From Sulfurospirillum diekertiae (lineage in GTDB: Bacteria; Campylobacterota; Campylobacteria; Campylobacterales; Sulfurospirillaceae), in the NCBI RefSeq assembly GCF_002162315.1, contig NZ_CP021416.1, positions 682,001 through 746,000 on the forward strand: a stretch of DNA of 64,000 nt, given 5' to 3'. Within the stretch, counting starts at the first letter, position 1, and the number at the start of each line of letters is the position of its first letter. A model generated the notes under the pieces. The model made no database searches. It was not told the origin of the DNA and was given only the letters and a program-made list of their open reading frames with translations. Below are positions 1 to 64,000 of this stretch, one piece after another. The translations under genes were made by a program, and so were the position numbers.

Positions 1-314
1 TCTTCCTCACTTTTTTGATTCGTTACAAAGGCTTGAACCTCTTTTACATGTAAACAGGCACACTCTGGAAAATGTGTGTGAACCTCTTTTAATAGACTCT
101 TTATTAAATTACGTTTATAATTAAATTCCATTTTGGCGCAAGGATGATTGAGTACAAAAAAGAGCGTATCGTTTTTGGTGTACACAAAGCGTATCATACT
201 TGTGAAGCTTTTGGGTAACAAACTGAGCAATCTGTCATAACAACGCACCTGCTCATATTTCTTCATAGAAGGTTGTTGTACGAGATGAGAAATTATACTT
301 TTAGAATCTTTCAT
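1..314 (-). CDS. DUF721 (DciA-like) family protein, partial
   Basis: The reading frame runs off the left edge. About 104 residues are visible, beginning MKDSKSIISHLVQQPSMKKY and continuing with a basic stretch resembling the short DUF721 proteins common in Campylobacterota; some DUF721 members (DciA) load the replicative helicase, but this one is too short and partial to claim that role. The ATG at 314 is chosen because it keeps the family-like QQPSMKK segment; an ATG at 266 is the alternative. A TATAAT box lies only a few bases upstream of the 314 start, so the leader would be very short or absent. The 5' end overlaps the divergent lipoprotein gene by 30 bp. A TTTACATGTAAA element is read in frame as LHVK. 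Confidence 0.6.
   Translation of the reverse strand, partial: MKDSKSIISHLVQQPSMKKYEQVRCYDRLLSLLPKSFTSMIRFVYTKNDTLFFVLNHPCAKMEFNYKRNLIKSLLKEVHTHFPECACLHVKEVQAFVTNQKSEE
43..54. repeat. TTTACATGTAAA element, copy 1
   Basis: Perfect copy inside the DUF721 gene, read as LHVK on the minus strand. Confidence 0.9.
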
Positions 315-434
315 GTTCTCATTATAGCATGTTTGGGCTTTGCTCTTTTTGGTTGTGGTTTTAAAGGTCCTCCTATTTACAAAGACAGTAACACAACGAC
401 CTATCCTAAAAATATACGCACAACTGTCAAATGA
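285..434 (+). CDS. lptM: small LptM/YifL-like lipoprotein
   Basis: A 49-residue protein missed by length filters. It has a basic start (MRNYTFR), a hydrophobic segment and a lipobox LFGC, followed by GFKGPPIY. This is the same pattern as E. coli YifL/LptM (GCGLKGPLY), a small outer-membrane lipoprotein that helps mature the LptD/E translocon. Role assignment rests on this short similarity; the lipoprotein nature is clear. The start at ATG 285 has AGAAGG about 13 bases upstream, which is a long spacing. The stop TGA overlaps the ATG at 431 that begins nadB. Its 5' end overlaps the divergent DUF721 gene. An lptD gene is present 7 kb downstream. Confidence 0.7.
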   Translation: MRNYTFRIFHVLIIACLGFALFGCGFKGPPIYKDSNTTTYPKNIRTTVK

Positions 435-1901
435 AAAACGTCTTATGATGTTTTAATTATTGGTACAGGCATTGCAGGTTTAAGTACGGCACTCGCACTG
501 CCAAAGTCATTGAGTGTCTTGATTGTTTCTAAAGATTATGCATGGGAATGTAACACATTCTATGCACAAGGGGGTGTTGCCGTTGCCAAAGATGTGGCTG
601 ACATACCTTTACATGTAAAAGACACACTCAGTGCTGGGGCAGGACATTGTGACCCGGAGGCAGTTAATGTGCTCTGCTCTGAAGGGCCTATTGCTATCAA
701 ACGGTTGATCGATATGGGCTTTAATTTTGATAAAGATGAAGCAGGAAATCTGCTCTACACCAAAGAAGCTGCTCACAGTACGAACCGTATTTTACACGCA
801 GGTGGAGACGCGACGGGGCGTTATATTCACCTTTTTTTAATGCAAAAGCTTCCGTTCCCCATTCTGTATAACACGCAAGTAACTGACCTATTGATTGATG
901 AGGGTGTCTGTTATGGTGCGCGTGTTTTTCATGCCGATAAAATTTTTAATCTTTACGCTAAAAAAGTCATTATTGCCAGTGGTGGTGTGGGGTCTTTGTA
1001 TGAGTATCATACCAATGCGCGAACGATTAGTGCCGATATGCAAGGTATCTGTTTAAGCCACGGTATTGCACTTGCGGATATGGAAATGATGCAATTTCAC
1101 CCCACCGCCTTTGTCCTTGGAAACAGTGTTCGCAAACAGCTTTTAAGTGAATCGCTCAGAGGCGAGGGTGCAATGGTTGTGGATGAAGATGGCAAGCGTT
1201 TTGTGTTTGAGTATGATCCAAGAGGTGAACTCGCACCCCGTGATGTCGTGAGTCGTGCCATTTTTCGCTATAAACAGAAAACGGGTAAAGAGGTCTATTT
1301 GGACTTAAGTGCCTTTACCAAAGAGCATTTTGCACAGCGCTTCCCGAGTATCTATTTTAACATGACCAATATTGGATACAACGTACCTGAGCAGAGAATT
1401 CCTATCTCTCCTGCATTTCACTACTCCATGGGCGGCATTAAAACAGACTTACGTGGGAACGTTTTACATGTAAAAGATCTTTATGCCGTTGGAGAGTGTG
1501 CAAATACCGGTGTGCATGGTGCGAACAGACTTGCAAGTAACTCATTGCTCGAAGGATTAGTGTTCTCAGCTCGTGTGGCAGAGGAGATCAAACAGAGTAT
1601 CTTCGAGCCAAAGGTACAGCGTACGTTTAGCGAAGTTGAAGAAGTGCTGATGCGCGAAAATGACAAGGTGCTTAAAAATGAGTTACGCCATTTGATGTGG
1701 TATTATGCAGGCATCCTTCGAGAACCAAAAAATTTGGAAAAAGCAAAAAAGAGAGTGGAAGAGATGTTAGCATTGTCCATTGGAAAACTGCTGAGACTCC
1801 GACTTTTAGTGTCACTTGAAATTATTACCAGTGCGCTTAATCGAAAAGAATCACTGGGTGCACACTATTTACAACAAGGGAATGACCTATGCGAATCTTA
1901 G
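431..1901 (+). CDS. nadB: L-aspartate oxidase, with a one-base frame break at codon 2-3
   Basis: NadB oxidises L-aspartate to iminoaspartate, the first step of de novo NAD synthesis, with FAD. The body is intact: the flavoprotein signatures (YAQGGVAVAKD, SLRGEGAMVVDEDGKRF, HGANRLASNSLLEG) are all present. The natural N-terminus MKTSYDVLIIGTGIAGL, with the FAD-binding GxGxxG, is encoded from ATG 431 only if one A is removed from the A5 run at 434-438. As written, ATG 431 runs into a stop after five codons, and the first usable in-frame start is TTG 510, which would delete the dinucleotide-binding motif. Without the extra base the product is about 489 residues. The ATG overlaps the stop of the lipoprotein gene, and the 3' end overlaps nhaD by 13 bp. 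Two TTTACATGTAAA elements are read as LHVK. Confidence 0.9.
608..619. repeat. TTTACATGTAAA element, copy 2
   Basis: Perfect copy inside nadB, read as LHVK. Confidence 0.95.
1463..1474. repeat. TTTACATGTAAA element, copy 3
   Basis: Perfect copy inside nadB, read as LHVK. Confidence 0.95.
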
Positions 1902-3238
1902 TAGCGCTATTAGTTTTAGTTAATACCATTTGGGCGTCAAGTGGTCAAAATCTCACCAATACTTGGGTCGGAATCGTCTCCTTAATCCTCTTCGTTGTGG
2001 GTTATTATGTCGTTGCAGCTGAAGAGAAGTTTCATATCAATAAATCAAAACCTGCTTTGTTTATGGGAACATTTATTTTTATTCTCATTGGTATTTACTT
2101 TGCCGTAAACGGGATGGATAATACACCCTTAACGCATGAACTTGATGCCCTTATTTTAGAGATCGCAGAGATCTTTTTCTTTTTAATGGTGGCGATGACC
2201 TACATTGAAACGATGATTGAACGACGTGTGTTTGACGCGCTTAAATACAATTTGGTTTCAAAAGGCTATTCATATAAAAAACTGTTTTGGCTTACAGGCT
2301 CTTTAGCGTTTTTCATCAGTCCAGTTGCGGATAATCTTACTACAGCATTAATCCTCTCCACGGTTCTCATTACGATTGAAAAAGAGGATAAACTCTTTTT
2401 AGTCCCAGGTGCCATCAACATTGTTGTAGGCGCGAATGCAGGTGGAGCTTGGAGCCCTTTTGGCGATATTACAACCTTAATGACATGGATGGCAGATAAA
2501 GCCAGTTTTGTTGAATTTTTTGGACTTTTCCCTGCTTCTTTTTTAGGATGGTTGCTCACAGGATGGTTACTTTCTTTGTCTGTTCCCAATACAAAACCTC
2601 ATTTTGATGCCAGTGTTGAACAACGCGTGGTGATCTTAAAAGGTGGAAAAGTGGTGATTGGCTTAGGCGTTATTACCATCATGTGTGCTGTTCTTTGCCA
2701 ACAACTTTTTCATATACCACCGATGTGGGGTATGGTTTTTGGTCTCTCCTTGCTTAAACTCTACACCTATCAGCTTAAACGTAGAAGCAATGAATTTATC
2801 AGTATTTTTAAATCCATCAGCAAAATTGAATACGATACATTGTTCTTTTTCTTCGGTATCTTAGCCGCCGTTGGAGGACTTCACTTTTTAGGTTTCTTAG
2901 ATTTAGCTGCAAAATTGTATGATAGTGCAGGTGCAACCACGGTCAATATTGGCGTAGGCTTTTTATCGGCTATCGTCGATAATGTCCCTGTGATGAGTGC
3001 CGTGTTAAAAGCAAATCCCACGATGAACGACGATCAATGGCTGCTGGTGACAATGACCGCAGGTATTGGTGGAAGCTTAATTAGCTTTGGTTCTGCCGCA
3101 GGTGTGGGAGTTATGGGAAAACTTAGAGGTATCTATACCTTTGGAACGCATATGAAATACGCATGGACCGTGTTGGCTGGTTATGTTCTCTCGTTGGTGA
3201 TTTGGTATATTCAGTTTGAAATTATTGGCATATTTTAA
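1889..3238 (+). CDS. nhaD: NhaD-type Na+/H+ antiporter
   Basis: A 449-residue polytopic inner-membrane protein with about a dozen hydrophobic segments. Segments such as FFLMVAMTYIETMIERRVF, SPVADNLTTALILSTVL and GGAWSPFGDITTLM are typical of the NhaD family of the ion transporter superfamily, where conserved polar residues in the ADN and SPFGD segments line the ion path. It exchanges external protons for cytoplasmic Na+ (or Li+). The start is ATG 1889 with AAGGGAA upstream inside nadB; the 13-bp overlap suggests coupled translation with nadB. A paired SAIVDNVPVM segment near residue 370 mirrors the N-terminal half, as expected from the family's internal repeat. The exact ion specificity cannot be read from sequence. 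Confidence 0.9.
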   Translation: MRILVALLVLVNTIWASSGQNLTNTWVGIVSLILFVVGYYVVAAEEKFHINKSKPALFMGTFIFILIGIYFAVNGMDNTPLTHELDALILEIAEIFFFLMVAMTYIETMIERRVFDALKYNLVSKGYSYKKLFWLTGSLAFFISPVADNLTTALILSTVLITIEKEDKLFLVPGAINIVVGANAGGAWSPFGDITTLMTWMADKASFVEFFGLFPASFLGWLLTGWLLSLSVPNTKPHFDASVEQRVVILKGGKVVIGLGVITIMCAVLCQQLFHIPPMWGMVFGLSLLKLYTYQLKRRSNEFISIFKSISKIEYDTLFFFFGILAAVGGLHFLGFLDLAAKLYDSAGATTVNIGVGFLSAIVDNVPVMSAVLKANPTMNDDQWLLVTMTAGIGGSLISFGSAAGVGVMGKLRGIYTFGTHMKYAWTVLAGYVLSLVIWYIQFEIIGIF

Positions 3239-3251
3239 TAGAAGGAAGTAA

Positions 3252-4787
3252 ATGAAAGAAGTCCCTATCTTAGTCTTAGATTTTGGTTCACAATACACTC
3301 AGTTGATAGCACGTAAGCTTCGTGAAAGCGGTGTTTACTGTGAGATCGTGCCTTACAATGAGAAGATCGAAGATATTAAAAAACGTAACCCAAAAGGTAT
3401 TATTTTAAGCGGTGGTCCTGCGTCTGTTTATGCGAAAGATTCATACCATCCTGATCCTGCTGTTTATGCGCTAGGATTGCCTCTTCTTGGTATTTGCTAC
3501 GGTATGCAACTGTTGACACACCATTTTGGTGGGAGTGTTATTCCTGCGACACATCAAGAGTATGGTAAGGCTAAGCTTCAATTTGAGAGTGATCATAAAA
3601 TTTTTAAAGATACGACCTGCGGACAAATCGTTTGGATGAGTCATGGTGATAAAGTCGAAGCATTACCCGCTGGATTTGAGAAAATTGGCTACAGTGAAAA
3701 TTCACCGTATGCAGCCATTGCCGATGAAAAACGCAATATGTACGCGTTTCAATTTCATCCCGAAGTCTTTCATTCAGAACAAGGCAGTAAGCTTTTAAAG
3801 AACTTTGCAAAATACATTTGTGGTTGTGAAAGTACCTGGAATATGGGCTCATTTGCGAAAGAGCAAATTGCGAAGATTCGTGAAAAAGTGGGCTCTAAAA
3901 AAGTATTGTGTGGCGTGAGTGGTGGTGTCGATAGCTCCGTTGTGGCAACCCTTTTAGCCGAAGCCATTGGCGATCAACTCGTTTCCGTGTTCGTGGACAA
4001 TGGCTTGCTTCGAGCACATGAGCGTGAACAAGTTGAAACGATGTTTAAAAGTCGCAATGTTCCCCTCATCACGATTGATGCAAGTGAGAAATTTTTAAGT
4101 AGACTTGCAGGCGTGAGTGATCCTGAGAAAAAACGTAAAATCATCGGCGAGACGTTCATCGAAGTGTTTGATGAAGAGGCGAAAAAACATGATGGCATTC
4201 AGTTTTTAGCTCAAGGTACACTTTATACCGATGTGATTGAATCTGTTTCCGTCAAAGGGCCTTCCAAAACGATCAAATCACATCATAACGTTGGTGGTTT
4301 GCCTGATTGGATGACTTTCGAACTGATTGAGCCACTGCGTGAAATCTTTAAAGATGAGGTACGTATTTTAGGAGCAGAATTAGGGCTTCCAAAAGATATG
4401 CTTTCTCGCCATCCTTTCCCTGGACCTGGTTTAGCTATTCGCATCATGGGTGAAGTAACGAAAGAGGATTTAAAGCTTCTAAGAGCTGCAGATGTCATTA
4501 TGCTTCAAGAGCTTCGTTCCTCTGGCTATTATGAAAAAACGTGGCAAGCCTTTACCGTCCTTTTAAATGTGAAAAGTGTCGGTGTTATGGGCGATAATCG
4601 AACCTATGACAATACGATTTGTGTGAGAATCGTCGATGCAACGGATGGAATGACGGCTACATTTGCGCACATTCCTCATACGATTTTGGAAAATATCAGC
4701 AGACGTATTATTAATGAAGTTGCTGGCATTAATCGTGTGGTGTATGACATCTCTTCCAAGCCCCCTGCAACGATTGAATGGGAATAA
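3252..4787 (+). CDS. guaA: GMP synthase (glutamine-hydrolysing)
   Basis: Converts XMP to GMP with ATP and glutamine. The N-terminal class I glutamine amidotransferase domain (about residues 7-190) has the nucleophile Cys in GICYGMQ and the His-Glu pair in FHPEVFHSE. The ATP pyrophosphatase domain follows with the PP-loop SGGVDSS near residue 225. The C-terminal dimerisation domain ends in the conserved KPPATIEWE. The length, 511 residues, is the usual one. ATG 3252 follows GAAGGAAG. The gene lies 13 bp after nhaD and 6 bp before hemD, so it is probably cotranscribed with both. Confidence 0.97.
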
Positions 4788-4793
4788 CAAACG

Positions 4794-5420
4794 ATGATCT
4801 ACCTCTTCAGCGATAAAGCGTATGAGGGGGTAGTACATCTCCCACTATTTGAGATTGTATTTGATCCGACTCCATTTGATTTGGAAGGATTTGATACCAT
4901 CATTTTTACCTCCAAAAACAGTGTCAAAGCCCTTGAACAAAGTGGCATTGCATGGAAAGACAAAAAAGCCTATGCTATCGGTGAAGGAACAGCTTCGTTC
5001 ATAGAGAAGTGTGGTGGAAATCTTGTCTTTACATGTAAAGAGTCGTATGGTGACACGTTTGCTCAAATACTCATTCCTCTTTTAGCCAATCAAAAAGTCT
5101 TTTTTCCCCGTGCGAAAGAGGTTTCCTCTTCACTGTTTGAAATCTTACATGTAAACCATATTGACATAGAACAACGCATTGTGTATGAGACAAAATGTAA
5201 GCATTATCCTTCTTCTTTTTCCCCTTTAAAAGAGGCTAAACTTATTTTTACTTCACCTTCTACCGTACACTGTTTTATGGAAAACTTTGCTTGGGATAAA
5301 AGCTATATCGCCATTGCCATTGGTGAAAAAACAGCTTCTGCTCTACCTTTACATGTCAAAAAGATTGTCTCTTCCACGCAAAGTATTGAGGCGTGCGTCG
5401 CCTTGGCAAAAGCTCTTTAG
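4794..5420 (+). CDS. hemD: uroporphyrinogen-III synthase
   Basis: A 208-residue HemD-type protein that would cyclise hydroxymethylbilane with inversion of ring D in haem/sirohaem synthesis. The family is poorly conserved. Supporting features are the two-lobed pattern with IIFTSKNSVKAL near residue 40, YAIGEGTA near 60, LIFTSPSTVHCFMEN near 150 and IAIGEKTASAL near 175. The start ATG 4794 lies six bases after guaA and has no strong Shine-Dalgarno site, so translation may be coupled. The gene carries one perfect TTTACATGTAAA (FTCK) and two variants (LHVN at 5144, LHVK at 5348), a high density for so short a gene. 6S RNA and purD follow. Confidence 0.85.
   Translation: MIYLFSDKAYEGVVHLPLFEIVFDPTPFDLEGFDTIIFTSKNSVKALEQSGIAWKDKKAYAIGEGTASFIEKCGGNLVFTCKESYGDTFAQILIPLLANQKVFFPRAKEVSSSLFEILHVNHIDIEQRIVYETKCKHYPSSFSPLKEAKLIFTSPSTVHCFMENFAWDKSYIAIAIGEKTASALPLHVKKIVSSTQSIEACVALAKAL
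5028..5039. repeat. TTTACATGTAAA element, copy 4
   Basis: Perfect copy inside hemD, read in the FTCK frame. Confidence 0.95.
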
Positions 5421-5434
5421 AAGCTAAATTCCTT

Positions 5435-5440
5435 TATAAT
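5435..5440 (+). promoter_or_regulatory. TATAAT -10 box for 6S RNA
   Basis: Consensus TATAAT directly downstream of hemD; a start near 5448 would give an RNA of about 210 bases ending at the T-run near 5656. No convincing -35 box, as is usual in Campylobacterota. Confidence 0.6.
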
Positions 5441-5447
5441 TAAAGAA

Positions 5448-5656
5448 GTTTAGTAGTTTGCCTCGCCTGGGTGAAGCGACAACCGTTTTCATGAGGGTCC
5501 AACAATTAGTATACGGGAATACGTACATTTTTGGTGTGCCTGTGGTTTCGTTTGAGCTTTGTAAAAAGTGAGAGATTGCAGCCTAAAGAAAAGGTCGACT
5601 CCCAGAAGTTGGCTTATTAGGGCCGCTTCAATCACGGAACGCTCACTTGGGTTTTT
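5448..5656 (+). ncRNA. ssrS: 6S RNA
   Basis: A roughly 210-base untranslated block between hemD and purD, the position I recall for 6S RNA in Campylobacter and Helicobacter. Its ends pair to close a long hairpin: 5466-5478 (CCTGGGTGAAGCG) pairs with 5640-5651 (CGCTCACTTGGG) with one bulged A and G-U pairs, and the closing stem is followed at once by T5, so it doubles as a terminator. 6S RNA mimics an open promoter and sequesters the housekeeping RNA polymerase holoenzyme. The 5' end is placed from the TATAAT at 5435 and is approximate. I have not folded the central bubble. A TTTACATGTAAA element overlaps the terminator T-run. An ORF across this block on the minus strand is considered spurious. 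Confidence 0.75.
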
Positions 5657-5665
5657 ACATGTAAA
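5654..5665. repeat. TTTACATGTAAA element, copy 5
   Basis: Perfect copy in the short gap between the 6S RNA terminator and purD; its first bases are part of the terminator T-run. Confidence 0.95.
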
Positions 5666-5693
5666 CGAAATAGATTCTTTTGGAGAAATATTA

Positions 5694-6968
5694 ATGAAGG
5701 TAATGGTTGTTGGTAGTGGTGGCAGAGAATATTCTATAGGTTTAGCACTGAAACGTGATTCAAACGTAACCGAACTTTTTTTCGCACCCGGAAATGGAGC
5801 AACCCCACAACTTGGAAGCAATGTTACCTATAAAGATTATGAAGCTTTGGCAGATTTTGCCAAAGAAAATGGCATCGATCTGACTGTCGTCGGACCTGAA
5901 ACTGCTTTGGTAGATGGTATTGTCGATATTTTCAAAGCCAAAGGGTTGGTCATTTTTGGCGCGTCAAAAGCTGCCGCTAGACTTGAAGGCTCTAAAATCT
6001 TTATGAAAAACTTTCTTTTACGCTATAACATTCCAACCGCAAAATTTATCGAAACCAGTGATGCAAAAAAAGCCAATGATTTTATCGAAACTCTTGATCT
6101 TCCTATCGTTGTAAAAGCCGATGGACTCTGTGCAGGAAAAGGCGTAATCATCGCGCAAAATAAAGATGAAGCCAAAGAGGCAGTCCGTGACATGCTCAGT
6201 GGTAAAAGCTTTGGCGATGCAGGACTTGGCGTCGTTGTTGAAGAATTCTTAGATGGTTATGAGCTTTCCTTGTTTGTTGTCTGTGACGGCGTAGATTATA
6301 AAATTCTCCCAGCCGCACAAGATCATAAACGCTTAAAAGATAATGATATTGGACCTAATACAGGAGGTATGGGTGCATATGCGCCAACACCACTGATTGA
6401 TGAAGAATTGTATCAAAAAGTAGAAGAGCGTGTCGTAAAGCCAACGCTTGCAGGCATGCAAAAAGAGAATGCACCTTTTGAGGGCGTTTTATTTATTGGG
6501 TTGATGATTGTGAAAAATGAACCGATTGTTTTGGAATACAATGTACGTTTTGGCGATCCAGAGTGCGAAATTTTAATGCCACTGTTAAAAACACCTGCGA
6601 GTGAACTTTTTTACAAAGCAGCTACAGGAAATCTTAAACATTTAAACATAGAATTTTTTAATAAATATGCTATTGCGGTTGTGATGGCAAGTGAGAATTA
6701 TCCGTATAGCAATTCAAAACCTGCCGAAATTATTATTGATATGAATGTTCATAAAGATTTAGAAAATACGCACATCTCTTACGCAGGCGTTAGCCTTGAA
6801 GAGGGAAAACTCTATGCAACAGGTGGACGGGTACTTTTATGTGTGGGTGTGGGCGATAGCATCAAAGAGGCACGTGAACGCGCTTATTTATTATGCGGGC
6901 AAGTTCATTTTGCTGGAAAACAATTTAGAAGCGATATTGCATATCAGGCACTCAAGCATGACAAATGA
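5694..6968 (+). CDS. purD: phosphoribosylamine-glycine ligase
   Basis: ATP-grasp enzyme joining glycine to 5-phosphoribosylamine in purine synthesis. The N-terminal domain starts [19 protein letters not shown]; the ATP-grasp core includes [14 protein letters not shown] near residue 140, [22 protein letters not shown] near 220 (the family signature) and [11 protein letters not shown] near 290. The length of 424 residues is normal. ATG 5694 is chosen over an open frame reaching 5568 because that extension runs through the 6S RNA, while 5694 has GGAGA eight bases upstream. The end overlaps the RDD gene by 11 bp. Confidence 0.96.
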
Positions 6969-7413
6969 AGAGTTGATTGAAAAGTTTGAAAGCGAAAATA
7001 TTACATTAGCGCCACTACAAAAACGAGGCCTTGCGTATTTGATTGACGAAATCTTAATTTCCGTTCTTTTTTCACTGATCTATCTTGATCAAATGCCTGA
7101 AAATGTGACGACTGAAGAGCTTCTAAATACTATTAACAGTCTATTTGTTTATGTTGTTGTATTAAAAGTGATTTATCAAACTTTTTTTGTATGGATGTAT
7201 GGAGCAACGCTTGGAAAGATTGCGATGAAAATCAGAGTGATTTCAACAGCTGATTTAGAAAATCCATCTTTAGTCCTTTCTTTAAGCCGAGCAGTGTTTA
7301 GAATCATTAGTGAGTCCATATTTTATTTAGGCTTTATATGGGCGTATTTAAATCCAAAAAGAGAGACATGGCATGATAGAGTCGCCAATACGTTGGTTAT
7401 CAATGCGAATTAG
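6958..7413 (+). CDS. RDD family membrane protein
   Basis: A 151-residue protein with the RDD domain: the basic-acidic start [17 protein letters not shown], a first membrane segment near residues 30-45, a second around 70-90 ([19 protein letters not shown]), the conserved [13 protein letters not shown], and a C-terminal [19 protein letters not shown] proteins have been linked to transport and stress, but the role of this one is unknown. ATG 6958 overlaps the last 11 bp of purD; the open frame reaching 6796 is not the start. Its 3' end overlaps the lptD start at 7403, so purD, this gene and lptD form one translationally packed operon. Confidence 0.85.
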
Positions 7414-9533
7414 ATTTTTTTTTCCTATTGTTGCTTTCTTTGGGAAGCTTATGGGCAGCACCAACACAGAAAACACCTCAAGATGTAGAAGTTTTAGCAA
7501 ATAATGTGAGTAAAGAAGGAACTTTAGTCCATGCCGTTGGCAATGTAGTTCTTTATAGTCCAAAGTATTTGATTACTGCGGATGAAGCTTTTTATGATCA
7601 AGCCAATGGTGATTTAGAGCTCTTTGGTAATATTACGTTACTTGAGGGAGTGAATTATGCTTCCAGAAGTGGACATACCAAGATTAATCTTAATACCGAT
7701 AAAGGCGTTTCTGACCCTCTCTTCTTTTTTGATGAGAGTTCAGATGTATGGATCAAATGCGAAAATGCCATTTTAAATCCTGATACTTACATTACTCAAA
7801 AATCCATTGTTTCCAGCTGCAATACCCAAGACCCTGATTGGAAAATAGCATTTACATCAGGGGAATTTGATAAAGAAAATAAATGGTTACACCTTTATAA
7901 TCCCGTTTTTTATGCTGGCGATGTGCCTGTTCTATACCTTCCATATTTTTCATTTACAACGGATAAAACTAGGCGTACAGGACTTTTGAAGCCAGAATTT
8001 GGAATGAGCAGCAAAGAAGGTTTCTATTATATGCAACCTATCTATTTTGCTCCTGATGTAAATTATGATGTAGAGCTTCGCCCGCAGATACGAACAAATA
8101 GAGGCGAGGGAATGCACGGAACCTACCGTTTTGTAGACTCAGCTTATTCCAACGGTTCCATTACAACGGGATATTTTAAAGAACACAGTGATTATGCAAA
8201 AGATGAAAACTTGAAAAACGATAGTCACTATGGTCTACAAGTAACGTATGATCGTAGTCAGCTTTTAAGTGAGAAATATAATAACATTGAAGATGGCTTA
8301 TGGTTTGATATCAATTATCTCAACGATATAGATTACTATAATACGATGAGAAATGAAACGCTTGGTTATGATAAATTAGTAACTTCACGTTTCAATTATT
8401 ATGTTAAGCACGATCAAGATTATATTGGCCTTTATACAAAATATTATATTGATACAAATCCACCTTTGCCAAGAACAGATAATAAAGGGACTCTTCAAGA
8501 ATTGCCTACATTACATTATCACCATTTTACAAATCCTCTTTTACTCGATAATTTACTTTATTCCGTTGATTATCAAGCACATAACTATACTCGTTCTGAG
8601 GGTATAACGGCATTTCAAAATGAGTTTAATGCTCCATTTACCTTATATTTTTCGTTTTTAGAAGATTATTTACATGCAAGCGTTTCAGAAAATATTTACG
8701 CAACGCATATTGCTTATGGAAATGATGATACGCAAGAGAATGAGGGAAAGTATTGGAGAAATTATCATAAATTTTCACTCTATACAGAACTTTCAAAACC
8801 GTATGATAATTTTTATCATACAATGTATCTTGGTATTGATCAAATTCTTCCAAGCAAAGAGGATGAAAATGGTTATGTCGCTAATTTTATTGCATTAAAT
8901 ACACTGACTAAAAGCACTTCTTTAACACTCAAAGAATTTTTTTATAACGAAGATGGTGAAAAGAAAGTAAGTCACACGTTAAAACAGATTTACTACAGTG
9001 ACTATGATTATAAGTATGGTAATTTGGAAAATGATCTTAAATACTATATAACCGATAAAATTTATTTAGGGCATACGCTTCATTATTCTCATGAATTCAG
9101 TAAAGTATCCCGTAATCAAGTTTCTATTAATTATGCAGATGACATTTATTCAACGTCTTTACGCTATACCTATCAAGATAAAACATATAGGGAAAATACA
9201 ATTTATAAAGTGAGTCAAGATATATCATCCAATAAAGATTATAGCTTTGTGACTTTGTATGCTGATAGTAAATATTTTACACATTATAATGTTTTCACAA
9301 GTGTTGATTATGATGTACAAGATGATCAATTTAGATCATGGAATATTGGGTTTAAAAAGAGTTTAAAATGTTGGGATTATTCTATACAATACAGGGATAA
9401 AATAACCCCAAAATTAACAAGTGCGAGTGTTGTAGACTCTGTTAATAGAGAAGGCATTATGTTTATGTTTAATATCTACCCGCTGGGTAGCGTAGGATAT
9501 GATCTTTCGAAAGAGTCCGAACAAAAATTTTAA
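7403..9533 (+). CDS. lptD: LPS-assembly protein LptD, frame break in the signal peptide
   Basis: Outer-membrane beta-barrel that inserts lipopolysaccharide into the outer leaflet. Residues about 25-140 form the periplasmic OstA/jellyroll domain (VEVLANNVSKEGTLVHAVGN; DEAFYDQANGDLELFGNI), followed by YYMQPIYFAPDVNYDVELRPQ and a long Tyr/Asp-rich barrel. From ATG 7403 the start is MRIR followed by a T9 run at 7415-7423. As written the frame shifts after it; with one T fewer it reads MRIRFFFLLLLSLGSLWAAP, a textbook signal peptide cleaved after Ala. In the sequence as given only TTG codons at 7428 or 7431 start the long frame, without a basic n-region or a Shine-Dalgarno site. Corrected length is about 709 residues. 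Confidence 0.88.
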
Positions 9534-9565
9534 AGAGATGTAGTTAATAAACGAAGGAGAAAAGA

Positions 9566-11812
9566 GTGGAATATAAAATTACCGTTAATAATCAAGAAGA
9601 GATTTATGATCTTGGAAAAGTTGCAAAACAAGCAGCAGGTGCTGCATTATTGAAAATTAAAAACACTGTTATTTTAGCAACGGTTGCAAGAGATGACAGC
9701 CAAGTTTCAGAAAATTTTGTACCATTGACCGTACAATATGTTGAAAAAACATATGCTGTTGGAAAGATTCCTGGTGGTTATTTTAAACGAGAAACAAAGC
9801 CTGGTGATTTTGAAACACTTACCTCACGCATTATTGATCGAAGTCTTCGCCCCCTTTTCCCTAAAGGATATGCTTATCCAACCCAAATTGTTGTTTTTGT
9901 CTTAAGCTGTGATCCTGAAGTTGATCTTCAAGTAGCTGCACTTAATGCTGCTAGTGCGGCACTCTATCTTTCTGATATTCCTGTCAATAAAGCAGTTGCA
10001 GGTGTACGAATAGGATATATTGATGGAAAATATGTTGTTAACCCTTCTAATTCGGCTTTAAAAACAAGCACTTTGGATCTTTACGTTGCAGGTACAAAAG
10101 AAGAACTTTTGATGATTGAAATGCGCTCTATTGCATCAATGGAAAGCATGAATCTTCCAATCATGGCCATTGATCCAATGCTTGATCCTACATTAGCAGA
10201 AAGTGTTATTACAAAGCAATCGATTAATGAATTTAATGAAGATGCAATTTTAGAAGCAATTGATAAAGCTCAAAGTGCGATTACTGAGGCTACAAGTGCG
10301 TATGAGCAAACATTTGCACCTTTGAAAAAAGAAGACGCAGAGCTTGATTATAAAGAAGATTTAGAAAATGATTCTATCTTTGCCTATATTGATGAATTTT
10401 ATAAGCAAGACGTGCATAATGCCATCAATCAAATGGCAAAAAGTGAGCGAGCTAATGAGCTTAATAAAATTGTAACTAAAATTTTAAGTGATGAAGTTGC
10501 CGTTTTAGAAGGATGGAGTAAAGAGCTTGTTAGCAGTGTGATTAATGCATATAAAAAGAAAATAGTACGTGAAATGATTATTGATAAACATGTTCGTGCG
10601 GATGGTAGAAAACTCAATGAAATAAGACCTATTAGTATTGAGACCAATATTTTACCATTGGCGCATGGATCATGTCTTTTTACCCGTGGACAAACACAGG
10701 CTTTAGCTGTCGTGACACTGGGTAACGATAAAGATGCACAAATGTATGATCTTTTGACTGAAAAAAATACAATTAATGATACCTTTATGGTGAATTATAA
10801 TTTTCCTGGATTCTCCGTGGGTGAAGCTTCTCCTCTTCGTTCACCAGGGCGCAGAGAGTTAGGACATGGTAATCTTGCACGCCGTGCCTTAGAGCCGGTT
10901 CTTGATATAAACCGTCTCCAAACAATTCGACTTGTGTCTGAAATTTTGGAGTCAAATGGTTCGTCTTCAATGGCAACCATTTGTGGTGGAGTATTAGCAC
11001 TTAAAGCGGCAGGGATTAATATTGAAAAATTAGTTGCAGGTATTGCCATGGGGCTTGTTTTTGAAGGTGATAAACATGCAGTTTTAAGTGATATTATGGG
11101 CTTAGAAGACCATGATGGTGATATGGATTTTAAAGTCGCAGGAACAAGAGACGGTATAACTGCGCTACAAATGGATATTAAACTCGGTGGTATTTCACGT
11201 GATGTCCTTAAAGAGGCATTATACCAAGCCAAAGAGGGAAGAGCGCATATTTTAGGATTAATGGAAGCAGCAAGTCAAGAGATTGTTGTTAACAATTCTA
11301 TTTTGCCAAAACTTGAACTTTTCAGTGTTGATCCATCAAAAATTGTGGATATTATTGGACAAGCAGGTAAAACTATCCGAGAAATTATTGAGAAGTTTGA
11401 GGTCTCTATTGATCTTGATCGAGAAAAAGGTGAAGTTAAAATCGCAGGTGAAAACAAAGAAAAAGTTGAAGCTGCAAAAGAGCACATCATTCAAATTACC
11501 AACAAGCCTTCCTTTGGTGGACGTGGTGGTGGAAGAGATAGAGGAGGGGATAGACATGGTAGTACCCCTAGAGAAGAGAAGCCAGTGCCAACATTTGTTC
11601 AAGATGAAGTGGTCGATGGTGTTGTTAAACGTATTGTTGATTTTGGTGCATTTATTGAACTTCCTGGTGGTATTGATGGGCTATTACATGTTTCAAAAAT
11701 TGCCGACCATCGTGTGGATAAAGTCAGTGATTATCTTGCCCTTGAGCAAAAAGTACGTGTCAAAATCTTGAAGCAAACGGGGAATAAGATAGAGTTAGGG
11801 CTAGAGCGCTAA
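9566..11812 (+). CDS. pnp: polynucleotide phosphorylase with an RGG-rich linker
   Basis: 3'-5' phosphorolytic exoribonuclease of mRNA decay. It has two RNase PH domains (about residues 5-140 and 325-540; catalytic region [19 protein letters not shown]), the helical linker between them, a KH domain with [12 protein letters not shown] near residue 595 and a C-terminal S1 domain ([22 protein letters not shown]). GTG 9566 is the start, with AAGGAG seven bases upstream. Between KH and S1 there is an unusual Gly/Arg-rich stretch, [16 protein letters not shown], near residues 650-665. Total 748 residues. It is followed by the atpE promoter. Confidence 0.96.
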
Positions 11813-11841
11813 CTTTAAAGGGTTTTTAACAATTGGATAGA

Positions 11842-11847
11842 TATAAT
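11842..11847 (+). promoter_or_regulatory. TATAAT -10 box for atpE
   Basis: Consensus box about 65 bases before the TTG start of atpE, giving a leader of about 55-60 bases. Confidence 0.55.
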
Positions 11848-11913
11848 CTCGCTCACAAAGTGGCAAGTAGGGGTTTATCCGAACAGACTTTGAAAAACAA
11901 ATAGGAGCAATCT

Positions 11914-12216
11914 TTGAAAAAGATTCTTTTTTTAATGGTAGCATTTGCAACGTTAGCGTTTGCAGGTGAGGGTGAAACAGTTAAAGCTTACTCAGCACTT
12001 GCTGTAGGTATCGTACTTGGTCTTGCTGCACTTGGTGGCGCAATCGGTATGGGAAATACTGCATCTTCAGCAATTTCTGGAACAGCAAGAAATCCTGGTC
12101 TTGGTGGTAAACTTGTCACGACAATGTTTATTGCACTTGCGATGATCGAAGCTCAAGTTATTTATGCACTTGTTATCTCTTTGATCCTTCTCTACAAAAA
12201 CCCATTTCTTGGTTAA
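11914..12216 (+). CDS. atpE: ATP synthase F0 subunit c
   Basis: Proteolipid ring subunit of the F0 motor. After a short N-terminal hydrophobic sequence (KKILFLMVAFATLAFAGEG) there are two membrane helices. The polar loop is ISGTARNPGL; the second helix contains IALAMIEAQVIYALV with the ion-binding Glu. The helix-1 run LGLAALGGAIGMGNTASSAI is Gly-rich as usual. It has 100 residues. The TTG at 11914 is used, with AGGAG seven bases upstream; no ATG is available. The gene stands alone, apart from the main atp operon, as in other Campylobacterota, with its own promoter and terminator. I see a classical H+-type Glu site but no definite Na+ ligand set. Confidence 0.94.
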   Translation: MKKILFLMVAFATLAFAGEGETVKAYSALAVGIVLGLAALGGAIGMGNTASSAISGTARNPGLGGKLVTTMFIALAMIEAQVIYALVISLILLYKNPFLG

Positions 12217-12235
12217 TAACAAATAACAAAACATG

Positions 12236-12267
12236 GGAGTCTTTAATTAAGACTCCTTCCTTCTTTT
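12236..12267 (+). terminator. terminator after atpE
   Basis: Perfect 8-bp stem GGAGTCTT / AAGACTCC with loop TAATT (12236-12256), followed by a T-rich tail. Confidence 0.8.
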
Positions 12268-12269
12268 AT

Positions 12270-12354
12270 GCGGTCGTGGTGGAACGGTAGACACGCTACC
12301 TTGAGGTGGTAGTGCCTTACGGGTGTGGGGGTTCAAATCCCCCCGACCGCACCA
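12270..12354 (+). tRNA. tRNA-Leu (GAG)
   Basis: The acceptor stem GCGGTCG pairs with CGACCGC, and CCA is encoded at the end. The anticodon stem CTACC/GGTAG encloses the loop TTGAGGT, giving anticodon GAG. The T arm is GGGGGTTCAAATCCCCC. A long variable arm and 85-base length fit the class II leucine tRNA. Confidence 0.95.
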
Positions 12355-12449
12355 TTTTATCTCTCTTATTTTCCCTACACTGTTTTATTAAATTCGATGT
12401 CAAATTATGTTACTATTTACAAGATTATATAAATCTCGAAAGGTATCTG

Positions 12450-12710
12450 ATGCGAGACTTAGAGCTCAAAAATGTTATTAAGCTAAATGGTAGGGAATTT
12501 CTTATTTCGACAATAAGTATGCATGTACGTCACTCTTTTTTTGAAGGTGATGCTAAAAAAGTTGTCTACGAAACAATGGTTTTTGAAATTATTAATGATG
12601 AAGTACAATTTCATCATCCGATTTTTAATGAGCGTTATAATATGCCAGATGAAGCTATCTCCGAGCATGGTGCTATTATTAAACATCCTGAAAATTTCTT
12701 TATTCTTTAA
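12450..12710 (+). CDS. hypothetical protein, 86 residues
   Basis: I do not recognise the family. ATG 12450 has GAAAGG nearby upstream; the longer open frame reaching 12306 would run through the tRNA and is rejected. The product (MRDLELKNVIKLNGREFLIS...) is soluble, without signal peptide or membrane segment, mixed alpha/beta in character, and ends in HPENFFIL. The pattern of a short beta-rich domain (LNGREFLISTISMHVRHSFF, VVYETMVFEIINDEV) is compatible with a small accessory protein. It stands alone between tRNA-Leu and the decarboxylase genes, with a weak terminator after it. Confidence 0.6.
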   Translation: MRDLELKNVIKLNGREFLISTISMHVRHSFFEGDAKKVVYETMVFEIINDEVQFHHPIFNERYNMPDEAISEHGAIIKHPENFFIL

Positions 12711-13135
12711 GCTCAAATTTCTTAAAACCAAGTATCTTACAAATAATTTGAATGAACTTACGTTACTGTATGTTGATATGGTAGGTAAGTTCAAAAATAA
12801 ATCGTGTAAAAAAATTGTATCTGGGTCTATGAAGACTGTAGTATTCCAGATTTAATTTTTTTATGCTGTCTTAATTAATATTCATCTCATGATATCACCA
12901 ATATCTTCTTAATAAACTCCTAAAATACATGGTATAGAGCAATTTTTTTTGAAGACAAATTCCATGATTTAGCTTTTCAAACAGATCCTTTTGTTGTAAA
13001 TATCTTTACATGTAAAGCAGTAAATTTATCCCTACTTCAGCACTTTTCTATGGGTTTGATTTAATAAATAAAATGATAAAATACTAAAATTTTGACTATT
13101 GTTTTTAGTTAAATTTAAACAAAAGGGTTGCATTT
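12711..13135 (+). other. 425-bp AT-rich gap
   Basis: No complete gene is visible. It contains a weak terminator-like hairpin (12820-12850, TCTGG/CCAGA followed by a T-run), a T8 run, one TTTACATGTAAA element at 13005, and an open stretch at 12924-13064 without a start codon that ends in TAA and reads the element as FTCK; this may be a gene remnant. The last 60 bases before 13136 are the leader of the OadG-like gene. Confidence 0.5.
13005..13016. repeat. TTTACATGTAAA element, copy 6
   Basis: Perfect intergenic copy, about 120 bp before the OadG-like gene. Confidence 0.95.
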
Positions 13136-13366
13136 ATGGAAGTGAATCTGTATGTGGAGAGCTTAAGATTCTTGGTTCTTACCCAATCTACATACTTTGT
13201 GCTTTTAGCTATATTGACCGTTATGTTCAACGTTCAGGTTAAAATCATTATGAAATACTTCCCAATGGAAAATGAGAGTATTCATATGAGTAATTCTACT
13301 GAAGAATTATTGCAAAAAGATAACTTCACAGTTGTCGCAGCAATTGCTGCTTCTATCAAGTCTTAA
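13136..13366 (+). CDS. OadG-like small membrane subunit
   Basis: A 76-residue protein with one membrane segment (about residues 10-36, FLVLTQSTYFVLLAILTVMFNVQV) and a C-terminal NFTVVAAIAASIKS. This layout, one N-terminal helix and a terminal VVAAIAAAI-type tail, is that of the gamma subunit (OadG/MmdC-like) of sodium-pumping decarboxylases, which tethers the biotin-carrying alpha subunit to the membrane. It lies 34 bp upstream of the carboxyltransferase gene. No beta subunit (OadB, the Na+ pump) is visible nearby. Start ATG 13136 follows AAAAGGGTTGC. The assignment is based on topology and context because the family is short and divergent. Confidence 0.6.
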   Translation: MEVNLYVESLRFLVLTQSTYFVLLAILTVMFNVQVKIIMKYFPMENESIHMSNSTEELLQKDNFTVVAAIAASIKS

Positions 13367-13400
13367 AACAAAAACAAAATACTAAAAGGGCAAAAAGAAG

Positions 13401-15206
13401 ATGGCGAAAAAATACATCGATGTGATGGATACGACGTTTAGAGATGGGTTCCAGTCAGTTTTTGGTGGACGTGTACTTATGGATGACTTTTTACCTGCAG
13501 TAGCGGCAGCAAGAGAAGCAGGTATTAGCCATTTTGAATTTGGTGGTGGGGCACGTTTCCAAAGTCTTTACTTCTATTTAAATGAAGATGCCTTTGAAAT
13601 GATGGATAGATTCCGTGCTATTGCAGGTCCTGATGCGAACCTTCAAACACTTGCTCGTGGTGTGAATACCGTTATGCTTGATACTGGTAATCGTGAGCTC
13701 ATTGATTTACATGCTAAAATGTTTAAAAAACACAGTACAACAACCATTCGCAACTTTGATGCGCTGAACGATGTTGAAAACCTCAAATACAGTGGTGAGC
13801 GTATTGTGCATCATGGTCTTAAACATGAAATCGTTGTGACGATGATGGATCTTCCTCCTAAATGTGTGGGTGCTCATGATGTTGCTTTTTATGAGAAAAC
13901 ACTGAGAGCTATTTTAGATTCAGGCATTCCCTACCATAGTGTTTGCTTCAAAGATGCCAGTGGTACGTCAAGTCCTCAAAAAGTTTATGAGACCATAAAA
14001 ATGGCAAAAAAACTCTTACCTGAAGAAATGCATGTACGACTTCATACGCATGAAACAGCGGGTGTCAGTGTAGCATGTTATTTAGCAGCTCTTGAAGCAG
14101 GGGTGGATGGTATTGATCTTGCCGCTTCTCCAGTAAGCGGTGGAACAAGTCAACCAGATATCCTAACAATGCTTCATGCGGTAAAAGGTAAAAATTATGA
14201 TCTTGGTGGATTAGAGCTTGAAAAAATTCTTACCTATGAAGATGTTTTACAAGATTGTTTAAAAGATTATTTTATGCCACCAGAAGCAGTGCAAGTCTCT
14301 CCTTTGATTCCTTTTTCTCCGATGCCTGGCGGTGCATTGACTGCCAACACTCAAATGCTTCGTGACAATAATATTCTTCATAAATTTCCAGAAGTGATTA
14401 AAGCAATGCGTGAAGTGGTTGAAAAAGGTGGATATGGAACCAGTGTTACGCCTGTATCACAGTTTTATTTTCAACAAGCATTTAATAATGTCATGTTTGG
14501 ACCATGGACAAAAATTGCTGAAGGGTATGGCAAAATGGTACTTGGGTATTTTGGGAAAACTCCAGTTGCCCCCAATGCTAAAGTGGTTGCACTTGCCAGT
14601 AAACAATTAAAACTTGAACCAACCAAGAAAAATGCGCTTGATCTTGCTGATGAAGATGAGAGTAAATCGTTAACAACAGTTAAGCAGCTTTTGGAAAAAG
14701 AAGGCTTAAAGACGACAGAAGAAAATATCTTTATTGCTGCTTCATGTAAAGATAAAGGTATTGCTTTCCTCAAAGGCGAAGCAAAAGTTAATGTTCGTAA
14801 AATTGGTAAAGCTGATAAAGAAAAAGTACTTTGTAATGCTTCTGAAGATTATACTGTTATTGTTAACGGTCAAAAATACAATGTTAAGCCATCTGATAAA
14901 CAAGATGCCTTTGTTATTAATGGACAAGAATATTTCATTGAAATTGAAGAAGGGTGTAGTGCAGAAGCTGGTAACGCGGCACTCATTCCTTCTAATAGTG
15001 CTGAAGTGAGAGCTGGAATACCTGGTTCTATTTTTAAAGTTTTGGTGAATGTTGGAGACAAGGTGACTAAAGGGCAAGCAGTCATCGTTATAGAGGCGAT
15101 GAAAATGGAAATTGAAGTTCCAGCAACCATCGATGGTGTTGTCAGTAGTGTTCGTGTTAATCAAGGTGATGTCATCGTTAATAATCAACTACTGGTCACG
15201 CTATAA
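13401..15206 (+). CDS. pycB: biotin-dependent carboxyltransferase (pyruvate carboxylase subunit B / oxaloacetate decarboxylase alpha)
   Basis: Transfers CO2 between biotin and pyruvate/oxaloacetate. The TIM-barrel carboxyltransferase occupies residues about 5-290 (MDTTFRDGFQSVFGGR; VRLHTHETAGVSVACYLAAL with metal-binding His residues; CFKDASGT with the catalytic Lys/Asp area), followed by the conserved PYC/OADA domain and a C-terminal biotinyl domain with EAMKMEIEV near residue 568, where the Lys in MKM is biotinylated. The length, 601 residues, fits OadA/PycB. The neighbours, pckA and argH downstream, match the Campylobacter pycB locus. Whether it works as pyruvate carboxylase with PycA or as an oxaloacetate decarboxylase with the OadG-like protein is open. 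ATG 13401 follows AAAAAGAAG. Confidence 0.88.
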   Translation: MAKKYIDVMDTTFRDGFQSVFGGRVLMDDFLPAVAAAREAGISHFEFGGGARFQSLYFYLNEDAFEMMDRFRAIAGPDANLQTLARGVNTVMLDTGNRELIDLHAKMFKKHSTTTIRNFDALNDVENLKYSGERIVHHGLKHEIVVTMMDLPPKCVGAHDVAFYEKTLRAILDSGIPYHSVCFKDASGTSSPQKVYETIKMAKKLLPEEMHVRLHTHETAGVSVACYLAALEAGVDGIDLAASPVSGGTSQPDILTMLHAVKGKNYDLGGLELEKILTYEDVLQDCLKDYFMPPEAVQVSPLIPFSPMPGGALTANTQMLRDNNILHKFPEVIKAMREVVEKGGYGTSVTPVSQFYFQQAFNNVMFGPWTKIAEGYGKMVLGYFGKTPVAPNAKVVALASKQLKLEPTKKNALDLADEDESKSLTTVKQLLEKEGLKTTEENIFIAASCKDKGIAFLKGEAKVNVRKIGKADKEKVLCNASEDYTVIVNGQKYNVKPSDKQDAFVINGQEYFIEIEEGCSAEAGNAALIPSNSAEVRAGIPGSIFKVLVNVGDKVTKGQAVIVIEAMKMEIEVPATIDGVVSSVRVNQGDVIVNNQLLVTL

Positions 15207-15222
15207 GCTATTAAAATAGATA

Positions 15223-15260
15223 GAGCCAAATGTGGCAGGTGTCACTTGGCTCTTCGCTGT
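15223..15260 (+). terminator. possible terminator after pycB
   Basis: Stem GAGCCAA (15223-15229) / TTGGCTC (15246-15252) with a further GTG/CAC pairing inside the loop; only a short T-run follows. Confidence 0.45.
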
Positions 15261-15315
15261 TGCAGAGACTTTCTGCTATGAATGATAATTAAAATGTATT
15301 GAGGATATCAATAAT

Positions 15316-16893
15316 ATGTCGAAGATTAATGAAATTGAAAAATTAGGGTTAACCAATCTTGGAAAGGTTCACTACAATCTAAGTTACGAAGAGCTTTTGA
15401 AACATGAAATTGCAAATAATGAAGGTCGTGTTACAAGTAATGGTACATTTAGTGTAGATACAGGAATTTTTACAGGACGAAGCCCAAAAGATAAATATTT
15501 TGTAGATCAGGAGCCTTCTAATCAATATATCTCATGGGGCAAAATGAACCATAAAGTAAGTAAAGAGATATATGAAGAACTTTTTGCAAAAGTGAAAAAA
15601 GAACTCTCCGGTAAAGATATTTATATTCAAGATGCTTTTAGTGGTGGAAGTTTAGCCAGTCGCAAGAGTATTCGCGTTGTCACGGAAATTGCATGGCAGG
15701 CACATTTTGTAAAAAATATGTTTATTAGGCCTTCAGAAGAAGAATTAGCACATTTTAAACCAGATTTTGTTCTTTATAATGCATGTAAAATAGTCAATGA
15801 AGACTATAAAAAACACAATTTACACTCGGATGTTTTTGTTGTTTTTAATGTGGAAGAGAACATTGCCATTATTGGTGGTACGTGGTACGGTGGAGAGATT
15901 AAGAAGGGAATCTTTTCTATGATGAATTACTGGTTGCCTTTAGAGGGAAAACTTTCTATGCACTGCTCTGCTAATGTGGGTGAAAAAGGTGATACAGCTC
16001 TTTTCTTCGGTCTTTCAGGAACCGGAAAAACAACGCTTTCAACGGATCCAAAGCGCAAGCTCATTGGGGATGATGAACACGGTTGGGATGATAATGGTGT
16101 TTTCAATTTTGAGGGTGGCTGTTACGCTAAATGTATCAATCTTGATCCAAGCAGTGAGCCTGAAATCTTTGGTGCGATTCGTCAAGATGCCCTTCTTGAA
16201 AATGTTGTCATTAATGATAAGTGTGTGGTTGATTATGCGGATGCCTCTAAAACAGAGAATACCCGTGTTTCGTATCCAATTTATCATATTGATAACCATG
16301 AAACGAGCTTACAAGCAGGACATCCTAAAAAAATTATTTTTTTAAGCGCCGATGCATTTGGTGTTTTGCCTCCGGTGTCTAAACTTAACAATGAACAAGC
16401 AATGTACTATTTCCTCAGTGGCTATACCGCTAAAGTTGCTGGAACAGAACGTGGTATCACGGAGCCTGTTGCCACTTTTAGTGCTTGTTTTGGTGAGGCA
16501 TTTTTACCCCTCCATCCAACTGTTTATGCAAAACTATTAGGTGAGAAGATCGCAAAATATAACGTTGATGTTTATTTGGTCAATACAGGTTGGACTGGTG
16601 GAAGTTACGGTGTTGGAAAACGAATGAGCATTAAAGCAACACGTGCATGTATTAATGCAATCTTAGATGGCAGTATTAACGATTGCGAATTTGAATCTAT
16701 CCCTGTTTTTAACATCCAAGTACCAAAAGCACTTGATGGTGTCCCAACAGAAATTTTGAATCCTAAAAATACGTGGGAAAATAAAAGTTTTTACGATGCA
16801 ACCAGAGATGAGCTTGCTGGTATGTTTATTGAGAACTTTAAAAAATACATTACAGCAGATTCTGATTTCTCAAATGCAGGTCCAAAACTCTAA
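15316..16893 (+). CDS. pckA: phosphoenolpyruvate carboxykinase (ATP)
   Basis: Interconverts oxaloacetate + ATP and PEP + CO2 + ADP. The ATP-type signature [16 protein letters not shown] is near residues 232-250, followed by [20 protein letters not shown] with the metal ligands. The N-terminal [14 protein letters not shown] is the oxaloacetate-binding Arg region. The length, 525 residues, is typical. ATG 15316 follows GAGGATATC. Next to pycB it forms the PEP-pyruvate-oxaloacetate node, supporting gluconeogenesis from organic acids. A terminator overlapping a TTTACATGTAAA element follows. Confidence 0.96.
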
Positions 16894-16900
16894 TTTTAAC

Positions 16901-16912
16901 TTTACATGTAAA
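16901..16912. repeat. TTTACATGTAAA element, copy 7
   Basis: Perfect copy 8 bp after pckA; its right half is the left base of the terminator stem. Confidence 0.95.
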
Positions 16913-16939
16913 GGAGTTTTTGAACTCCTTTACCTTTTG
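16908..16939 (+). terminator. terminator after pckA
   Basis: Perfect 11-bp stem GTAAAGGAGTT / AACTCCTTTAC with a TTTG loop, then CTTTTG. The first five bases come from the TTTACATGTAAA element. Confidence 0.8.
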
Positions 16940-16980
16940 TATATCACAAAATCTAACGCAATTTTATAGGAGATATTTGA

Positions 16981-18366
16981 ATGTCAAAGCTATGGTCTGG
17001 CAGATTTGCCGCAAGCGGAGCACAATTACTCGACGAATTTAACGCTTCATTACCTTTCGATAAAAAACTATACGAAGAAGATATTAAAGGCTCAATTGCT
17101 CATGCAACAATGCTTGCCAAACAAGGTATTCTTACACAAGATGAAGCCGATCAAATCGCAACTGGTTTATTACAAATCAAACAAGAGATTGAAGCAGGAA
17201 CCTTTGTTTTTGATATTGCTCACGAAGATATTCATATGTCGGTTGAAACAAGGCTTATTGATCTCATTGGCGAAGCTGGAAAACGCCTTCATACGGCACG
17301 TAGCCGTAACGATCAAGTTGCGGTTGATTTTAGATTATACGTTCAAAAACAAAATTTGATCATTGTTCATGTGTTAGAAGAGGTCATTGATGTGTTAATG
17401 AGCATTGCCAAAGAGCATACGAACACGCTTCTTCCAGGAATGACGCATCTTCAACATGCACAGCCCATCAACCTTGCCTTTCATCTTTTGGCGTATGTCT
17501 CGATGTTTAAACGAGACATAGAACGGCTTGAAAGCTCCTACCAACGCAATAATATTTTGCCTCTTGGGTGCGCAGCCCTTGCGGGGACACCTCATAATAT
17601 CGATAGAGAGTACGTTGCCAAACTTTTAGGATTTGATAGTGTCAGTGTGAATTGTCTTGATACGGTCAGTGATCGTGACTTTGCATTAGAGATTCTTTTT
17701 AATATTGCTACGATTATGATGCATATTTCACGATTTGCCGAAGAGCTTATTTTGTGGTCAAGCTATGAGTTTAAATTTATCACGCTGAGCGATGAATACT
17801 CCACCGGTAGTTCCATCATGCCACAAAAGAAAAATCCTGATGTCCCTGAACTCTTACGTGGTAAAACAGGTCGTGTGAATGGCAATCTAATTGGGTTGTT
17901 AACCGTTCTTAAAGGGCTTCCTCTAGCGTACAATAAAGATATGCAAGAGGATAAAGAGGGAGTATTTGATAGCGTGGAAACCGTTTATATGTCACTTAAT
18001 ATCCTCAAAGAAGCGGTTCGTACGATGACCATCAATGTGGGACGAATGAAACAAGCGTGTGAAGTGGGGCATTTGAGTGCAACGGATCTTGCAGATTATT
18101 TGGTTCAAAAGTGCAATATCCCTTTCCGTGAAGCTCATTTTATCACTGGACGTGCCGTAGCACATGCCGAAGGCTTAGGCATTGATCTTAGTGTTATGAG
18201 TGTAGGAGAGCTTCAAAAAGTGGATGCGCGCATTGGTGAAGATGTCAGTGAATATCTCTCTTTAGTTCATTCTATGAATGCACGAACCTCTCAAGGAGGA
18301 ACAGCCGTTTCTTCTACATGTAAACAGATTGAAATTTTTGAAACATGGAGAAAATTGCGTCATTAA
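16981..18366 (+). CDS. argH: argininosuccinate lyase
   Basis: Splits argininosuccinate into arginine and fumarate, the last step of arginine synthesis. The fumarase/aspartase superfamily signature [12 protein letters not shown] is at about residues 278-289; the catalytic region [16 protein letters not shown] and [15 protein letters not shown] are present. It has 461 residues, the usual length. ATG 16981 follows AGGAGATATTTGA. A one-mismatch copy of the repeat (TCTACATGTAAA at 18313) is read STCK near the C-terminus. The gene converges with the HIT gene, with a shared hairpin between. Confidence 0.96.
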
Positions 18367-18373
18367 GTAAATC

Positions 18374-18396
18374 ATGAAGAGGTTTTTCCTCTTCAT
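18374..18396. terminator. bidirectional terminator between argH and the HIT gene
   Basis: Perfect 9-bp stem ATGAAGAGG / CCTCTTCAT with loop TTTTT, placed between two convergent stop codons. Confidence 0.65.
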
Positions 18397-18406
18397 CTAT
18401 GGTATT

Positions 18407-18799
18407 TTAAAGAAATTTGTGAGTATCACTATCTACTTTGTGTGCATCATTGTTTGATTTTTTATCACTTGAAAGAGTGTCCCATGAAAGTGGCGCTCCT
18501 CCTAGAAGGTGAAAATGTAAATGTAAGACTTCTTGCCCACCATCGCTGCCATTATTAGTAATCAAACGGTATCCGCGTTTATCCAATTCTAAAAGTTTAG
18601 CCACTTGTTGAATAAATTCTGTCATTTTGACCATGATCTTTGGGTCAACTTCTTGAAAACATTTATACTCTTTTTTGGGAATAATCAAAATGTGTATCGG
18701 CGCTTTTGGATTAATATCGTGGAATGCTAAGAAATCCTCATTTTCAAGTACTTTGTTGCAAGGAATCTCACCACTTACAATTTTACTAAAGATCGTCAT
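18407..18799 (-). CDS. HIT family (HINT-like) nucleotide-binding protein
   Basis: A 130-residue histidine-triad protein. The active-site motif is HLHFHLLGG near residue 95, and the N-terminal MTIFSKIVSGEIPCNKVLEN and INPKAPIHILIIPK are classical for the HinT branch, which hydrolyses purine nucleotide phosphoramidates such as AMP-lysine. The last 20 residues (SDKKSNNDAHKVDSDTHKFL) are hydrophilic and extend beyond the common end of the family. Start ATG 18799 is preceded by GGAGAAGGCG. It is transcribed divergently from pheS. Confidence 0.9.
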   Translation of the reverse strand: MTIFSKIVSGEIPCNKVLENEDFLAFHDINPKAPIHILIIPKKEYKCFQEVDPKIMVKMTEFIQQVAKLLELDKRGYRLITNNGSDGGQEVLHLHFHLLGGAPLSWDTLSSDKKSNNDAHKVDSDTHKFL

Positions 18800-18835
18800 C
18801 GCCTTCTCCTCTTTTTTAGGATGATTTTAACCTTT

Positions 18836-18841
18836 TATAAT
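18836..18841 (+). promoter_or_regulatory. TATAAT -10 box for pheS operon
   Basis: Consensus TATAAT about 75 bp before pheS, in the divergent gap with the HIT gene. Confidence 0.55.
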
Positions 18842-18914
18842 TAAAGTTTGACTAAAATGAACGTTCGAATAGACTGAAGAGCGTCATTGATGCTTGTGAA
18901 TGAAAGGCAACCCT

Positions 18915-19907
18915 TTGAAAGATATAGAAAATGCGATAGGTTCGTGTACATCGCTTGTTGAATTAGAAAAAATGCGAGTCTCTCTTTTTGGTAAAAAAGG
19001 GTATTTTGCTGCACAATTTGAAGAGCTCAAAAAGCTTGATGGTGAAGCAAAAAAAGAATTTGCTCAAAATCTCAATATCAACAAAGAGAATTTTTTAGAA
19101 TTACTCAATCAAAAAAAGAGTGCGCTTGAAAGCGTTATGATTGAAGAGCAAATGCGTAAAAGCAGTGTTGATGTCACACTTTTTAATCAAGAAAGCGCAG
19201 CAGGGGCATTGCATCCTGTGATGGATACTATGGATAAAATTATTGAATACTTTGTAAGTATGAACTTTTCAATTGAAGAAGGACCTCTTGTTGAAGATGA
19301 CTTCCACAATTTTGAAGCGTTAAACCTTCCAAAGTATCATCCAGCGCGTGATATGCAAGATACCTTTTATTTTAAAGATTCGATGTTGCTTCGCACCCAC
19401 ACATCACCGGTTCAAATTAGAACCATGCTCAAACAAAGTGCACCGATTCGTATGATCTGCCCAGGCGCAGTATTTAGACGTGATTTTGATATTACCCATA
19501 CACCTATGTTCCATCAAGTCGAAGGTCTTGTGGTCGATAAAACAGGAAAAGTCTCTTTTGCTAATTTAAAATTTATTCTCGAAGACTTTTTTAAAATATA
19601 TGTTTGGCGATGTGAAAGTACGTTTCCGCCCAAGCTTTTCCCATTTACAGAGCCCAGTGCAGAAGCAGATATTAGTTGTATTTTTTGTCATGGTGAAGGG
19701 TGTCGTGTCTGTTCCCATACAGGCTGGTTGGAAGTATTAGGCTGTGGCGTTGTTGACCCCAATGTCTTTAAAGCCGTTGGGTATAAAGATGTCAGTGGTT
19801 ATGCCTTTGGACTTGGTGTTGAGCGCTTTGCAATGCTCTTACATCAAATTCCAGATTTAAGGTCTTTATTTGAGGGTGATTTGAGATTATTGGAGCAATT
19901 TAGATGA
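18915..19907 (+). CDS. pheS: phenylalanine-tRNA ligase alpha subunit
   Basis: Catalytic subunit of the (alpha-beta)2 enzyme. Class II motifs are visible: [23 protein letters not shown] (motif 1 area), [19 protein letters not shown] (motif 2) and [14 protein letters not shown] (motif 3, near residue 310). I chose TTG 18915 because AAAGG lies seven bases upstream; ATG 18900 is in frame but has no ribosome binding site. The product has about 330 residues. The insert [16 protein letters not shown] carries four Cys/His-like ligands seen in some bacterial PheS. It overlaps pheT by 4 bp (ATGA). Confidence 0.94.
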
Positions 19908-22243
19908 TAGTAACAAAACAGTGGTTAAATGAATGGATTGATATCAGTGCAATTGATACGGACAAAATTTCTGTAGCACTCAATGCCATTGGTTTAGAAG
20001 TCGATGGACTCACCAAAATCCGAATTCCTGAAAATGTCGTAGTCGGTCATGTTGTCTCATGTGAGAAGCACCCCAATGCGGATAAACTCAATGTCTGCCA
20101 AGTTGATGTAGGTGCAACTGTTCAGCAGATTGTGTGTGGGGCAAAGAATGTTGCAGCAGGGCAAATGGTCGCTGTTGCACTGATTGGCTCCGTTCTCCCT
20201 GGTGGCCTTAAAATTAAAAAAGCAAAACTCAGAGATGTCGAATCATGCGGCATGATCTGCTCTTCAACAGAGCTTGGTCTTCCAAAAATCAATGATGGCA
20301 TTATGATTTTAGATGAGAGTATTGGAAAACTTGAACTGGGAAAACCTCTTTGCGAGTATCTTTTGATCAACGATGATGTGATTGAAATTGGATTGACTCC
20401 CAATCGTGGTGATTGTCAAAGCGTGTATGGTGTAGCTCGAGATTTGAGCGTTTATTTTGATTTAGAAGTAAAAACGCTAGGACAAAAAGAGGAAGAAGAA
20501 AATCAACCAGGTGTGGGTCGAGTGTTGCATCTCCATGGTAGCGAAGCACTTTCAGGCTCTTATATGTACAAAGTATTTGACAACAAAGAGATCGGGGTTC
20601 CTTTATTGGTCGAGCTTCGTTTAGGTTTTGCCGAGGTTGAATCTTCATGTTTACTGGGTAAATTGATTGATTATTCAACGTATGTTACCGGTGTATTGCT
20701 TCGTGCTTATAATCAAACGTGCTTTGGCGCAAAGGATGATAAAGCCAAAATTACCATTGCCAAAGATGAGAATGGATTGGATGCTATTTATGGTCTCAAT
20801 GGACAAAAAATAGCGATTGCTGGAGTTGCTCAAATGGCTGAGTGTAAGGCATCAGCAAGTGATGAACGCATAATCATTGAAGCAAATTATACTCATCCTG
20901 AAATTATTGCGTCACGTAGTGCCAATAAAAAACTAGGGGCGGATAAACATCTGTATCGCTCTTCCAGAGGTAGCGAACCACAACTTGCTTTTGGTTTGAA
21001 CTATTTCTTTAAAATGCTCAATAAGCGTTCTAAAATCATGGCTTATGCAGATTCTCAACAAATTACGCAAGATTTTGAAGCCAAGATTATCAATATTCAC
21101 CAAAGCGACTTGACCGAAATGATTGGTGAAGAGATTCCTAAAAATAAAATTATCAAGATTTTGAAGCAGTTAGGCTTTGGTGTGAACTTTGCTTTTGAAC
21201 AAGATGTGATTAACGTTAAAATTCCACAATTTCGATCAGATGTTATCAATACGCAAGATATCTGTGAAGAAATTGTTCGAATTGTTGGTATTGACAATAT
21301 TCATTCTAAGCCTTACTCCTTTGCCGAAAAACTTAAAATTAATCAGCCTTATCTTAATTTTAAAAAACGACAGATGTATCGTTACAGGGCAGTAGCGGCA
21401 GGATTTTTTGAGACATTGCACTTTGTATTTGATGACAGTGAAAATGCTAAGAAATTTCATTTACCGCTTTTAAAGGAAACACTTGAAGTTGCCAATCCTA
21501 TAACAAGTGAACTCAATACGCTTCGAAGCTCTTTATTGCCAAATATCTTGAATGCGGTTTCGAATAACCTCAAATTTGGTAAAAAACGAGTAGCCCTTTT
21601 TGAAGTAGGTAGCGTTTTTGATAGTGAGAGAACTGAATCTAAAAAAATAGCATTTGTTTTTAGCGGTGAAAATGGCATTCCTGAGATTTCTAATCATGGA
21701 AAACCAAGCGAAATTGACTTTTTTGCCTTTGCTGAAAAAATTCAAAGTGTTCTAAGTAACTTTACACTTCTTCCACTTGAAAAAGTTAATGGTCTTTGCA
21801 GTCCGTATGAAGCAGCTCGTGTCATCATTGATGGTGTTGAAGCAGGTTATATGGCGCGTGTTAATATCCAAGTGGAAAAAGAGCTTGATTTAGATCGTAC
21901 GTATATTTGTGAGCTTGATTTTGAGGCACTTTCGTATAAACGTAAAATTGCAAAAGAGTATTCCAAATTACCATCTTCCTCACGTGATCTAAGCCTACTC
22001 GTAGATGCAAAAATGCAATACTCAGAACTAGAGAGTTTTATAACTTCGATTGCCCCTAAAGCTTTAACAAAATTTGCCGTGATTGATCGTTACGTTCATG
22101 AAAGTTTGGGGGATAAAGTCAGCCTTACACTTAAGTTGCAATTTCAATCTTTAGAAAAAACATTTGAAGAAGAAGAAATCGCTTCAATGGTAGAAGCACT
22201 GCTTGCACAAATTCAAGAGAAATTTGGAATTACAATCCGATGA
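19904..22243 (+). CDS. pheT: phenylalanine-tRNA ligase beta subunit
   Basis: Editing and tRNA-binding partner of PheS. The order is an N-terminal tRNA-binding EMAP-like domain (about 40-150; [20 protein letters not shown]), the B3/B4 editing region around 200-390, B5 around 400-470 ([20 protein letters not shown]), the class II-like core, and a C-terminal anticodon-binding FDX-ACB domain ([29 protein letters not shown]). It has 779 residues, as expected. Stop and start are shared with aroA by 4 bp, so pheS-pheT-aroA-ispH are translationally linked. Confidence 0.95.
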
Positions 22244-23523
22244 AAACGTTACATGTAAACCCTAAAGTCTCTTTCGAGTTTACAACTGATAAAATTGCCA
22301 GCGATAAGTCTATTTCGCATCGCTGTGCGATTTTCTCACTTCTGAGTAATCAACCTTCTATTATCAAAAATTATTTGCCTGCAGAAGATACGATGTGTAC
22401 ACTTAGCATTGTTCAGTCTTTGGGTGCTCAGATTGAAAAAGCAGAAGATGGAACACTGACTATTACGCCTCCCCAAAGTATTGTTGAGCCTCCACTTATT
22501 TTAGACTGTGGCAATTCGGGTACCGCAATACGCCTTTTAATGGGCTTTCTCTCTTCGTGTAAAGGCTTTTTTGTCTTGTACGGAGATCAATACCTCTGTT
22601 CGCGTCCAATGCGTCGTGTTGCAGACCCACTACGCAGTATTGGTGCGCAAATTGATGGAAGAAGTGAAGGTAACTATGCACCTCTTGGTATTCGAGGAGA
22701 AACACTGAAAGCTTTTCATTACGAGAGTAAAATTGCTTCAGCTCAAGTGAAAAGTGCACTCATTTTAGCGGCTCTTCAAGCGGATGGCATTTCGACATTT
22801 TGTGAGCCAGAACTCAGCCGTGATCATAGTGAGCGAATGCTTCGTGGCATGGGCGCAAAAGTGATATCAGAAGGTTTACATGTAACCATTCATCCTCAAA
22901 ATACACCTTTGAAACCTTTACGAATGACCGTCCCGAATGATCCATCCAGTGGATTTTTCTTTGCTGTTGCCGCTGCAATTAATGTGGGAAGTTCTGTGAC
23001 ACTCCACAATATGCTTTTAAACCCCACACGCATTGAAGCCTATAAAGTGCTTGCACGTATGGGAGCTGAGGTTCAGTTCATCGAAAAAGAGAGCATGTAT
23101 GAAAGTGTCGGTGATATTATCATTACAGGTAAAGAACTACATGGTGTTGACGTCAGTGACAATATTTCATGGTTGATTGATGAACTGCCAGCACTCTCCA
23201 TTGCATTTGCGTGTGCTAAGGGTAAAAGCCTTGTCAAAAATGCACAAGAATTGCGTGTTAAAGAGAGTGATCGTATTTCCAGCGTGGTCAAAAATCTGCG
23301 CTTATGTGGCATGGAAGTGGAAGAGTTCGACGATGGTTATGCGGTACACGGTGGGGAACTAAAAAGCGCTACAATTAATAGTTTTGGAGACCATAGAATT
23401 GCAATGAGTTTTGCCATTGCAGGCACACGTGCACCCATGAACATTGAAGATGTTGAGTGTATTAATACCTCTTTTCCAAATTTCATTGAGTTACTTTCTC
23501 AAATAGGAAATATACATCCATGA
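22240..23523 (+). CDS. aroA: 3-phosphoshikimate 1-carboxyvinyltransferase (EPSP synthase)
   Basis: Adds the enolpyruvyl group to shikimate-3-phosphate in the chorismate pathway. Signatures are [15 protein letters not shown] near residue 22, [19 protein letters not shown] near 88 and [13 protein letters not shown] near 340. It has 427 residues. ATG 22240 overlaps pheT by 4 bp. The sequence begins MKTLHVNPK; the LHVN is encoded by a one-mismatch copy of the repeat at 22248, so the element lies just after the start codon. A second variant at 22875 reads LHVT. Confidence 0.96.
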
Positions 23524-24353
23524 AAATTAAACTTGCTACTAGTTACGGCTTCTGTTTTGGTGTCAAGCGTGCCATTAAAATCGCAGAAAATACTAAAAAT
23601 GCTTCAACAATTGGACCTTTGATTCACAATAATGAAGAAATTAACCGTTTGAGTGAAAATTTTAATGTCAAAACATTGCATGATATCAAAGAGGCGGATG
23701 GTGTTGGCAAAGCGATTATTCGGACGCACGGTATTCCTAAAAAAGACCTTGAAATGCTTCTCAAAAGTGATGTACAGGTCATCAATGCGACCTGCCCTTA
23801 TGTGACAAAACCTCAGGAAATTTGCGAGAAAATGAGTATGGAAGGGTATGAAATCGTCATTTTTGGCGATGCAGATCATCCTGAAGTCAAGGGCGTTGAG
23901 AGCTATGCTATTCATGGTGCTCATGTGGTACAAAGTGTGGAAGAACTCGAAAAAGTGAACTTTAAAGGCAATAAAATTGCAGTGGTTTCACAAACCACAC
24001 GAAAAATTAGTGAATTTTTAGAAATTACCAATTATTTGGAGACACGTTACAAAGAGGTAAGAGTTTTTAATACGATTTGTAATGCCACTTTTGAGAACCA
24101 AGATGCAGCAAGAGAACTTGCAAAAGAAGCTGATGTAGTGGTTGTTATTGGTGGAAAAAACTCTTCTAATACCAAGCAATTGCATAGTATTTGTAAAGAG
24201 TATTGTGTGGATAGTTTTTTAGTGGAAAGCGAAAAAGATTTAGACCCAAGCTGGTTTACAGGGAAAACGCTTTGTGGCGTGACTGCGGGCGCTTCGACGC
24301 CTGATTGGATTATCGAAAAAATAGTTGGAAAAATCAGCGAAATTAAAGTATAA
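23520..24353 (+). CDS. ispH: 4-hydroxy-3-methylbut-2-enyl diphosphate reductase
   Basis: Last enzyme of the MEP isoprenoid pathway; an iron-sulphur enzyme reducing HMBPP to IPP and DMAPP. The three cluster cysteines are in [10 protein letters not shown] (residue about 12), [11 protein letters not shown] (about 95) and [12 protein letters not shown] (about 190). The [14 protein letters not shown] signature is at the C-terminus. It has 277 residues. It overlaps aroA by 4 bp. In some bacteria ispH is fused to S1 protein; here rpsA follows as a separate gene. Confidence 0.96.
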
Positions 24354-24362
24354 TAGGCAACT

Positions 24363-24382
24363 TTTACATGTTTACATGTAGC
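24363..24382. repeat. degenerate tandem of two TTTACATG half elements
   Basis: Two overlapping imperfect copies (TTTACATGTTTA and TTTACATGTAGC) lie between ispH and rpsA; only the left half of each matches fully. Confidence 0.5.
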
Positions 24383-24417
24383 TAAATGTGTCAAAAATCA
24401 ATCAAAAAGGGTATAAA

Positions 24418-26094
24418 ATGGTAAATGAGGCGAACAAAGCTGTTCATACTGACGCCGTAGACGAGCATGAGGAGATGGATTTTGCGGCTATGTTGGAAGA
24501 GTCTTTCAAAGATTCTGAGAGAGATGCACTCATCAATGGTGTTGTTGTAGCGATCAAAGAAGATGTTATCTTAGTTGATGTGGGTAAGAAGTCTGAGGGA
24601 CGTCTGAACGCATCTGAGGTTACAGATGAAAATGGCAACATAACATGCAAAGTGGGAGATGTAATCCCTGTAGTTATTACAGGATTCAGAAACGAAAGAC
24701 CAGCGGTTTCGCACAAAAAGGCCCTTCGTAAAGGTCATATTAAATCATTTATCGCTGAATATAAAGAAGAAGATGATATAGCCCTTGATGTTAAAATTAC
24801 GGGTAAAAATAAAGGTGGGTTTATCGCTGAGAATGCGGAGGGCATTGAATTTTTCCTTCCACGTTCACAAGCTGCTGTCAAAGATATGAACGCACTTATG
24901 GGTAAATCACTCAAAGTCAAAATTATTAAAATTGATACCGAAACAGAATCTATCATTATTTCTCGCAAAAAATTCTTGGATGACGAACGCAAAAAACGCA
25001 AAGAGATCGTTCAAGAGTTGATTGACCGTGACGAAGTTGTAGAAGGAACCATTAAAAAAATCACAACGTATGGTATGTTTGTTGATGTGGGTGGTATTGA
25101 TGGACTCGTACACTACAGCGAAATCAGTTATAAAGGTCCAGTAAACCCTGGTACACTTTATAAAGAGGGTGAAGTCATTCCTGTTAAAGCGATCAAATAT
25201 GATAAAGATAAACGTCATCTTTCACTTTCAGTCAAAGCAGCTATGCCAGATCCTTGGGATGAGATCAAAGATGAATTAGAGACAGGTGATTCGATTCAAG
25301 TTACGATTAGCAACATTGAGCCATACGGTGCATTTGTTGATCTTGGTAATGATATTGAAGGCTTCCTTCACATCTCTGAAATTTCATGGGATAAAAATAT
25401 CAAACACCCACGCGATTACATCGAAGAGGGTCAAGTCGTTGATGTTGAAGTCATTGAAATTGACGCAAAAGAGAGACGCCTACGTGTATCACTCAAAAAT
25501 GTTCTTCCAAAACCATTTGATGATTTTATGAAAAAATTCAAAGTAGGTGATGTTGTTAAAGGCGAGATCACTACCATTACAAACTTTGGTGCTTTTGTTA
25601 AAATCGGTGGTATTGAAGGTCTTTTACACAATGAAGATGCTTCTTGGGACCGCAATAATAAATGTAAAGAGCTTTTCACTGTTGGTGCTGAGGTTGAAGT
25701 CAAAATCGTTAAAATTGATGAAGAGACTGAAAAAGTATCGCTTAGTAAAAAAGAGCTTGAAGACAGCCCAATTCAAAAATATGCAAAATCTCATGAAAAC
25801 GGTGACATTGTTCATGGTAAAATTAGAGATATTAAAGAATTTGGTATTTTTGTTGAACTTGAGGACAATGTTGACGCATTGATTCGTAAAGAAGATTTGG
25901 GTCAAGTTAATGAAGCAGATTTAAAAATTGGTGATGAGATTGAAGCAGCGATTACCTTTATTGATGACAAAAAAAATCGTATCCGTCTTTCGGTAAGACG
26001 TCTTTCAAAATTGAAAGAGAGAGAAGCGCTTAAAGAGATCAATAAAGAAGAGAAAATGACGCTCGGAGATATTTTAAAAGATCAACTGAAATAA
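24418..26094 (+). CDS. rpsA: 30S ribosomal protein S1
   Basis: RNA-binding ribosomal protein that brings mRNA to the 30S subunit. The 558 residues hold six S1 repeats, seen from recurring G-x-F/V-D-hydrophobic patterns such as ITTYGMFVDVGGIDGLVH, IEPYGAFVDLGNDIEGFLH, ITNFGAFVKIGGIEGLLH and IKEFGIFVELEDNVDALI. ATG 24418 is chosen over an in-frame GTG at 24388 because AAAAAGGG lies directly upstream of it. An A8 run at 25969-25976 lies in frame, so long runs are not always disrupted here. Confidence 0.95.
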   Translation: MVNEANKAVHTDAVDEHEEMDFAAMLEESFKDSERDALINGVVVAIKEDVILVDVGKKSEGRLNASEVTDENGNITCKVGDVIPVVITGFRNERPAVSHKKALRKGHIKSFIAEYKEEDDIALDVKITGKNKGGFIAENAEGIEFFLPRSQAAVKDMNALMGKSLKVKIIKIDTETESIIISRKKFLDDERKKRKEIVQELIDRDEVVEGTIKKITTYGMFVDVGGIDGLVHYSEISYKGPVNPGTLYKEGEVIPVKAIKYDKDKRHLSLSVKAAMPDPWDEIKDELETGDSIQVTISNIEPYGAFVDLGNDIEGFLHISEISWDKNIKHPRDYIEEGQVVDVEVIEIDAKERRLRVSLKNVLPKPFDDFMKKFKVGDVVKGEITTITNFGAFVKIGGIEGLLHNEDASWDRNNKCKELFTVGAEVEVKIVKIDEETEKVSLSKKELEDSPIQKYAKSHENGDIVHGKIRDIKEFGIFVELEDNVDALIRKEDLGQVNEADLKIGDEIEAAITFIDDKKNRIRLSVRRLSKLKEREALKEINKEEKMTLGDILKDQLK

Positions 26095-26097
26095 TCG

Positions 26098-26587
26098 ATG
26101 CAAAAAAAAAGTACTTGGCGCAGTTTTTTTACTCCTCTTTGTAGGAGTAGGACTTTTCCTCTATAAACTTCTTCATCAAAATGTAGATGTTACTGTAGAG
26201 GTTGCCAAGTATGAATCTCCAAAAAAGCAAGCAATCAAACAAGAAACATCGGAAACAGTTTGGATCAAAGAGATGGCACATAAAGATGCTAGGGAGTTTG
26301 TATTTCCTGTGAATGAGCTCTTTATGCAAATTGATTCGTTTGGGCAAAAAAGTGGTAGTGGAGGCAAGCTAAAGTCGTTTCGCTTGGTGATTGATCGAGT
26401 GGATCGCTACTCTCTTTTTTGTATTATCCAGACACTCACCTCTTTGCACCTACCCTATATGGTGATCAAGGAAGATAAAGTTCCTCTCATTTATATAGAA
26501 GAAAAAAGTGAGAAACAGCTAAACCAAGTTGTTCTTGAACTTGAAAAATACGATATAAAATCAAAAATTGTCGAGGTTTGGTTATGA
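26098..26587 (+). CDS. membrane-anchored hypothetical protein, frame break at an A9 run
   Basis: I do not recognise the family. As written, ATG 26098 followed by C-A9 (26102-26110) goes out of frame. With one A fewer it reads MQKKKVLGAVFLLLFVGVGL, a basic start and one membrane helix, then a periplasmic domain of about 130 residues (VEVAKYESPKKQAIKQETSE...; LKSFRLVIDRVDRYSLFCII; IEEKSEKQLNQVVLELEKYD). The C-terminal alternation of strands and helices is reminiscent of SPOR-like or small alpha/beta domains, but I would not name it. Corrected length is 162 residues. The next in-frame ATG, 26273, would remove the membrane anchor. It starts 3 bp after rpsA and its stop overlaps serA by 4 bp. Confidence 0.6.
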
Positions 26588-28170
26588 AACAGAAGAAAAT
26601 CATTGTATGCGATGCAATCCACGAAAAAGGTTTTCAAATCTTACGTGCTGAGAAGGATATAGAAGTTATTGATGCTGTGCGTTTACCCAAAGATGAACTT
26701 TTAAAAATAATCGGTGACTGTGATGTTGCCATTACACGTAGTTCTACCGATGTTGATGAAAAATTTCTTAATGCAGCAACGAATTTAAAAGCCATTGTCC
26801 GAGCGGGTGTGGGTGTTGATAACGTGGATCAAGATGGTTGTAGCAGACGCGGTATCATTGCCATGAACGTACCAACAGCCAATACCATTGCAGCAGTAGA
26901 ACTTACCATGGCACACCTTTTAGGAACAGCACGAAGTTTTGTAAACGCCAATAATCACCTCAAAATCGAGCGTGTGTGGAACCGTGAGAAATGGTATGGT
27001 GTTGAGCTTTGTGAAAAACGTCTTGGTATTATTGGTTTTGGTAATATTGGCAGTCGTGTAGGAATTCGTGCTAAAGCCTTCGGCATGGATGTTGTTGCCT
27101 ATGATCCGTATATCTCTGCTTCAAAAGTGACTGACCTTGGAATGACTTATACTGAAAATTTTGATGACATCTTGAGTTGTGATTTTATTACGATTCATAC
27201 TCCAAAAAATAAAGAGACCATTAACATCATCTCCCATGATGAAATTGCAAAGATGAAAGATGGCGTTAGACTTATTAACTGTGCACGGGGTGGTTTGTAC
27301 AATGAAGAAGCCTTGTTTGAAGGTATAAAAAGTGGAAAAATTGCATTTGCAGGTATTGATGTTTTTTCAAAAGAGCCAGCAACAAGTCATCCGCTGTTAG
27401 ACCTTGAGCATATCTGTGTTACTCCTCACTTAGGTGCCAATACGTTAGAGTCTCAAGAGAAAATTGCAATTCAAGCGGCTGAAAATGCGATTAGTGCAGC
27501 ACGTGGTATTAGCTATCCTAATGCGCTTAACTTGCCAATTAAAGCCGAAGACATTCCTGCCTTTATTGAACCGTATTTAGAGCTTGTACAAAAAATGGGT
27601 TTCTTGGCAGCACAGCTTAACCGTTCTGCAATTAAGTCCGTTAAACTTGAGTTAGAAGGTGACATTGGCTCTTACGCCAAATCACTGCTTACTTTTGGAA
27701 TTGTAGGTTCTCTTAAAGAGGCTAATGACAACAAAATTAACTATGTCAATGCTGAATTTGTTGCTAAAGAAAAGAATATTGAAACAAAATTTGAAGTTGT
27801 CAACAGTACCAGTGGCTATAAAAATCAAGCGACATTAATTTTAACAACGGAAAAAGATGTTGTGAGTATTAGTGGAACAGTTTTTGGTGAAAATGAGCAA
27901 CGTATTGTGGGTATTAATGGATTTAAATTTGACTTTAAACCAAAAGGTAAAATGATTATCTTTAAAAACCATGACGTACCGGGTGTTATTGCACATATTG
28001 CTTCTACTTTGGCCAAAGAAGGGATTAATATTGCGGACTTTAGATTGGGTCGTGGTGCCAATAAATTTGCGATGGCCGTTATCTTGGTTGATACGGATAT
28101 TGATAAAAAAATCATTGCAGAACTCAATCAACTCGAAACATGTGTTTGGGTTGCTTACGCTGTTTTATAA
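26584..28170 (+). CDS. serA: D-3-phosphoglycerate dehydrogenase
   Basis: First enzyme of serine synthesis, oxidising 3-phosphoglycerate with NAD+. The NAD-binding Rossmann domain has LGIIGFGNIGSRVGIRA (near residue 145) and the catalytic Arg, Glu and His regions are in INCARGGLYNEEAL, DVFSKEP and VTPHLGANT. Residues about 310-450 form the allosteric substrate-binding domain and the C-terminus an ACT domain (FKNHDVPGVIAHIASTLAKE) that usually senses serine. It has 528 residues. ATG 26584 is preceded by GAGG; the in-frame TTG six bases upstream is less likely. A strong terminator follows. Confidence 0.96.
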   Translation: MKQKKIIVCDAIHEKGFQILRAEKDIEVIDAVRLPKDELLKIIGDCDVAITRSSTDVDEKFLNAATNLKAIVRAGVGVDNVDQDGCSRRGIIAMNVPTANTIAAVELTMAHLLGTARSFVNANNHLKIERVWNREKWYGVELCEKRLGIIGFGNIGSRVGIRAKAFGMDVVAYDPYISASKVTDLGMTYTENFDDILSCDFITIHTPKNKETINIISHDEIAKMKDGVRLINCARGGLYNEEALFEGIKSGKIAFAGIDVFSKEPATSHPLLDLEHICVTPHLGANTLESQEKIAIQAAENAISAARGISYPNALNLPIKAEDIPAFIEPYLELVQKMGFLAAQLNRSAIKSVKLELEGDIGSYAKSLLTFGIVGSLKEANDNKINYVNAEFVAKEKNIETKFEVVNSTSGYKNQATLILTTEKDVVSISGTVFGENEQRIVGINGFKFDFKPKGKMIIFKNHDVPGVIAHIASTLAKEGINIADFRLGRGANKFAMAVILVDTDIDKKIIAELNQLETCVWVAYAVL

Positions 28171-28187
28171 TCTACTCCAATAATCTT

Positions 28188-28226
28188 AAGGCAGAACATG
28201 TATAGTATGTGTTCTGCCTTTTCTTC
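28188..28226 (+). terminator. terminator after serA
   Basis: Stem AAGGCAGAACAT / ATGTGTTCTGCCTT around the loop GTATAGT, with a one-base mismatch region near the loop, then TTCTTCTTT. It closes the pheS-serA operon. Confidence 0.85.
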
Positions 28227-28379
28227 TTTGTTTAAATAAAATTAACTTATCTTTACAGAATTCACTTATTACGGCTTCAGAATCTATTTAAAAAAGTAAA
28301 ATTTTATTATCTTTTTCTAAAACATTGTGCTTAGTTTTTTTTGATAAATAAATAAATATTATAAATTTGATAATATTGT

Positions 28380-28385
28380 TATAAT
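28380..28385 (+). promoter_or_regulatory. TATAAT -10 box for the tolC-like efflux operon
   Basis: Consensus box 26 bp before ATG 28411. The 150 bp upstream are very AT-rich with no other feature that I can name. Confidence 0.5.
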
Positions 28386-28410
28386 TAATGAAATAAGGAC
28401 AGGTTTTTGC

Positions 28411-29764
28411 ATGAAAATCTTTTTTTTTAGCTTTACTAACGTTGAGTAGCTGCTTTGCGCACGAGGGGCTTAGTTTAGAAAATGCCATTGCAAAAGTGAA
28501 AGCCAATAACCAAGAAATTGCGATTGCAAAATTTGATGAACACATCAAAACATTAGAACATCAAGCGGCCGTTGGTCAAAACTATGGCAGTGTGGATCTT
28601 TCCCAAGTGGCAGTTCGCAGTAATGATGCGCTGAATATTTTTGGCTACAAACTTCAATCCCGCCAAGCGACCTTTGCAGATTTTGGGTTTGCAGATTTTG
28701 TAAAAAATCCAAGTGATCCAAATGTTCTGAAGATAATGCCCAATGATCTAAACAACCCAGCAGATCGTAACCATTTTCAAACCAAAATCGAATACACACT
28801 CCCTCTTTACACGGGAGGTAAGTTGGAGCAATACGGTAAGATCACCAAAGCACTCCAAGAGATGAGTACGTTAGACCTTGAAGCACTCACCCTTGAAAAA
28901 ATCTATGAGCTTAAAAAGAGTTTTTTTGCTATTTCTCTTTTGGACAACCATCTTTATAATCTGCATATCATTGCTACCAATACCGAAAAATTAGCAGCAA
29001 CTACCGAAGCGATGATGCAAGAAGGTTACGTTAAAAAGGTCGATCTTTTAGAAGTCCAAAGCAAACAAGCGGATGTTGAACGTCTCATTCACCAAGCTGA
29101 AGCCAATAGAACACTGTTATACTACTTTATTTCATACTTAGTGGGCGAATCTGTAACTGCCATTCAAGGAAAGTATGAAGAGGCTGAAACGCTTTTGAGC
29201 TCTGATGAGCGCGTGTTGAATGATAATCTTGCTATTAAAAAAGCAGCACAAGGTGTGGAAATTTCTAAGATGAATATTGCTTTGCAAGAGAGCACTTTTT
29301 TACCACAAGTGGGAGCTTTTGCCAATTACGGTAGCAGCGATGAAAAACTGATGAATGATTTTTCAAAAAATGATGCTTATACCGTAGGGTTGCAAGTGAA
29401 GTGGAATGTTTTTAATGGTGGAACGGATAAAAACAGTTTAGAAAAAGCACGCGTGGAGCATCTTAAGGCTTCTCAACAGCTTCAACTAGCTAAAAATAGT
29501 ATCGCCTTATCGTTCAAGCAAATTCAAACGCACATTCAAAGCCATGAATACGAAATACAAAGCTTAAAAAAAGAGGTGGAATTAGCACATCTGATTTATG
29601 AAAATTATGCGGGAAGATATGCTGAAAAAATGAGTTCTATCAACGAGGTTTTGATGAAACAATCCGAAGAATTGACCAAAGTGCTCAGGCTGAAAGAGGT
29701 GCAAAATGCACGCAATGAAAAGATCTTTGAGCTTCAAAAACTAGCCAGTAAGGAAATACAGTGA
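28411..29764 (+). CDS. TolC-family outer-membrane efflux protein, frame break in the signal peptide
   Basis: Outer-membrane channel of a tripartite pump. The coiled-coil TolC repeats are visible (LTLEKIYELKKSFFAISLLD; YVKKVDLLEVQSKQADVERL; VQVKWNVFNGG-type motif at about residue 320). From ATG 28411 the start MKI is followed by a T9 run (28420-28428) that puts the gene out of frame; with one T fewer it reads MKIFFLALLTLSSCFAHEGL, a signal peptide with cleavage near FA-HEG. The next available start, TTG 28442, would lose the export signal. Corrected length is about 450 residues. The stop overlaps the adaptor gene by 4 bp. Confidence 0.85.
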
Positions 29765-30567
29765 AATCTTTACATGTAAAGAGTGTCTTACTCTGTTTTA
29801 TGATGAGTGCGGCGCTTCATGCCACAAGTCTAACCCTCAGCGGTAGCGTTATATCGGAGAATCAAAAGAGTCTCTCTAGCCGTTATATGGGCTATGTCAA
29901 GCGTGTGTATGTCAACGAAGGTGATGTGGTGAAAAAAGGGACACTGTTGTACAGCATTGACTCTAAAGAGGTGGACACAGCACGGGAGCAAAGTGATCTT
30001 GCTATTGCGCAAGCGGAGCTTTCGTTATCGACGGTTGAAAATCAGTATGCCAATGCCAAACTCAATTTAGAGCGCTATGAGCGTTTACTGGCAAAAGATA
30101 TGGTGTCTAAGTATGAAGTGGAAAACTTGGAGCTTGCTACGACAAATCTTAAGGCAACCGTAGAGATTGCTCGAAAACAGGTCTCTTCTGCCAAGCAAAA
30201 ACGCCAAGAGGTACAAAACCAGTACCAGTACCTTAACATCAAAGCACCCAATGACAGTGTGGTGATTGAAAAGCATATCAAAGAGGGCGAGATGGCACTT
30301 TCAGGCGTGACCACCGTAGTGCTTGCTGATTTGAGTGCGCTCAAAGTCACAACGGAGATTGCAGAGAGCTACTTGGGTCGTGTGAAAGTAGGGGATATCG
30401 CGCGTGTGGAAGTTCCGTCCATTGGGTGTATTAGTGAAGGAAAAATCGAAGCAATTATTCCTAGTTCCAACCCTATGGCGCACACATTTAAGATGAAACT
30501 CTCTTTTACATGTAAAGATGCCAAAGCGTACCCAGGAATGTATGCTGTGGTGAGCGTCGGTGAGTAG
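29761..30567 (+). CDS. RND efflux periplasmic adaptor (membrane fusion protein)
   Basis: A 268-residue HlyD/AcrA-type adaptor linking the pump to the TolC-like channel. The order is a signal peptide (VLLCFMMSAALHA), a barrel-sandwich half (SRYMGYVKRVYVNEGDVVKKGTLLY), a coiled-coil hairpin (about 70-150), the second half (YLNIKAPNDSVVIEKHIKEGE) and a beta-barrel. It is shorter than most AcrA-like proteins because the membrane-proximal domain is minimal. GTG 29761 is the start and overlaps the preceding stop. TTTACATGTAAA occurs twice, read LHVK at the very N-terminus and FTCK near the C-terminus. Confidence 0.9.
   Translation: MKSLHVKSVLLCFMMSAALHATSLTLSGSVISENQKSLSSRYMGYVKRVYVNEGDVVKKGTLLYSIDSKEVDTAREQSDLAIAQAELSLSTVENQYANAKLNLERYERLLAKDMVSKYEVENLELATTNLKATVEIARKQVSSAKQKRQEVQNQYQYLNIKAPNDSVVIEKHIKEGEMALSGVTTVVLADLSALKVTTEIAESYLGRVKVGDIARVEVPSIGCISEGKIEAIIPSSNPMAHTFKMKLSFTCKDAKAYPGMYAVVSVGE
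29769..29780. repeat. TTTACATGTAAA element, copy 8
   Basis: Perfect copy at codons 3-7 of the adaptor gene, LHVK frame. Confidence 0.95.
30505..30516. repeat. TTTACATGTAAA element, copy 9
   Basis: Perfect copy near the end of the adaptor gene, FTCK frame. Confidence 0.95.
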
Positions 30568-30572
30568 TGATC

Positions 30573-32165
30573 ATGAGTAAATACAAAGAAAAATACTTAG
30601 CAGGCTATTTAGCACGCCTCTTTTTACGTAATCCTCTGACGATGATTTTAGGGATCGCACTCATCTCTTTAGGAGTCGTGGCGCTCTCTTTAATGCCTCG
30701 GGAAGAAGATCCTCAGATTTCAATTAGTGGCGGTGTGGTGATTGTCTCCATGCCAGGGGCCAGTGCTGCTGAAATTGAACAGATGGTTGTGCGTCCACTG
30801 GAGAGACGCATTAAAGAGATCAAAGGTGTGGAGCATATTTACGGAGTTGCGAGCGATAATGTGGGCATTGTGAATGTCATGTATTACATTGGCGAAAACC
30901 GAGAAGCTTCGAATCTCAAGCTCTACGATAAAGTAATGCAAAACATGGATCAAATGCCTGAAGGTGCGACAACACCGCTTGTCAGACCTTTTGATATTGA
31001 CATTGATATACCGATTCTCTCTATTGCCTTTTATGCTAAAACAGCGCAAAGTGTCGATAATGTTGCACTCTATAAGCGTGTTGATGCGTTTCGCAATTCA
31101 CTTGGCAATGTCCCTAATGTCGCTAAAACAGAGATCAAAGGGGAGCATAAAGAGCAGTTTAATATTGAGATTGACCTCTCTCGACTTGCGGGGTATCATC
31201 TCTCGTTAGATCAAATAACGGCTTCCTTAAAATCACTGACCGCTTCTTCTCCTGAAGTAAAAAATCGCACACAGGAAGGAAAGCTGGTCGTTTTTGGTGT
31301 TAAAAATGCATTGGAAAATATCAAAGATATTCAAAATCTGATCGTTGCCAATTATGGCGGTTCTGTGGTGTATCTAAAAGATATTGCTACCGTTCATTTA
31401 GGCGATGACATTCAAAACAAAAAGAGTGCGCAGATCAGTTACAAGCAAGGTGAGAGTTTTACACCACTGCAAGATCAAGTCACGCTGAGTGTCTCCAAGC
31501 TGAAAGGCTCTAATGCTGTGGTTATTGCCGATGATGTGGTAAAACGACTTGAAGCAAGTAAAGGGGCATTGGCAAAAGAGGGGATTGGGTATAGTGTGAC
31601 GCGAAATTATGGCGAGCGTGCCAATGAAGCGGTCAATGAACTGGTCTTTCACCTGCTTATCTCTATTGTTATTATCGCGCTTTTACTGATTTTTATTTTA
31701 GGTTGGAGGGAAGGGCTCATTGTGACGCTTACTGTCCCTGCTATTTTGGCAATTACTATTTTTATCGCGTATATGAGTGGTCAAACGATTAACCGTATCA
31801 CCTTGTTTGCCTTTTTGCTGAGCCTTGGACTTTTGGTCGATGATGCCATTGTTGTCATCGAAAATATTCATCGTCATCTGCACAGTAAGGATGCCCATGA
31901 TAAAGAGATGGATGAACTGCTCATTGAAGCGACCGATGAGATTGGAGCTCCAACTAACTTGGCGACAATAGCGATCATTTTAACGATGGTTCCAATGGCA
32001 TTCGTAGGGCAAATGATGGGTGAATTTATGAAACCGATACCGCTGAATGTACCCGTAGCGATGCTGGCTTCGCTTTTGATCGCCTATATCTTCACACCAT
32101 TTTTAGCCAAGAAATTCTTAAAAAAACCAACGCATACCAAAGGAGAGAATGATGCAGAAATTTGA
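30573..32165 (+). CDS. RND efflux pump, N-terminal half (split gene)
   Basis: Corresponds to the first half of an RND permease. It has TM1 (TMILGIALISLGVVALSLMP), a large periplasmic loop (PN/PC domains), then TM2-TM6. The TM4 proton-relay pair is present in SLGLLVDDAIVVIENIHRHL. The protein ends after TM6 (IAYIFTPFLAKKFLKKP) and a short cytoplasmic tail, exactly at the linker that joins TM6 to TM7 in one-chain pumps. It has about 530 residues. ATG 30573 is used; the in-frame GTG 30567 overlaps the adaptor stop. The end overlaps the second half by 14-17 bp. The substrate is unknown. Confidence 0.9.
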   Translation: MSKYKEKYLAGYLARLFLRNPLTMILGIALISLGVVALSLMPREEDPQISISGGVVIVSMPGASAAEIEQMVVRPLERRIKEIKGVEHIYGVASDNVGIVNVMYYIGENREASNLKLYDKVMQNMDQMPEGATTPLVRPFDIDIDIPILSIAFYAKTAQSVDNVALYKRVDAFRNSLGNVPNVAKTEIKGEHKEQFNIEIDLSRLAGYHLSLDQITASLKSLTASSPEVKNRTQEGKLVVFGVKNALENIKDIQNLIVANYGGSVVYLKDIATVHLGDDIQNKKSAQISYKQGESFTPLQDQVTLSVSKLKGSNAVVIADDVVKRLEASKGALAKEGIGYSVTRNYGERANEAVNELVFHLLISIVIIALLLIFILGWREGLIVTLTVPAILAITIFIAYMSGQTINRITLFAFLLSLGLLVDDAIVVIENIHRHLHSKDAHDKEMDELLIEATDEIGAPTNLATIAIILTMVPMAFVGQMMGEFMKPIPLNVPVAMLASLLIAYIFTPFLAKKFLKKPTHTKGENDAEI

Positions 32166-33807
32166 GCAGTTTATTCACTCTATTTTGGTAGAAGAACGTA
32201 AAAAAAAGCTGGTCTTACTTTTCACGCTCCTCGCCTTTTTAGCAGCAGTGATGATGTTTCCCACAAAAATTGTTCTAGCCAAAATGTTGCCGGGCAAAAG
32301 TACCAATACGTTTTCGATCTATATTGATCTTCCCAATGGAAGTTCTTATCAAGAGACAAATGCCGTGAATACATGTGTGGTTAGCATCTTACAAAAAGAA
32401 AAAGAAGTTGAGAATATTGAAGTCTTTAATGGCATGGGTTCTCCTTTGGATTACGCAGGATTGGTAAAAGGCTCTGGGCTGAAGAGTGGCGAATACGTGA
32501 GTGAAATCGTGGTCAATCTCAGCGATTTGCATAAGCGTGATGAACGCTCTTTTGCAATGGTGCATCGCCTGCGCCCTATTATCCAAAAAAGCTGTGAAAC
32601 TTTAGTCGCTCAGACCTCAATTAAAATGGTGGAACAACCTGCGGGTCCTCCAACAATGGCAGCACTGGTCGTCGAACTGTATGGCGATAATGCGTCAGCG
32701 TTGAATGCACTTGGACAAAGAATCAAACAGATATTGTCTCAAACGAAAGACCTTGTGGATGTCGATATGCTGGCCGATAAACTTTTCGATAAGTATAGTC
32801 TCGTCCCCGATAAAGAAAAAGTGATTCGTTCTCATTTAAGTCTTGCGCAGATTAACGAGCTATTATATTTGAGCTTTGAAGGAGTACATGTTGCTCACAA
32901 AAACAGTGAAAGTTCTCCTTCTCAGATTCCACTTTATGTGGTTTTGAGTGAATCTTCTAAATCACTTCCTTATGCTTCTAAAGAGGAGTTAAGTGCCAAA
33001 CTAAGTGCATTAAAGCTGATGAATACGCAAGGCATGATGGTACCACTCTCAGAAGTGGTGCGTGTCGAAAAAGTGAAGTCAACGCCAACCATTATGTCCA
33101 AAAATTTGCAGACAATGGTGAGCATCGTTGCCGAAGCAGATTTGGTTTCTCAAGTGTATCCACTTTTGGATGCGCGCAGTCGTATTCAAGATACTTTGAA
33201 AGACGAGTTTGAAATTAGTCGAAGCCATCTCTTTGATTTAACACTCAAAGACAAAAAGAGTGGTGAAGTATTTAATCTTGTCTGGGATGGTGAAATGAAA
33301 GTAACGATGGATACGTTCCGAGATCTTGGCGGAGCTTTCATTGCGGCGCTGATTTTGATTTTCTTGTTAATGGTCGTTTACTATAAAAGCTTTGCACTCT
33401 CTGGTATTGTGCTTTTAGGAAGTTTCCTCTCCATCATTGGGGTGATTGTTGGGCATTGGATCATGGATCTGTTCACATCAACAACTTTCTTTCTCACAGC
33501 AACGTCGCTGATTGGTTTTATTTCATTGATGGGTATTAGTTCACGAAATGCACTGTTATTGATTGATTTTACCAAGGCGTTAATGACTCAGGGAATGGAT
33601 AAACAAGAGGCGATTGCAAAAGCGAGTGCTACCAGAGCAAAACCGATTGTTCTTACTGCTGCTGCAATTATTTTAGCGAGTACATTGCTGGCAACCGATC
33701 CTATTTTTGGTGGATTGGGTGTTGCATTGATCTTTGGAACAATTGCGGCGGTTATCGTATCGTTAATTGTTGTTCCTGTACTCATGAGTAACACGAAAGC
33801 GATCTAA
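32152..33807 (+). CDS. RND efflux pump, C-terminal half (split gene)
   Basis: Second half of the pump, about 551 residues: a cytoplasmic start (MQKFEQFIHSILVEERKKK), TM7 (LVLLFTLLAFLAAVMMFPTK), a large periplasmic loop (LPNGSSYQETNAV; SIKMVEQPAGPPTMAALVV) and TM8-TM12. The TM10 region reads GISSRNALLLIDFTKAL; the usual TM10 Lys of HAE pumps is Arg here. AGGAG lies six bases before ATG 32152, so this half has its own ribosome binding site and is not a simple frameshift product. The A8 run at 32200-32207 is in frame. Downstream is a strong terminator made from two TTTACATGTAAA elements. Confidence 0.9.
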   Translation: MQKFEQFIHSILVEERKKKLVLLFTLLAFLAAVMMFPTKIVLAKMLPGKSTNTFSIYIDLPNGSSYQETNAVNTCVVSILQKEKEVENIEVFNGMGSPLDYAGLVKGSGLKSGEYVSEIVVNLSDLHKRDERSFAMVHRLRPIIQKSCETLVAQTSIKMVEQPAGPPTMAALVVELYGDNASALNALGQRIKQILSQTKDLVDVDMLADKLFDKYSLVPDKEKVIRSHLSLAQINELLYLSFEGVHVAHKNSESSPSQIPLYVVLSESSKSLPYASKEELSAKLSALKLMNTQGMMVPLSEVVRVEKVKSTPTIMSKNLQTMVSIVAEADLVSQVYPLLDARSRIQDTLKDEFEISRSHLFDLTLKDKKSGEVFNLVWDGEMKVTMDTFRDLGGAFIAALILIFLLMVVYYKSFALSGIVLLGSFLSIIGVIVGHWIMDLFTSTTFFLTATSLIGFISLMGISSRNALLLIDFTKALMTQGMDKQEAIAKASATRAKPIVLTAAAIILASTLLATDPIFGGLGVALIFGTIAAVIVSLIVVPVLMSNTKAI

Positions 33808-33812
33808 AGAGA

Positions 33813-33824
33813 TTTACATGTAAA
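33813..33824. repeat. TTTACATGTAAA element, copy 10
   Basis: Perfect copy; left arm of a paired-element hairpin. Confidence 0.95.
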
Positions 33825-33836
33825 GCATAAGGGAAC

Positions 33837-34004
33837 TTATCGCTTTACATGTAAAAATTTTCTGCGGGTTAAAATCAATAAGCGCATCATGCGAAAAGCA
33901 AAAAGACGTTTGTTCATAATGCTAATTTTGCGACAATTCTCATTTTTTAAACATTCAAATACTTCTTCTAATGCCAATTTCTCACTTACAGATAAGTTTG
34001 TCAT
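33837..34004 (-). CDS. small basic protein downstream of the XRE regulator
   Basis: A 55-residue open frame too short for standard filters: MTNLSVSEKLALEEVFECL, then a basic segment (NENCRKISIMNKRLFAFRMM) and a hydrophobic, basic end with LHVKR encoded by a TTTACATGTAAA. The ATG overlaps the stop of the XRE gene (ATGA), which is the main reason to believe in it. I do not recognise a family. It might work with the regulator as a cofactor or antitoxin-like partner, but that is only an inference from the overlap. Confidence 0.5.
   Translation of the reverse strand: MTNLSVSEKLALEEVFECLKNENCRKISIMNKRLFAFRMMRLLILTRRKFLHVKR
33844..33855. repeat. TTTACATGTAAA element, copy 11
   Basis: Perfect copy; right arm of the hairpin and also the last codons of the 55-residue ORF. 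Confidence 0.95.
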
Positions 34005-34249
34005 ACCGTTCCTTTTTGCCCGTCATTGATCTTACGCACTAATCTCACAATATCTTCATCTTTTAACATACCCAACATATTAAAAACTACTGGAATGCCC
34101 ATAGGAGCGCTACTACCGAGTCTCCACTCTTGATAGGTACGCATGGATATTCCAAAAGTTTCTGCCATCTTTTTTTGAGAAATCTTCTTCCCCATATTTT
34201 CGGCTTCAATGGCATTATGCAAAAGATTGATGATATCGCTTGTTTTCAT
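34001..34249 (-). CDS. XRE-family helix-turn-helix regulator
   Basis: An 82-residue DNA-binding protein. Residues about 22-45 (ISQKKMAETFGISMRTYQEW) form a classical helix-turn-helix of the Cro/XRE type. The ATG at 34249 is chosen since the five codons before it begin with TTG and overlap the promoter. On the minus strand a TATAAT lies only three bases upstream of the ATG, so the transcript is probably leaderless or nearly so. Three GTATTA repeats spaced 20-21 bp lie upstream and overlap the start region, as expected of an autoregulator. It overlaps the following small gene by 4 bp. Confidence 0.75.
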   Translation of the reverse strand: MKTSDIINLLHNAIEAENMGKKISQKKMAETFGISMRTYQEWRLGSSAPMGIPVVFNMLGMLKDEDIVRLVRKINDGQKGTV

Positions 34250-34250
34250 C

Positions 34251-34299
34251 GTATTATAGTACAAAAAAATGTATTAAACATAAATTAAAACGTATTAAA
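34251..34299. promoter_or_regulatory. three phased GTATTA repeats upstream of the XRE gene
   Basis: GTATTATA at 34251, GTATTAAA at 34271 and GTATTAAA at 34292. The spacing of 20 and 21 bp is close to two helical turns, so the repeats face the same side of the DNA. They cover the XRE promoter, a plausible operator array. Confidence 0.45.
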
Positions 34300-34384
34300 T
34301 ATACTAATTAATTTATATTTTAAACTTTTTATAGAATATTATACCAATAATATTGTTTATTATAACAATTATATTGATTTAAAT

Positions 34385-34400
34385 ATACAATATATTGTAT
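34385..34400. promoter_or_regulatory. 16-bp AT palindrome upstream of efp
   Basis: ATACAATATATTGTAT is a perfect inverted repeat about 40 bp before the efp -10 box. It could be an operator, or simply a consequence of the AT-rich sequence. Confidence 0.3.
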
Positions 34401-34436
34401 AAAAATAGGCGATTTTGTTGTCACCACTTTTTTCGC

Positions 34437-34442
34437 TATAAT
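34437..34442 (+). promoter_or_regulatory. TATAAT -10 box for efp
   Basis: Consensus TATAAT 27 bp before ATG 34470, preceded by an AT-rich region without a clear -35. Confidence 0.6.
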
Positions 34443-34469
34443 GATGAAAACTAAAATTTAGGAGAATGT

Positions 34470-35033
34470 ATGGCCTCTATTTCAATGGGCGACTTAAAAA
34501 AAGGGTTAAAGATCGAAATTAACGGTACACCGTATAAAATCGTAGAGTATCAACATGTTAAACCAGGAAAGGGTGCGGCATTTGTACGCTGTAAAATCAA
34601 ATCATTTATGGATGGCAAAGTTATCGAAAAAACATTTCATGCAGGCGATAAATGTGAAACACCACATCTTGAAGATAAAATCATGCAGTTTTTGTATGAT
34701 GATGGTGAGTTCTTACAATTTATGGACAGCGTATCGTATGAGCAAATTGCCTTATCACACGATCAAGTGGGCGAAGCAGCGGACTGGATCATTGATGGTA
34801 TGAATGTAGATATGCTGTACCATAATGGTAAACCTATCAGCGTTGAAGCACCTCAATTTGTTGAGCTTAAAATCGTTGAGACTCCTCCTAACTTTAAAGG
34901 AGATACTCAAGGTGGTAAAAAACCTGCAACGCTTGAGAGTGGTGCTGTTGTTCAAGTACCTTTCCACGTGGTTGAAGGCGATGTCATCAAAGTTGACACC
35001 GTTCGCGGCGAGTATTTAGAAAAAGTCAAATAA
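34470..35033 (+). CDS. efp: elongation factor P
   Basis: Relieves ribosome stalling at polyproline. The 187 residues show the three beta-barrel domains; the tip loop [15 protein letters not shown] carries the Lys (residue 34) that is modified in many bacteria. No modification gene is visible in this window. ATG 34470 follows TTAGGAGAATGT. The terminator that follows incorporates a one-mismatch TTTACATGTAAA (CTTACATGTAAA at 35035). Confidence 0.97.
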
Positions 35034-35034
35034 T

Positions 35035-35079
35035 CTTACATGTAAAAACATAGTACAGGTGATTGTACTATGTTTTTAC
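35035..35079 (+). terminator. terminator after efp with repeat variant
   Basis: Perfect 16-bp stem GTAAAAACATAGTACA (35042-35057) / TGTACTATGTTTTTAC (35064-35079), loop GGTGAT. The left base of the stem is the right half of CTTACATGTAAA. Confidence 0.85.
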
Positions 35080-35103
35080 GCTCTCTCCTCTCTGCTTTCA
35101 TGT

Positions 35104-35109
35104 TATAAT
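35104..35109 (+). promoter_or_regulatory. TATAAT -10 box for the HBM chemoreceptor
   Basis: Consensus box 35 bp before ATG 35144. Confidence 0.55.
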
Positions 35110-35143
35110 AACTCCAACTCAATCGTTTGATAGGAGTGTTGCC

Positions 35144-37000
35144 ATGTTGACGAATCTCTCCATTAAAGCGCGTAATATTTTACTAGCATGTGTCGTTTTA
35201 TTGGGGCTTACCGCCATTCATACAACGGCAAAATTTTTTCATGATAAAGAAAAAGTCCTTTTAAATCTTCGTGAGAATATCTCTTCGCTTAAAGAAGATA
35301 TTTTGACGCTTCGTAAACATGAAAAAGACTTTTTGATGCGCCATGATGTCACGTATGAAAAAGCACTGTTAGAAGCATCTACAAAACTTTTGGAACGTTT
35401 AAAAATTATTACTCAAAAAGCAGATGAAAAAGGCATTAATACAACTGATCTTAGGCAGTTGCAAGAAGTTATCACTACCTACGTACGTATTTTTAATGAA
35501 GTAGCCGCTCAAAAAAAGAGAATAGGTCTTAGTCCTGAAGCGGGGCTTGAAGGACACATGCGTCAAGCGATTCATGAAGCGGAGAGTGGATTTAAAGATC
35601 TTAAAGATTACAAAATGCAGACGCTGATGCTGACGTTGCGTCGTAATGAAAAAGACTTTATGCTCCGTCTTTCTCCCAAATATGCCGAAGAGCATCGTGT
35701 CAATTATGAAAAGGCGCTTGCGTATGCGCAGAGTCATGAAGAGCTTGCTTTTTCTGTGAAACTTCTTGAGACGTATCGCCAGAGCTTTGTTGAATTTGTG
35801 AAGGCCTATGAAGTGTTAGGGTTGAATGAAAAAAGTGGGCTCAATGGAAAACTTCGCGACACCGTACACCAAACCGAAGCGCTTGTGGCAAAATCTACGC
35901 AGACATTGGACACCGAAATTGATGAGAGTATTCGTAGGACAACCGTGATTTATGTCATCGTAGGTGGAATGATCGTGGGAAGTGTGTTGTGTCTCATTTT
36001 CTTGATCATTCGCAGTGTTTTAGTTCCCTTGCGTGGTTTAACTCAAGCGATTGTTGCCAATGAACGCGATTTAACCCTTCGTTACAGTACGCCTTACAAC
36101 GATGAGCTCAAAGAGATTGTTGATGCCCTGAATGCCTTTATGGAGCGGTTGCGAAAGATTGTGATTGGCGCGATTCATGCGAGTGATGAGAATGCCGCCG
36201 TGTCGCATGAACTCTCGACCACATCCAACAACATCGGTAAACGTGCAGAAGAAGAGAGCCACATCGTGGCGCGTACGACTCAAACGGGCAATCAAGCACG
36301 TGATAACATCGATGGCTCTGTAGATAACTCCAAAAAGGCACAAGTTGAAATTATCCAAACCAACGAGGCACTCACGGAGGCCAATCAAATTTTTACGGTT
36401 TTAATTGCAAAAATTGAGCAAACAGCTGTCGTCGAGAGTGAGTTACAAACCAAAATGGTCACACTGTCGCATGATGCTGATAATGTCAAAGGAATTTTAA
36501 GCGTGATTAGTGACATCGCCGATCAGACCAACTTATTGGCACTCAATGCTGCCATCGAAGCCGCACGTGCAGGTGAACATGGCAGAGGATTTGCGGTTGT
36601 GGCGGATGAGGTGCGTAAATTGGCGGAACGAACCCAGAAAAGTTTGGTCGAAATCCACGCAACGGTCAGTGTCATAGTGCAAGCGATTGTCAATGCCGCC
36701 GCGCAGATAGAACAAAATGCAACACTGTTTGAAGGTCTTGTAACCCAATCAGCGGAAGTTTCCCATAAAATAGACACGTCGGTGCTTCTCATGGGCAATG
36801 CCATTAACGTGGTCGCTTTAGCCACCCGTACTTCGGAAGAGACCGGCAGTGAGATCAAAACGATTGTCGACGAGATTAATGAGATCAACCATATCACATC
36901 AAGCAATGCAAGAGACATCGAAGAGATTGCTTCAGCGGCAGAACATCTGCACAGCGTGACGCAAAAACTCAACGACCAGTTACACTATTTTAAAGTTTAA
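35144..37000 (+). CDS. methyl-accepting chemotaxis protein with HBM-like sensor
   Basis: A 618-residue transmembrane chemoreceptor. TM1 is near residues 12-28. The periplasmic domain contains two related helical motifs, [19 protein letters not shown] and [19 protein letters not shown], the hallmark of the helical bimodular (HBM) sensor family, which binds small organic acids in Pseudomonas. TM2 is near 270-292, followed by HAMP and the signalling hairpin with [23 protein letters not shown] 35144 is preceded by TAGGAG; the longer open frame from 35063 includes the upstream promoter and is rejected. No CheR-docking pentapeptide is seen at the C-terminus. The ligand cannot be told. Confidence 0.9.
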
Positions 37001-37015
37001 AACAAGGAGTTCAAA

Positions 37016-37567
37016 ATGAGCAAAAAAGTGATTGTCCCTTTGGCGGAGGGATTTGAAGAGATCGAAGCCTTGAGTATTGTCGATATTTTAAGACGAGCAG
37101 GGATTGAGGTGGTGATGGCAGGCTTAGAATCTTTACATGTAAAAGGGGCACACGGTGTTACCGTCGTAGCAGACGCACTTTTAAAAGAGTTAGATGGAAA
37201 CCGTTTTGATATGATAGCGCTTCCTGGAGGACTCCCCGGTGCGACCAATTTAGCCGCAGATCAAAACGTGCAAGCACTCCTGAAAGCCTTTGATGCCAAA
37301 GGCAAAGCGATAGCCGCTATTTGCGCCGCTCCTTATGCGCTTAAAACGGCGGGCGTGCTTAAAAACACCTACACGTGTTACCCAGGATTTCAGGCTAAAA
37401 TTGGCGCAGAAGGGTACACCGCAAACGCTAAAGTGATCAAAGAAGGCAATGTAACAACATCGCAAGGGCCTAGCACCGCCATGCTATTTGCACTCTCACT
37501 CGTGGAAGAGTTGTGCTCTAAAAATGTAGCGGATGCGTTAGCCAAAGATTTATTGATAGTGTCATAG
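37016..37567 (+). CDS. DJ-1/PfpI family protein
   Basis: A 183-residue protein of the DJ-1/ThiJ/PfpI superfamily. The nucleophile elbow is [10 protein letters not shown] with the conserved Cys near residue 104, and the acidic partner is the Glu in [11 protein letters not shown] near residue 16, as in human DJ-1 and E. coli YajL. YajL-type proteins are implicated in protection against oxidative and carbonyl stress. ATG 37016 follows AAGGAG. It lies 15 bp after a chemoreceptor gene and 25 bp before another; it may be cotranscribed although no functional link is known. A TTTACATGTAAA is read LHVK. Confidence 0.9.
37132..37143. repeat. TTTACATGTAAA element, copy 12
   Basis: Perfect copy inside the DJ-1 family gene, LHVK frame. 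Confidence 0.95.
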
Positions 37568-37592
37568 TAGGTACAAAATAGGAGATTGTGGT

Positions 37593-39203
37593 ATGTTGTC
37601 GAAAATTAAAGTTAAACTCATTTTTTTATTTGTCATTTTATGTGTTGGTTTTGGTATTATTGGTTTTGATACCATTAAGATGGGCTCCGATGCAAAAGGT
37701 GTTGCCGTGCGTTTTCAGGCGCTTCAACGTCTTGAAGCTGATGTCTTGACCTGCATGATGGATCTTCGAGGTTTTCAGCTTTTGGGCAATCCAAAAATGC
37801 TCGAACACTATGAGCAAAGTTATCAAAAATCATCACAAACTATTGACAAGCTGGCAACCATTTTTTTAAGTAAAGTCAATCAAGAAAAAATAGCAGCCAT
37901 TAAAAAGAATTTTGAAGAGTGGCATACCATGAATGTGCCACGTGTGAAGATTTTAGCACAGTATGGTAAAGGGGTCAACGACCCAACGTTTGAGCAATAC
38001 CATCCAGCAGAACACGCAACACTTAACACCTTAACGCAAGAGAGTGCCGTACATTTTGATACCTTAGTGGAACAGTTACAGTCCCTAACGAAAAGTGTTG
38101 AAAAAACAAATTTCGCACGTTTGGATACGGATGAGTGGGTCAATAAAATTGCGCTAGTCATTATTTTAATGGTTGTATCTGTTGCATTTATGATGATTGC
38201 GCGAAGTATTCACCGCTCTGTTGCTGAAGCTCAAAGCAAATGCGAACAGATGCGTCAGAGCAAAGCGCTCAATATGTCACTGCAAATTTCCAGCCATGAC
38301 GAGATTAGCGAAACCATGCAAACGGTCAATGCTCTTTTGAATGAAATAGCGACGGCGATTGCGCAAGCCAAAGATAATGCGGCTGAAAATGCTTCGGTGG
38401 CGGAAGAGCTTTCCAGTACCAGCCTAGAGATTGGTAAACGCGCGGAAGAGGAAGCTAATGTGGTAAAAGAGACTACCAAGGAAGCCGAAACGGTTGCTTT
38501 AGAAATTGAACGCACGAGTGCCGATGTAACCCGTGTTAAAGAGACGATTTATACCGCGCAAAAGAGCCTTTTGTTGGCGCAAAATTTGTTGAACGAAACG
38601 ATTGCACAACTGGATGATACGGTTCATGCAGAATCAGACATTAACGCGCGTCTCAATCAGCTCTCACAGGATACCGATCAAGTGAAGAGTGTGTTGGATG
38701 TCATTAGCGATATTGCAGAGCAGACCAATCTTTTAGCACTGAATGCTGCAATAGAAGCGGCAAGGGCAGGGGAGCATGGGCGTGGATTTGCTGTCGTGGC
38801 GGATGAAGTGCGCAAGTTGGCGGAGCGAACCCAAAAGAGCTTGGTGGAGACCAATGCAACGATCAATGTGATTGTTCAGTCTATTCAAGATATTTGTGGG
38901 CAAATGAATCATAATGCAAAGCGTATTCATGATTTGGGCGCGTTCTCCGTTAAAGTCAGTACACAAACGGGTGATGCGGTCAGTTTGCTCGATGAAAGCG
39001 CTCATGCTGCCGATGGTGTTGTTGCAAAAGCAGAAAACAATGTTAAGCGTATCAATACCGCCGTCATTCATAAAATCGAAGCGATCAATAGCCTTTCAAG
39101 TTCCAATGCAAGAAGTGTCGAAGAGATCGCTGCTGCCGCTGAACATTTGGCACGTTTATCGGAGAGTTTGAGCCTCACATTAGCACAATTTAAAACCGCG
39201 TAA
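37593..39203 (+). CDS. methyl-accepting chemotaxis protein (four-helix-bundle type)
   Basis: A 536-residue chemoreceptor with TM1 near residues 8-26, a periplasmic helical domain of about 155 residues, TM2 near 188-208, a HAMP-like linker ([19 protein letters not shown]) and the signalling domain with [20 protein letters not shown] near residue 375. It is a paralogue of the next gene: both share the architecture, the segment [21 protein letters not shown] and the terminal QFKTA. ATG 37593 follows GGAGATTGTGGT. Sensor ligand unknown. Confidence 0.9.
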
Positions 39204-39206
39204 CCT

Positions 39207-39218
39207 TTTACATGTAAA
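39207..39218. repeat. TTTACATGTAAA element, copy 13
   Basis: Perfect copy 4 bp after the chemoreceptor stop, directly before a hairpin. Confidence 0.95.
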
Positions 39219-39219
39219 G

Positions 39220-39253
39220 CTTATACCTCTTTGCAAAATCGAAGAGGTATAAG
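39220..39253 (+). terminator. hairpin after the second chemoreceptor
   Basis: Perfect 12-bp stem CTTATACCTCTT / AAGAGGTATAAG with a 10-base loop; no T-run follows, so it may be an mRNA-end stabiliser or a weak terminator. Confidence 0.6.
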
Positions 39254-39351
39254 TGACTACACTGTCTTCCTATAAAACAAAACAAATAATACTAAGAATG
39301 AATTAAGTGAATAAAATATATTATTGCATACTATTTTATTAAAAGATAATA

Positions 39352-40965
39352 ATGTCAATTTCAACAATTAAAAGTAAACTGATACTTCTTTTGGTCGTAT
39401 TGCTTACCAGTTTTGGTATTTTAGGTTACGAACTAAACCATTTGTCTAGTGTTGGAAAAGTGGCAGCGATGCGCTTGGCGGGGACGAGCGAGATAGAAGA
39501 ACATATTTTACAAATGCGGTTAGAGCAATGGAATTATCAAATTTATTTTCAACAAAAAAATCTTGATAGGTATAAAGAGCATTATGAAGACGCTGTTAAA
39601 AAAATGGAGACGCTCTCTGGGCAGTTGCTTTTGAAAACCAATCAAGAAAAAGTGATCACCATTAAAAAAGGTCTTGAGGCGTGGTATGCTCTTGACGAAC
39701 AGCGCATGGCACTTTGGAAAAAATATGGGAAAAAAGTGCATGAGCCCTCTTTTGAGGTAGACCATAAGGCTGATTATGAGATGCTGGAACGCATAGCCAA
39801 AGAGAGTGGCGAAATATTTAATCCATTATTGGTACAGCTTAAAGATATTCATGATCAGATTAAAACAGTCAATTTTGAAAAACTTGATACGGCTAAACTA
39901 ACGTCGATTACACTGCTGATCGTGGTTATTATCGTAGTGCTGATCATCTTTTTTATCATCAATTCATCGATACAATCTTCTGTAGAGCGTGCGAAAAAAA
40001 GCTGTGATGCGATAATTCATACGAAAGATTTAAGTCTGAAAATAGAAACCGGTAGTCACGATGAGATTAGTGGCATTACCCATGCTGTCAATACGCTTTT
40101 GGCGGAACTCAAAAATGCAATTTCAAATGCAAAAAGCAATGCTATCGAAAATGCTTCTGTGGCGGAGGAACTTTCTAGTACCAGTTTGCAAATTGGTAAG
40201 CGTGCCGAAGAAGAATCCGCTATTGTCTTTCAAACAACAAGCGATGCTGGGATCGTTTCATCACAGATGGATGAAGCCAAAAATCAAGCAAAAAAAGTAA
40301 AAGAAGTCACTGGTGATGCCCAAAAAAGCTTTAGTATTGCTCAAAATTTACTCGAAGAGACAATCTCTCAACTCAACCAAACCGCGCACGCCGAAGCTGC
40401 CATCAATGAACGCCTTAACCACCTTGCTGAAGAGGCTCAACAGGTACGATCAGTTTTAGATGTTATCGGCGATATTGCAGATCAAACGAACTTATTAGCG
40501 CTGAATGCAGCGATTGAAGCAGCGCGTGCGGGAGAACATGGGCGTGGATTTGCCGTCGTTGCCGATGAGGTGCGAAAATTGGCAGAGAGAACCCAAAAAA
40601 GTTTGGTTGATACCAACGCAACGGTCAATGTCATCGTTCAATCTATCGGTGATATCAGTGGCGAGATGAATGGCAATGCGAAACGCATCAATGAATTAAC
40701 CGAGTTTTCTACCAAAGTAACGACTCAAACGAGTGATGCGGTTGCAATGTTGGCACAAAGCGTTGAAGCGACGGATGAAGTGGTTGATAAAGCCGATTCC
40801 AATGTGAAATTGATTAAAAGTGCTGTCATTGAAAAAATTAGCACGATTAATGAACTCTCAAGCTCTAATGCAAGAAGTGTCGAAGAGATCGCCTCGGCAG
40901 CAGAACATCTCTCTAAATTAGCAGGTTCACTCAGTAGCACGCTCTCCCAGTTTAAAACCGCGTAA
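39352..40965 (+). CDS. methyl-accepting chemotaxis protein, paralogue of the preceding one
   Basis: A 537-residue chemoreceptor with the same layout as the gene at 37593: TM1 near residues 9-27, a periplasmic helical domain, TM2 near 188-208, a HAMP-like linker and the signalling hairpin [20 protein letters not shown]. Cytoplasmic parts are nearly identical to the neighbour while the periplasmic parts differ, consistent with tandem duplication followed by sensor divergence. The start ATG 39352 has only a weak Shine-Dalgarno (AAAAGATA). The intergenic space upstream is AT-rich and may have its own promoter. Confidence 0.9.
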
Positions 40966-40967
40966 AC

Positions 40968-40979
40968 TTTACATGTAAA
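40968..40979. repeat. TTTACATGTAAA element, copy 14
   Basis: Perfect copy 3 bp after the chemoreceptor stop and part of the convergent terminator. Confidence 0.95.
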
Positions 40980-40998
40980 GAGTAGAAATACTCTTTAC
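40975..40998. terminator. bidirectional terminator between chemoreceptor and mutS7
   Basis: Perfect stem GTAAAGAGT / ACTCTTTAC with loop AGAAAT; the left arm comes from the repeat element and the right arm contains the mutS7 stop codon. Confidence 0.7.
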
Positions 40999-43943
40999 TT
41001 CTCTTCGTACTTGAGTTTTAAACCGTCACTGCCCATCACAAAACCGCTAATGACAATCTTTCCTTCATGTACCATTTTATGATGTTTGGCACACAATGGG
41101 ATAAGGTTGTAACGGTGATTTTGGTGAAAGTGGTCGATGTTGCCGTGCTCATCTGCGCACTCTTGCGCTTTAATGTGATGCACCTCTTCAACATACTCAT
41201 CACACAGCGCACATTTGGCAAGGTAGAGGTTTTTATTGTATTTACTGCGTTTTTTCTGCTTTAAAAGCTCCATATCGCCCAGTTCACCTGCAAGGCTTCT
41301 ACGAATGTCGTAGGCGGTTTTAATAAACGTTGGGTCCATATGCAATGATTTTGCAAACTCTAAACCGTACAGTGAGCTTCCACTTCCAATTTCCAGTTTT
41401 CGGTTGTACAAAAGCTTGTCACTCTCCTCATCGTAACTCACACCCAAATGGAGGTAAATCACCTTTTTAAGCTCCGAAATGAGTGAAAGACGGTTTAGTT
41501 GATGTAAGTGCGTGGCAAAGACAAAGAAAGAGCCTAACGTGTGCATTTTAATGACGCTGCTTGCCACAATCGCCAAAGCCGATTCGGTCTCCGTTCCATG
41601 GCTAATCTCATCACCTAGTACAAGGGAAAACTCCGTGGCGCGGTTGAAAATATTTTTAAGCTCTAACATCTCCACCGTAAACGTTGAAAGCCCTTTGTAG
41701 AGATTATCATGGCTGATAATGCGTGTAAAGATTTTATCGAAAAGATGAAAACGCAGACTCGCACACGGCACAAAAAAGCCCGCTTGCGCCATAATGACGG
41801 CGATACCAAGGCTTTTCATTAAAGAGGATTTACCGCTGGAGTTGATGCCATAGAGCAAGATACCTTGCACATCATTCTCATGACACGCTTCAAGCGTAAC
41901 ATGATCGTGCGTGATCTCTGGCGTGCAATGCCCTAAGAAAAGATCGTTAGGAATGTAAATGCCATTCTCTTCGCGCGATTCAATGAGCGGATGACGTAGC
42001 CCTATGGCTTCAATAAAACGCCCTTTCTCTTGCATCGGTAAAAGCTCAGGTCGGACGTAGTTGTATAAAACGGCACATTTGGCATTGCTTAGCGCAACAT
42101 CCAGTGTGCCCACAAACGAGATGAGATGCTCCAGCGTCAACGCATAATGCGTCTCGATTTTCTCTAACATCTCATCGTAACGTTGTTTCACCAATGCGAT
42201 CATTTGAAGGTTGCTCAGCGTTATCTCTTGGGAAATCTCATCAATGAGTGAGGCAGAAATCTTCACGCTATTTTTGAGGTGCTTGTAGGTAAAATCTTTG
42301 AAGAAATAGTGTTGCTCGCCAATGGTGATAAAGCTTTGCATCAGTTTGTCTTCAATGAGCGCAAAACGGTTTCTGCTGATCGCAATGTAATGTCCCTCAC
42401 TCTCCAACCATTCGATGCTCAGTGTGGAGCGATTGCCTTCTTCAAAGAGCGCTTCAATGTGGTTTGCGATGTGCTCGAGTGCGCTAAAACGCTCTTGTTT
42501 GTTTTGTTCTATTTTATCAATTTGCGGAAAGATCCCTTTTTGAAACAGATTTTCACTAATCTGATCTTTTCGAAATTTCGCGCAACTATCCAGTACAAAA
42601 GTATTTTTAAGCATCAAAAGCAGTGCTTCACTTTCATCGAAAAGCTCTTTGGGAATGGGTACTTTTTTAAGCTCTGCTGCTTTGAGAATGCCCAAAATCG
42701 CTTCAAGCGATGTCCCGAGGTAATCAAGCTCCAACGGGTGCAGCTTTTTAAGTGCAATACGCCTTAAAATGCGTTCCAAATCGTAGACTTGTTTGAGCGC
42801 AATTTCAAATTTTTTATAATCGCTGATGAGTTGAGCGCTTAAATCAAAACGCTCATTTAAGGTTTTAAGGTCACAAATGGGATTGAGCAGGCGCTCTTTT
42901 AAAAGCCGTTTTCCGATGGCGGTGGAGGTCTGATCGATCAGGTTTAAAAGCGTCATCTCCGAAGGGTTTTTAGAGATGATGTCGAGCTGTTCGAGTGCAT
43001 TGTTGCCGATGTAGAGGTAACGACTGTTGCCAAGCAAAATAGGGCGGCTCATCTTCTCAATGATATTAGCATCGTGTTCGATGATAAAATCGCATAAAAT
43101 CGCCAATGATTCACTGGCATATGGGTAGCGTTCGATGTCAAGATATTCGATGGGAGAGAGGAGGGAACGAATGGCGTAAATGCGTCCAAAAAGCTCGTTT
43201 TGATAGGTCACTTTCAAGCGCTCTTTGTTGATGCAATGAACTACGCTGGGCGTAATTTCAAGGTAATTTTGCACCCATTCTTTATCGATGCTCTCCGTGT
43301 TAAACGTGAGCACGATTTCGCTGGTTTTATAGGTTTGTAAAAGGTTAAAGATTTCATCGAGGGCATAGGTTTTATCTTCTCTTGTGCCATGCACTTCGTT
43401 GATCATCGTTTTACCGGTAGTGACATCAATCGCACTGTAGCCAACAGAATAAATTTGGTGATTGCAGTCAATCAACAAAGAGACGAGGTAGTTTTCACTG
43501 GATTCGATGAGATAGTCAAAATTCGTTCCGGGGCTTATAATGTTGGAGATGTAACGTTTGACATGCGGTGGCTCACCCTTTTGGCGTACCAAAACGATGG
43601 TGTATTTTTTACTTTGAACCAGGCGGTTGAGGTAGCGATCCAGCGAAACAGAAGGGATGCCCGCCAGCAGAGGATTTTGCAGTGAATTTTCTAAAATGGA
43701 TTTGTTTTTACGGGTAAGCTGGATGTTGAGTAGCTCTGAAACTTCCTTGGCTTTACCGATTTGATGCGTTTCATTATTGACTTCATAGGTTTCAAAAAAA
43801 GAGCCGATTTCCATAAAAACAATGGTGTTCTTGCCATATTTTGCTTCAAAAAAGAGCTGAAGGTCGAAGTAAATTTCAGTGAGTAATCTCTCTTTTGAGC
43901 AGAGCATTTGCGCAATATTTTCAAGCATTCGTGTCGTTTCCAC
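40995..43943 (-). CDS. MutS7: MutS-family protein with C-terminal HNH endonuclease
   Basis: A 982-residue MutS homologue. It starts with a mismatch-recognition domain ([15 protein letters not shown], near residue 45, with the Phe-x-Glu-like FFE), continues through connector, lever ([17 protein letters not shown]) and clamp domains, and has the ABC ATPase with Walker [14 protein letters not shown] (near 700) and Walker [13 protein letters not shown] (near 775). After about residue 895 an HNH nuclease follows: [18 protein letters not shown] and [15 protein letters not shown], with two Cys pairs for zinc. This architecture is that of MutS7, known from Campylobacterota, octocoral mitochondria and giant viruses. 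The HNH could replace a MutL nicking step. GTG 43943 is given; ATG 43928 is an alternative start with GAGG upstream. It is convergent to the chemoreceptor genes. Confidence 0.9.
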
Positions 43944-44043
43944 CTCGTTAAAGTGGTTAGATTATAGCGCACGAAAGCATAAAGTTTGGTTTGGTAAAAG
44001 CCGTTTTAAGGTACAATAATAGCACTTAATGTAAAGGATAACC

Positions 44044-44457
44044 ATGGAGATTGAAATTTCAACCCCCGCCCTTTTGTTTCCTGCGGTTTCGCTTCTTTTG
44101 TTGGCGTATACCAACCGTTTTCTAGCGGTGGCACAACTGGTTCGCATGCTTCATCGCCAATCACAAGAGCGAGAAAACTGTGAAGAGTTCAAACAGATTC
44201 AAAGCCTCAAATACCGTTTGGAACTCACCAAATGGATGCAATTTTTTGGTGTACTTTCGATCTTACTCTGTACACTTTCAATGTTCGAGCTTTTTTTAGG
44301 GCTTTTTGGCATTGGTAAACAGATTTTTGGGCTGAGCCTTATTGCGATGTGTGTATCTCTTTTTATCTCTCTTTGGGAAGTGATGATTTCCACCAGAGCG
44401 CTTAATATGGAACTGAGCGATATGCACAATCGTTGCAAAATAATCGAGGATAAATGA
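44044..44457 (+). CDS. DUF2721 family membrane protein
   Basis: A 137-residue protein starting MEIEISTPALLFPAVSLLLL, the typical DUF2721 opening. There are three hydrophobic segments (about 8-25, 62-85 and 92-112), with a basic helical loop between the first two (RMLHRQSQERENCEEFKQIQ). The function of the family is unknown. ATG 44044 follows AAAGGATAACC. The stop overlaps the CvfB-like gene by 4 bp, so the two are translationally coupled. Confidence 0.8.
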   Translation: MEIEISTPALLFPAVSLLLLAYTNRFLAVAQLVRMLHRQSQERENCEEFKQIQSLKYRLELTKWMQFFGVLSILLCTLSMFELFLGLFGIGKQIFGLSLIAMCVSLFISLWEVMISTRALNMELSDMHNRCKIIEDK

Positions 44458-45293
44458 ACCAATACTTGCTTGTAGGCGAAAAAAACCGCCTCAAAATCAA
44501 CCGTTATACCGACAATGGCGTGTACCTGATCTGTGAAGATCAAGATGAAGTTTTAATGCCGAATCAATACGTGACCTACGCGATGAAAGAGGGCGACGAG
44601 ATCGATGTGTTTGTCTATTTTGACTCCGAAGATCGCATCGTGGCGAGTACCACCTTTCCTAAAGCAATGCTCGATCAATTTGGCTGTTTTGAAGTGGTCG
44701 ATGTCACGCCCTTTGGAGCGTTTTTGGACTGGGGTTTGCCTAAAGACCTTTTGGTTCCCAAAGCGTTGCAGAAATTTCCTTTTTACGTCGGTATGAAGGT
44801 GATCGTTCAGGTCAGCTTGGACGATGAGACGGGGCGTATTATCGGAACACAAAAGTACAACGACTTTCTCAAAAAAGATTTGAGTGCGCTCAAACTCAAA
44901 CAAGAGGTGAACCTTTTGGTGCGTGAACGCACCCCGCTTGGCTTTAAAGTGATTGTCAACAACCTGTACGATGGGCTCATCTTTCACAATGAAATTTTTG
45001 AAAACGTTGAGATTGGCGATGAAAAAGTGGGTTATATCAAAACCCTTCGCAAAGACGGCAAACTGGACATTGTGTTGCGCCCCATTGGCGATAAAAGCGA
45101 TGAAGTTGCCGCGGCTAAGATTGTTGAGATTTTAAGCTTTACAGGTGGTTCGTGCGAGATGAATTACAAGAGCACACCTGAGCTGATTTCGGATCGTTTT
45201 GGGCTGAGCCGTAAGGCGTATAAACGTGCCCTTACCAAACTGATTGAGGCTAAAAAACTCGAAGTGAATGATGAAGGTATGCGTCTTTTATGA
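44454..45293 (+). CDS. CvfB-like S1 RNA-binding protein
   Basis: A 279-residue protein of the CvfB/YitL family: consecutive S1-like domains (FGCFEVVDVTPFGAFLDWGL; VNLLVRERTPLGFKVIVNNL; KVGYIKTLRKDGKLDIVLR) and a C-terminal winged helix (STPELISDRFGLSRKAYKRA). CvfB affects virulence factor expression in Staphylococcus by binding RNA, but its role in Campylobacterota is unknown. ATG 44454 overlaps the DUF2721 stop, and its end overlaps the next gene by 4 bp, giving a three-gene operon. Confidence 0.88.
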   Translation: MNQYLLVGEKNRLKINRYTDNGVYLICEDQDEVLMPNQYVTYAMKEGDEIDVFVYFDSEDRIVASTTFPKAMLDQFGCFEVVDVTPFGAFLDWGLPKDLLVPKALQKFPFYVGMKVIVQVSLDDETGRIIGTQKYNDFLKKDLSALKLKQEVNLLVRERTPLGFKVIVNNLYDGLIFHNEIFENVEIGDEKVGYIKTLRKDGKLDIVLRPIGDKSDEVAAAKIVEILSFTGGSCEMNYKSTPELISDRFGLSRKAYKRALTKLIEAKKLEVNDEGMRLL

Positions 45294-46504
45294 GTCGAAT
45301 TGCCATCATCGGAGCAGGCGCCTCAGGTCTTGTCTGTGCCATTGAAGCTTCTCGCAAAGGGCATAATGTGACGCTCTTTGAGAAGAACAGTAAAGTCGGG
45401 CGTAAGATTTTAGCCACGGGGAATGGCAAATGCAATATCTCCAATGAAAAGATTCAGTTAGAGCGTTATCATGGAAAATCCCCAAGCTTTGCCAAAGAGG
45501 CATTGAAACGTTTTGACACCTTTACATGTAAAGCTTTTTTTCGCTCGTTAGGTCTGGAAATGCGCGAGGGCGAAGAGGGTAGACTGTATCCTATGAGCCA
45601 TCAAGCTTCCAGTGTGGTGGATATGCTTTTGCATGAAGTGCGATCTTTACATGTAAACATTGTGCTTGAGTGCGAAGTCACCAAAATCGAGAAAAAAGAT
45701 GCCGCATTTGTTTTACATGTAAACGAGAAAACAGATGTTTTTGATGCGTGTGTCATTGCCACAGGAAGCGTTGCAATGCCCACGCTTGGAAGTTCTGGTA
45801 GTGGGTATGGTTTTGCAAAAAGCTTGGGTCATAGCGTCATTGAACCGTACCCTTCTTTGGTGCAGTTTGTCTGTGACGAGTCTCACCTTAAAGAGGTGAG
45901 TGGCGTGAAGATGGACGCGAACGTAGAGCTTTACATCGACAATCAAAAATGCCAAAGTGTGCAAGGCGATCTGCTTTTTACAGCATACGGACTTTCTGGT
46001 TCGGCGATTTTAGACCTGAGCCGTAAAGCCTCTCATGCTTTGGTGCAAGGCGAATCCGTCGATGTCGTGCTCGATCTTTTGCCCAATCTTTCGCGCGAAG
46101 CACTGACTTCTCTGTTTCAAAAAAGGCTTGCCGTTGGCAAAGAGAAGTCACTCTCGTTGTGGCTTGAGGGGATGATACCTAAAAAATTAGCGTATTTCAT
46201 CATTGAAAATACTCACCTATCTCATATCAAAGAAGCCTCATCCTTGGGCGCTAAAGAGATTAAAAAAATGGTGTTTGCACTTAAATCACTCCGTTTACAT
46301 GTAAAAGCAACCAAAGGGTTTGAGAGTGCCGAAGTGTGTGCCGGTGGTGTCGATGTGAGCGAATTGGAGAGTAAAAACTTGATGTCAAAGAAGATTCAAA
46401 ATCTCTATTTTTGTGGGGAAGTGTTGGACATAGATGGCGATTGTGGTGGTTTTAATCTTCATTTTGCATGGGCTTCTGGGTATCTTGTAGGACAGAGTCT
46501 TTAG
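45290..46504 (+). CDS. HI0933/BaiN-family FAD-dependent oxidoreductase
   Basis: A 404-residue flavoprotein with an N-terminal FAD-binding fold (IAIIGAGASGLVCAIEASRKG), the family signature GRKILATGNGKCNISN near residue 40, GSVAMPTLGSSGSGYGFAKS near 160 and the C-terminal FCGEVLDIDGDCGGFNLHFA. Relatives include BaiN, involved in bile-acid reduction in clostridia, but the substrate of most HI0933-type proteins is unknown. ATG 45290 overlaps the previous stop. The gene holds four perfect TTTACATGTAAA copies (one FTCK and three LHVK/LHVN), the highest density in the window. Confidence 0.88.
   Translation: MSRIAIIGAGASGLVCAIEASRKGHNVTLFEKNSKVGRKILATGNGKCNISNEKIQLERYHGKSPSFAKEALKRFDTFTCKAFFRSLGLEMREGEEGRLYPMSHQASSVVDMLLHEVRSLHVNIVLECEVTKIEKKDAAFVLHVNEKTDVFDACVIATGSVAMPTLGSSGSGYGFAKSLGHSVIEPYPSLVQFVCDESHLKEVSGVKMDANVELYIDNQKCQSVQGDLLFTAYGLSGSAILDLSRKASHALVQGESVDVVLDLLPNLSREALTSLFQKRLAVGKEKSLSLWLEGMIPKKLAYFIIENTHLSHIKEASSLGAKEIKKMVFALKSLRLHVKATKGFESAEVCAGGVDVSELESKNLMSKKIQNLYFCGEVLDIDGDCGGFNLHFAWASGYLVGQSL
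45521..45532. repeat. TTTACATGTAAA element, copy 15
   Basis: Perfect copy in the HI0933-family gene, FTCK frame. Confidence 0.95.
45646..45657. repeat. TTTACATGTAAA element, copy 16
   Basis: Perfect copy in the same gene, LHVN frame. Confidence 0.95.
45712..45723. repeat. TTTACATGTAAA element, copy 17
   Basis: Perfect copy in the same gene, LHVN frame, 66 bp after the previous one. Confidence 0.95.
46294..46305. repeat. TTTACATGTAAA element, copy 18
   Basis: Perfect copy in the same gene, LHVK frame. Confidence 0.95.
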
Positions 46505-46614
46505 CTTTTTAAATACACTATTATGTATACTCAATTGTAAAAAGTAGCTTCTTTTCTTCTTTGTCTCTTAAGCTATAGACAAGTACAATATAACACTTAA
46601 AGTTACATTTTCAT

Positions 46615-46620
46615 TATAAT
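46615..46620 (+). promoter_or_regulatory. TATAAT box before the diguanylate cyclase
   Basis: Consensus TATAAT only 12 bp upstream of ATG 46632, implying a very short or absent leader if this box is used. Confidence 0.4.
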
Positions 46621-46631
46621 TAAAGTGAATC

Positions 46632-48314
46632 ATGGCACTCACTATGGACAAAAGAGGTACTTTGTTTACATTGAAAGACGATCGTTGGAGTAAAATTAAA
46701 AATAGTATTCTTACTCGCATCATTTTGTTCGCATTTATGATCATCATTATAGGTGGATTTACACGGTATTATCTCTCCTTTCAGACTATCCATACGAATC
46801 TTTTCAAAGTTCTTTCTATTCATCTAGAAGCACTTGCCGACGAGGGTGCCCAAGATGTCATACATAATTTAGACGTTCGAAAAAGATTTCTGACGAAACT
46901 GGCTTCTCTACTACCTCCTTCATTGCTTGAAGATCCAAAGGCACTCAAAAAGTGGCTTATAGAGCGAGAAGAATTAAACCCCGTTTTTTCAGGTGCTTTA
47001 TTTGTTTTAAATAAAGAGGGTACGCTCATTGCTGGGAATGGTACTGAAATGATAGAAGCTGAAAAAGCCTATGCAGAGGATGGTTTTTTCAAGCAGGCTA
47101 TGACACAAGCGTTTGTCATTGGAACACCGATTGTGAGTACGATTTCAACAGTACCTGTTCTTCCGCTTTCTGTGCCTATTAAGGATGATTTAGGGAATAT
47201 ACGTGCCGTCTTGGTAGGAATGACCAATTTTGACACTCCAGGTTTTTTTGATCGTGTCCTTAATGGTCATATTGGACAGACGGGTGGATTTTTACTGGTT
47301 GATGCTAAAAAACAAATTTTTGTTGCTGCTTCGCAAAAAGAACTCATACTCAAGCCCACGCCCAAACGAGGAGCAAATCTTTTACATGACAAGGCAATAT
47401 CTGGTTTTAGAGGAAGTGGAATCACGATTAATGCTCATGGAATAGAAGAATTGTCCGCTGTGGCATCTGTTCCAGATACAGATTGGTTTGTCGTTTCTCG
47501 TATTCAAACCAAAGAAGCTTTTGCTATGGAAGAGAATATTAAAACAACTCTTATTCGAGCACATGCGGCAAGTCTCATTATTGTTCCTAGTATACTCTTC
47601 GCATTTTTATTTTTCTTTTTTAGACCTTTGCGAACGTCTGCTTCTTTGGCTGACAAGATGTCGTTAGGGGAAGTACCCCTTAAACCATTGCCAATCAAAC
47701 GAATGGATGAGCTTGGTTATTTAACAGCAGCATTCAATCGGCTGATGGCAATGCTCTTGGAGAGTCAAAAAGAGCTCAAAGAGATAGCGCACTATGACTA
47801 TCTCACCAAACTTCCCAATCGCTTTTTGATGGTTGATAGATTGGCGCAAGCATTAGCACGGTGTGCGAGAAATGACACACGACTTGCATTGCTTTTTATG
47901 GATTTAGATGGCTTTAAAGCGATCAATGATTCTTTAGGGCATAATGCAGGAGATGAAGCACTGATTGAAGTGGCGAAACGTTTTTCATCGTTGATACGCG
48001 CGAGTGATACATTGGCGAGAATTGGAGGCGATGAATTTGTGATTTTACTCAGTGATCTTGATGGTGACCTGTCTTGCGCAACGAGTGCTGCTAGTTTGGT
48101 CGTATCAAAGTGCACCGAAGCATTAAAAGAGCCCTTCATACTGAAAGGGAATAGACGGTATTTGGGCGTCTCCATAGGTGTGGCCATAGGCAATAAAGAG
48201 AGCTTGCTGGATGATTTAATGGTAGAAGCTGATACCAAAATGTATAAAACAAAAAATAGAACCATACCTCACATCAACGCAATACCTTCCTCGGTTAACA
48301 TACCTCTACGATAA
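46632..48314 (+). CDS. diguanylate cyclase with a periplasmic sensor
   Basis: A 560-residue membrane protein that would make cyclic di-GMP. TM1 is near residues 24-44, a Cache-like periplasmic domain runs to about 310 (LFVLNKEGTLIAGNGTEMIE; GQTGGFLLVDAKKQIFVAAS; VASVPDTDWFVVSR), TM2 is near 312-332 and a HAMP segment follows. The GGDEF domain (about 395-550) has an intact RIGGDEFVILL and, five residues before it, RASD, the inhibitory I-site, so the enzyme should be active and product-inhibited. No EAL domain is present. It is not preceded by a clear Shine-Dalgarno. It converges with hemJ. Confidence 0.92.
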   Translation: MALTMDKRGTLFTLKDDRWSKIKNSILTRIILFAFMIIIIGGFTRYYLSFQTIHTNLFKVLSIHLEALADEGAQDVIHNLDVRKRFLTKLASLLPPSLLEDPKALKKWLIEREELNPVFSGALFVLNKEGTLIAGNGTEMIEAEKAYAEDGFFKQAMTQAFVIGTPIVSTISTVPVLPLSVPIKDDLGNIRAVLVGMTNFDTPGFFDRVLNGHIGQTGGFLLVDAKKQIFVAASQKELILKPTPKRGANLLHDKAISGFRGSGITINAHGIEELSAVASVPDTDWFVVSRIQTKEAFAMEENIKTTLIRAHAASLIIVPSILFAFLFFFFRPLRTSASLADKMSLGEVPLKPLPIKRMDELGYLTAAFNRLMAMLLESQKELKEIAHYDYLTKLPNRFLMVDRLAQALARCARNDTRLALLFMDLDGFKAINDSLGHNAGDEALIEVAKRFSSLIRASDTLARIGGDEFVILLSDLDGDLSCATSAASLVVSKCTEALKEPFILKGNRRYLGVSIGVAIGNKESLLDDLMVEADTKMYKTKNRTIPHINAIPSSVNIPLR

Positions 48315-48328
48315 GAGGCTCTTTGTCG

Positions 48329-48340
48329 TTTACATGTAAA
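48329..48340. repeat. TTTACATGTAAA element, copy 19
   Basis: Perfect copy between the convergent diguanylate cyclase and hemJ genes; no clear hairpin around it. Confidence 0.95.
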
Positions 48341-48365
48341 GGTGTTTGAATCATAAAAAGAAACA

Positions 48366-48881
48366 TTACTCTTTATGTTCTGGTTGTTGAAAAATCATGT
48401 AGATGACAAAGGCAAAAAAGCCAATGATAATTGCGGTAAAGAGTAATGAAAACGTTTTAACCACAACGTACGCCACAATCAAAATAGAAAGAAGCGTTGG
48501 AACTTCATTATAAGCGCGAAAAAACTTGCCACTGCGTTTGCACTCATCGTTCTCAAGTTGTACTCTAAAATATTCTAATGAAAATGAATAAGCTGTCATT
48601 ATAGCGACCACAACAAGTTTTGCATAAAGCCATTCGCCTGTTTCAAATAAAATAGGATTCACGATAAGCATAGCCGCACCACTTAAAAGGGTTGCCCAAA
48701 AAGCAGGTAGACCGATATATTTGTAGACTTTGTACTCTTGAATTTTGACGACTTCAACAAATTCACTCTTGTGTGAGTGTTCTACATGGTAAACAAAAAG
48801 ACGCGGTAGATAAAAAAGCATTGCCATCCATGACATAAACGCCATAACATGAAAGGTTAAAATCCAACTATAATATGCCAT
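48366..48881 (-). CDS. hemJ: HemJ-type protoporphyrinogen IX oxidase
   Basis: A 171-residue membrane protein with four hydrophobic segments. The start YYSWILTFHVMAFMSWMAML and the following YLPRLFVYHVEHS are the HemJ signatures, including the conserved His and the Arg-containing motif. HemJ oxidises protoporphyrinogen IX to protoporphyrin IX in bacteria lacking HemG/HemY. The ATG at 48881 is preferred to an in-frame TTG at 48896 because AGGAG lies nine bases upstream. The last step before haem thus complements hemD elsewhere in this window. Confidence 0.85.
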   Translation of the reverse strand: MAYYSWILTFHVMAFMSWMAMLFYLPRLFVYHVEHSHKSEFVEVVKIQEYKVYKYIGLPAFWATLLSGAAMLIVNPILFETGEWLYAKLVVVAIMTAYSFSLEYFRVQLENDECKRSGKFFRAYNEVPTLLSILIVAYVVVKTFSLLFTAIIIGFFAFVIYMIFQQPEHKE

Positions 48882-48944
48882 CTTCCGCTCCTGCAAAAAT
48901 CTTGGTGCAATTATAGCAAGTCAACATGGTTTTTTGTAGGATTT

Positions 48945-49247
48945 TTAACAACACTCCATTTCGGCTTTTTCCATCAACTCAATCCCTTTTTCAAAATCAT
49001 ACTCCTCAAAAAGAGCGGAGAGATAAAAGACATGTGAGCAAATATGGTAGAGAATATCTTTTGAATCATGCTTCGCAAAAATAGCTTTGTAATCTTTAGG
49101 AATAAGTGTTTCAAAACGAATCCACAAATCATTTTTTGCTTCAGGACGAAGTTCGAAAAGTTCGTACATAGCATCTAACACGTAGGTAGCATTTTCATAG
49201 CAGTCAATATTATGAAAACTCACATAGCGATCACGTACTTCTTCCAT
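48945..49247 (-). CDS. cowN: CowN, N2-fixation sustaining protein
   Basis: A 100-residue soluble protein. The N-terminal RDRYVSFHNIDCYENATYVL and later ILYHICSHVFYLSALFEEY match the pattern of CowN, first described in Rhodobacter capsulatus as needed for nitrogen fixation by Mo-nitrogenase in the presence of carbon monoxide. The ending EMECC is unusual, with two terminal cysteines. A sigma-54 type promoter candidate lies upstream, fitting nitrogen control. No nif genes are in the window. The start ATG 49247 has AAAAAGG at a suitable distance. Confidence 0.75.
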   Translation of the reverse strand: MEEVRDRYVSFHNIDCYENATYVLDAMYELFELRPEAKNDLWIRFETLIPKDYKAIFAKHDSKDILYHICSHVFYLSALFEEYDFEKGIELMEKAEMECC

Positions 49248-49271
49248 TATGTAGCCTTTTTAAAAGGTTTA

Positions 49272-49287
49272 TGCATGTTGTATTCCA
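49272..49287 (-). promoter_or_regulatory. sigma-54 (RpoN) promoter candidate for cowN
   Basis: On the minus strand TGGAATACAACATGCA has GG and GC separated by ten bases, the invariant -24/-12 spacing; the TGC replaces the usual TTGC with one mismatch. The start site would be near 49262, about 15 bases before the cowN ATG. Confidence 0.5.
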
Positions 49288-49389
49288 CAAGCTTACATTT
49301 TTTGAACATATACTATTTTTAATGTATTGATAAGTTTTCAAAGAAATCACATACAGCCTATATTGAAAGAAGCAAAAGCATTTTGATTT

Positions 49390-50298
49390 CTAGTGCAATA
49401 CTTCTTCTAAGCTCTGATTTAAGAAATCATCGACTGTTTTGGTGTACGTTACATCTTCGCCTAAAAGTTTGTTGATTTCTCGGTGGCTCATATTTTCTTT
49501 CAATAATAAAGTTTTTGTTCCAAATGTAGCTGCTTTGGTTAAAAACTTTTCTGCTTGGGGGCATGAGTCATCACGTTTGGTGGAGCAGACGGCAAGAAGC
49601 GGCATACGCTTTGTCGTAAGCTGATGATACGGTGAAAGGCTTTGCCAATAGACAGGGTTTGTTCCAAAGGCTGGGTCATACAGACGCATGTGTTTGGCAC
49701 TCATAAGGGCTGGTGTGTCCATCACAGCACTGTCAAGAAAAACAGCAGCAATAGGCGGCGTGATCGAATAGGTAGTATATAAGCTATTTGAAGAGGCAAT
49801 AAGCGCGATGATATGTGCACCTGCCGAGTGTCCCATAATGATAAACTTAGTTTTATCTCCATCCCAAGAAGCACTTTTTTCTTGAGCAAATCCCAGTGCT
49901 TTAGCGACATCATGGAGTTGCTCATTTACTGGAGCTTCAGGGAGGAGTTTGTAATTGGTAGAGATGACAATGTAGCCTTTTTTGACCCAATAATTGACTT
50001 TGTTTTCCACCACACTTTGAGACTTTTTATCGCCGATTCGCCATGCGCCTCCATGTACCATAAAGATGACGGGAGCCAGGGAGTTGGTGTTTACATGTAA
50101 AGGGGTGTAGACATCAAAACGCTCTTTGGCATCCGTGCCATAACTGACATTGGCAATGAGACGAACATTGTTGGAAAAACTCGCTTCCTTCGTCTCTTCC
50201 TCTTCCTCTCCAAATCCTAAACGATCGCGCAAAATACCTGCATGCAAGCTTTGAAACAGCACAAGTGCTAAAAGCGCAAAAACAATTTTTTGAACCAT
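49390..50298 (-). CDS. exported alpha/beta hydrolase (esterase)
   Basis: A 302-residue hydrolase with a signal peptide (MVQKIVFALLALVLFQSLHA). The oxyanion motif is FMVHGGAWRIGDK near residue 80, the nucleophile elbow is MGHSAGAH near residue 155, and SHREINKLLG near the end carries a candidate catalytic His. This is the layout of the hormone-sensitive lipase / carboxylesterase branch (BD-FAE-like). The substrate is unknown; export to the periplasm is likely. A TTTACATGTAAA copy is read LHVN. It lies 30 bp from the OYE gene in the same direction. Confidence 0.85.
   Translation of the reverse strand: MVQKIVFALLALVLFQSLHAGILRDRLGFGEEEEETKEASFSNNVRLIANVSYGTDAKERFDVYTPLHVNTNSLAPVIFMVHGGAWRIGDKKSQSVVENKVNYWVKKGYIVISTNYKLLPEAPVNEQLHDVAKALGFAQEKSASWDGDKTKFIIMGHSAGAHIIALIASSNSLYTTYSITPPIAAVFLDSAVMDTPALMSAKHMRLYDPAFGTNPVYWQSLSPYHQLTTKRMPLLAVCSTKRDDSCPQAEKFLTKAATFGTKTLLLKENMSHREINKLLGEDVTYTKTVDDFLNQSLEEVLH
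50090..50101. repeat. TTTACATGTAAA element, copy 20
   Basis: Perfect copy inside the esterase gene, LHVN on the minus strand. Confidence 0.95.
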
Positions 50299-50328
50299 TA
50301 AAACTCCTCTGAGAGATTTACATGTAAG

Positions 50329-51357
50329 CTAAAAGGCTCTTAAATATGAAGGCTCAATGAGCGCTTTTTTTCCTTCTTCTTTGGCTGCGAAAAAGACAAA
50401 ATTAGGATTGCGCAACAGTTCTCTGCCGTAAGCCACCAAATCGCAAAAGCCTCCTTGCAAAAGCTTTTCTCCCTCTGCTGCGGTGGTAATAAGCCCAACG
50501 GCAATCGTTGGAATTCCCACACTTTCACGAATCACTTTGGCATATGCTGCTTGGTAGAGTGGCACAATGTCGGGTGTTTTTTGCGCTTCATTATTGCCAC
50601 CTGCTGAGACGTGAATCATTGCAACACCAATGCTTTGAAGCTTTTTGGCAAGATAGATGCTCTCTTCAATATTCCAACCTTTTTCCATCCATTCATCAGC
50701 ACTGATACGTACAAAGAGGGGTACTTCTTGGGTTGCATCCAAAATGGCTTGCGCAACTTCGATGACAAATGAACAACGGTTTTCCAAGCTCCCGCCGTAT
50801 TGGTCGGTACGTTGATTGGTAAGAGGCGATAAAAATTCGCACAACAAATAACCATGAGCAGCATGCAACTCAAGAAACTCATATCCTGCATAGGTGGCAC
50901 GAAGGGCAGCTTGAACAAAATGCTTTTTAATCCCTTCAAGTTCAGCAAGACTGAGTTCATGTGGGAGTTTATAACCATTGCTTTCACTAAATGCCAGTGG
51001 ACTGGGTGCAACTGGTGTTGAAGAGGCACAGAGGCTTTTACGTCCTGCGTGGGCGAGTTGTATCCCCATTTTTGCACCGTATTCATGGCAGAGGTGAACC
51101 AGTTGTTGATGACCTGGTACTTGAGCATCATCCCAAAGTCCTAGATCGGTTTCGCTGATTCTGCCACGGGCTTCGACTGCTGTGGCTTCGACGATAATCA
51201 ATCCCACACCTCCCATGGCACGTGTCGTATAATGGACGAGATGAAAAGGAGTGACTTCTCCATCACTTTCGGCTTTATACATACACATCGGTGGCATGAC
51301 CACTCTGTTTTTAAGGAAAATTCCATTTTCTTCATACGGACTTAAAAGTAGGCTCAT
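50329..51357 (-). CDS. old yellow enzyme family NAD(P)H:flavin oxidoreductase (NamA/YqjM-like)
   Basis: A TIM-barrel FMN ene-reductase. The N-terminal LKNRVVMPPMCMYKAESDGEV, GIQLAHAGRKS, HAAHGYLLCEFLSPLTNQR and QYGGSLENRCSF, and the C-terminal FMN phosphate-binding LITTAAEGEKLL, identify the YqjM-like class; the Cys in MCMY is the redox-sensing residue of that class. It reduces activated C=C bonds; the physiological substrate is unknown. ATG 51357 is chosen from three consecutive candidates (GTG 51363, ATG 51360, ATG 51357) because AAGGAG lies five bases upstream. A variant repeat (TTTACATGTAAG) lies between it and the esterase. Confidence 0.88.
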   Translation of the reverse strand: MSLLLSPYEENGIFLKNRVVMPPMCMYKAESDGEVTPFHLVHYTTRAMGGVGLIIVEATAVEARGRISETDLGLWDDAQVPGHQQLVHLCHEYGAKMGIQLAHAGRKSLCASSTPVAPSPLAFSESNGYKLPHELSLAELEGIKKHFVQAALRATYAGYEFLELHAAHGYLLCEFLSPLTNQRTDQYGGSLENRCSFVIEVAQAILDATQEVPLFVRISADEWMEKGWNIEESIYLAKKLQSIGVAMIHVSAGGNNEAQKTPDIVPLYQAAYAKVIRESVGIPTIAVGLITTAAEGEKLLQGGFCDLVAYGRELLRNPNFVFFAAKEEGKKALIEPSYLRAF

Positions 51358-51367
51358 CATCACTCCT

Positions 51368-52768
51368 TTATTTGGTTGTTAAAAGTTCATTTTCTTTCCA
51401 TCCACCACCGAGTGCTTTGAAAAGTTCTGCTTGAGAGGTTAGTAAGTATTGTTTGGTTGCAACAACATTTAAAGAAGCAGAAAGAACGCCTTTTTGGGCA
51501 TCTAAGACTTCAAGTTGGTTAGCAACGCCTTGATTGAAGCGTTTCGTGGAGAGATCTAACACTTTTTGGTAGGCTTTCAACTCTTCTTTTTGGAAAGAAA
51601 GTCTACTTTGGGCTAAGTTCTCTTTTGCCAGCGCATCATGTACCTCTTTATAGGCTTTTTTGACGCTTTGTTCATAGTTTACAAGCGAAGATTGCAAGTC
51701 GGTTTCTGAAATGGCAACACGTTGTTTGATCCGTCCAAAATCAAAAATAGGCACACTGAGGCTTGGTCCAAAGCTCCACCGGTTCGCACTGGATTTGAGA
51801 ATATTGCTTAGATCGTCACTTTGTTGACCGTAACTGCCTGTGAGGCTAATCGTTGGAAAGTAGGCGGCTTTTTCAACCCCAATAAGTGCATTTTTACTTT
51901 TAAGATTTTCCAGTGCTTCTTGAATATCGGGGCGATTTTCCATCAATGTGGAAGGAACACCTGCTGGTATCGTGAGTGCATTGGGTAAGCTTGCTTCTGA
52001 GTTTTTATCTTCAAAAAGTGCTTGTGGATTTTTGCCCAACAAAATCGTTAAAGCACTTTGTTGGAGTTTATAACTCTCCATCAAGCTATTTTGAGAGGCT
52101 TTTACGTTGTTATACTGAGCAAGCGCTTGGTTCGCCAAGACATCACTAATGGTTCCCACTTTTTGCTGTTTTGCCCTAAATTCATAACTCTCTTTATACG
52201 ACTGGGCAGTTTTTTCTAAAATGGCCATACGCGCTTGGAGGGAAGCTAAGTTAAAATACGCACTGATTACATCGTGAATGAGTGCATTGCGAACGGTTTC
52301 GCGTGAAGCTTGTGTGGCGAGATAAAGTGACCAGTTGGATTCACTCTGATTAGAAAGACGTCCCCAAAAATCAACTTCATAAGCAAGCCCTAACCCTAGC
52401 GTAAAGTCAGAGTAGGTAGCTGACTTGTTCTTCGTGTTATAAGCTTCATTACTGGTTTTTTGGCGTGTATCACCAGCATTGGCACTGAGTGTTGGAAACT
52501 CATTGTCTGTGCTGAGCCCGTAAGCTTGACGCGCTTTAATGACTTTTAAAGCGGAGAGTTTAAGATCATCACTGCCTACAAGAGCCTCATCCACAAGGGC
52601 GTTAAGTTTCGTGTCATTAAATTGTTTCCACCATTCTTTGTTTACATGTAAAGCTTCTTGCGTCGTTTGTGGTACATCCACTTTAGGAACATTGAGCTCG
52701 GGAGAGAGCGAACAACCACCCAAAAAGAGGATTGTAACAAAGGATAAAAGGGTAATGCTACGAGTCAT
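51368..52768 (-). CDS. cmeC: efflux outer-membrane factor (CmeC/OprM-like lipoprotein)
   Basis: A 466-residue NodT-family outer-membrane channel. The start MTRSITLLSFVTILFLGGCS has a lipobox (LGGC), so it is a lipoprotein. Two related OEP repeats follow (residues about 55-240 and 270-450; VPIFDFGRIKQRVAISETDL). The gene overlaps the pump gene by 4 bp and is the third gene of an adaptor-pump-channel operon. A TTTACATGTAAA is read LHVN near residue 42. The gene symbol follows the Campylobacter operon by layout only. Confidence 0.9.
   Translation of the reverse strand: MTRSITLLSFVTILFLGGCSLSPELNVPKVDVPQTTQEALHVNKEWWKQFNDTKLNALVDEALVGSDDLKLSALKVIKARQAYGLSTDNEFPTLSANAGDTRQKTSNEAYNTKNKSATYSDFTLGLGLAYEVDFWGRLSNQSESNWSLYLATQASRETVRNALIHDVISAYFNLASLQARMAILEKTAQSYKESYEFRAKQQKVGTISDVLANQALAQYNNVKASQNSLMESYKLQQSALTILLGKNPQALFEDKNSEASLPNALTIPAGVPSTLMENRPDIQEALENLKSKNALIGVEKAAYFPTISLTGSYGQQSDDLSNILKSSANRWSFGPSLSVPIFDFGRIKQRVAISETDLQSSLVNYEQSVKKAYKEVHDALAKENLAQSRLSFQKEELKAYQKVLDLSTKRFNQGVANQLEVLDAQKGVLSASLNVVATKQYLLTSQAELFKALGGGWKENELLTTK
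52641..52652. repeat. TTTACATGTAAA element, copy 21
   Basis: Perfect copy in the outer-membrane factor gene, LHVN on the minus strand. Confidence 0.95.
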
Positions 52769-55700
52769 GAACGACTCCTTTTTGAATCAATTTTCTCTTT
52801 AGTCTTCATAATAAGGTAGAAAAAGAGCGGTACAAAAAAGGTACCGATCAAGGTCAATGTAATCATACCACCCACAACGGTTGTTCCAATAATATGGCGA
52901 CTATTGGCTCCAGCACCTGTGCTTAAGGCAAGGGGGAGTGTTCCTGCAATAAAGGCAAAGGAAGTCATAACGATAGGGCGGAAACGAATACGCGCTCCTT
53001 CGATGGTCGCATCTAAAAGATTATAGCCTTCATGCATTTTTTGTATCGCAAATTCAACCATCAAAATGGCGTTTTTAGACGATAGTCCTACCAGTGTTAC
53101 AAGTCCGACTTGGAAGTAAATATCATTTTGCAAATCTCTAAAATAAACTGCAAGAGCAGCACCAAAGAGTGCAAAAGGAACAGCCAGTACAATGGCAAAT
53201 GGAATCGTCCAGCTTTCATAAAGGGCAGCCAAAATCAAGAAAACAAAGATGATGGCATAAATAAAGGCGGTATTTCCACTTTTTTCAAGCTGTTTCTCTT
53301 GGTAGGATGTTCCTGCCCATGCAATGGTATAGCCATTAGGGAGAACCTCTTTAGCCACCTCTTCAATAATGCGTAACGCATCACCTGAACTGTATCCAGG
53401 GGCAGGTTGACCTGAAATTTGTGCGGCTTGAAACATATTGAATTTTTGGACAACTGATGGACCTACGATGCGTTTAATGCTTGCCAATGAGCTAATCGGG
53501 ACGAGTCTGCCTTCACTGGATTTGACAAAAATGTCATTGTAGTTTTCGGTGCCTTCTCGAAAGGTACTCTCGGATTGAACGTTAACATGATAGGTTCTAC
53601 CAAAGAGGTTAAAGTCGTTGGTATAGGTGTTACCAAACGTTGCTTGAATCGTTGTAAAAATATCAGCGACATCCACCCCTAAAGATTTAGCTTTTTCATT
53701 ATCAACATTGATAAGAAATTGTGGGACATTGGTATTGAGCGTTGTACGCATGGCCGCAAGTTCTTTACGGGCACTTGCTTTTTCAATGATCGTTTTAACG
53801 TAACCATCTAGCACTTGGATATCAGAGCCTGTACGATCTTGAATGTACATCTCAAAGCCACCCGTGGTACTCATACCCATAATAGGTGGAGGTGTCACAG
53901 GAATGAGCATTGCCTCTTTATTTTGAAAAAGCCCCATCATCATTTTACCAGCAATGGCTTGGGATGTTTGATCTGCACGAGGACGTTGATCCCAATCTTT
54001 GAGACGTACGAAACTAATACCTGCATCAGTTTTATAAGCACCGGTAATGAAGTCAATTCCCGACATTGCACCAACACGTTCCACATTGGGATCTGTGAAC
54101 GCAAAATTACTGACCTCTTGGCTGACTTTTTGAGTACGACCTAAAGAAGCACCTGGCATAAGGTTGTTGATGACTAAGATAATACCTTTGTCTTCGTTGG
54201 GAACTAATCCTGTTGGAATACGTGTTGTAATCAGGTAGATTGCAAAAATCATTACACCAAAAACAGCCACATTCATGATGCCAAAGCGAATGGTTTTACG
54301 TACACCTGTGGAAAAAAGTTTTGTGCCTACTTCAAAAAGTGCATTAAATTTTTGGATGAGCCAAAAAGGTTCACTCTCATGTTTACGCAATAAAAGAGCA
54401 CATAAAGCCGGTGTTAGTGTCAATGCCACGATACCCGAAATGGTAACAGAGATAATAACGGTCATCGCAAATTGCTTGTACATCATGCCACTAAATCCAC
54501 CCATAAAGGCAGCAGGAATAAAAACGGCACACAGAACCATTACGATGGCGATAACAGGATTGGTGATCTCACGCATTGCTTTAATGGTTGCATCTTTAAC
54601 GCTTAAATCTTCTTCATCCCTTAAAATTCTCTCGACATTTTCGATAACAACAATCGCATCATCAACAACCAAACCAATCGCTAAGGTTAGACCAAAGAGT
54701 GTTAACAGGTTGATTGAAAAGCCTGCGGCATAAAAGCCTGCAAAGGTTCCAACGATGGAAACTGGAATGGCAAGGACAGGGATAAACGTTGCTCGAAGAT
54801 TTCCTAAAAAGAGGTAGATGATACCTACAACGAGGGCAATGGAAAGAAGTAGGGTAAAAATAACCTCATGGATGGATTCTCTTACAAAGGTGGTAGGATC
54901 ATACGCCGTATTGATTTGAAGATCCGCTGGAAAATTGGTTGAAATTTCAGCCAGTTTTTTATCGAGCAGATCAGAGACTTCCAATGCATTTGCGCCTGAG
55001 GCTAAAAAGATACCTATAGGAATCATTGGATTATTGTTGTAGATACCACCAAAATAGTAAGCTTCAACACCCAATTCAACACGGGCAACATCTTTGAGTT
55101 TTAACGATGAGCCATCCGCATTAGACTTAAGGATAATATTTTCAAATTCGGTTGCATTTTTAAGTCTGCCATCGGTTTTGACAGTATAGGTAAACGTAGG
55201 CTCTTTCTCCATCGGTTCTTGTCCGATTTGACCTGCGGCATACTGTTCATTTTGACTTTTAATGGCATTGACAACTTCGGCAGTTGTGAGCTCATAGGTA
55301 GCCAATTTATCAGGGTTAATCCAAGCGCGAATCGAATAGTTTTTATTACCAAAGATACTCACATCACCAACCCCTGGAATTCGCTTAAGGTCATCGACAA
55401 TATTGACCAGTGCGTAATTGGAGATAAAGGTTGTGTCATGAACATTCCCTTTAGACGTAAGTGCCAAAACTTTCAAAATATCAGGTGATCGCTCTCTGGT
55501 TGAAACACCTTGTCTTCGTACCGCTTCAGGAAGTTTATTGGTCGCAATTTGAACGCGGTTGTTGACATCGACTTTGGCTTGGGCAACATCAGTTCCAATT
55601 TGAAAATAGACGCTAATGCTCACACTACCACTTGGCGATGCTGTTGTGGTCATATAGAGCATATTTGGAACGCCGTTGATTTCCTCTTCCAAAGGAGCAG

Positions 55701-55887
55701 CAACGGTGGTCGCTAAGGTTTGCGCATCAGCTCCTGGGTAGGTTGCAGAGACGATGATCTGTGGCGGAGCGATGCTAGGGTACTCTTGCACCGGCAAAGA
55801 CTTAATCGCAATAATACCTGCCAATATAATTACAATCGAAACAACGGTTGCAAAAATAGGGCGATTGATAAAGAACTTTGAGAACAT
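52765..55887 (-). CDS. cmeB: RND multidrug efflux pump (HAE1, AcrB/CmeB-like)
   Basis: A one-chain 1040-residue RND permease. TM1 is FINRPIFATVVSIVIILAG, the porter motif SATYPGADAQTLATTVAAPL follows, TM4 carries LAIGLVVDDAIVVIENVERI with the Asp pair of the proton relay, and TM10 has LVGLSSKNAILMVEFAIQKM with the relay Lys. The pump expels hydrophobic drugs and bile-like compounds using the proton gradient. The 1-bp stop/start overlap with the adaptor and the 4-bp overlap with the channel show a single operon. Contrast with the split RND at 30.6-33.8 kb. Confidence 0.95.
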   Translation of the reverse strand: MFSKFFINRPIFATVVSIVIILAGIIAIKSLPVQEYPSIAPPQIIVSATYPGADAQTLATTVAAPLEEEINGVPNMLYMTTTASPSGSVSISVYFQIGTDVAQAKVDVNNRVQIATNKLPEAVRRQGVSTRERSPDILKVLALTSKGNVHDTTFISNYALVNIVDDLKRIPGVGDVSIFGNKNYSIRAWINPDKLATYELTTAEVVNAIKSQNEQYAAGQIGQEPMEKEPTFTYTVKTDGRLKNATEFENIILKSNADGSSLKLKDVARVELGVEAYYFGGIYNNNPMIPIGIFLASGANALEVSDLLDKKLAEISTNFPADLQINTAYDPTTFVRESIHEVIFTLLLSIALVVGIIYLFLGNLRATFIPVLAIPVSIVGTFAGFYAAGFSINLLTLFGLTLAIGLVVDDAIVVIENVERILRDEEDLSVKDATIKAMREITNPVIAIVMVLCAVFIPAAFMGGFSGMMYKQFAMTVIISVTISGIVALTLTPALCALLLRKHESEPFWLIQKFNALFEVGTKLFSTGVRKTIRFGIMNVAVFGVMIFAIYLITTRIPTGLVPNEDKGIILVINNLMPGASLGRTQKVSQEVSNFAFTDPNVERVGAMSGIDFITGAYKTDAGISFVRLKDWDQRPRADQTSQAIAGKMMMGLFQNKEAMLIPVTPPPIMGMSTTGGFEMYIQDRTGSDIQVLDGYVKTIIEKASARKELAAMRTTLNTNVPQFLINVDNEKAKSLGVDVADIFTTIQATFGNTYTNDFNLFGRTYHVNVQSESTFREGTENYNDIFVKSSEGRLVPISSLASIKRIVGPSVVQKFNMFQAAQISGQPAPGYSSGDALRIIEEVAKEVLPNGYTIAWAGTSYQEKQLEKSGNTAFIYAIIFVFLILAALYESWTIPFAIVLAVPFALFGAALAVYFRDLQNDIYFQVGLVTLVGLSSKNAILMVEFAIQKMHEGYNLLDATIEGARIRFRPIVMTSFAFIAGTLPLALSTGAGANSRHIIGTTVVGGMITLTLIGTFFVPLFFYLIMKTKEKIDSKRSRS

Positions 55888-57038
55888 TATTTTGCCTCTT
55901 CGTTAGTCACTTTATCCACTTTGACAGGGGCTCCAGCTTTAATTCTGAAGAAATTATTAACGATGACAACATCGCCAGCTTTGAGTCCACTTTCGATAAC
56001 GTAGTCATTTTCACTCGCTTCGCCCATTTTGACAGGTTTAACAACAGCTTTACCATCTTCCACGACAAAAACAATGGTGCCAAGAGGATTTTGAAGCACC
56101 GCTTTTTGAGGTACTTTAATAACGTTATTACGCGTCAAACCTATAAGATTGACTTTCACAAATTGGTTAGGCAAAAGCTCTTTATCGACATTTTTAAAGG
56201 TAGCACGAGCTTTGAGTGAGCCTGTTTTGGCGTTGAGTGAACTGTCTAAAAAATCTACCACACCGATCTCTTTAAATTTGGCATCGCCAACTTGTAAAGA
56301 AGCTTTGAGTTTACCTTCCGTTGGGTTTGACCATTTACCATTTTTGATGTTGTACTTTTGTTTCATGATATCAATATCAGGGATGGAAAATTCTACATGT
56401 AAAGGATTGATCTGTGTAATATCCACAAGCGCTGTTCCATCGGTTACAAGGGAACCAACATCGACTTGTTTCAGTCCTGTCATACCACTCATGGTTGCTT
56501 TAATAGTCGTGCGGTCTAAATTGATGGTGGCATTTTGTAAAGCAGCTTTGGCACTGGCTAAACTGGCTTTTGCCCCTTCATATGCCCAGTATGCGGTATC
56601 TTTTTCTTGTTCACTGGAAGCTCCAGAATCGTAAAGCGCACGAATTCGCTCCCAATCTTTCCCTGCTTTTTGCATTTGAACATCCAAGGCATTGACATTG
56701 GCTTTAGCAAGATTGAGCGCTGCTTCATAGGTGTCAGGTTCAATTTTGTAAAGCACATCACCTTCTTTAACAAAATCACCTTCATTAAAGAATTTTTTGA
56801 GCAAAATGCCGTTGGCACGTGCCTTAATTGTGACACTTTGAGAACTGAGTGTTTTACCAGGATATTGAAGTGTTAATGCTTCTTCTTTAGCCGAAGCAAT
56901 TTTAAATACATCAACTGCTGGAGCAGGGGCATTTGTGGCAGCAGCTGCAGGTTGCTTCTTTGCTTCCTCTGCATAGCTTTGCGTTCCAAGAGCTAGACAC
57001 GTGACGAGAAGAAAAATCTTTTTATTAAGTAAGAACAT
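55887..57038 (-). CDS. cmeA: RND periplasmic adaptor (CmeA/AcrA-like)
   Basis: A 383-residue adaptor with a signal peptide (NKKIFLLVTCLALGTQSYA), a Pro/Ala-rich linker (KKQPAAAATNAPAPAVDVF), the barrel-sandwich (ANGILLKKFFNEGDFVKEGD), a coiled-coil hairpin (about 100-170) and beta-barrel and membrane-proximal domains to the end. ATG 57038 is preferred to ATG 57044 since AAGGA directly abuts the latter. First gene of the operon; no regulator gene is adjacent. A one-mismatch repeat (TCTACATGTAAA at 56392) gives LHVE. Confidence 0.92.
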   Translation of the reverse strand: MFLLNKKIFLLVTCLALGTQSYAEEAKKQPAAAATNAPAPAVDVFKIASAKEEALTLQYPGKTLSSQSVTIKARANGILLKKFFNEGDFVKEGDVLYKIEPDTYEAALNLAKANVNALDVQMQKAGKDWERIRALYDSGASSEQEKDTAYWAYEGAKASLASAKAALQNATINLDRTTIKATMSGMTGLKQVDVGSLVTDGTALVDITQINPLHVEFSIPDIDIMKQKYNIKNGKWSNPTEGKLKASLQVGDAKFKEIGVVDFLDSSLNAKTGSLKARATFKNVDKELLPNQFVKVNLIGLTRNNVIKVPQKAVLQNPLGTIVFVVEDGKAVVKPVKMGEASENDYVIESGLKAGDVVIVNNFFRIKAGAPVKVDKVTNEEAK

Positions 57039-57149
57039 CCGCATTCCTTGTGTGATTATAATGAGACTATTTTAACATATCGCTGTTAATAATATGTAAA
57101 TAATAAAATTTGCGATCATGCTTTAATAAACTTTAAATGCAACACCCTT

Positions 57150-57155
57150 TATAAT
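57150..57155 (+). promoter_or_regulatory. TATAAT -10 box for the PAS protein gene
   Basis: Consensus box 30-36 bp before the start; the divergent gap to the cmeA-like gene also holds that operon's promoter. Confidence 0.55.
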
Positions 57156-57185
57156 CAAGCAAAAGATGATGTTAAGGATATGTCA

Positions 57186-57581
57186 ATGCAAACCTTAGGC
57201 GATGAAATTTTACTGGATGAAACGTCTTTATTGGTTTCCGAAACGGATGCAAAAGGCGTTATTGTTTATGCGGATGAGACTTTTGCCAAATTTTCTGGGT
57301 ATACCTTAGAAGAGTTAATTGGGCAGCCTCATAATATGATTCGTCATCCTGATATGCCCAAAGCGGCATTTAAAGAGCTTTGGGAGACCATTAAACATGG
57401 CAATACATGGCAAGGGTTTGTCAAAAATAGCACTAAAAATGGAAAGTATTATTGGGTTTATGCAACTATCTTTCCTTTTGGAAAAGATCATTATCTCTCT
57501 GTTCGCAAAATGGCAAGTCGAGATGAGGTGGAAAAATATTCAAAACTTTATGCTGCAATGCGCGCAAGTGAGGGAAAATAA
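57186..57581 (+). CDS. PAS domain protein (Aer/CetB-like)
   Basis: A 131-residue single PAS domain protein. It reads [42 protein letters not shown] and [20 protein letters not shown], which is the Aer-type FAD-binding PAS found in CetB of Campylobacter. CetB senses redox state and signals through a separate membrane receptor (CetA). ATG 57186 is chosen because AAGGA is seven bases upstream; ATG 57180 is also in frame. The stop codon and the start of the next chemoreceptor share one base (TAATG), so they are probably made together. FAD binding is an inference from the family. Confidence 0.8.
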
Positions 57582-59284
57582 TGAAACATTTATCCATACA
57601 ATTTAAAGTGACCTTACTTCTTGTCATCTCTTTGGTAATGACGGCAGTTGTCTCGACAATAGTTGTCGCTTTTTTAATGAAAAGTGATGCTTCAGAGCGA
57701 CTGGATAGTGTTCGAGCAGTCATGACACGAGAGAAGGTCGAAGCACTCTCCGATAAAGTTAAGATCGCGTATCACGTGGTGAATTCGTTTTATGAGGCAT
57801 TGCAAAATGATCCCGAGAAAAATGACCCTGTCGTGGTGAGTGCTTATCAAGAAAAAGCAAAAATTGCAATCAAAAAACTGCGCTTTGGCGAAGATGGATA
57901 CTTTTGGATTAATGATTTTACTCCTAAAATGATCATGCACCCCATCAAATCTTCCTTAGATGGATCTGATTTGAGTGGTTCAAAAGACCCTAAAGGGAAG
58001 TTTTTATTTAAAGAAATGGTTGAAGTTGTCACTAAAAATGGTAAGGGTGTCGTGCATTATTTATGGGAAAAACCTGGTTTTACAACACCGCAAGCGAAAA
58101 TCTCTTTTGTCGAAGGGTTTAAACCGTGGGGATGGATTATAGGAACAGGTGTTTATGCCGATGATATTGACGCTCTAGTGCTTAAAGAGAAGCAAAAACT
58201 GGATGAAGCGCTGCTCTCTTTGATCTTGCGTAATAGCATTATTCTCTTCATTGTTGTCATACTTTTCTCTTTTGTCTCACGCTATTTGAGCCAAAAACTC
58301 ATTGGCCGCAGAATGGCAGCATTGAAACGGTATGTAGAAGATTTTGGACTTTATGTAACCAACAAAAAGAATCTCATTGATGAACGTTTGGATGATCATG
58401 CTGATGACGAAATAGGCTCAACCGTGAGTGTTATTGATAAAACGTTTAAAGATTTTGAAAAATTACATCTGGATGATATTCGTGTTGTGGGTGAAGTTCT
58501 TATCATCTGTTCTAAAATGTCCAATGGTTATATGAACAATAAAACCTCCTTCATCTCTTCTAACTTCCTAACCAATAGGCTTTCGTATGAAATTGATGCG
58601 ATGATTGCCAAAGTGAATGAAGTGATGCAAGCAACACTTTCCTCTTTGAATAATTTTCAAAAAGGTGACTTTAGCAAGCCTATCCCTATTGCAACGAATG
58701 GGGAACTTAAAGAGTTGGTTGAGGGCGTCAATGCGCTTGGTAGTGCTCTCTCCAAAATGATTCGTGAAAATGCTGAACAGAGTGCACAACTGCATGAAAA
58801 TGCCAACCAACTAGCAAGCTCTGTGGCAACAATCAAAAATGAACCACTCAGCGATCTTAATCGTATTGTTAAAAAAACGACGGCATCAATGCACGAAATG
58901 GGCTTGGTTCAACAACATCTTGCCGAAACGCTCAGTACATTGACTCAAAATGCCAAAGAGGCAAATGACATCTTAAATATGATTGGTGATATAGCCGATC
59001 AAACCAATCTTTTAGCACTTAATGCCGCCATTGAAGCAGCACGTGCTGGGGAACATGGCCGTGGTTTTGCTGTTGTTGCCGATAACATTCGCGAGCTTGC
59101 TGATAAAACAAGCCATTCACTCACCCAAATCCAAGCGACGATTGGTGTCATCGTTGGTGGTATTGTTGATAGCTCGGCTAAAATGAGTACAAATGCTAAA
59201 GAGATGAATAGCTTGACTGGCGACGTTGAAGAGATTCAAGAAAAGACCAGTGATATTTTAAATATTATGAGTAAATTAGGCTAA
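57581..59284 (+). CDS. methyl-accepting chemotaxis protein with sCache domain
   Basis: A 567-residue chemoreceptor. TM1 is near residues 8-30; the periplasmic sCache_2 domain (about 45-200) has [19 protein letters not shown] and [17 protein letters not shown], typical of receptors for small carboxylates. TM2 is near 210-228, followed by a long HAMP-like region and then the signalling hairpin [20 protein letters not shown] near 470. The protein stops about 100 residues after the hairpin tip. The gene overlaps the PAS gene by one base, suggesting a CetA/CetB-like split arrangement but with its own Cache sensor. It ends in a paired-repeat terminator. Confidence 0.9.
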
Positions 59285-59289
59285 ATTAC

Positions 59290-59339
59290 GTTACATGTAA
59301 AGATAACATACTTTACATGTAACCCTTCCATTTTGTTTT
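59290..59339 (+). terminator. terminator made of two repeat variants
   Basis: GTTACATGTAAAG (59290-59302) pairs perfectly with CTTTACATGTAAC (59311-59323) around the loop ATAACATA; a T-rich tail (TTTTGTTTTTT) follows. Both arms are one-mismatch TTTACATGTAAA copies, with compensating changes at the outer ends. Confidence 0.85.
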
Positions 59340-59403
59340 TTCCTTTATCTTTTTCCATATTTTCCGATTTAGGTATGGGGCAAATAAAATGAAGGAGATG
59401 GAC

Positions 59404-59934
59404 ATGAGTACCATCAACGCATCTTACACCAACCAAGTTCTGGTAGATCAAAATCAAAATACCTCCAGTAACAGTTCTACATCTTCAACTAAAACTGAAG
59501 GAGCCGTGTCAAGTGTGGCAGAAACCTCCAGTAGTACACCTGTTGATAGCGTTGAAATTTCGGATGAGGCAAAAGCATTGGCTGCTAGCAGCACAACGAG
59601 TGCTAGTTCAAGTAGCGGTGATACGTCTTCATCGTCATCATCAACGAGTAGTAAAAGTAGTGGTTCAAGTAGTGCACAAAGCGGGGGCGCAAGTGCAGCT
59701 TCAGGAGCCAGTAGTTCGTCATCATCTTCAAGTAGTGCAACGATAGATGCGCAGATAGAAGCGCTTGAAAAGAAAATCGCTGCGCTTGAAAAAGAGATCG
59801 CTGCGCAGCAAAAAACAGCTAAAAATGATGAGCAAAGTGCGAAAGATCTTCAAACAAAAGAGGCACTTTTGGCTTCTTATCAAGCACAGCTTGTGGAACT
59901 TGAAACACAAGCTGCTAAATCAACTTCTGCCTAA
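59404..59934 (+). CDS. Ser-rich low-complexity protein with a C-terminal coiled coil
   Basis: A 176-residue protein of unknown function. Residues about 1-40 are Ser/Thr/Asn-rich; VDSVEISDEAKALA near residue 45 resembles a short motif seen in flagellar and small secreted proteins; residues about 55-115 are almost only Ser, Thr, Gly and Ala; and the end (IDAQIEALEKKIAALEKEIA... QLVELETQAAKS) is a heptad-repeat coiled coil. No signal peptide or membrane segment is visible. ATG 59404 is chosen because AAGGAG lies six bases upstream; the earlier ATGs at 59389 and 59398 overlap that site. It stands between two paired-repeat terminators, so it is an independent unit. Confidence 0.65.
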   Translation: MSTINASYTNQVLVDQNQNTSSNSSTSSTKTEGAVSSVAETSSSTPVDSVEISDEAKALAASSTTSASSSSGDTSSSSSSTSSKSSGSSSAQSGGASAASGASSSSSSSSSATIDAQIEALEKKIAALEKEIAAQQKTAKNDEQSAKDLQTKEALLASYQAQLVELETQAAKSTSA

Positions 59935-59954
59935 ATAACCTATTTGGCTTGGGC

Positions 59955-59995
59955 AAAAGCTTTACATGTAACGTTTACATGTAAAGCTTTTTAGG
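59955..59995 (+). terminator. terminator made of two repeat copies
   Basis: AAAAGCTTTACATGTAA (59955-59971) pairs perfectly over 17 bp with TTACATGTAAAGCTTTT (59975-59991) around the 3-base loop CGT, followed by T's. The left arm is a variant copy (ending AAC), the right arm the perfect copy. Confidence 0.85.
59974..59985. repeat. TTTACATGTAAA element, copy 22
   Basis: Perfect copy, right arm of the terminator before dnaE. Confidence 0.95.
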
Positions 59996-60071
59996 CAACC
60001 CTTACACCCTCTTAAGTCCTCATTCGCTACAATAGATTCAAAATGAAAAAACTAATTATTGATGAGAAACC

Positions 60072-63000
60072 ATGAGCGACACACCTTACACACATTTACA
60101 TTTACATACTGAATATTCACTCCTTGATGGCGCCAATAAAATAGGCAAGCTGGTCAAAAAACTCAAATCCCAAGGCGTGACTTCTGTTGCCATAACCGAT
60201 CATGGAAACATGTTTGGCGCGATTGATTTTTACAAAACCATGCGTAAAGAGGGCATTAAGCCGATCATTGGCATGGAAGCGTACATTCACAACCAAGAGG
60301 ACATCGGCGATAAAACCACCAAACAACGTTTTCACCTCTGTTTATACGCTAAAAATGAGGTCGGTTATAAAAACTTGATGTATCTGGCTTCCATGAGTTA
60401 CATCAAAGGCTTTTACTACTATCCACGTATTAACAAACAGATGTTACGCGAACACTCCGAAGGGCTGGTTTGCTCGGGTGCGTGTCTGCAAGGCGAAGTC
60501 AACTGGCATCTGAATCTCAACAACAAACGTAATGTCCAATTTGGCGCAAAAGGGTATGAGCGTGCCAAAGAAGTAGCGCTTGAGTACAAAGCAATTTTTG
60601 GCGAGGACTTTTACTTAGAGCTGATGCGCCATGGTATTACCGATCAACACTTCATCGACGATGATATTTTGCGCATCTCCAAAGAGACGGGCATTAAAGT
60701 GATCGCCACCAATGACACCCACTACTTAGAGCAAGACAATGCCGAAGCGCACGAGGCGTTTATGTGTATTGCGATGAACAAAGAGTTTGATGACCCTAAC
60801 CGTCTGCGCCACTCCGTACACGAGTTTTACCTCAAATCGCCTGCGCAAATGAGCGACCTTTTTGCCGACATCCCTGAAGCGATTTCCAATACGCAAGAGA
60901 TTGTGGAAAAGTGTAATTTGGAGATTAAACTGGGCGATCCAACGCCTCCCAAATTTAAATTTACCAAAGAGTATGCCGCCAAAGAAGGACTCAGTTTTGA
61001 AAGCGATGATGAGTTTTTTGCGTACCACAGCCGTAAAGGATTGGAAAAACGCCTTTTACATGTCGATGCGAGTAAGCACGAAGAGTATCGCGCTAGACTG
61101 GAGCGGGAAATTGACATTATCTGCAAGATGAAATTCCCCGGTTACATGCTGATCGTTTGGGATTTTATCCGTGAAGCCAAAGAGCGCGGTGTGCCCGTAG
61201 GTCCTGGACGGGGTTCAGCAGCGGGTAGTTTGGTCGCATTTTCGCTTTTCATTACCGACATCGACCCGATGCCTTATAACCTGCTCTTCGAGCGATTTTT
61301 GAACCCTGAACGTATTAGTATGCCCGATATCGATATTGACTTTTGTCAGAGTCGTCGTGGTGAAATCATCGACTACGTCGTGGAAAAATACGGACGTTAC
61401 AACGTGGCGCAAGTCATCACGTTTGGTAAACTCTTAGCCAAAGGAGTCATTCGTGACGTGGCGCGTGTTTTAGCGATTCCGTATGCTGAAGCCGATGCGA
61501 TGGCAAAACTGATCCCCGATGAACTGGGCATTACGCTCAATGGTGTGGGAACAGAGGGCGAAGAGGGGTATAAACCAGGTGCCTACCAAAAAGAGCCCAA
61601 ACTTCGTGAACTCATCGAAAGCAGCCCTAAGATGCAACGCGTGTGGAAATTCGCGCTCGCTTTAGAAGGACTGAATCGTAACTCGGGTATGCATGCCGCG
61701 GGTGTCGTTATTAGCGATGAAGAGTTGTGGCATAAAACGCCACTTTATCAGCCCTCCGGCGAAGATCATCTTGTGACCCAGTATTCGCTCAATTACCTTG
61801 AAGATGTGGACTTAATCAAGTTCGACTTTTTGGGTCTGAAGACCCTAACGGTGATTGATAATGCGCTGAAACTGATTCGCGCACGTTACCAAAAAGAGAT
61901 AGATTTTACGACGATTGATATGAACGACCCTAAGGTGTATGAACTGATTCAAAGCGGTGAAACGGTGGGATTGTTTCAGATTGAGTCCAGTGGTATGCAA
62001 TCTTTGAATGAACGCCTCAAACCGACTAACTTTGAAGACCTGATCGCCGTACTTGCACTTTATCGCCCAGGTCCGATGGAGTCAGGCATGCTCGATGACT
62101 TTATTGAGCGAAAGAACGGTTTAAAAGAGATCAGCTACTTCTTTGATGAGTTTACGAAACCGCTTCGCCCGATTTTGGAGCCAACGTACGGGGTTATCGT
62201 TTACCAAGAACAGGTTATGCAGATCGTTCAAGCGATTGGCGGTTTTAGCCTTGGCGAAGCGGATTTGATTCGTCGTGCGATGGGTAAGAAAAAGATCGAC
62301 TACATGAAACAAAAAGCCGAAGAGTTTGCGCAAGGTGCGGTCAATCAAGGGCTCGATCGTGCGCATGCCATTGAGCTGTTTGGCTTAATCGAGAAGTTTG
62401 CAGGATACGGTTTTAACAAATCGCACTCCGCGGCGTACGCGATGGTTACCTTTGAGACAGCGTATCTGAAATGCTACTATCCGCAAGAGTTTATGGCGGC
62501 ACTTCTCACTTCAGAGCAAGACAATACCGATAAAATCGTAAAGTACATCGATGAGGTCAAACGTCTTGGTTTGAAGCTTTTACCTCCTTCCATTCAGCAC
62601 TCATTGATTGAATTTAGTGCGATTACCGACACCGATGGGCAAGAGGCGATTTTGTTTGGTATGGGCGCAATTAAAGGGGTCGGCAATGCGGCGATCAGCA
62701 AAATACTCGAAGCCAGAGAGGGCGCACTTTTTGCCGATATGAGCGATTTTATCTCGCGCATTGACAGCTCAAAGGTCAATAAAAAAGTGTTGGAATCGTT
62801 CATTAAATCGGGAAGTTTTGATGATTTTGGCTACTCAAGGCGTGCTTTACTCGAAAATATTGACGCCATCATTGAGGCAAGTGCGGAGTGTAGTCGGGCT
62901 AAAAAAATGGCAGAGTATTCCCTTTTTGGTGATGCCGAAGAGATGATGACGGTACAAGTGAGCATTGAGGATATTCCTGAATTTGATAATAAACGCATGC

Positions 63001-63617
63001 TTGAACTTGAGAAGGAGACGATTGGTTTTTACATCTCTGGGCATCCATTGGACGCATTTAGAGCAGAAATTGATGAGATGAGCTATACACTCTCCAGCGA
63101 GCGCGATCAAGTTGAAGATGGGAGTAAAGCCCTTTTTATTGGAAAAGTGGAAGGAATTACCGAGAAAATCAGCAAAAAAGGCAATAAGTTTGGCATCATC
63201 TCTTTGATGGATTTTCACGGTTCTATGGAACTCACGGTGTTTGAAAAACAGCTTGAATTGCTCTCTCGAATGGATTTGGAAAAACCACTCTGCTTTAAAG
63301 TCGATGTGAGCAATGATGGGCAGAATACCAAAATGCGTGTCATGAAAATCATGGAGCTCAGTGAAGCAAAAAAAGAGAAAATTGAGACCAAAGTCATTGA
63401 AGTGCCTCAAGAGCCCAAAGTGCTTCTGCTTGACCTGAGTGACGATACCAGTAAATTAGAGTTTTTATACCAAATTGTACGTCAAAATTCTGGACGCAGG
63501 CCACTTCATCTTGTCATCACGTCCAAGCTACAAGATGTGGTGATTGAGACAGGTTTTAGCGTGGATGATAGCATTGATGAACAGATCGCAGCACTTGAGT
63601 ATGTGAAGGTCGTTTAG
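60072..63617 (+). CDS. dnaE: DNA polymerase III subunit alpha
   Basis: Replicative polymerase, 1181 residues. The N-terminal PHP domain starts THLHLHTEYSLLDGANKIG with the metal-binding HLH. The palm has PDIDIDFC (catalytic Asp pair, near residue 418) and, further on, the FEDLIAVLALYRPGPMESG and GYGFNKSHSAAYAMVTFETA motifs of the fingers and tau-binding region, followed by a helix-hairpin-helix and an OB fold (ALFIGKVEGITEKISKKGNK) near residue 1020. Typical DnaE length. ATG 60072 is preceded by GATGAGAAACC. No perfect repeat copy lies in its 3.5 kb. The gene is convergent with the histidine kinase. Confidence 0.97.
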   Translation: MSDTPYTHLHLHTEYSLLDGANKIGKLVKKLKSQGVTSVAITDHGNMFGAIDFYKTMRKEGIKPIIGMEAYIHNQEDIGDKTTKQRFHLCLYAKNEVGYKNLMYLASMSYIKGFYYYPRINKQMLREHSEGLVCSGACLQGEVNWHLNLNNKRNVQFGAKGYERAKEVALEYKAIFGEDFYLELMRHGITDQHFIDDDILRISKETGIKVIATNDTHYLEQDNAEAHEAFMCIAMNKEFDDPNRLRHSVHEFYLKSPAQMSDLFADIPEAISNTQEIVEKCNLEIKLGDPTPPKFKFTKEYAAKEGLSFESDDEFFAYHSRKGLEKRLLHVDASKHEEYRARLEREIDIICKMKFPGYMLIVWDFIREAKERGVPVGPGRGSAAGSLVAFSLFITDIDPMPYNLLFERFLNPERISMPDIDIDFCQSRRGEIIDYVVEKYGRYNVAQVITFGKLLAKGVIRDVARVLAIPYAEADAMAKLIPDELGITLNGVGTEGEEGYKPGAYQKEPKLRELIESSPKMQRVWKFALALEGLNRNSGMHAAGVVISDEELWHKTPLYQPSGEDHLVTQYSLNYLEDVDLIKFDFLGLKTLTVIDNALKLIRARYQKEIDFTTIDMNDPKVYELIQSGETVGLFQIESSGMQSLNERLKPTNFEDLIAVLALYRPGPMESGMLDDFIERKNGLKEISYFFDEFTKPLRPILEPTYGVIVYQEQVMQIVQAIGGFSLGEADLIRRAMGKKKIDYMKQKAEEFAQGAVNQGLDRAHAIELFGLIEKFAGYGFNKSHSAAYAMVTFETAYLKCYYPQEFMAALLTSEQDNTDKIVKYIDEVKRLGLKLLPPSIQHSLIEFSAITDTDGQEAILFGMGAIKGVGNAAISKILEAREGALFADMSDFISRIDSSKVNKKVLESFIKSGSFDDFGYSRRALLENIDAIIEASAECSRAKKMAEYSLFGDAEEMMTVQVSIEDIPEFDNKRMLELEKETIGFYISGHPLDAFRAEIDEMSYTLSSERDQVEDGSKALFIGKVEGITEKISKKGNKFGIISLMDFHGSMELTVFEKQLELLSRMDLEKPLCFKVDVSNDGQNTKMRVMKIMELSEAKKEKIETKVIEVPQEPKVLLLDLSDDTSKLEFLYQIVRQNSGRRPLHLVITSKLQDVVIETGFSVDDSIDEQIAALEYVKVV

Positions 63618-63619
63618 CC

Positions 63620-63631
63620 TTTACATGTAAA
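63620..63631. repeat. TTTACATGTAAA element, copy 23
   Basis: Perfect copy in the 31-bp gap between the convergent dnaE and histidine kinase genes. Confidence 0.95.
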
Positions 63632-63648
63632 GATTAAACCAAACCTTT

Positions 63649-64000
63649 TTAGCGTGGAATTCGAATCTCAAAGCCTTTTGGATCTTCTAAAAGGTTGATT
63701 CTTCCACTGTGCGCTTGAATGATCTGCAACGAAAGTGCCAGTCCTAGTCCATTACCTTTGGTTTTGGTCGTTTTAAACGGTTCAAAAAGGATGTTTTTAT
63801 TCTCAATCGCTTTGCCATCGTCCTTTACATGTAAAAGAAAAAACTCACAGTCTTGTACATACGAAATGCTGACATTTCCACTCTCATTTTCGCACTCTTC
63901 AATCGCATCAATCGCATTAAAAATAAAATTTTGAAGAACTAAGTTTAACAGTTCAAAATCGGCTTTAATCTCAACGTGAGGCAGATCAAAATGAAACGAA
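63649..64000 (-). CDS. sensor histidine kinase, C-terminal part (partial)
   Basis: The frame runs off the right edge; the last 117 or so codons are visible. The GHKL ATPase motifs are LNLVLQNFIFNAIDAIEEC (N box) and ILFEPFKTTKTKGNGLGLAL (G boxes), then IIQAHSGRINLLEDPKGFEI. The usual DxGxG (G1) appears here as DDGKAI, directly after LHVK, which is encoded by a TTTACATGTAAA. The family senses signals at the membrane and phosphorylates a response regulator; the sensor domain and the partner are outside the window. Confidence 0.85.
   Translation of the reverse strand, partial: SFHFDLPHVEIKADFELLNLVLQNFIFNAIDAIEECENESGNVSISYVQDCEFFLLHVKDDGKAIENKNILFEPFKTTKTKGNGLGLALSLQIIQAHSGRINLLEDPKGFEIRIPR
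63824..63835. repeat. TTTACATGTAAA element, copy 24
   Basis: Perfect copy inside the histidine kinase gene, LHVK, immediately before the DDGKAI ATP-binding segment. Confidence 0.95.

Follow-up and report, generated by a model that had tools for sequence, protein, structure and literature searches.

The ends of genes in Sulfurospirillum diekertiae carry hairpins whose two arms are copies of one short palindromic repeat. These paired arms probably act as an RNA hairpin that ends transcription or defines a stable 3' end, possibly in both directions, and comparison among genomes indicates that the structure is kept even in species where the repeat itself has decayed.

In the window, the whole 64-kb stretch of DNA that was analyzed, two copies of TTTACATGTAAA are read from the sequence at positions 33813 to 33824 and 33844 to 33855 of the plus strand, where they pair as the 5' and 3' arms of a hairpin. 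Inside them, the inner 5' arm GCATAAG (33825 to 33831) pairs with the inner 3' arm CTTATCGC (33836 to 33843), GC (33825 to 33826) with GC (33842 to 33843) and ATAAG (33827 to 33831) with CTTAT (33836 to 33840), giving a stem of 12 + 2 + 5 = 19 bp around the loop GGAA (33832 to 33835). These inner pairs vary across species with compensating changes. An initial annotation of this DNA had described a stem of about 19 bp with a GGAA loop and repeat copies at 33813 and 33844, which is right save for one bulged cytosine, C33841. RNA folding gave −24.4 kcal/mol for the plus strand (z = −7.7, with 0 of 200 shuffles equally good) and −20.8 kcal/mol for the minus strand (z = −7.7). Rfam returned no match at this hairpin or at those at 59.3 and 59.97 kb.

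The setting is convergent, as had also been claimed, with an RND half-gene on the plus strand facing minus-strand open reading frames (ORFs). The half-gene (32149 to 33807; PF00873) encodes the C-terminal portion of an AcrB-type RND transporter and is split from the part at 30567 to 32165, and the hairpin begins 5 nt past its stop codon; a stable RNA hairpin thus lies directly past the stop codon, as in intrinsic terminators. From the other side, a 55-amino-acid ORF ending in RRKFLHVKR (33837 to 34004, minus strand) runs into the hairpin, and its stop codon, TAA at 33837 to 33839, lies inside the 3' arm of the stem. Upstream of it, and likewise convergent, is an HTH-like ORF (34001 to 34249, end approximate, minus strand) conserved in relatives; the small protein that it encodes is well conserved, overlaps the 55-amino-acid ORF and adjoins EF-P. 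The two flanks of the stem are nearly symmetrical, with weak U-tracts of 5 T in 8 for plus-strand transcription (AATTTTCT, 33856 to 33863) and for minus-strand transcription (TCTCTTTA as read on the minus strand, 33805 to 33812). Since the hairpin folds on both strands between such flanks, two-way action at 33.8 kb is plausible, though unproven. The bidirectional terminator proposed earlier draws comparative support from a hairpin kept genus-wide, from compensating changes and from the U-rich stretches on both flanks, whereas for minus-direction termination at 33.8 kb the case is less certain: with the stop codon of the 55-amino-acid ORF placed in the stem, a ribosome could mask the hairpin.

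The same build had been assigned to two further sites, whose copies share 11 or 12 letters with the 12-mer. The two fold as paired hairpins, but they lie between genes of the same direction rather than convergent ones. The second hairpin, GTTACATGTAAAG and CTTTACATGTAAC around the loop ATAACATA (59290 to 59323, plus strand; 13 bp, loop of 8 in the fold), is directly 3' of a chemoreceptor gene, and the next gene is also on the plus strand. The third, AAAAGCTTTACATGTAA and TTACATGTAAAGCTTTT around CGT (59955 to 59991, plus strand; 17 bp, loop of 3), sits between a 181-amino-acid ORF and dnaE, both on the plus strand. These sites need stop transcription in one direction only.

The repeat is a palindrome of 10 to 12 letters whose core, TTACATGTAA, has perfect two-fold symmetry. 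Homologs of the flanking gene place this DNA in Sulfurospirillum, the protein identity to S. diekertiae JPD-1 being 97%. The genome (G000, one contig of 2.88 Mb) contains 792 exact 12-mers, where the reversed control has 0, and the core occurs 1,245 times; 24 exact 12-mers fall in the window, against 0.03 expected. The palindrome is thus over-represented genome-wide, as in repeats of the HIP1 type. Forms of the core with one mismatch are near background, which marks it as sharply bounded, and its flanks favor C before and G after, a symmetrical preference. By our own simple ORF calls, about 38% of the copies are intergenic versus about 9% of the bases, and about 60% are in genes, where they read as LHVK/N or FTCK and never fall in the stop-containing frame. 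Genome statistics beyond pattern counts are drawn from an even sample of 464 kb together with the neighborhoods of pairs. In a 298-genome sample of the phylum, most of the genus holds 550 to 790 copies of the 12-mer and a few members hold 14 to 271; outside the genus, some neighbors have tens to hundreds and most others 0 to 3. The sites are conserved far more than the surrounding DNA, 10 of 10, 12 of 14 and 8 of 10 being intact at 93, 81 and 74% DNA identity, and lineage variants occur in S. cavolei and others. On a distant Campylobacteraceae contig (L053), CTACATGTAG replaces TTACATGTAA, which may be one more dialect. G000 has two runs of over 12 kb without the motif (G000:C1:20563-34793 and 2267639-2280000), which are unusual for this genome and are possibly acquired DNA. 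A purD RNA motif (RF01069) lies at 5523 to 5652 of the window, with a repeat copy directly after it at 5654 (region 5523 to 5665). A literature search with the 12-mer and the 10-mer returned unrelated matches and no published description of the repeat, which is apparently undescribed; from the matches listed in a viral scan with CTTTACATGTAAAG, no reading is drawn.

The 12-mer equals its reverse complement, so that every close pair is automatically an inverted one; what is informative is how the pairs are spaced and placed, how far their stems extend and how well they are conserved. In G000, 52 pairs have a spacer of 2 to 32 nt, versus 16.7 expected at uniform density, an excess that falls below threefold when the crowding of copies in intergenic DNA is taken into account; 23 pairs have a spacer of 33 to 63 nt. 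The initial annotation had made its reading depend on pairs outnumbering the expectation from single-copy density, which they do. Although the genome is about 91% coding, 39 of the 52 pairs are intergenic (15 convergent, 22 same-direction and 2 divergent), mostly a few nucleotides past a stop codon, and 13 are inside genes. A 12-nt spacer occurs in 11 of the 39 intergenic pairs (p = 3e-8) and in 0 of the 13 coding pairs. The stems of intergenic pairs run past the repeat (inner positions 1 and 3, outer positions 1 and 2; p = 0.0002 to 0.016), an extension that is absent from the 13 coding pairs; since several statistics were examined, a p of about 0.01 carries little weight alone. At outer positions 4 to 9, T makes up 51% in intergenic pairs, 39% in intergenic singles, 36% in coding singles and 33% in coding pairs, and the enrichment of intergenic pairs over intergenic singles (p = 0.0003) is about equal on both sides. 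TTTT is present in just 27% of the gene-facing flanks of pairs, and the U-tracts of gene-end hairpins are weak whether or not the arms carry the motif, at 3.3 T in 8 over a background of 2.8. The sampled motif stems are AT-rich (28% GC), and a simple terminator scan called the hairpin at 59290 and missed that at 33813.

Several relatives have lost most of the repeat. In the motif-poor species G146, 49 copies of TTACATGTAA remain, and no dialect was found in the 80 kb examined; the motif-poor genomes G146, G182 and G306 nevertheless retain 4, 12 and 9 pairs, versus 0.03, 0.6 and 0.3 expected. Among the four pairs of G146 are the orthologues of the hairpins at 33.8 and 59.3 kb, the latter with both copies intact and a different loop, and the 59.97-kb hairpin persists there with one copy mutated. 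When the gene-end pairs of G000 were placed on G146 via their flanks, a perfect stem of at least 10 bp was present at 13 of 16 orthologues, versus an intact repeat copy in just 5 of these 16 gene ends; the count becomes 14 of 16 with the stem at 33.8 kb, which the perfect-stem measure misses because of its bulge. At sites of single copies, stems of at least 10 bp occur in G146 at 5 of 15 intergenic and 0 of 29 coding positions. Stems altered on both arms in G146 include those for 433626, 512880, 890157, 1472354, 1769300 and 2822329; at 512880, for example, TTACATGTAA...TTACATGTAA of G000 corresponds to TTACGTGTAA...TTACACGTAA. Over the aligned part of the window, G146 keeps the hairpin copies yet only 1 of 19 other copies (Fisher p = 0.005), and random 10-mers are intact there in 13%. 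A second motif-poor species (L063, CTSoil_042) has lost 8 of 11 aligned sites and kept both copies of the 33.8-kb hairpin. Across 16 species, the covariation score of this hairpin is 0.150, versus 0.098 when shuffled (0 of 500), and repeat-free relatives bear unrelated hairpins at the same gene end. The 13 of 16 stems kept with 5 intact copies, the changes on both arms and the 0 of 29 coding singles indicate that selection acts on the structure of the gene-end hairpin, separately from the repeat, in a test of compensating changes that rests mainly on one species, G146, and applies equally to RNA and to DNA (cruciform) structure.

Kept in relatives that have lost the repeat, these gene-end hairpins very probably terminate or protect mRNAs; most likely they serve to stop transcription or to define the 3' end. 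As the RND gene is transcribed, its two repeat copies would pair in the nascent RNA, and the hairpin with the U-rich stretch after it would end transcription or set a stable 3' end. With its near symmetry of stem and flanks, the same DNA may also serve the convergent minus-strand operon. Where the stems lie, and their conservation at gene ends, would be accounted for equally if they only blocked 3' exonucleases and defined a stable mRNA end, with termination being Rho-dependent or diffuse. The weakness of the U-tracts at motif and non-motif hairpins leaves room for such a protective stem after Rho-dependent termination, whereas the symmetrical U-rich stretch found at intergenic pairs only is what an intrinsic terminator needs and an exonuclease block does not; protection as the sole function appears unlikely. 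It is far less probable that no hairpin is selected and that the pairs are a by-product of copies piling up in permissive intergenic DNA and adjoining by chance. Crowding of copies in intergenic DNA would alone raise the number of close pairs, and a quarter of the pairs (13 of 52) do lie inside genes; the preferred spacer, the stem extension, the flanking U-rich stretch and, above all, hairpins conserved after loss of the repeat already contradict this explanation, as do the pairs kept by the three motif-poor genomes. A terminator (or 3'-end) function of the hairpins is well supported but unproven. A separate second role of the repeat would keep its roughly 1,250 copies in G000, and since the repeat is self-complementary and any close pair forms a stem, gene-end hairpins may be places where two copies are held at little cost.

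Two readings of that second role, each compatible with the hairpin proposal, were weighed. That a DNA-binding or DNA-modifying protein (a chromosome-organizing factor, a HIP1-like methyltransferase or a regulator) recognizes the palindrome, with gene-end pairs secondary, falls a little short of an even chance. It is consistent with the perfect two-fold symmetry, the sharp specificity of the core and copies that are spread more evenly per 20 kb than random (variance/mean 0.31 to 0.39, p = 0.001 to 0.004); strict local even spacing is not supported, as the gaps in G272 are irregular (CV 0.89, p = 0.16), and no candidate protein was identified. In its favor also is a conserved pair, TTACATGTAATAAT...ATTATTACATGTAA, that brackets TATAAT between flgL and ftsK (G000:C1:1572039-1572085, L085; also L273 and L281); kept even in the motif-poor G146 and G182, it is possibly an operator of the ftsK promoter. 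A more tentative reading, rather doubtful on present evidence, is that the palindrome marks DNA for uptake or self-recognition and that the gene-end pairs are its terminator-associated form. Copy number, site conservation, lineage variants and frequent gene-end pairs agree with it, and the repeat is dense in the repair gene pair sbcCD; against it, the repeat has neither an oriented sequence nor an oriented flank preference, whereas to our knowledge all known uptake sequences are oriented and non-palindromic. ComEC (PF03772) and T2SSF-family (PF00482) genes are present in every genome at least 90% complete, including those where the repeat has been lost; they do not explain motif abundance and neither support nor exclude uptake, because motif-poor genomes have both. 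The dehalogenase region (1480 to 1560 kb), a possibly recent acquisition that G146 seems to lack, shows no depletion, its density of 33 copies in 80 kb being average. The literature search found no report of natural transformation in this genus.

The sbcD-sbcC pair (G000:C1:1494914-1496979; L343, L347) contains ten TTACATGTAA copies in 2.1 kb, and relatives with 91 to 95% identical SbcC contain 7 to 10. Homology covers only a cassette of about 3.7 kb, which sits at different places from genome to genome, and in four genomes all that is left is a short remnant retaining both ends; sbcCD looks like a mobile or deletable cassette. SbcCD was considered as the partner of the motif, but it was not found in the motif-rich G056 and is thus not the cause of motif abundance.

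Among known systems, the uptake signal sequence (USS) of Haemophilus influenzae and other Pasteurellaceae is a genome-wide repeat with stem pairs at gene ends, and its core, AAGTGCGGT, is non-palindromic and tied to competence. The Sulfurospirillum repeat resembles it in genome-wide distribution and gene-end stem pairs and differs in being palindromic, with a putative link to competence. USS has been treated as a functional analogue of the DNA uptake sequence, or DUS (PMC2397512), of which close inverted pairs in Neisseria have been described as Rho-independent terminators and occur in all genomes with DUS dialects (PMC2397512, PMC3630211); DUS is reported to be scarce in recently acquired DNA (PMC2397512). 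Like the DUS of Neisseriaceae (PMC2397512, PMC3630211), the present repeat is short, numbers about 1,000 or more copies, occupies conserved sites, has lineage dialects and forms hairpin pairs after genes. Unlike it, TTACATGTAA is palindromic, so that its pairs need no inverted orientation, belongs to a different phylum, has a putative uptake role and builds hairpins that outlive it in relatives. The parallel with uptake sequences drawn initially accordingly stands for copy number and gene-end pairs, not for an oriented sequence, and is one of analogy: the Sulfurospirillum elements may work like DUS-pair terminators, and membership in an uptake-sequence family is not established. HIP1 (GCGATCGC) of cyanobacteria, a highly iterated palindrome linked to orphan methyltransferases (PMC4390886), shares the perfectly palindromic short unit, the very high copy number and the low numbers in some lineages (PMC4390886), whereas the present repeat is strongly enriched in intergenic DNA and builds gene-end hairpins, and the methyltransferase link is HIP1's. 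The 33.8-kb site is also like ordinary bidirectional intrinsic terminators, with a symmetrical hairpin between convergent genes and U-rich stretches on both sides, and unlike them in having arms that are genome-wide repeat copies, AT-rich stems and weak U-tracts. REP/BIME elements, extragenic palindromes of 20 to 40 nt, do not fit a unit of 10 to 12 nt with most copies in genes.

The loss of the repeat in some species is a natural experiment: the repeat decays and the stem is preserved by changes on both arms, which allows the function of the structure to be told from that of the repeat itself. The chances are evenly balanced that TTACATGTAA is a DNA-recognition signal for uptake or for marking the chromosome, the first palindromic one in Campylobacterota, and that an as yet unnamed reader maintains it at about 1,000 or more sites in most Sulfurospirillum species, with variants among lineages, loss in some species and a place in gene-end hairpins that outlive it. 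The repeat poses a directly testable question, namely, which factor reads it, and the paired hairpins are a useful way in. Should the repeat serve uptake or self-recognition, it would be the first palindromic signal of that type known to us, and natural transformation would become accessible in a group used to clean up chlorinated solvents.
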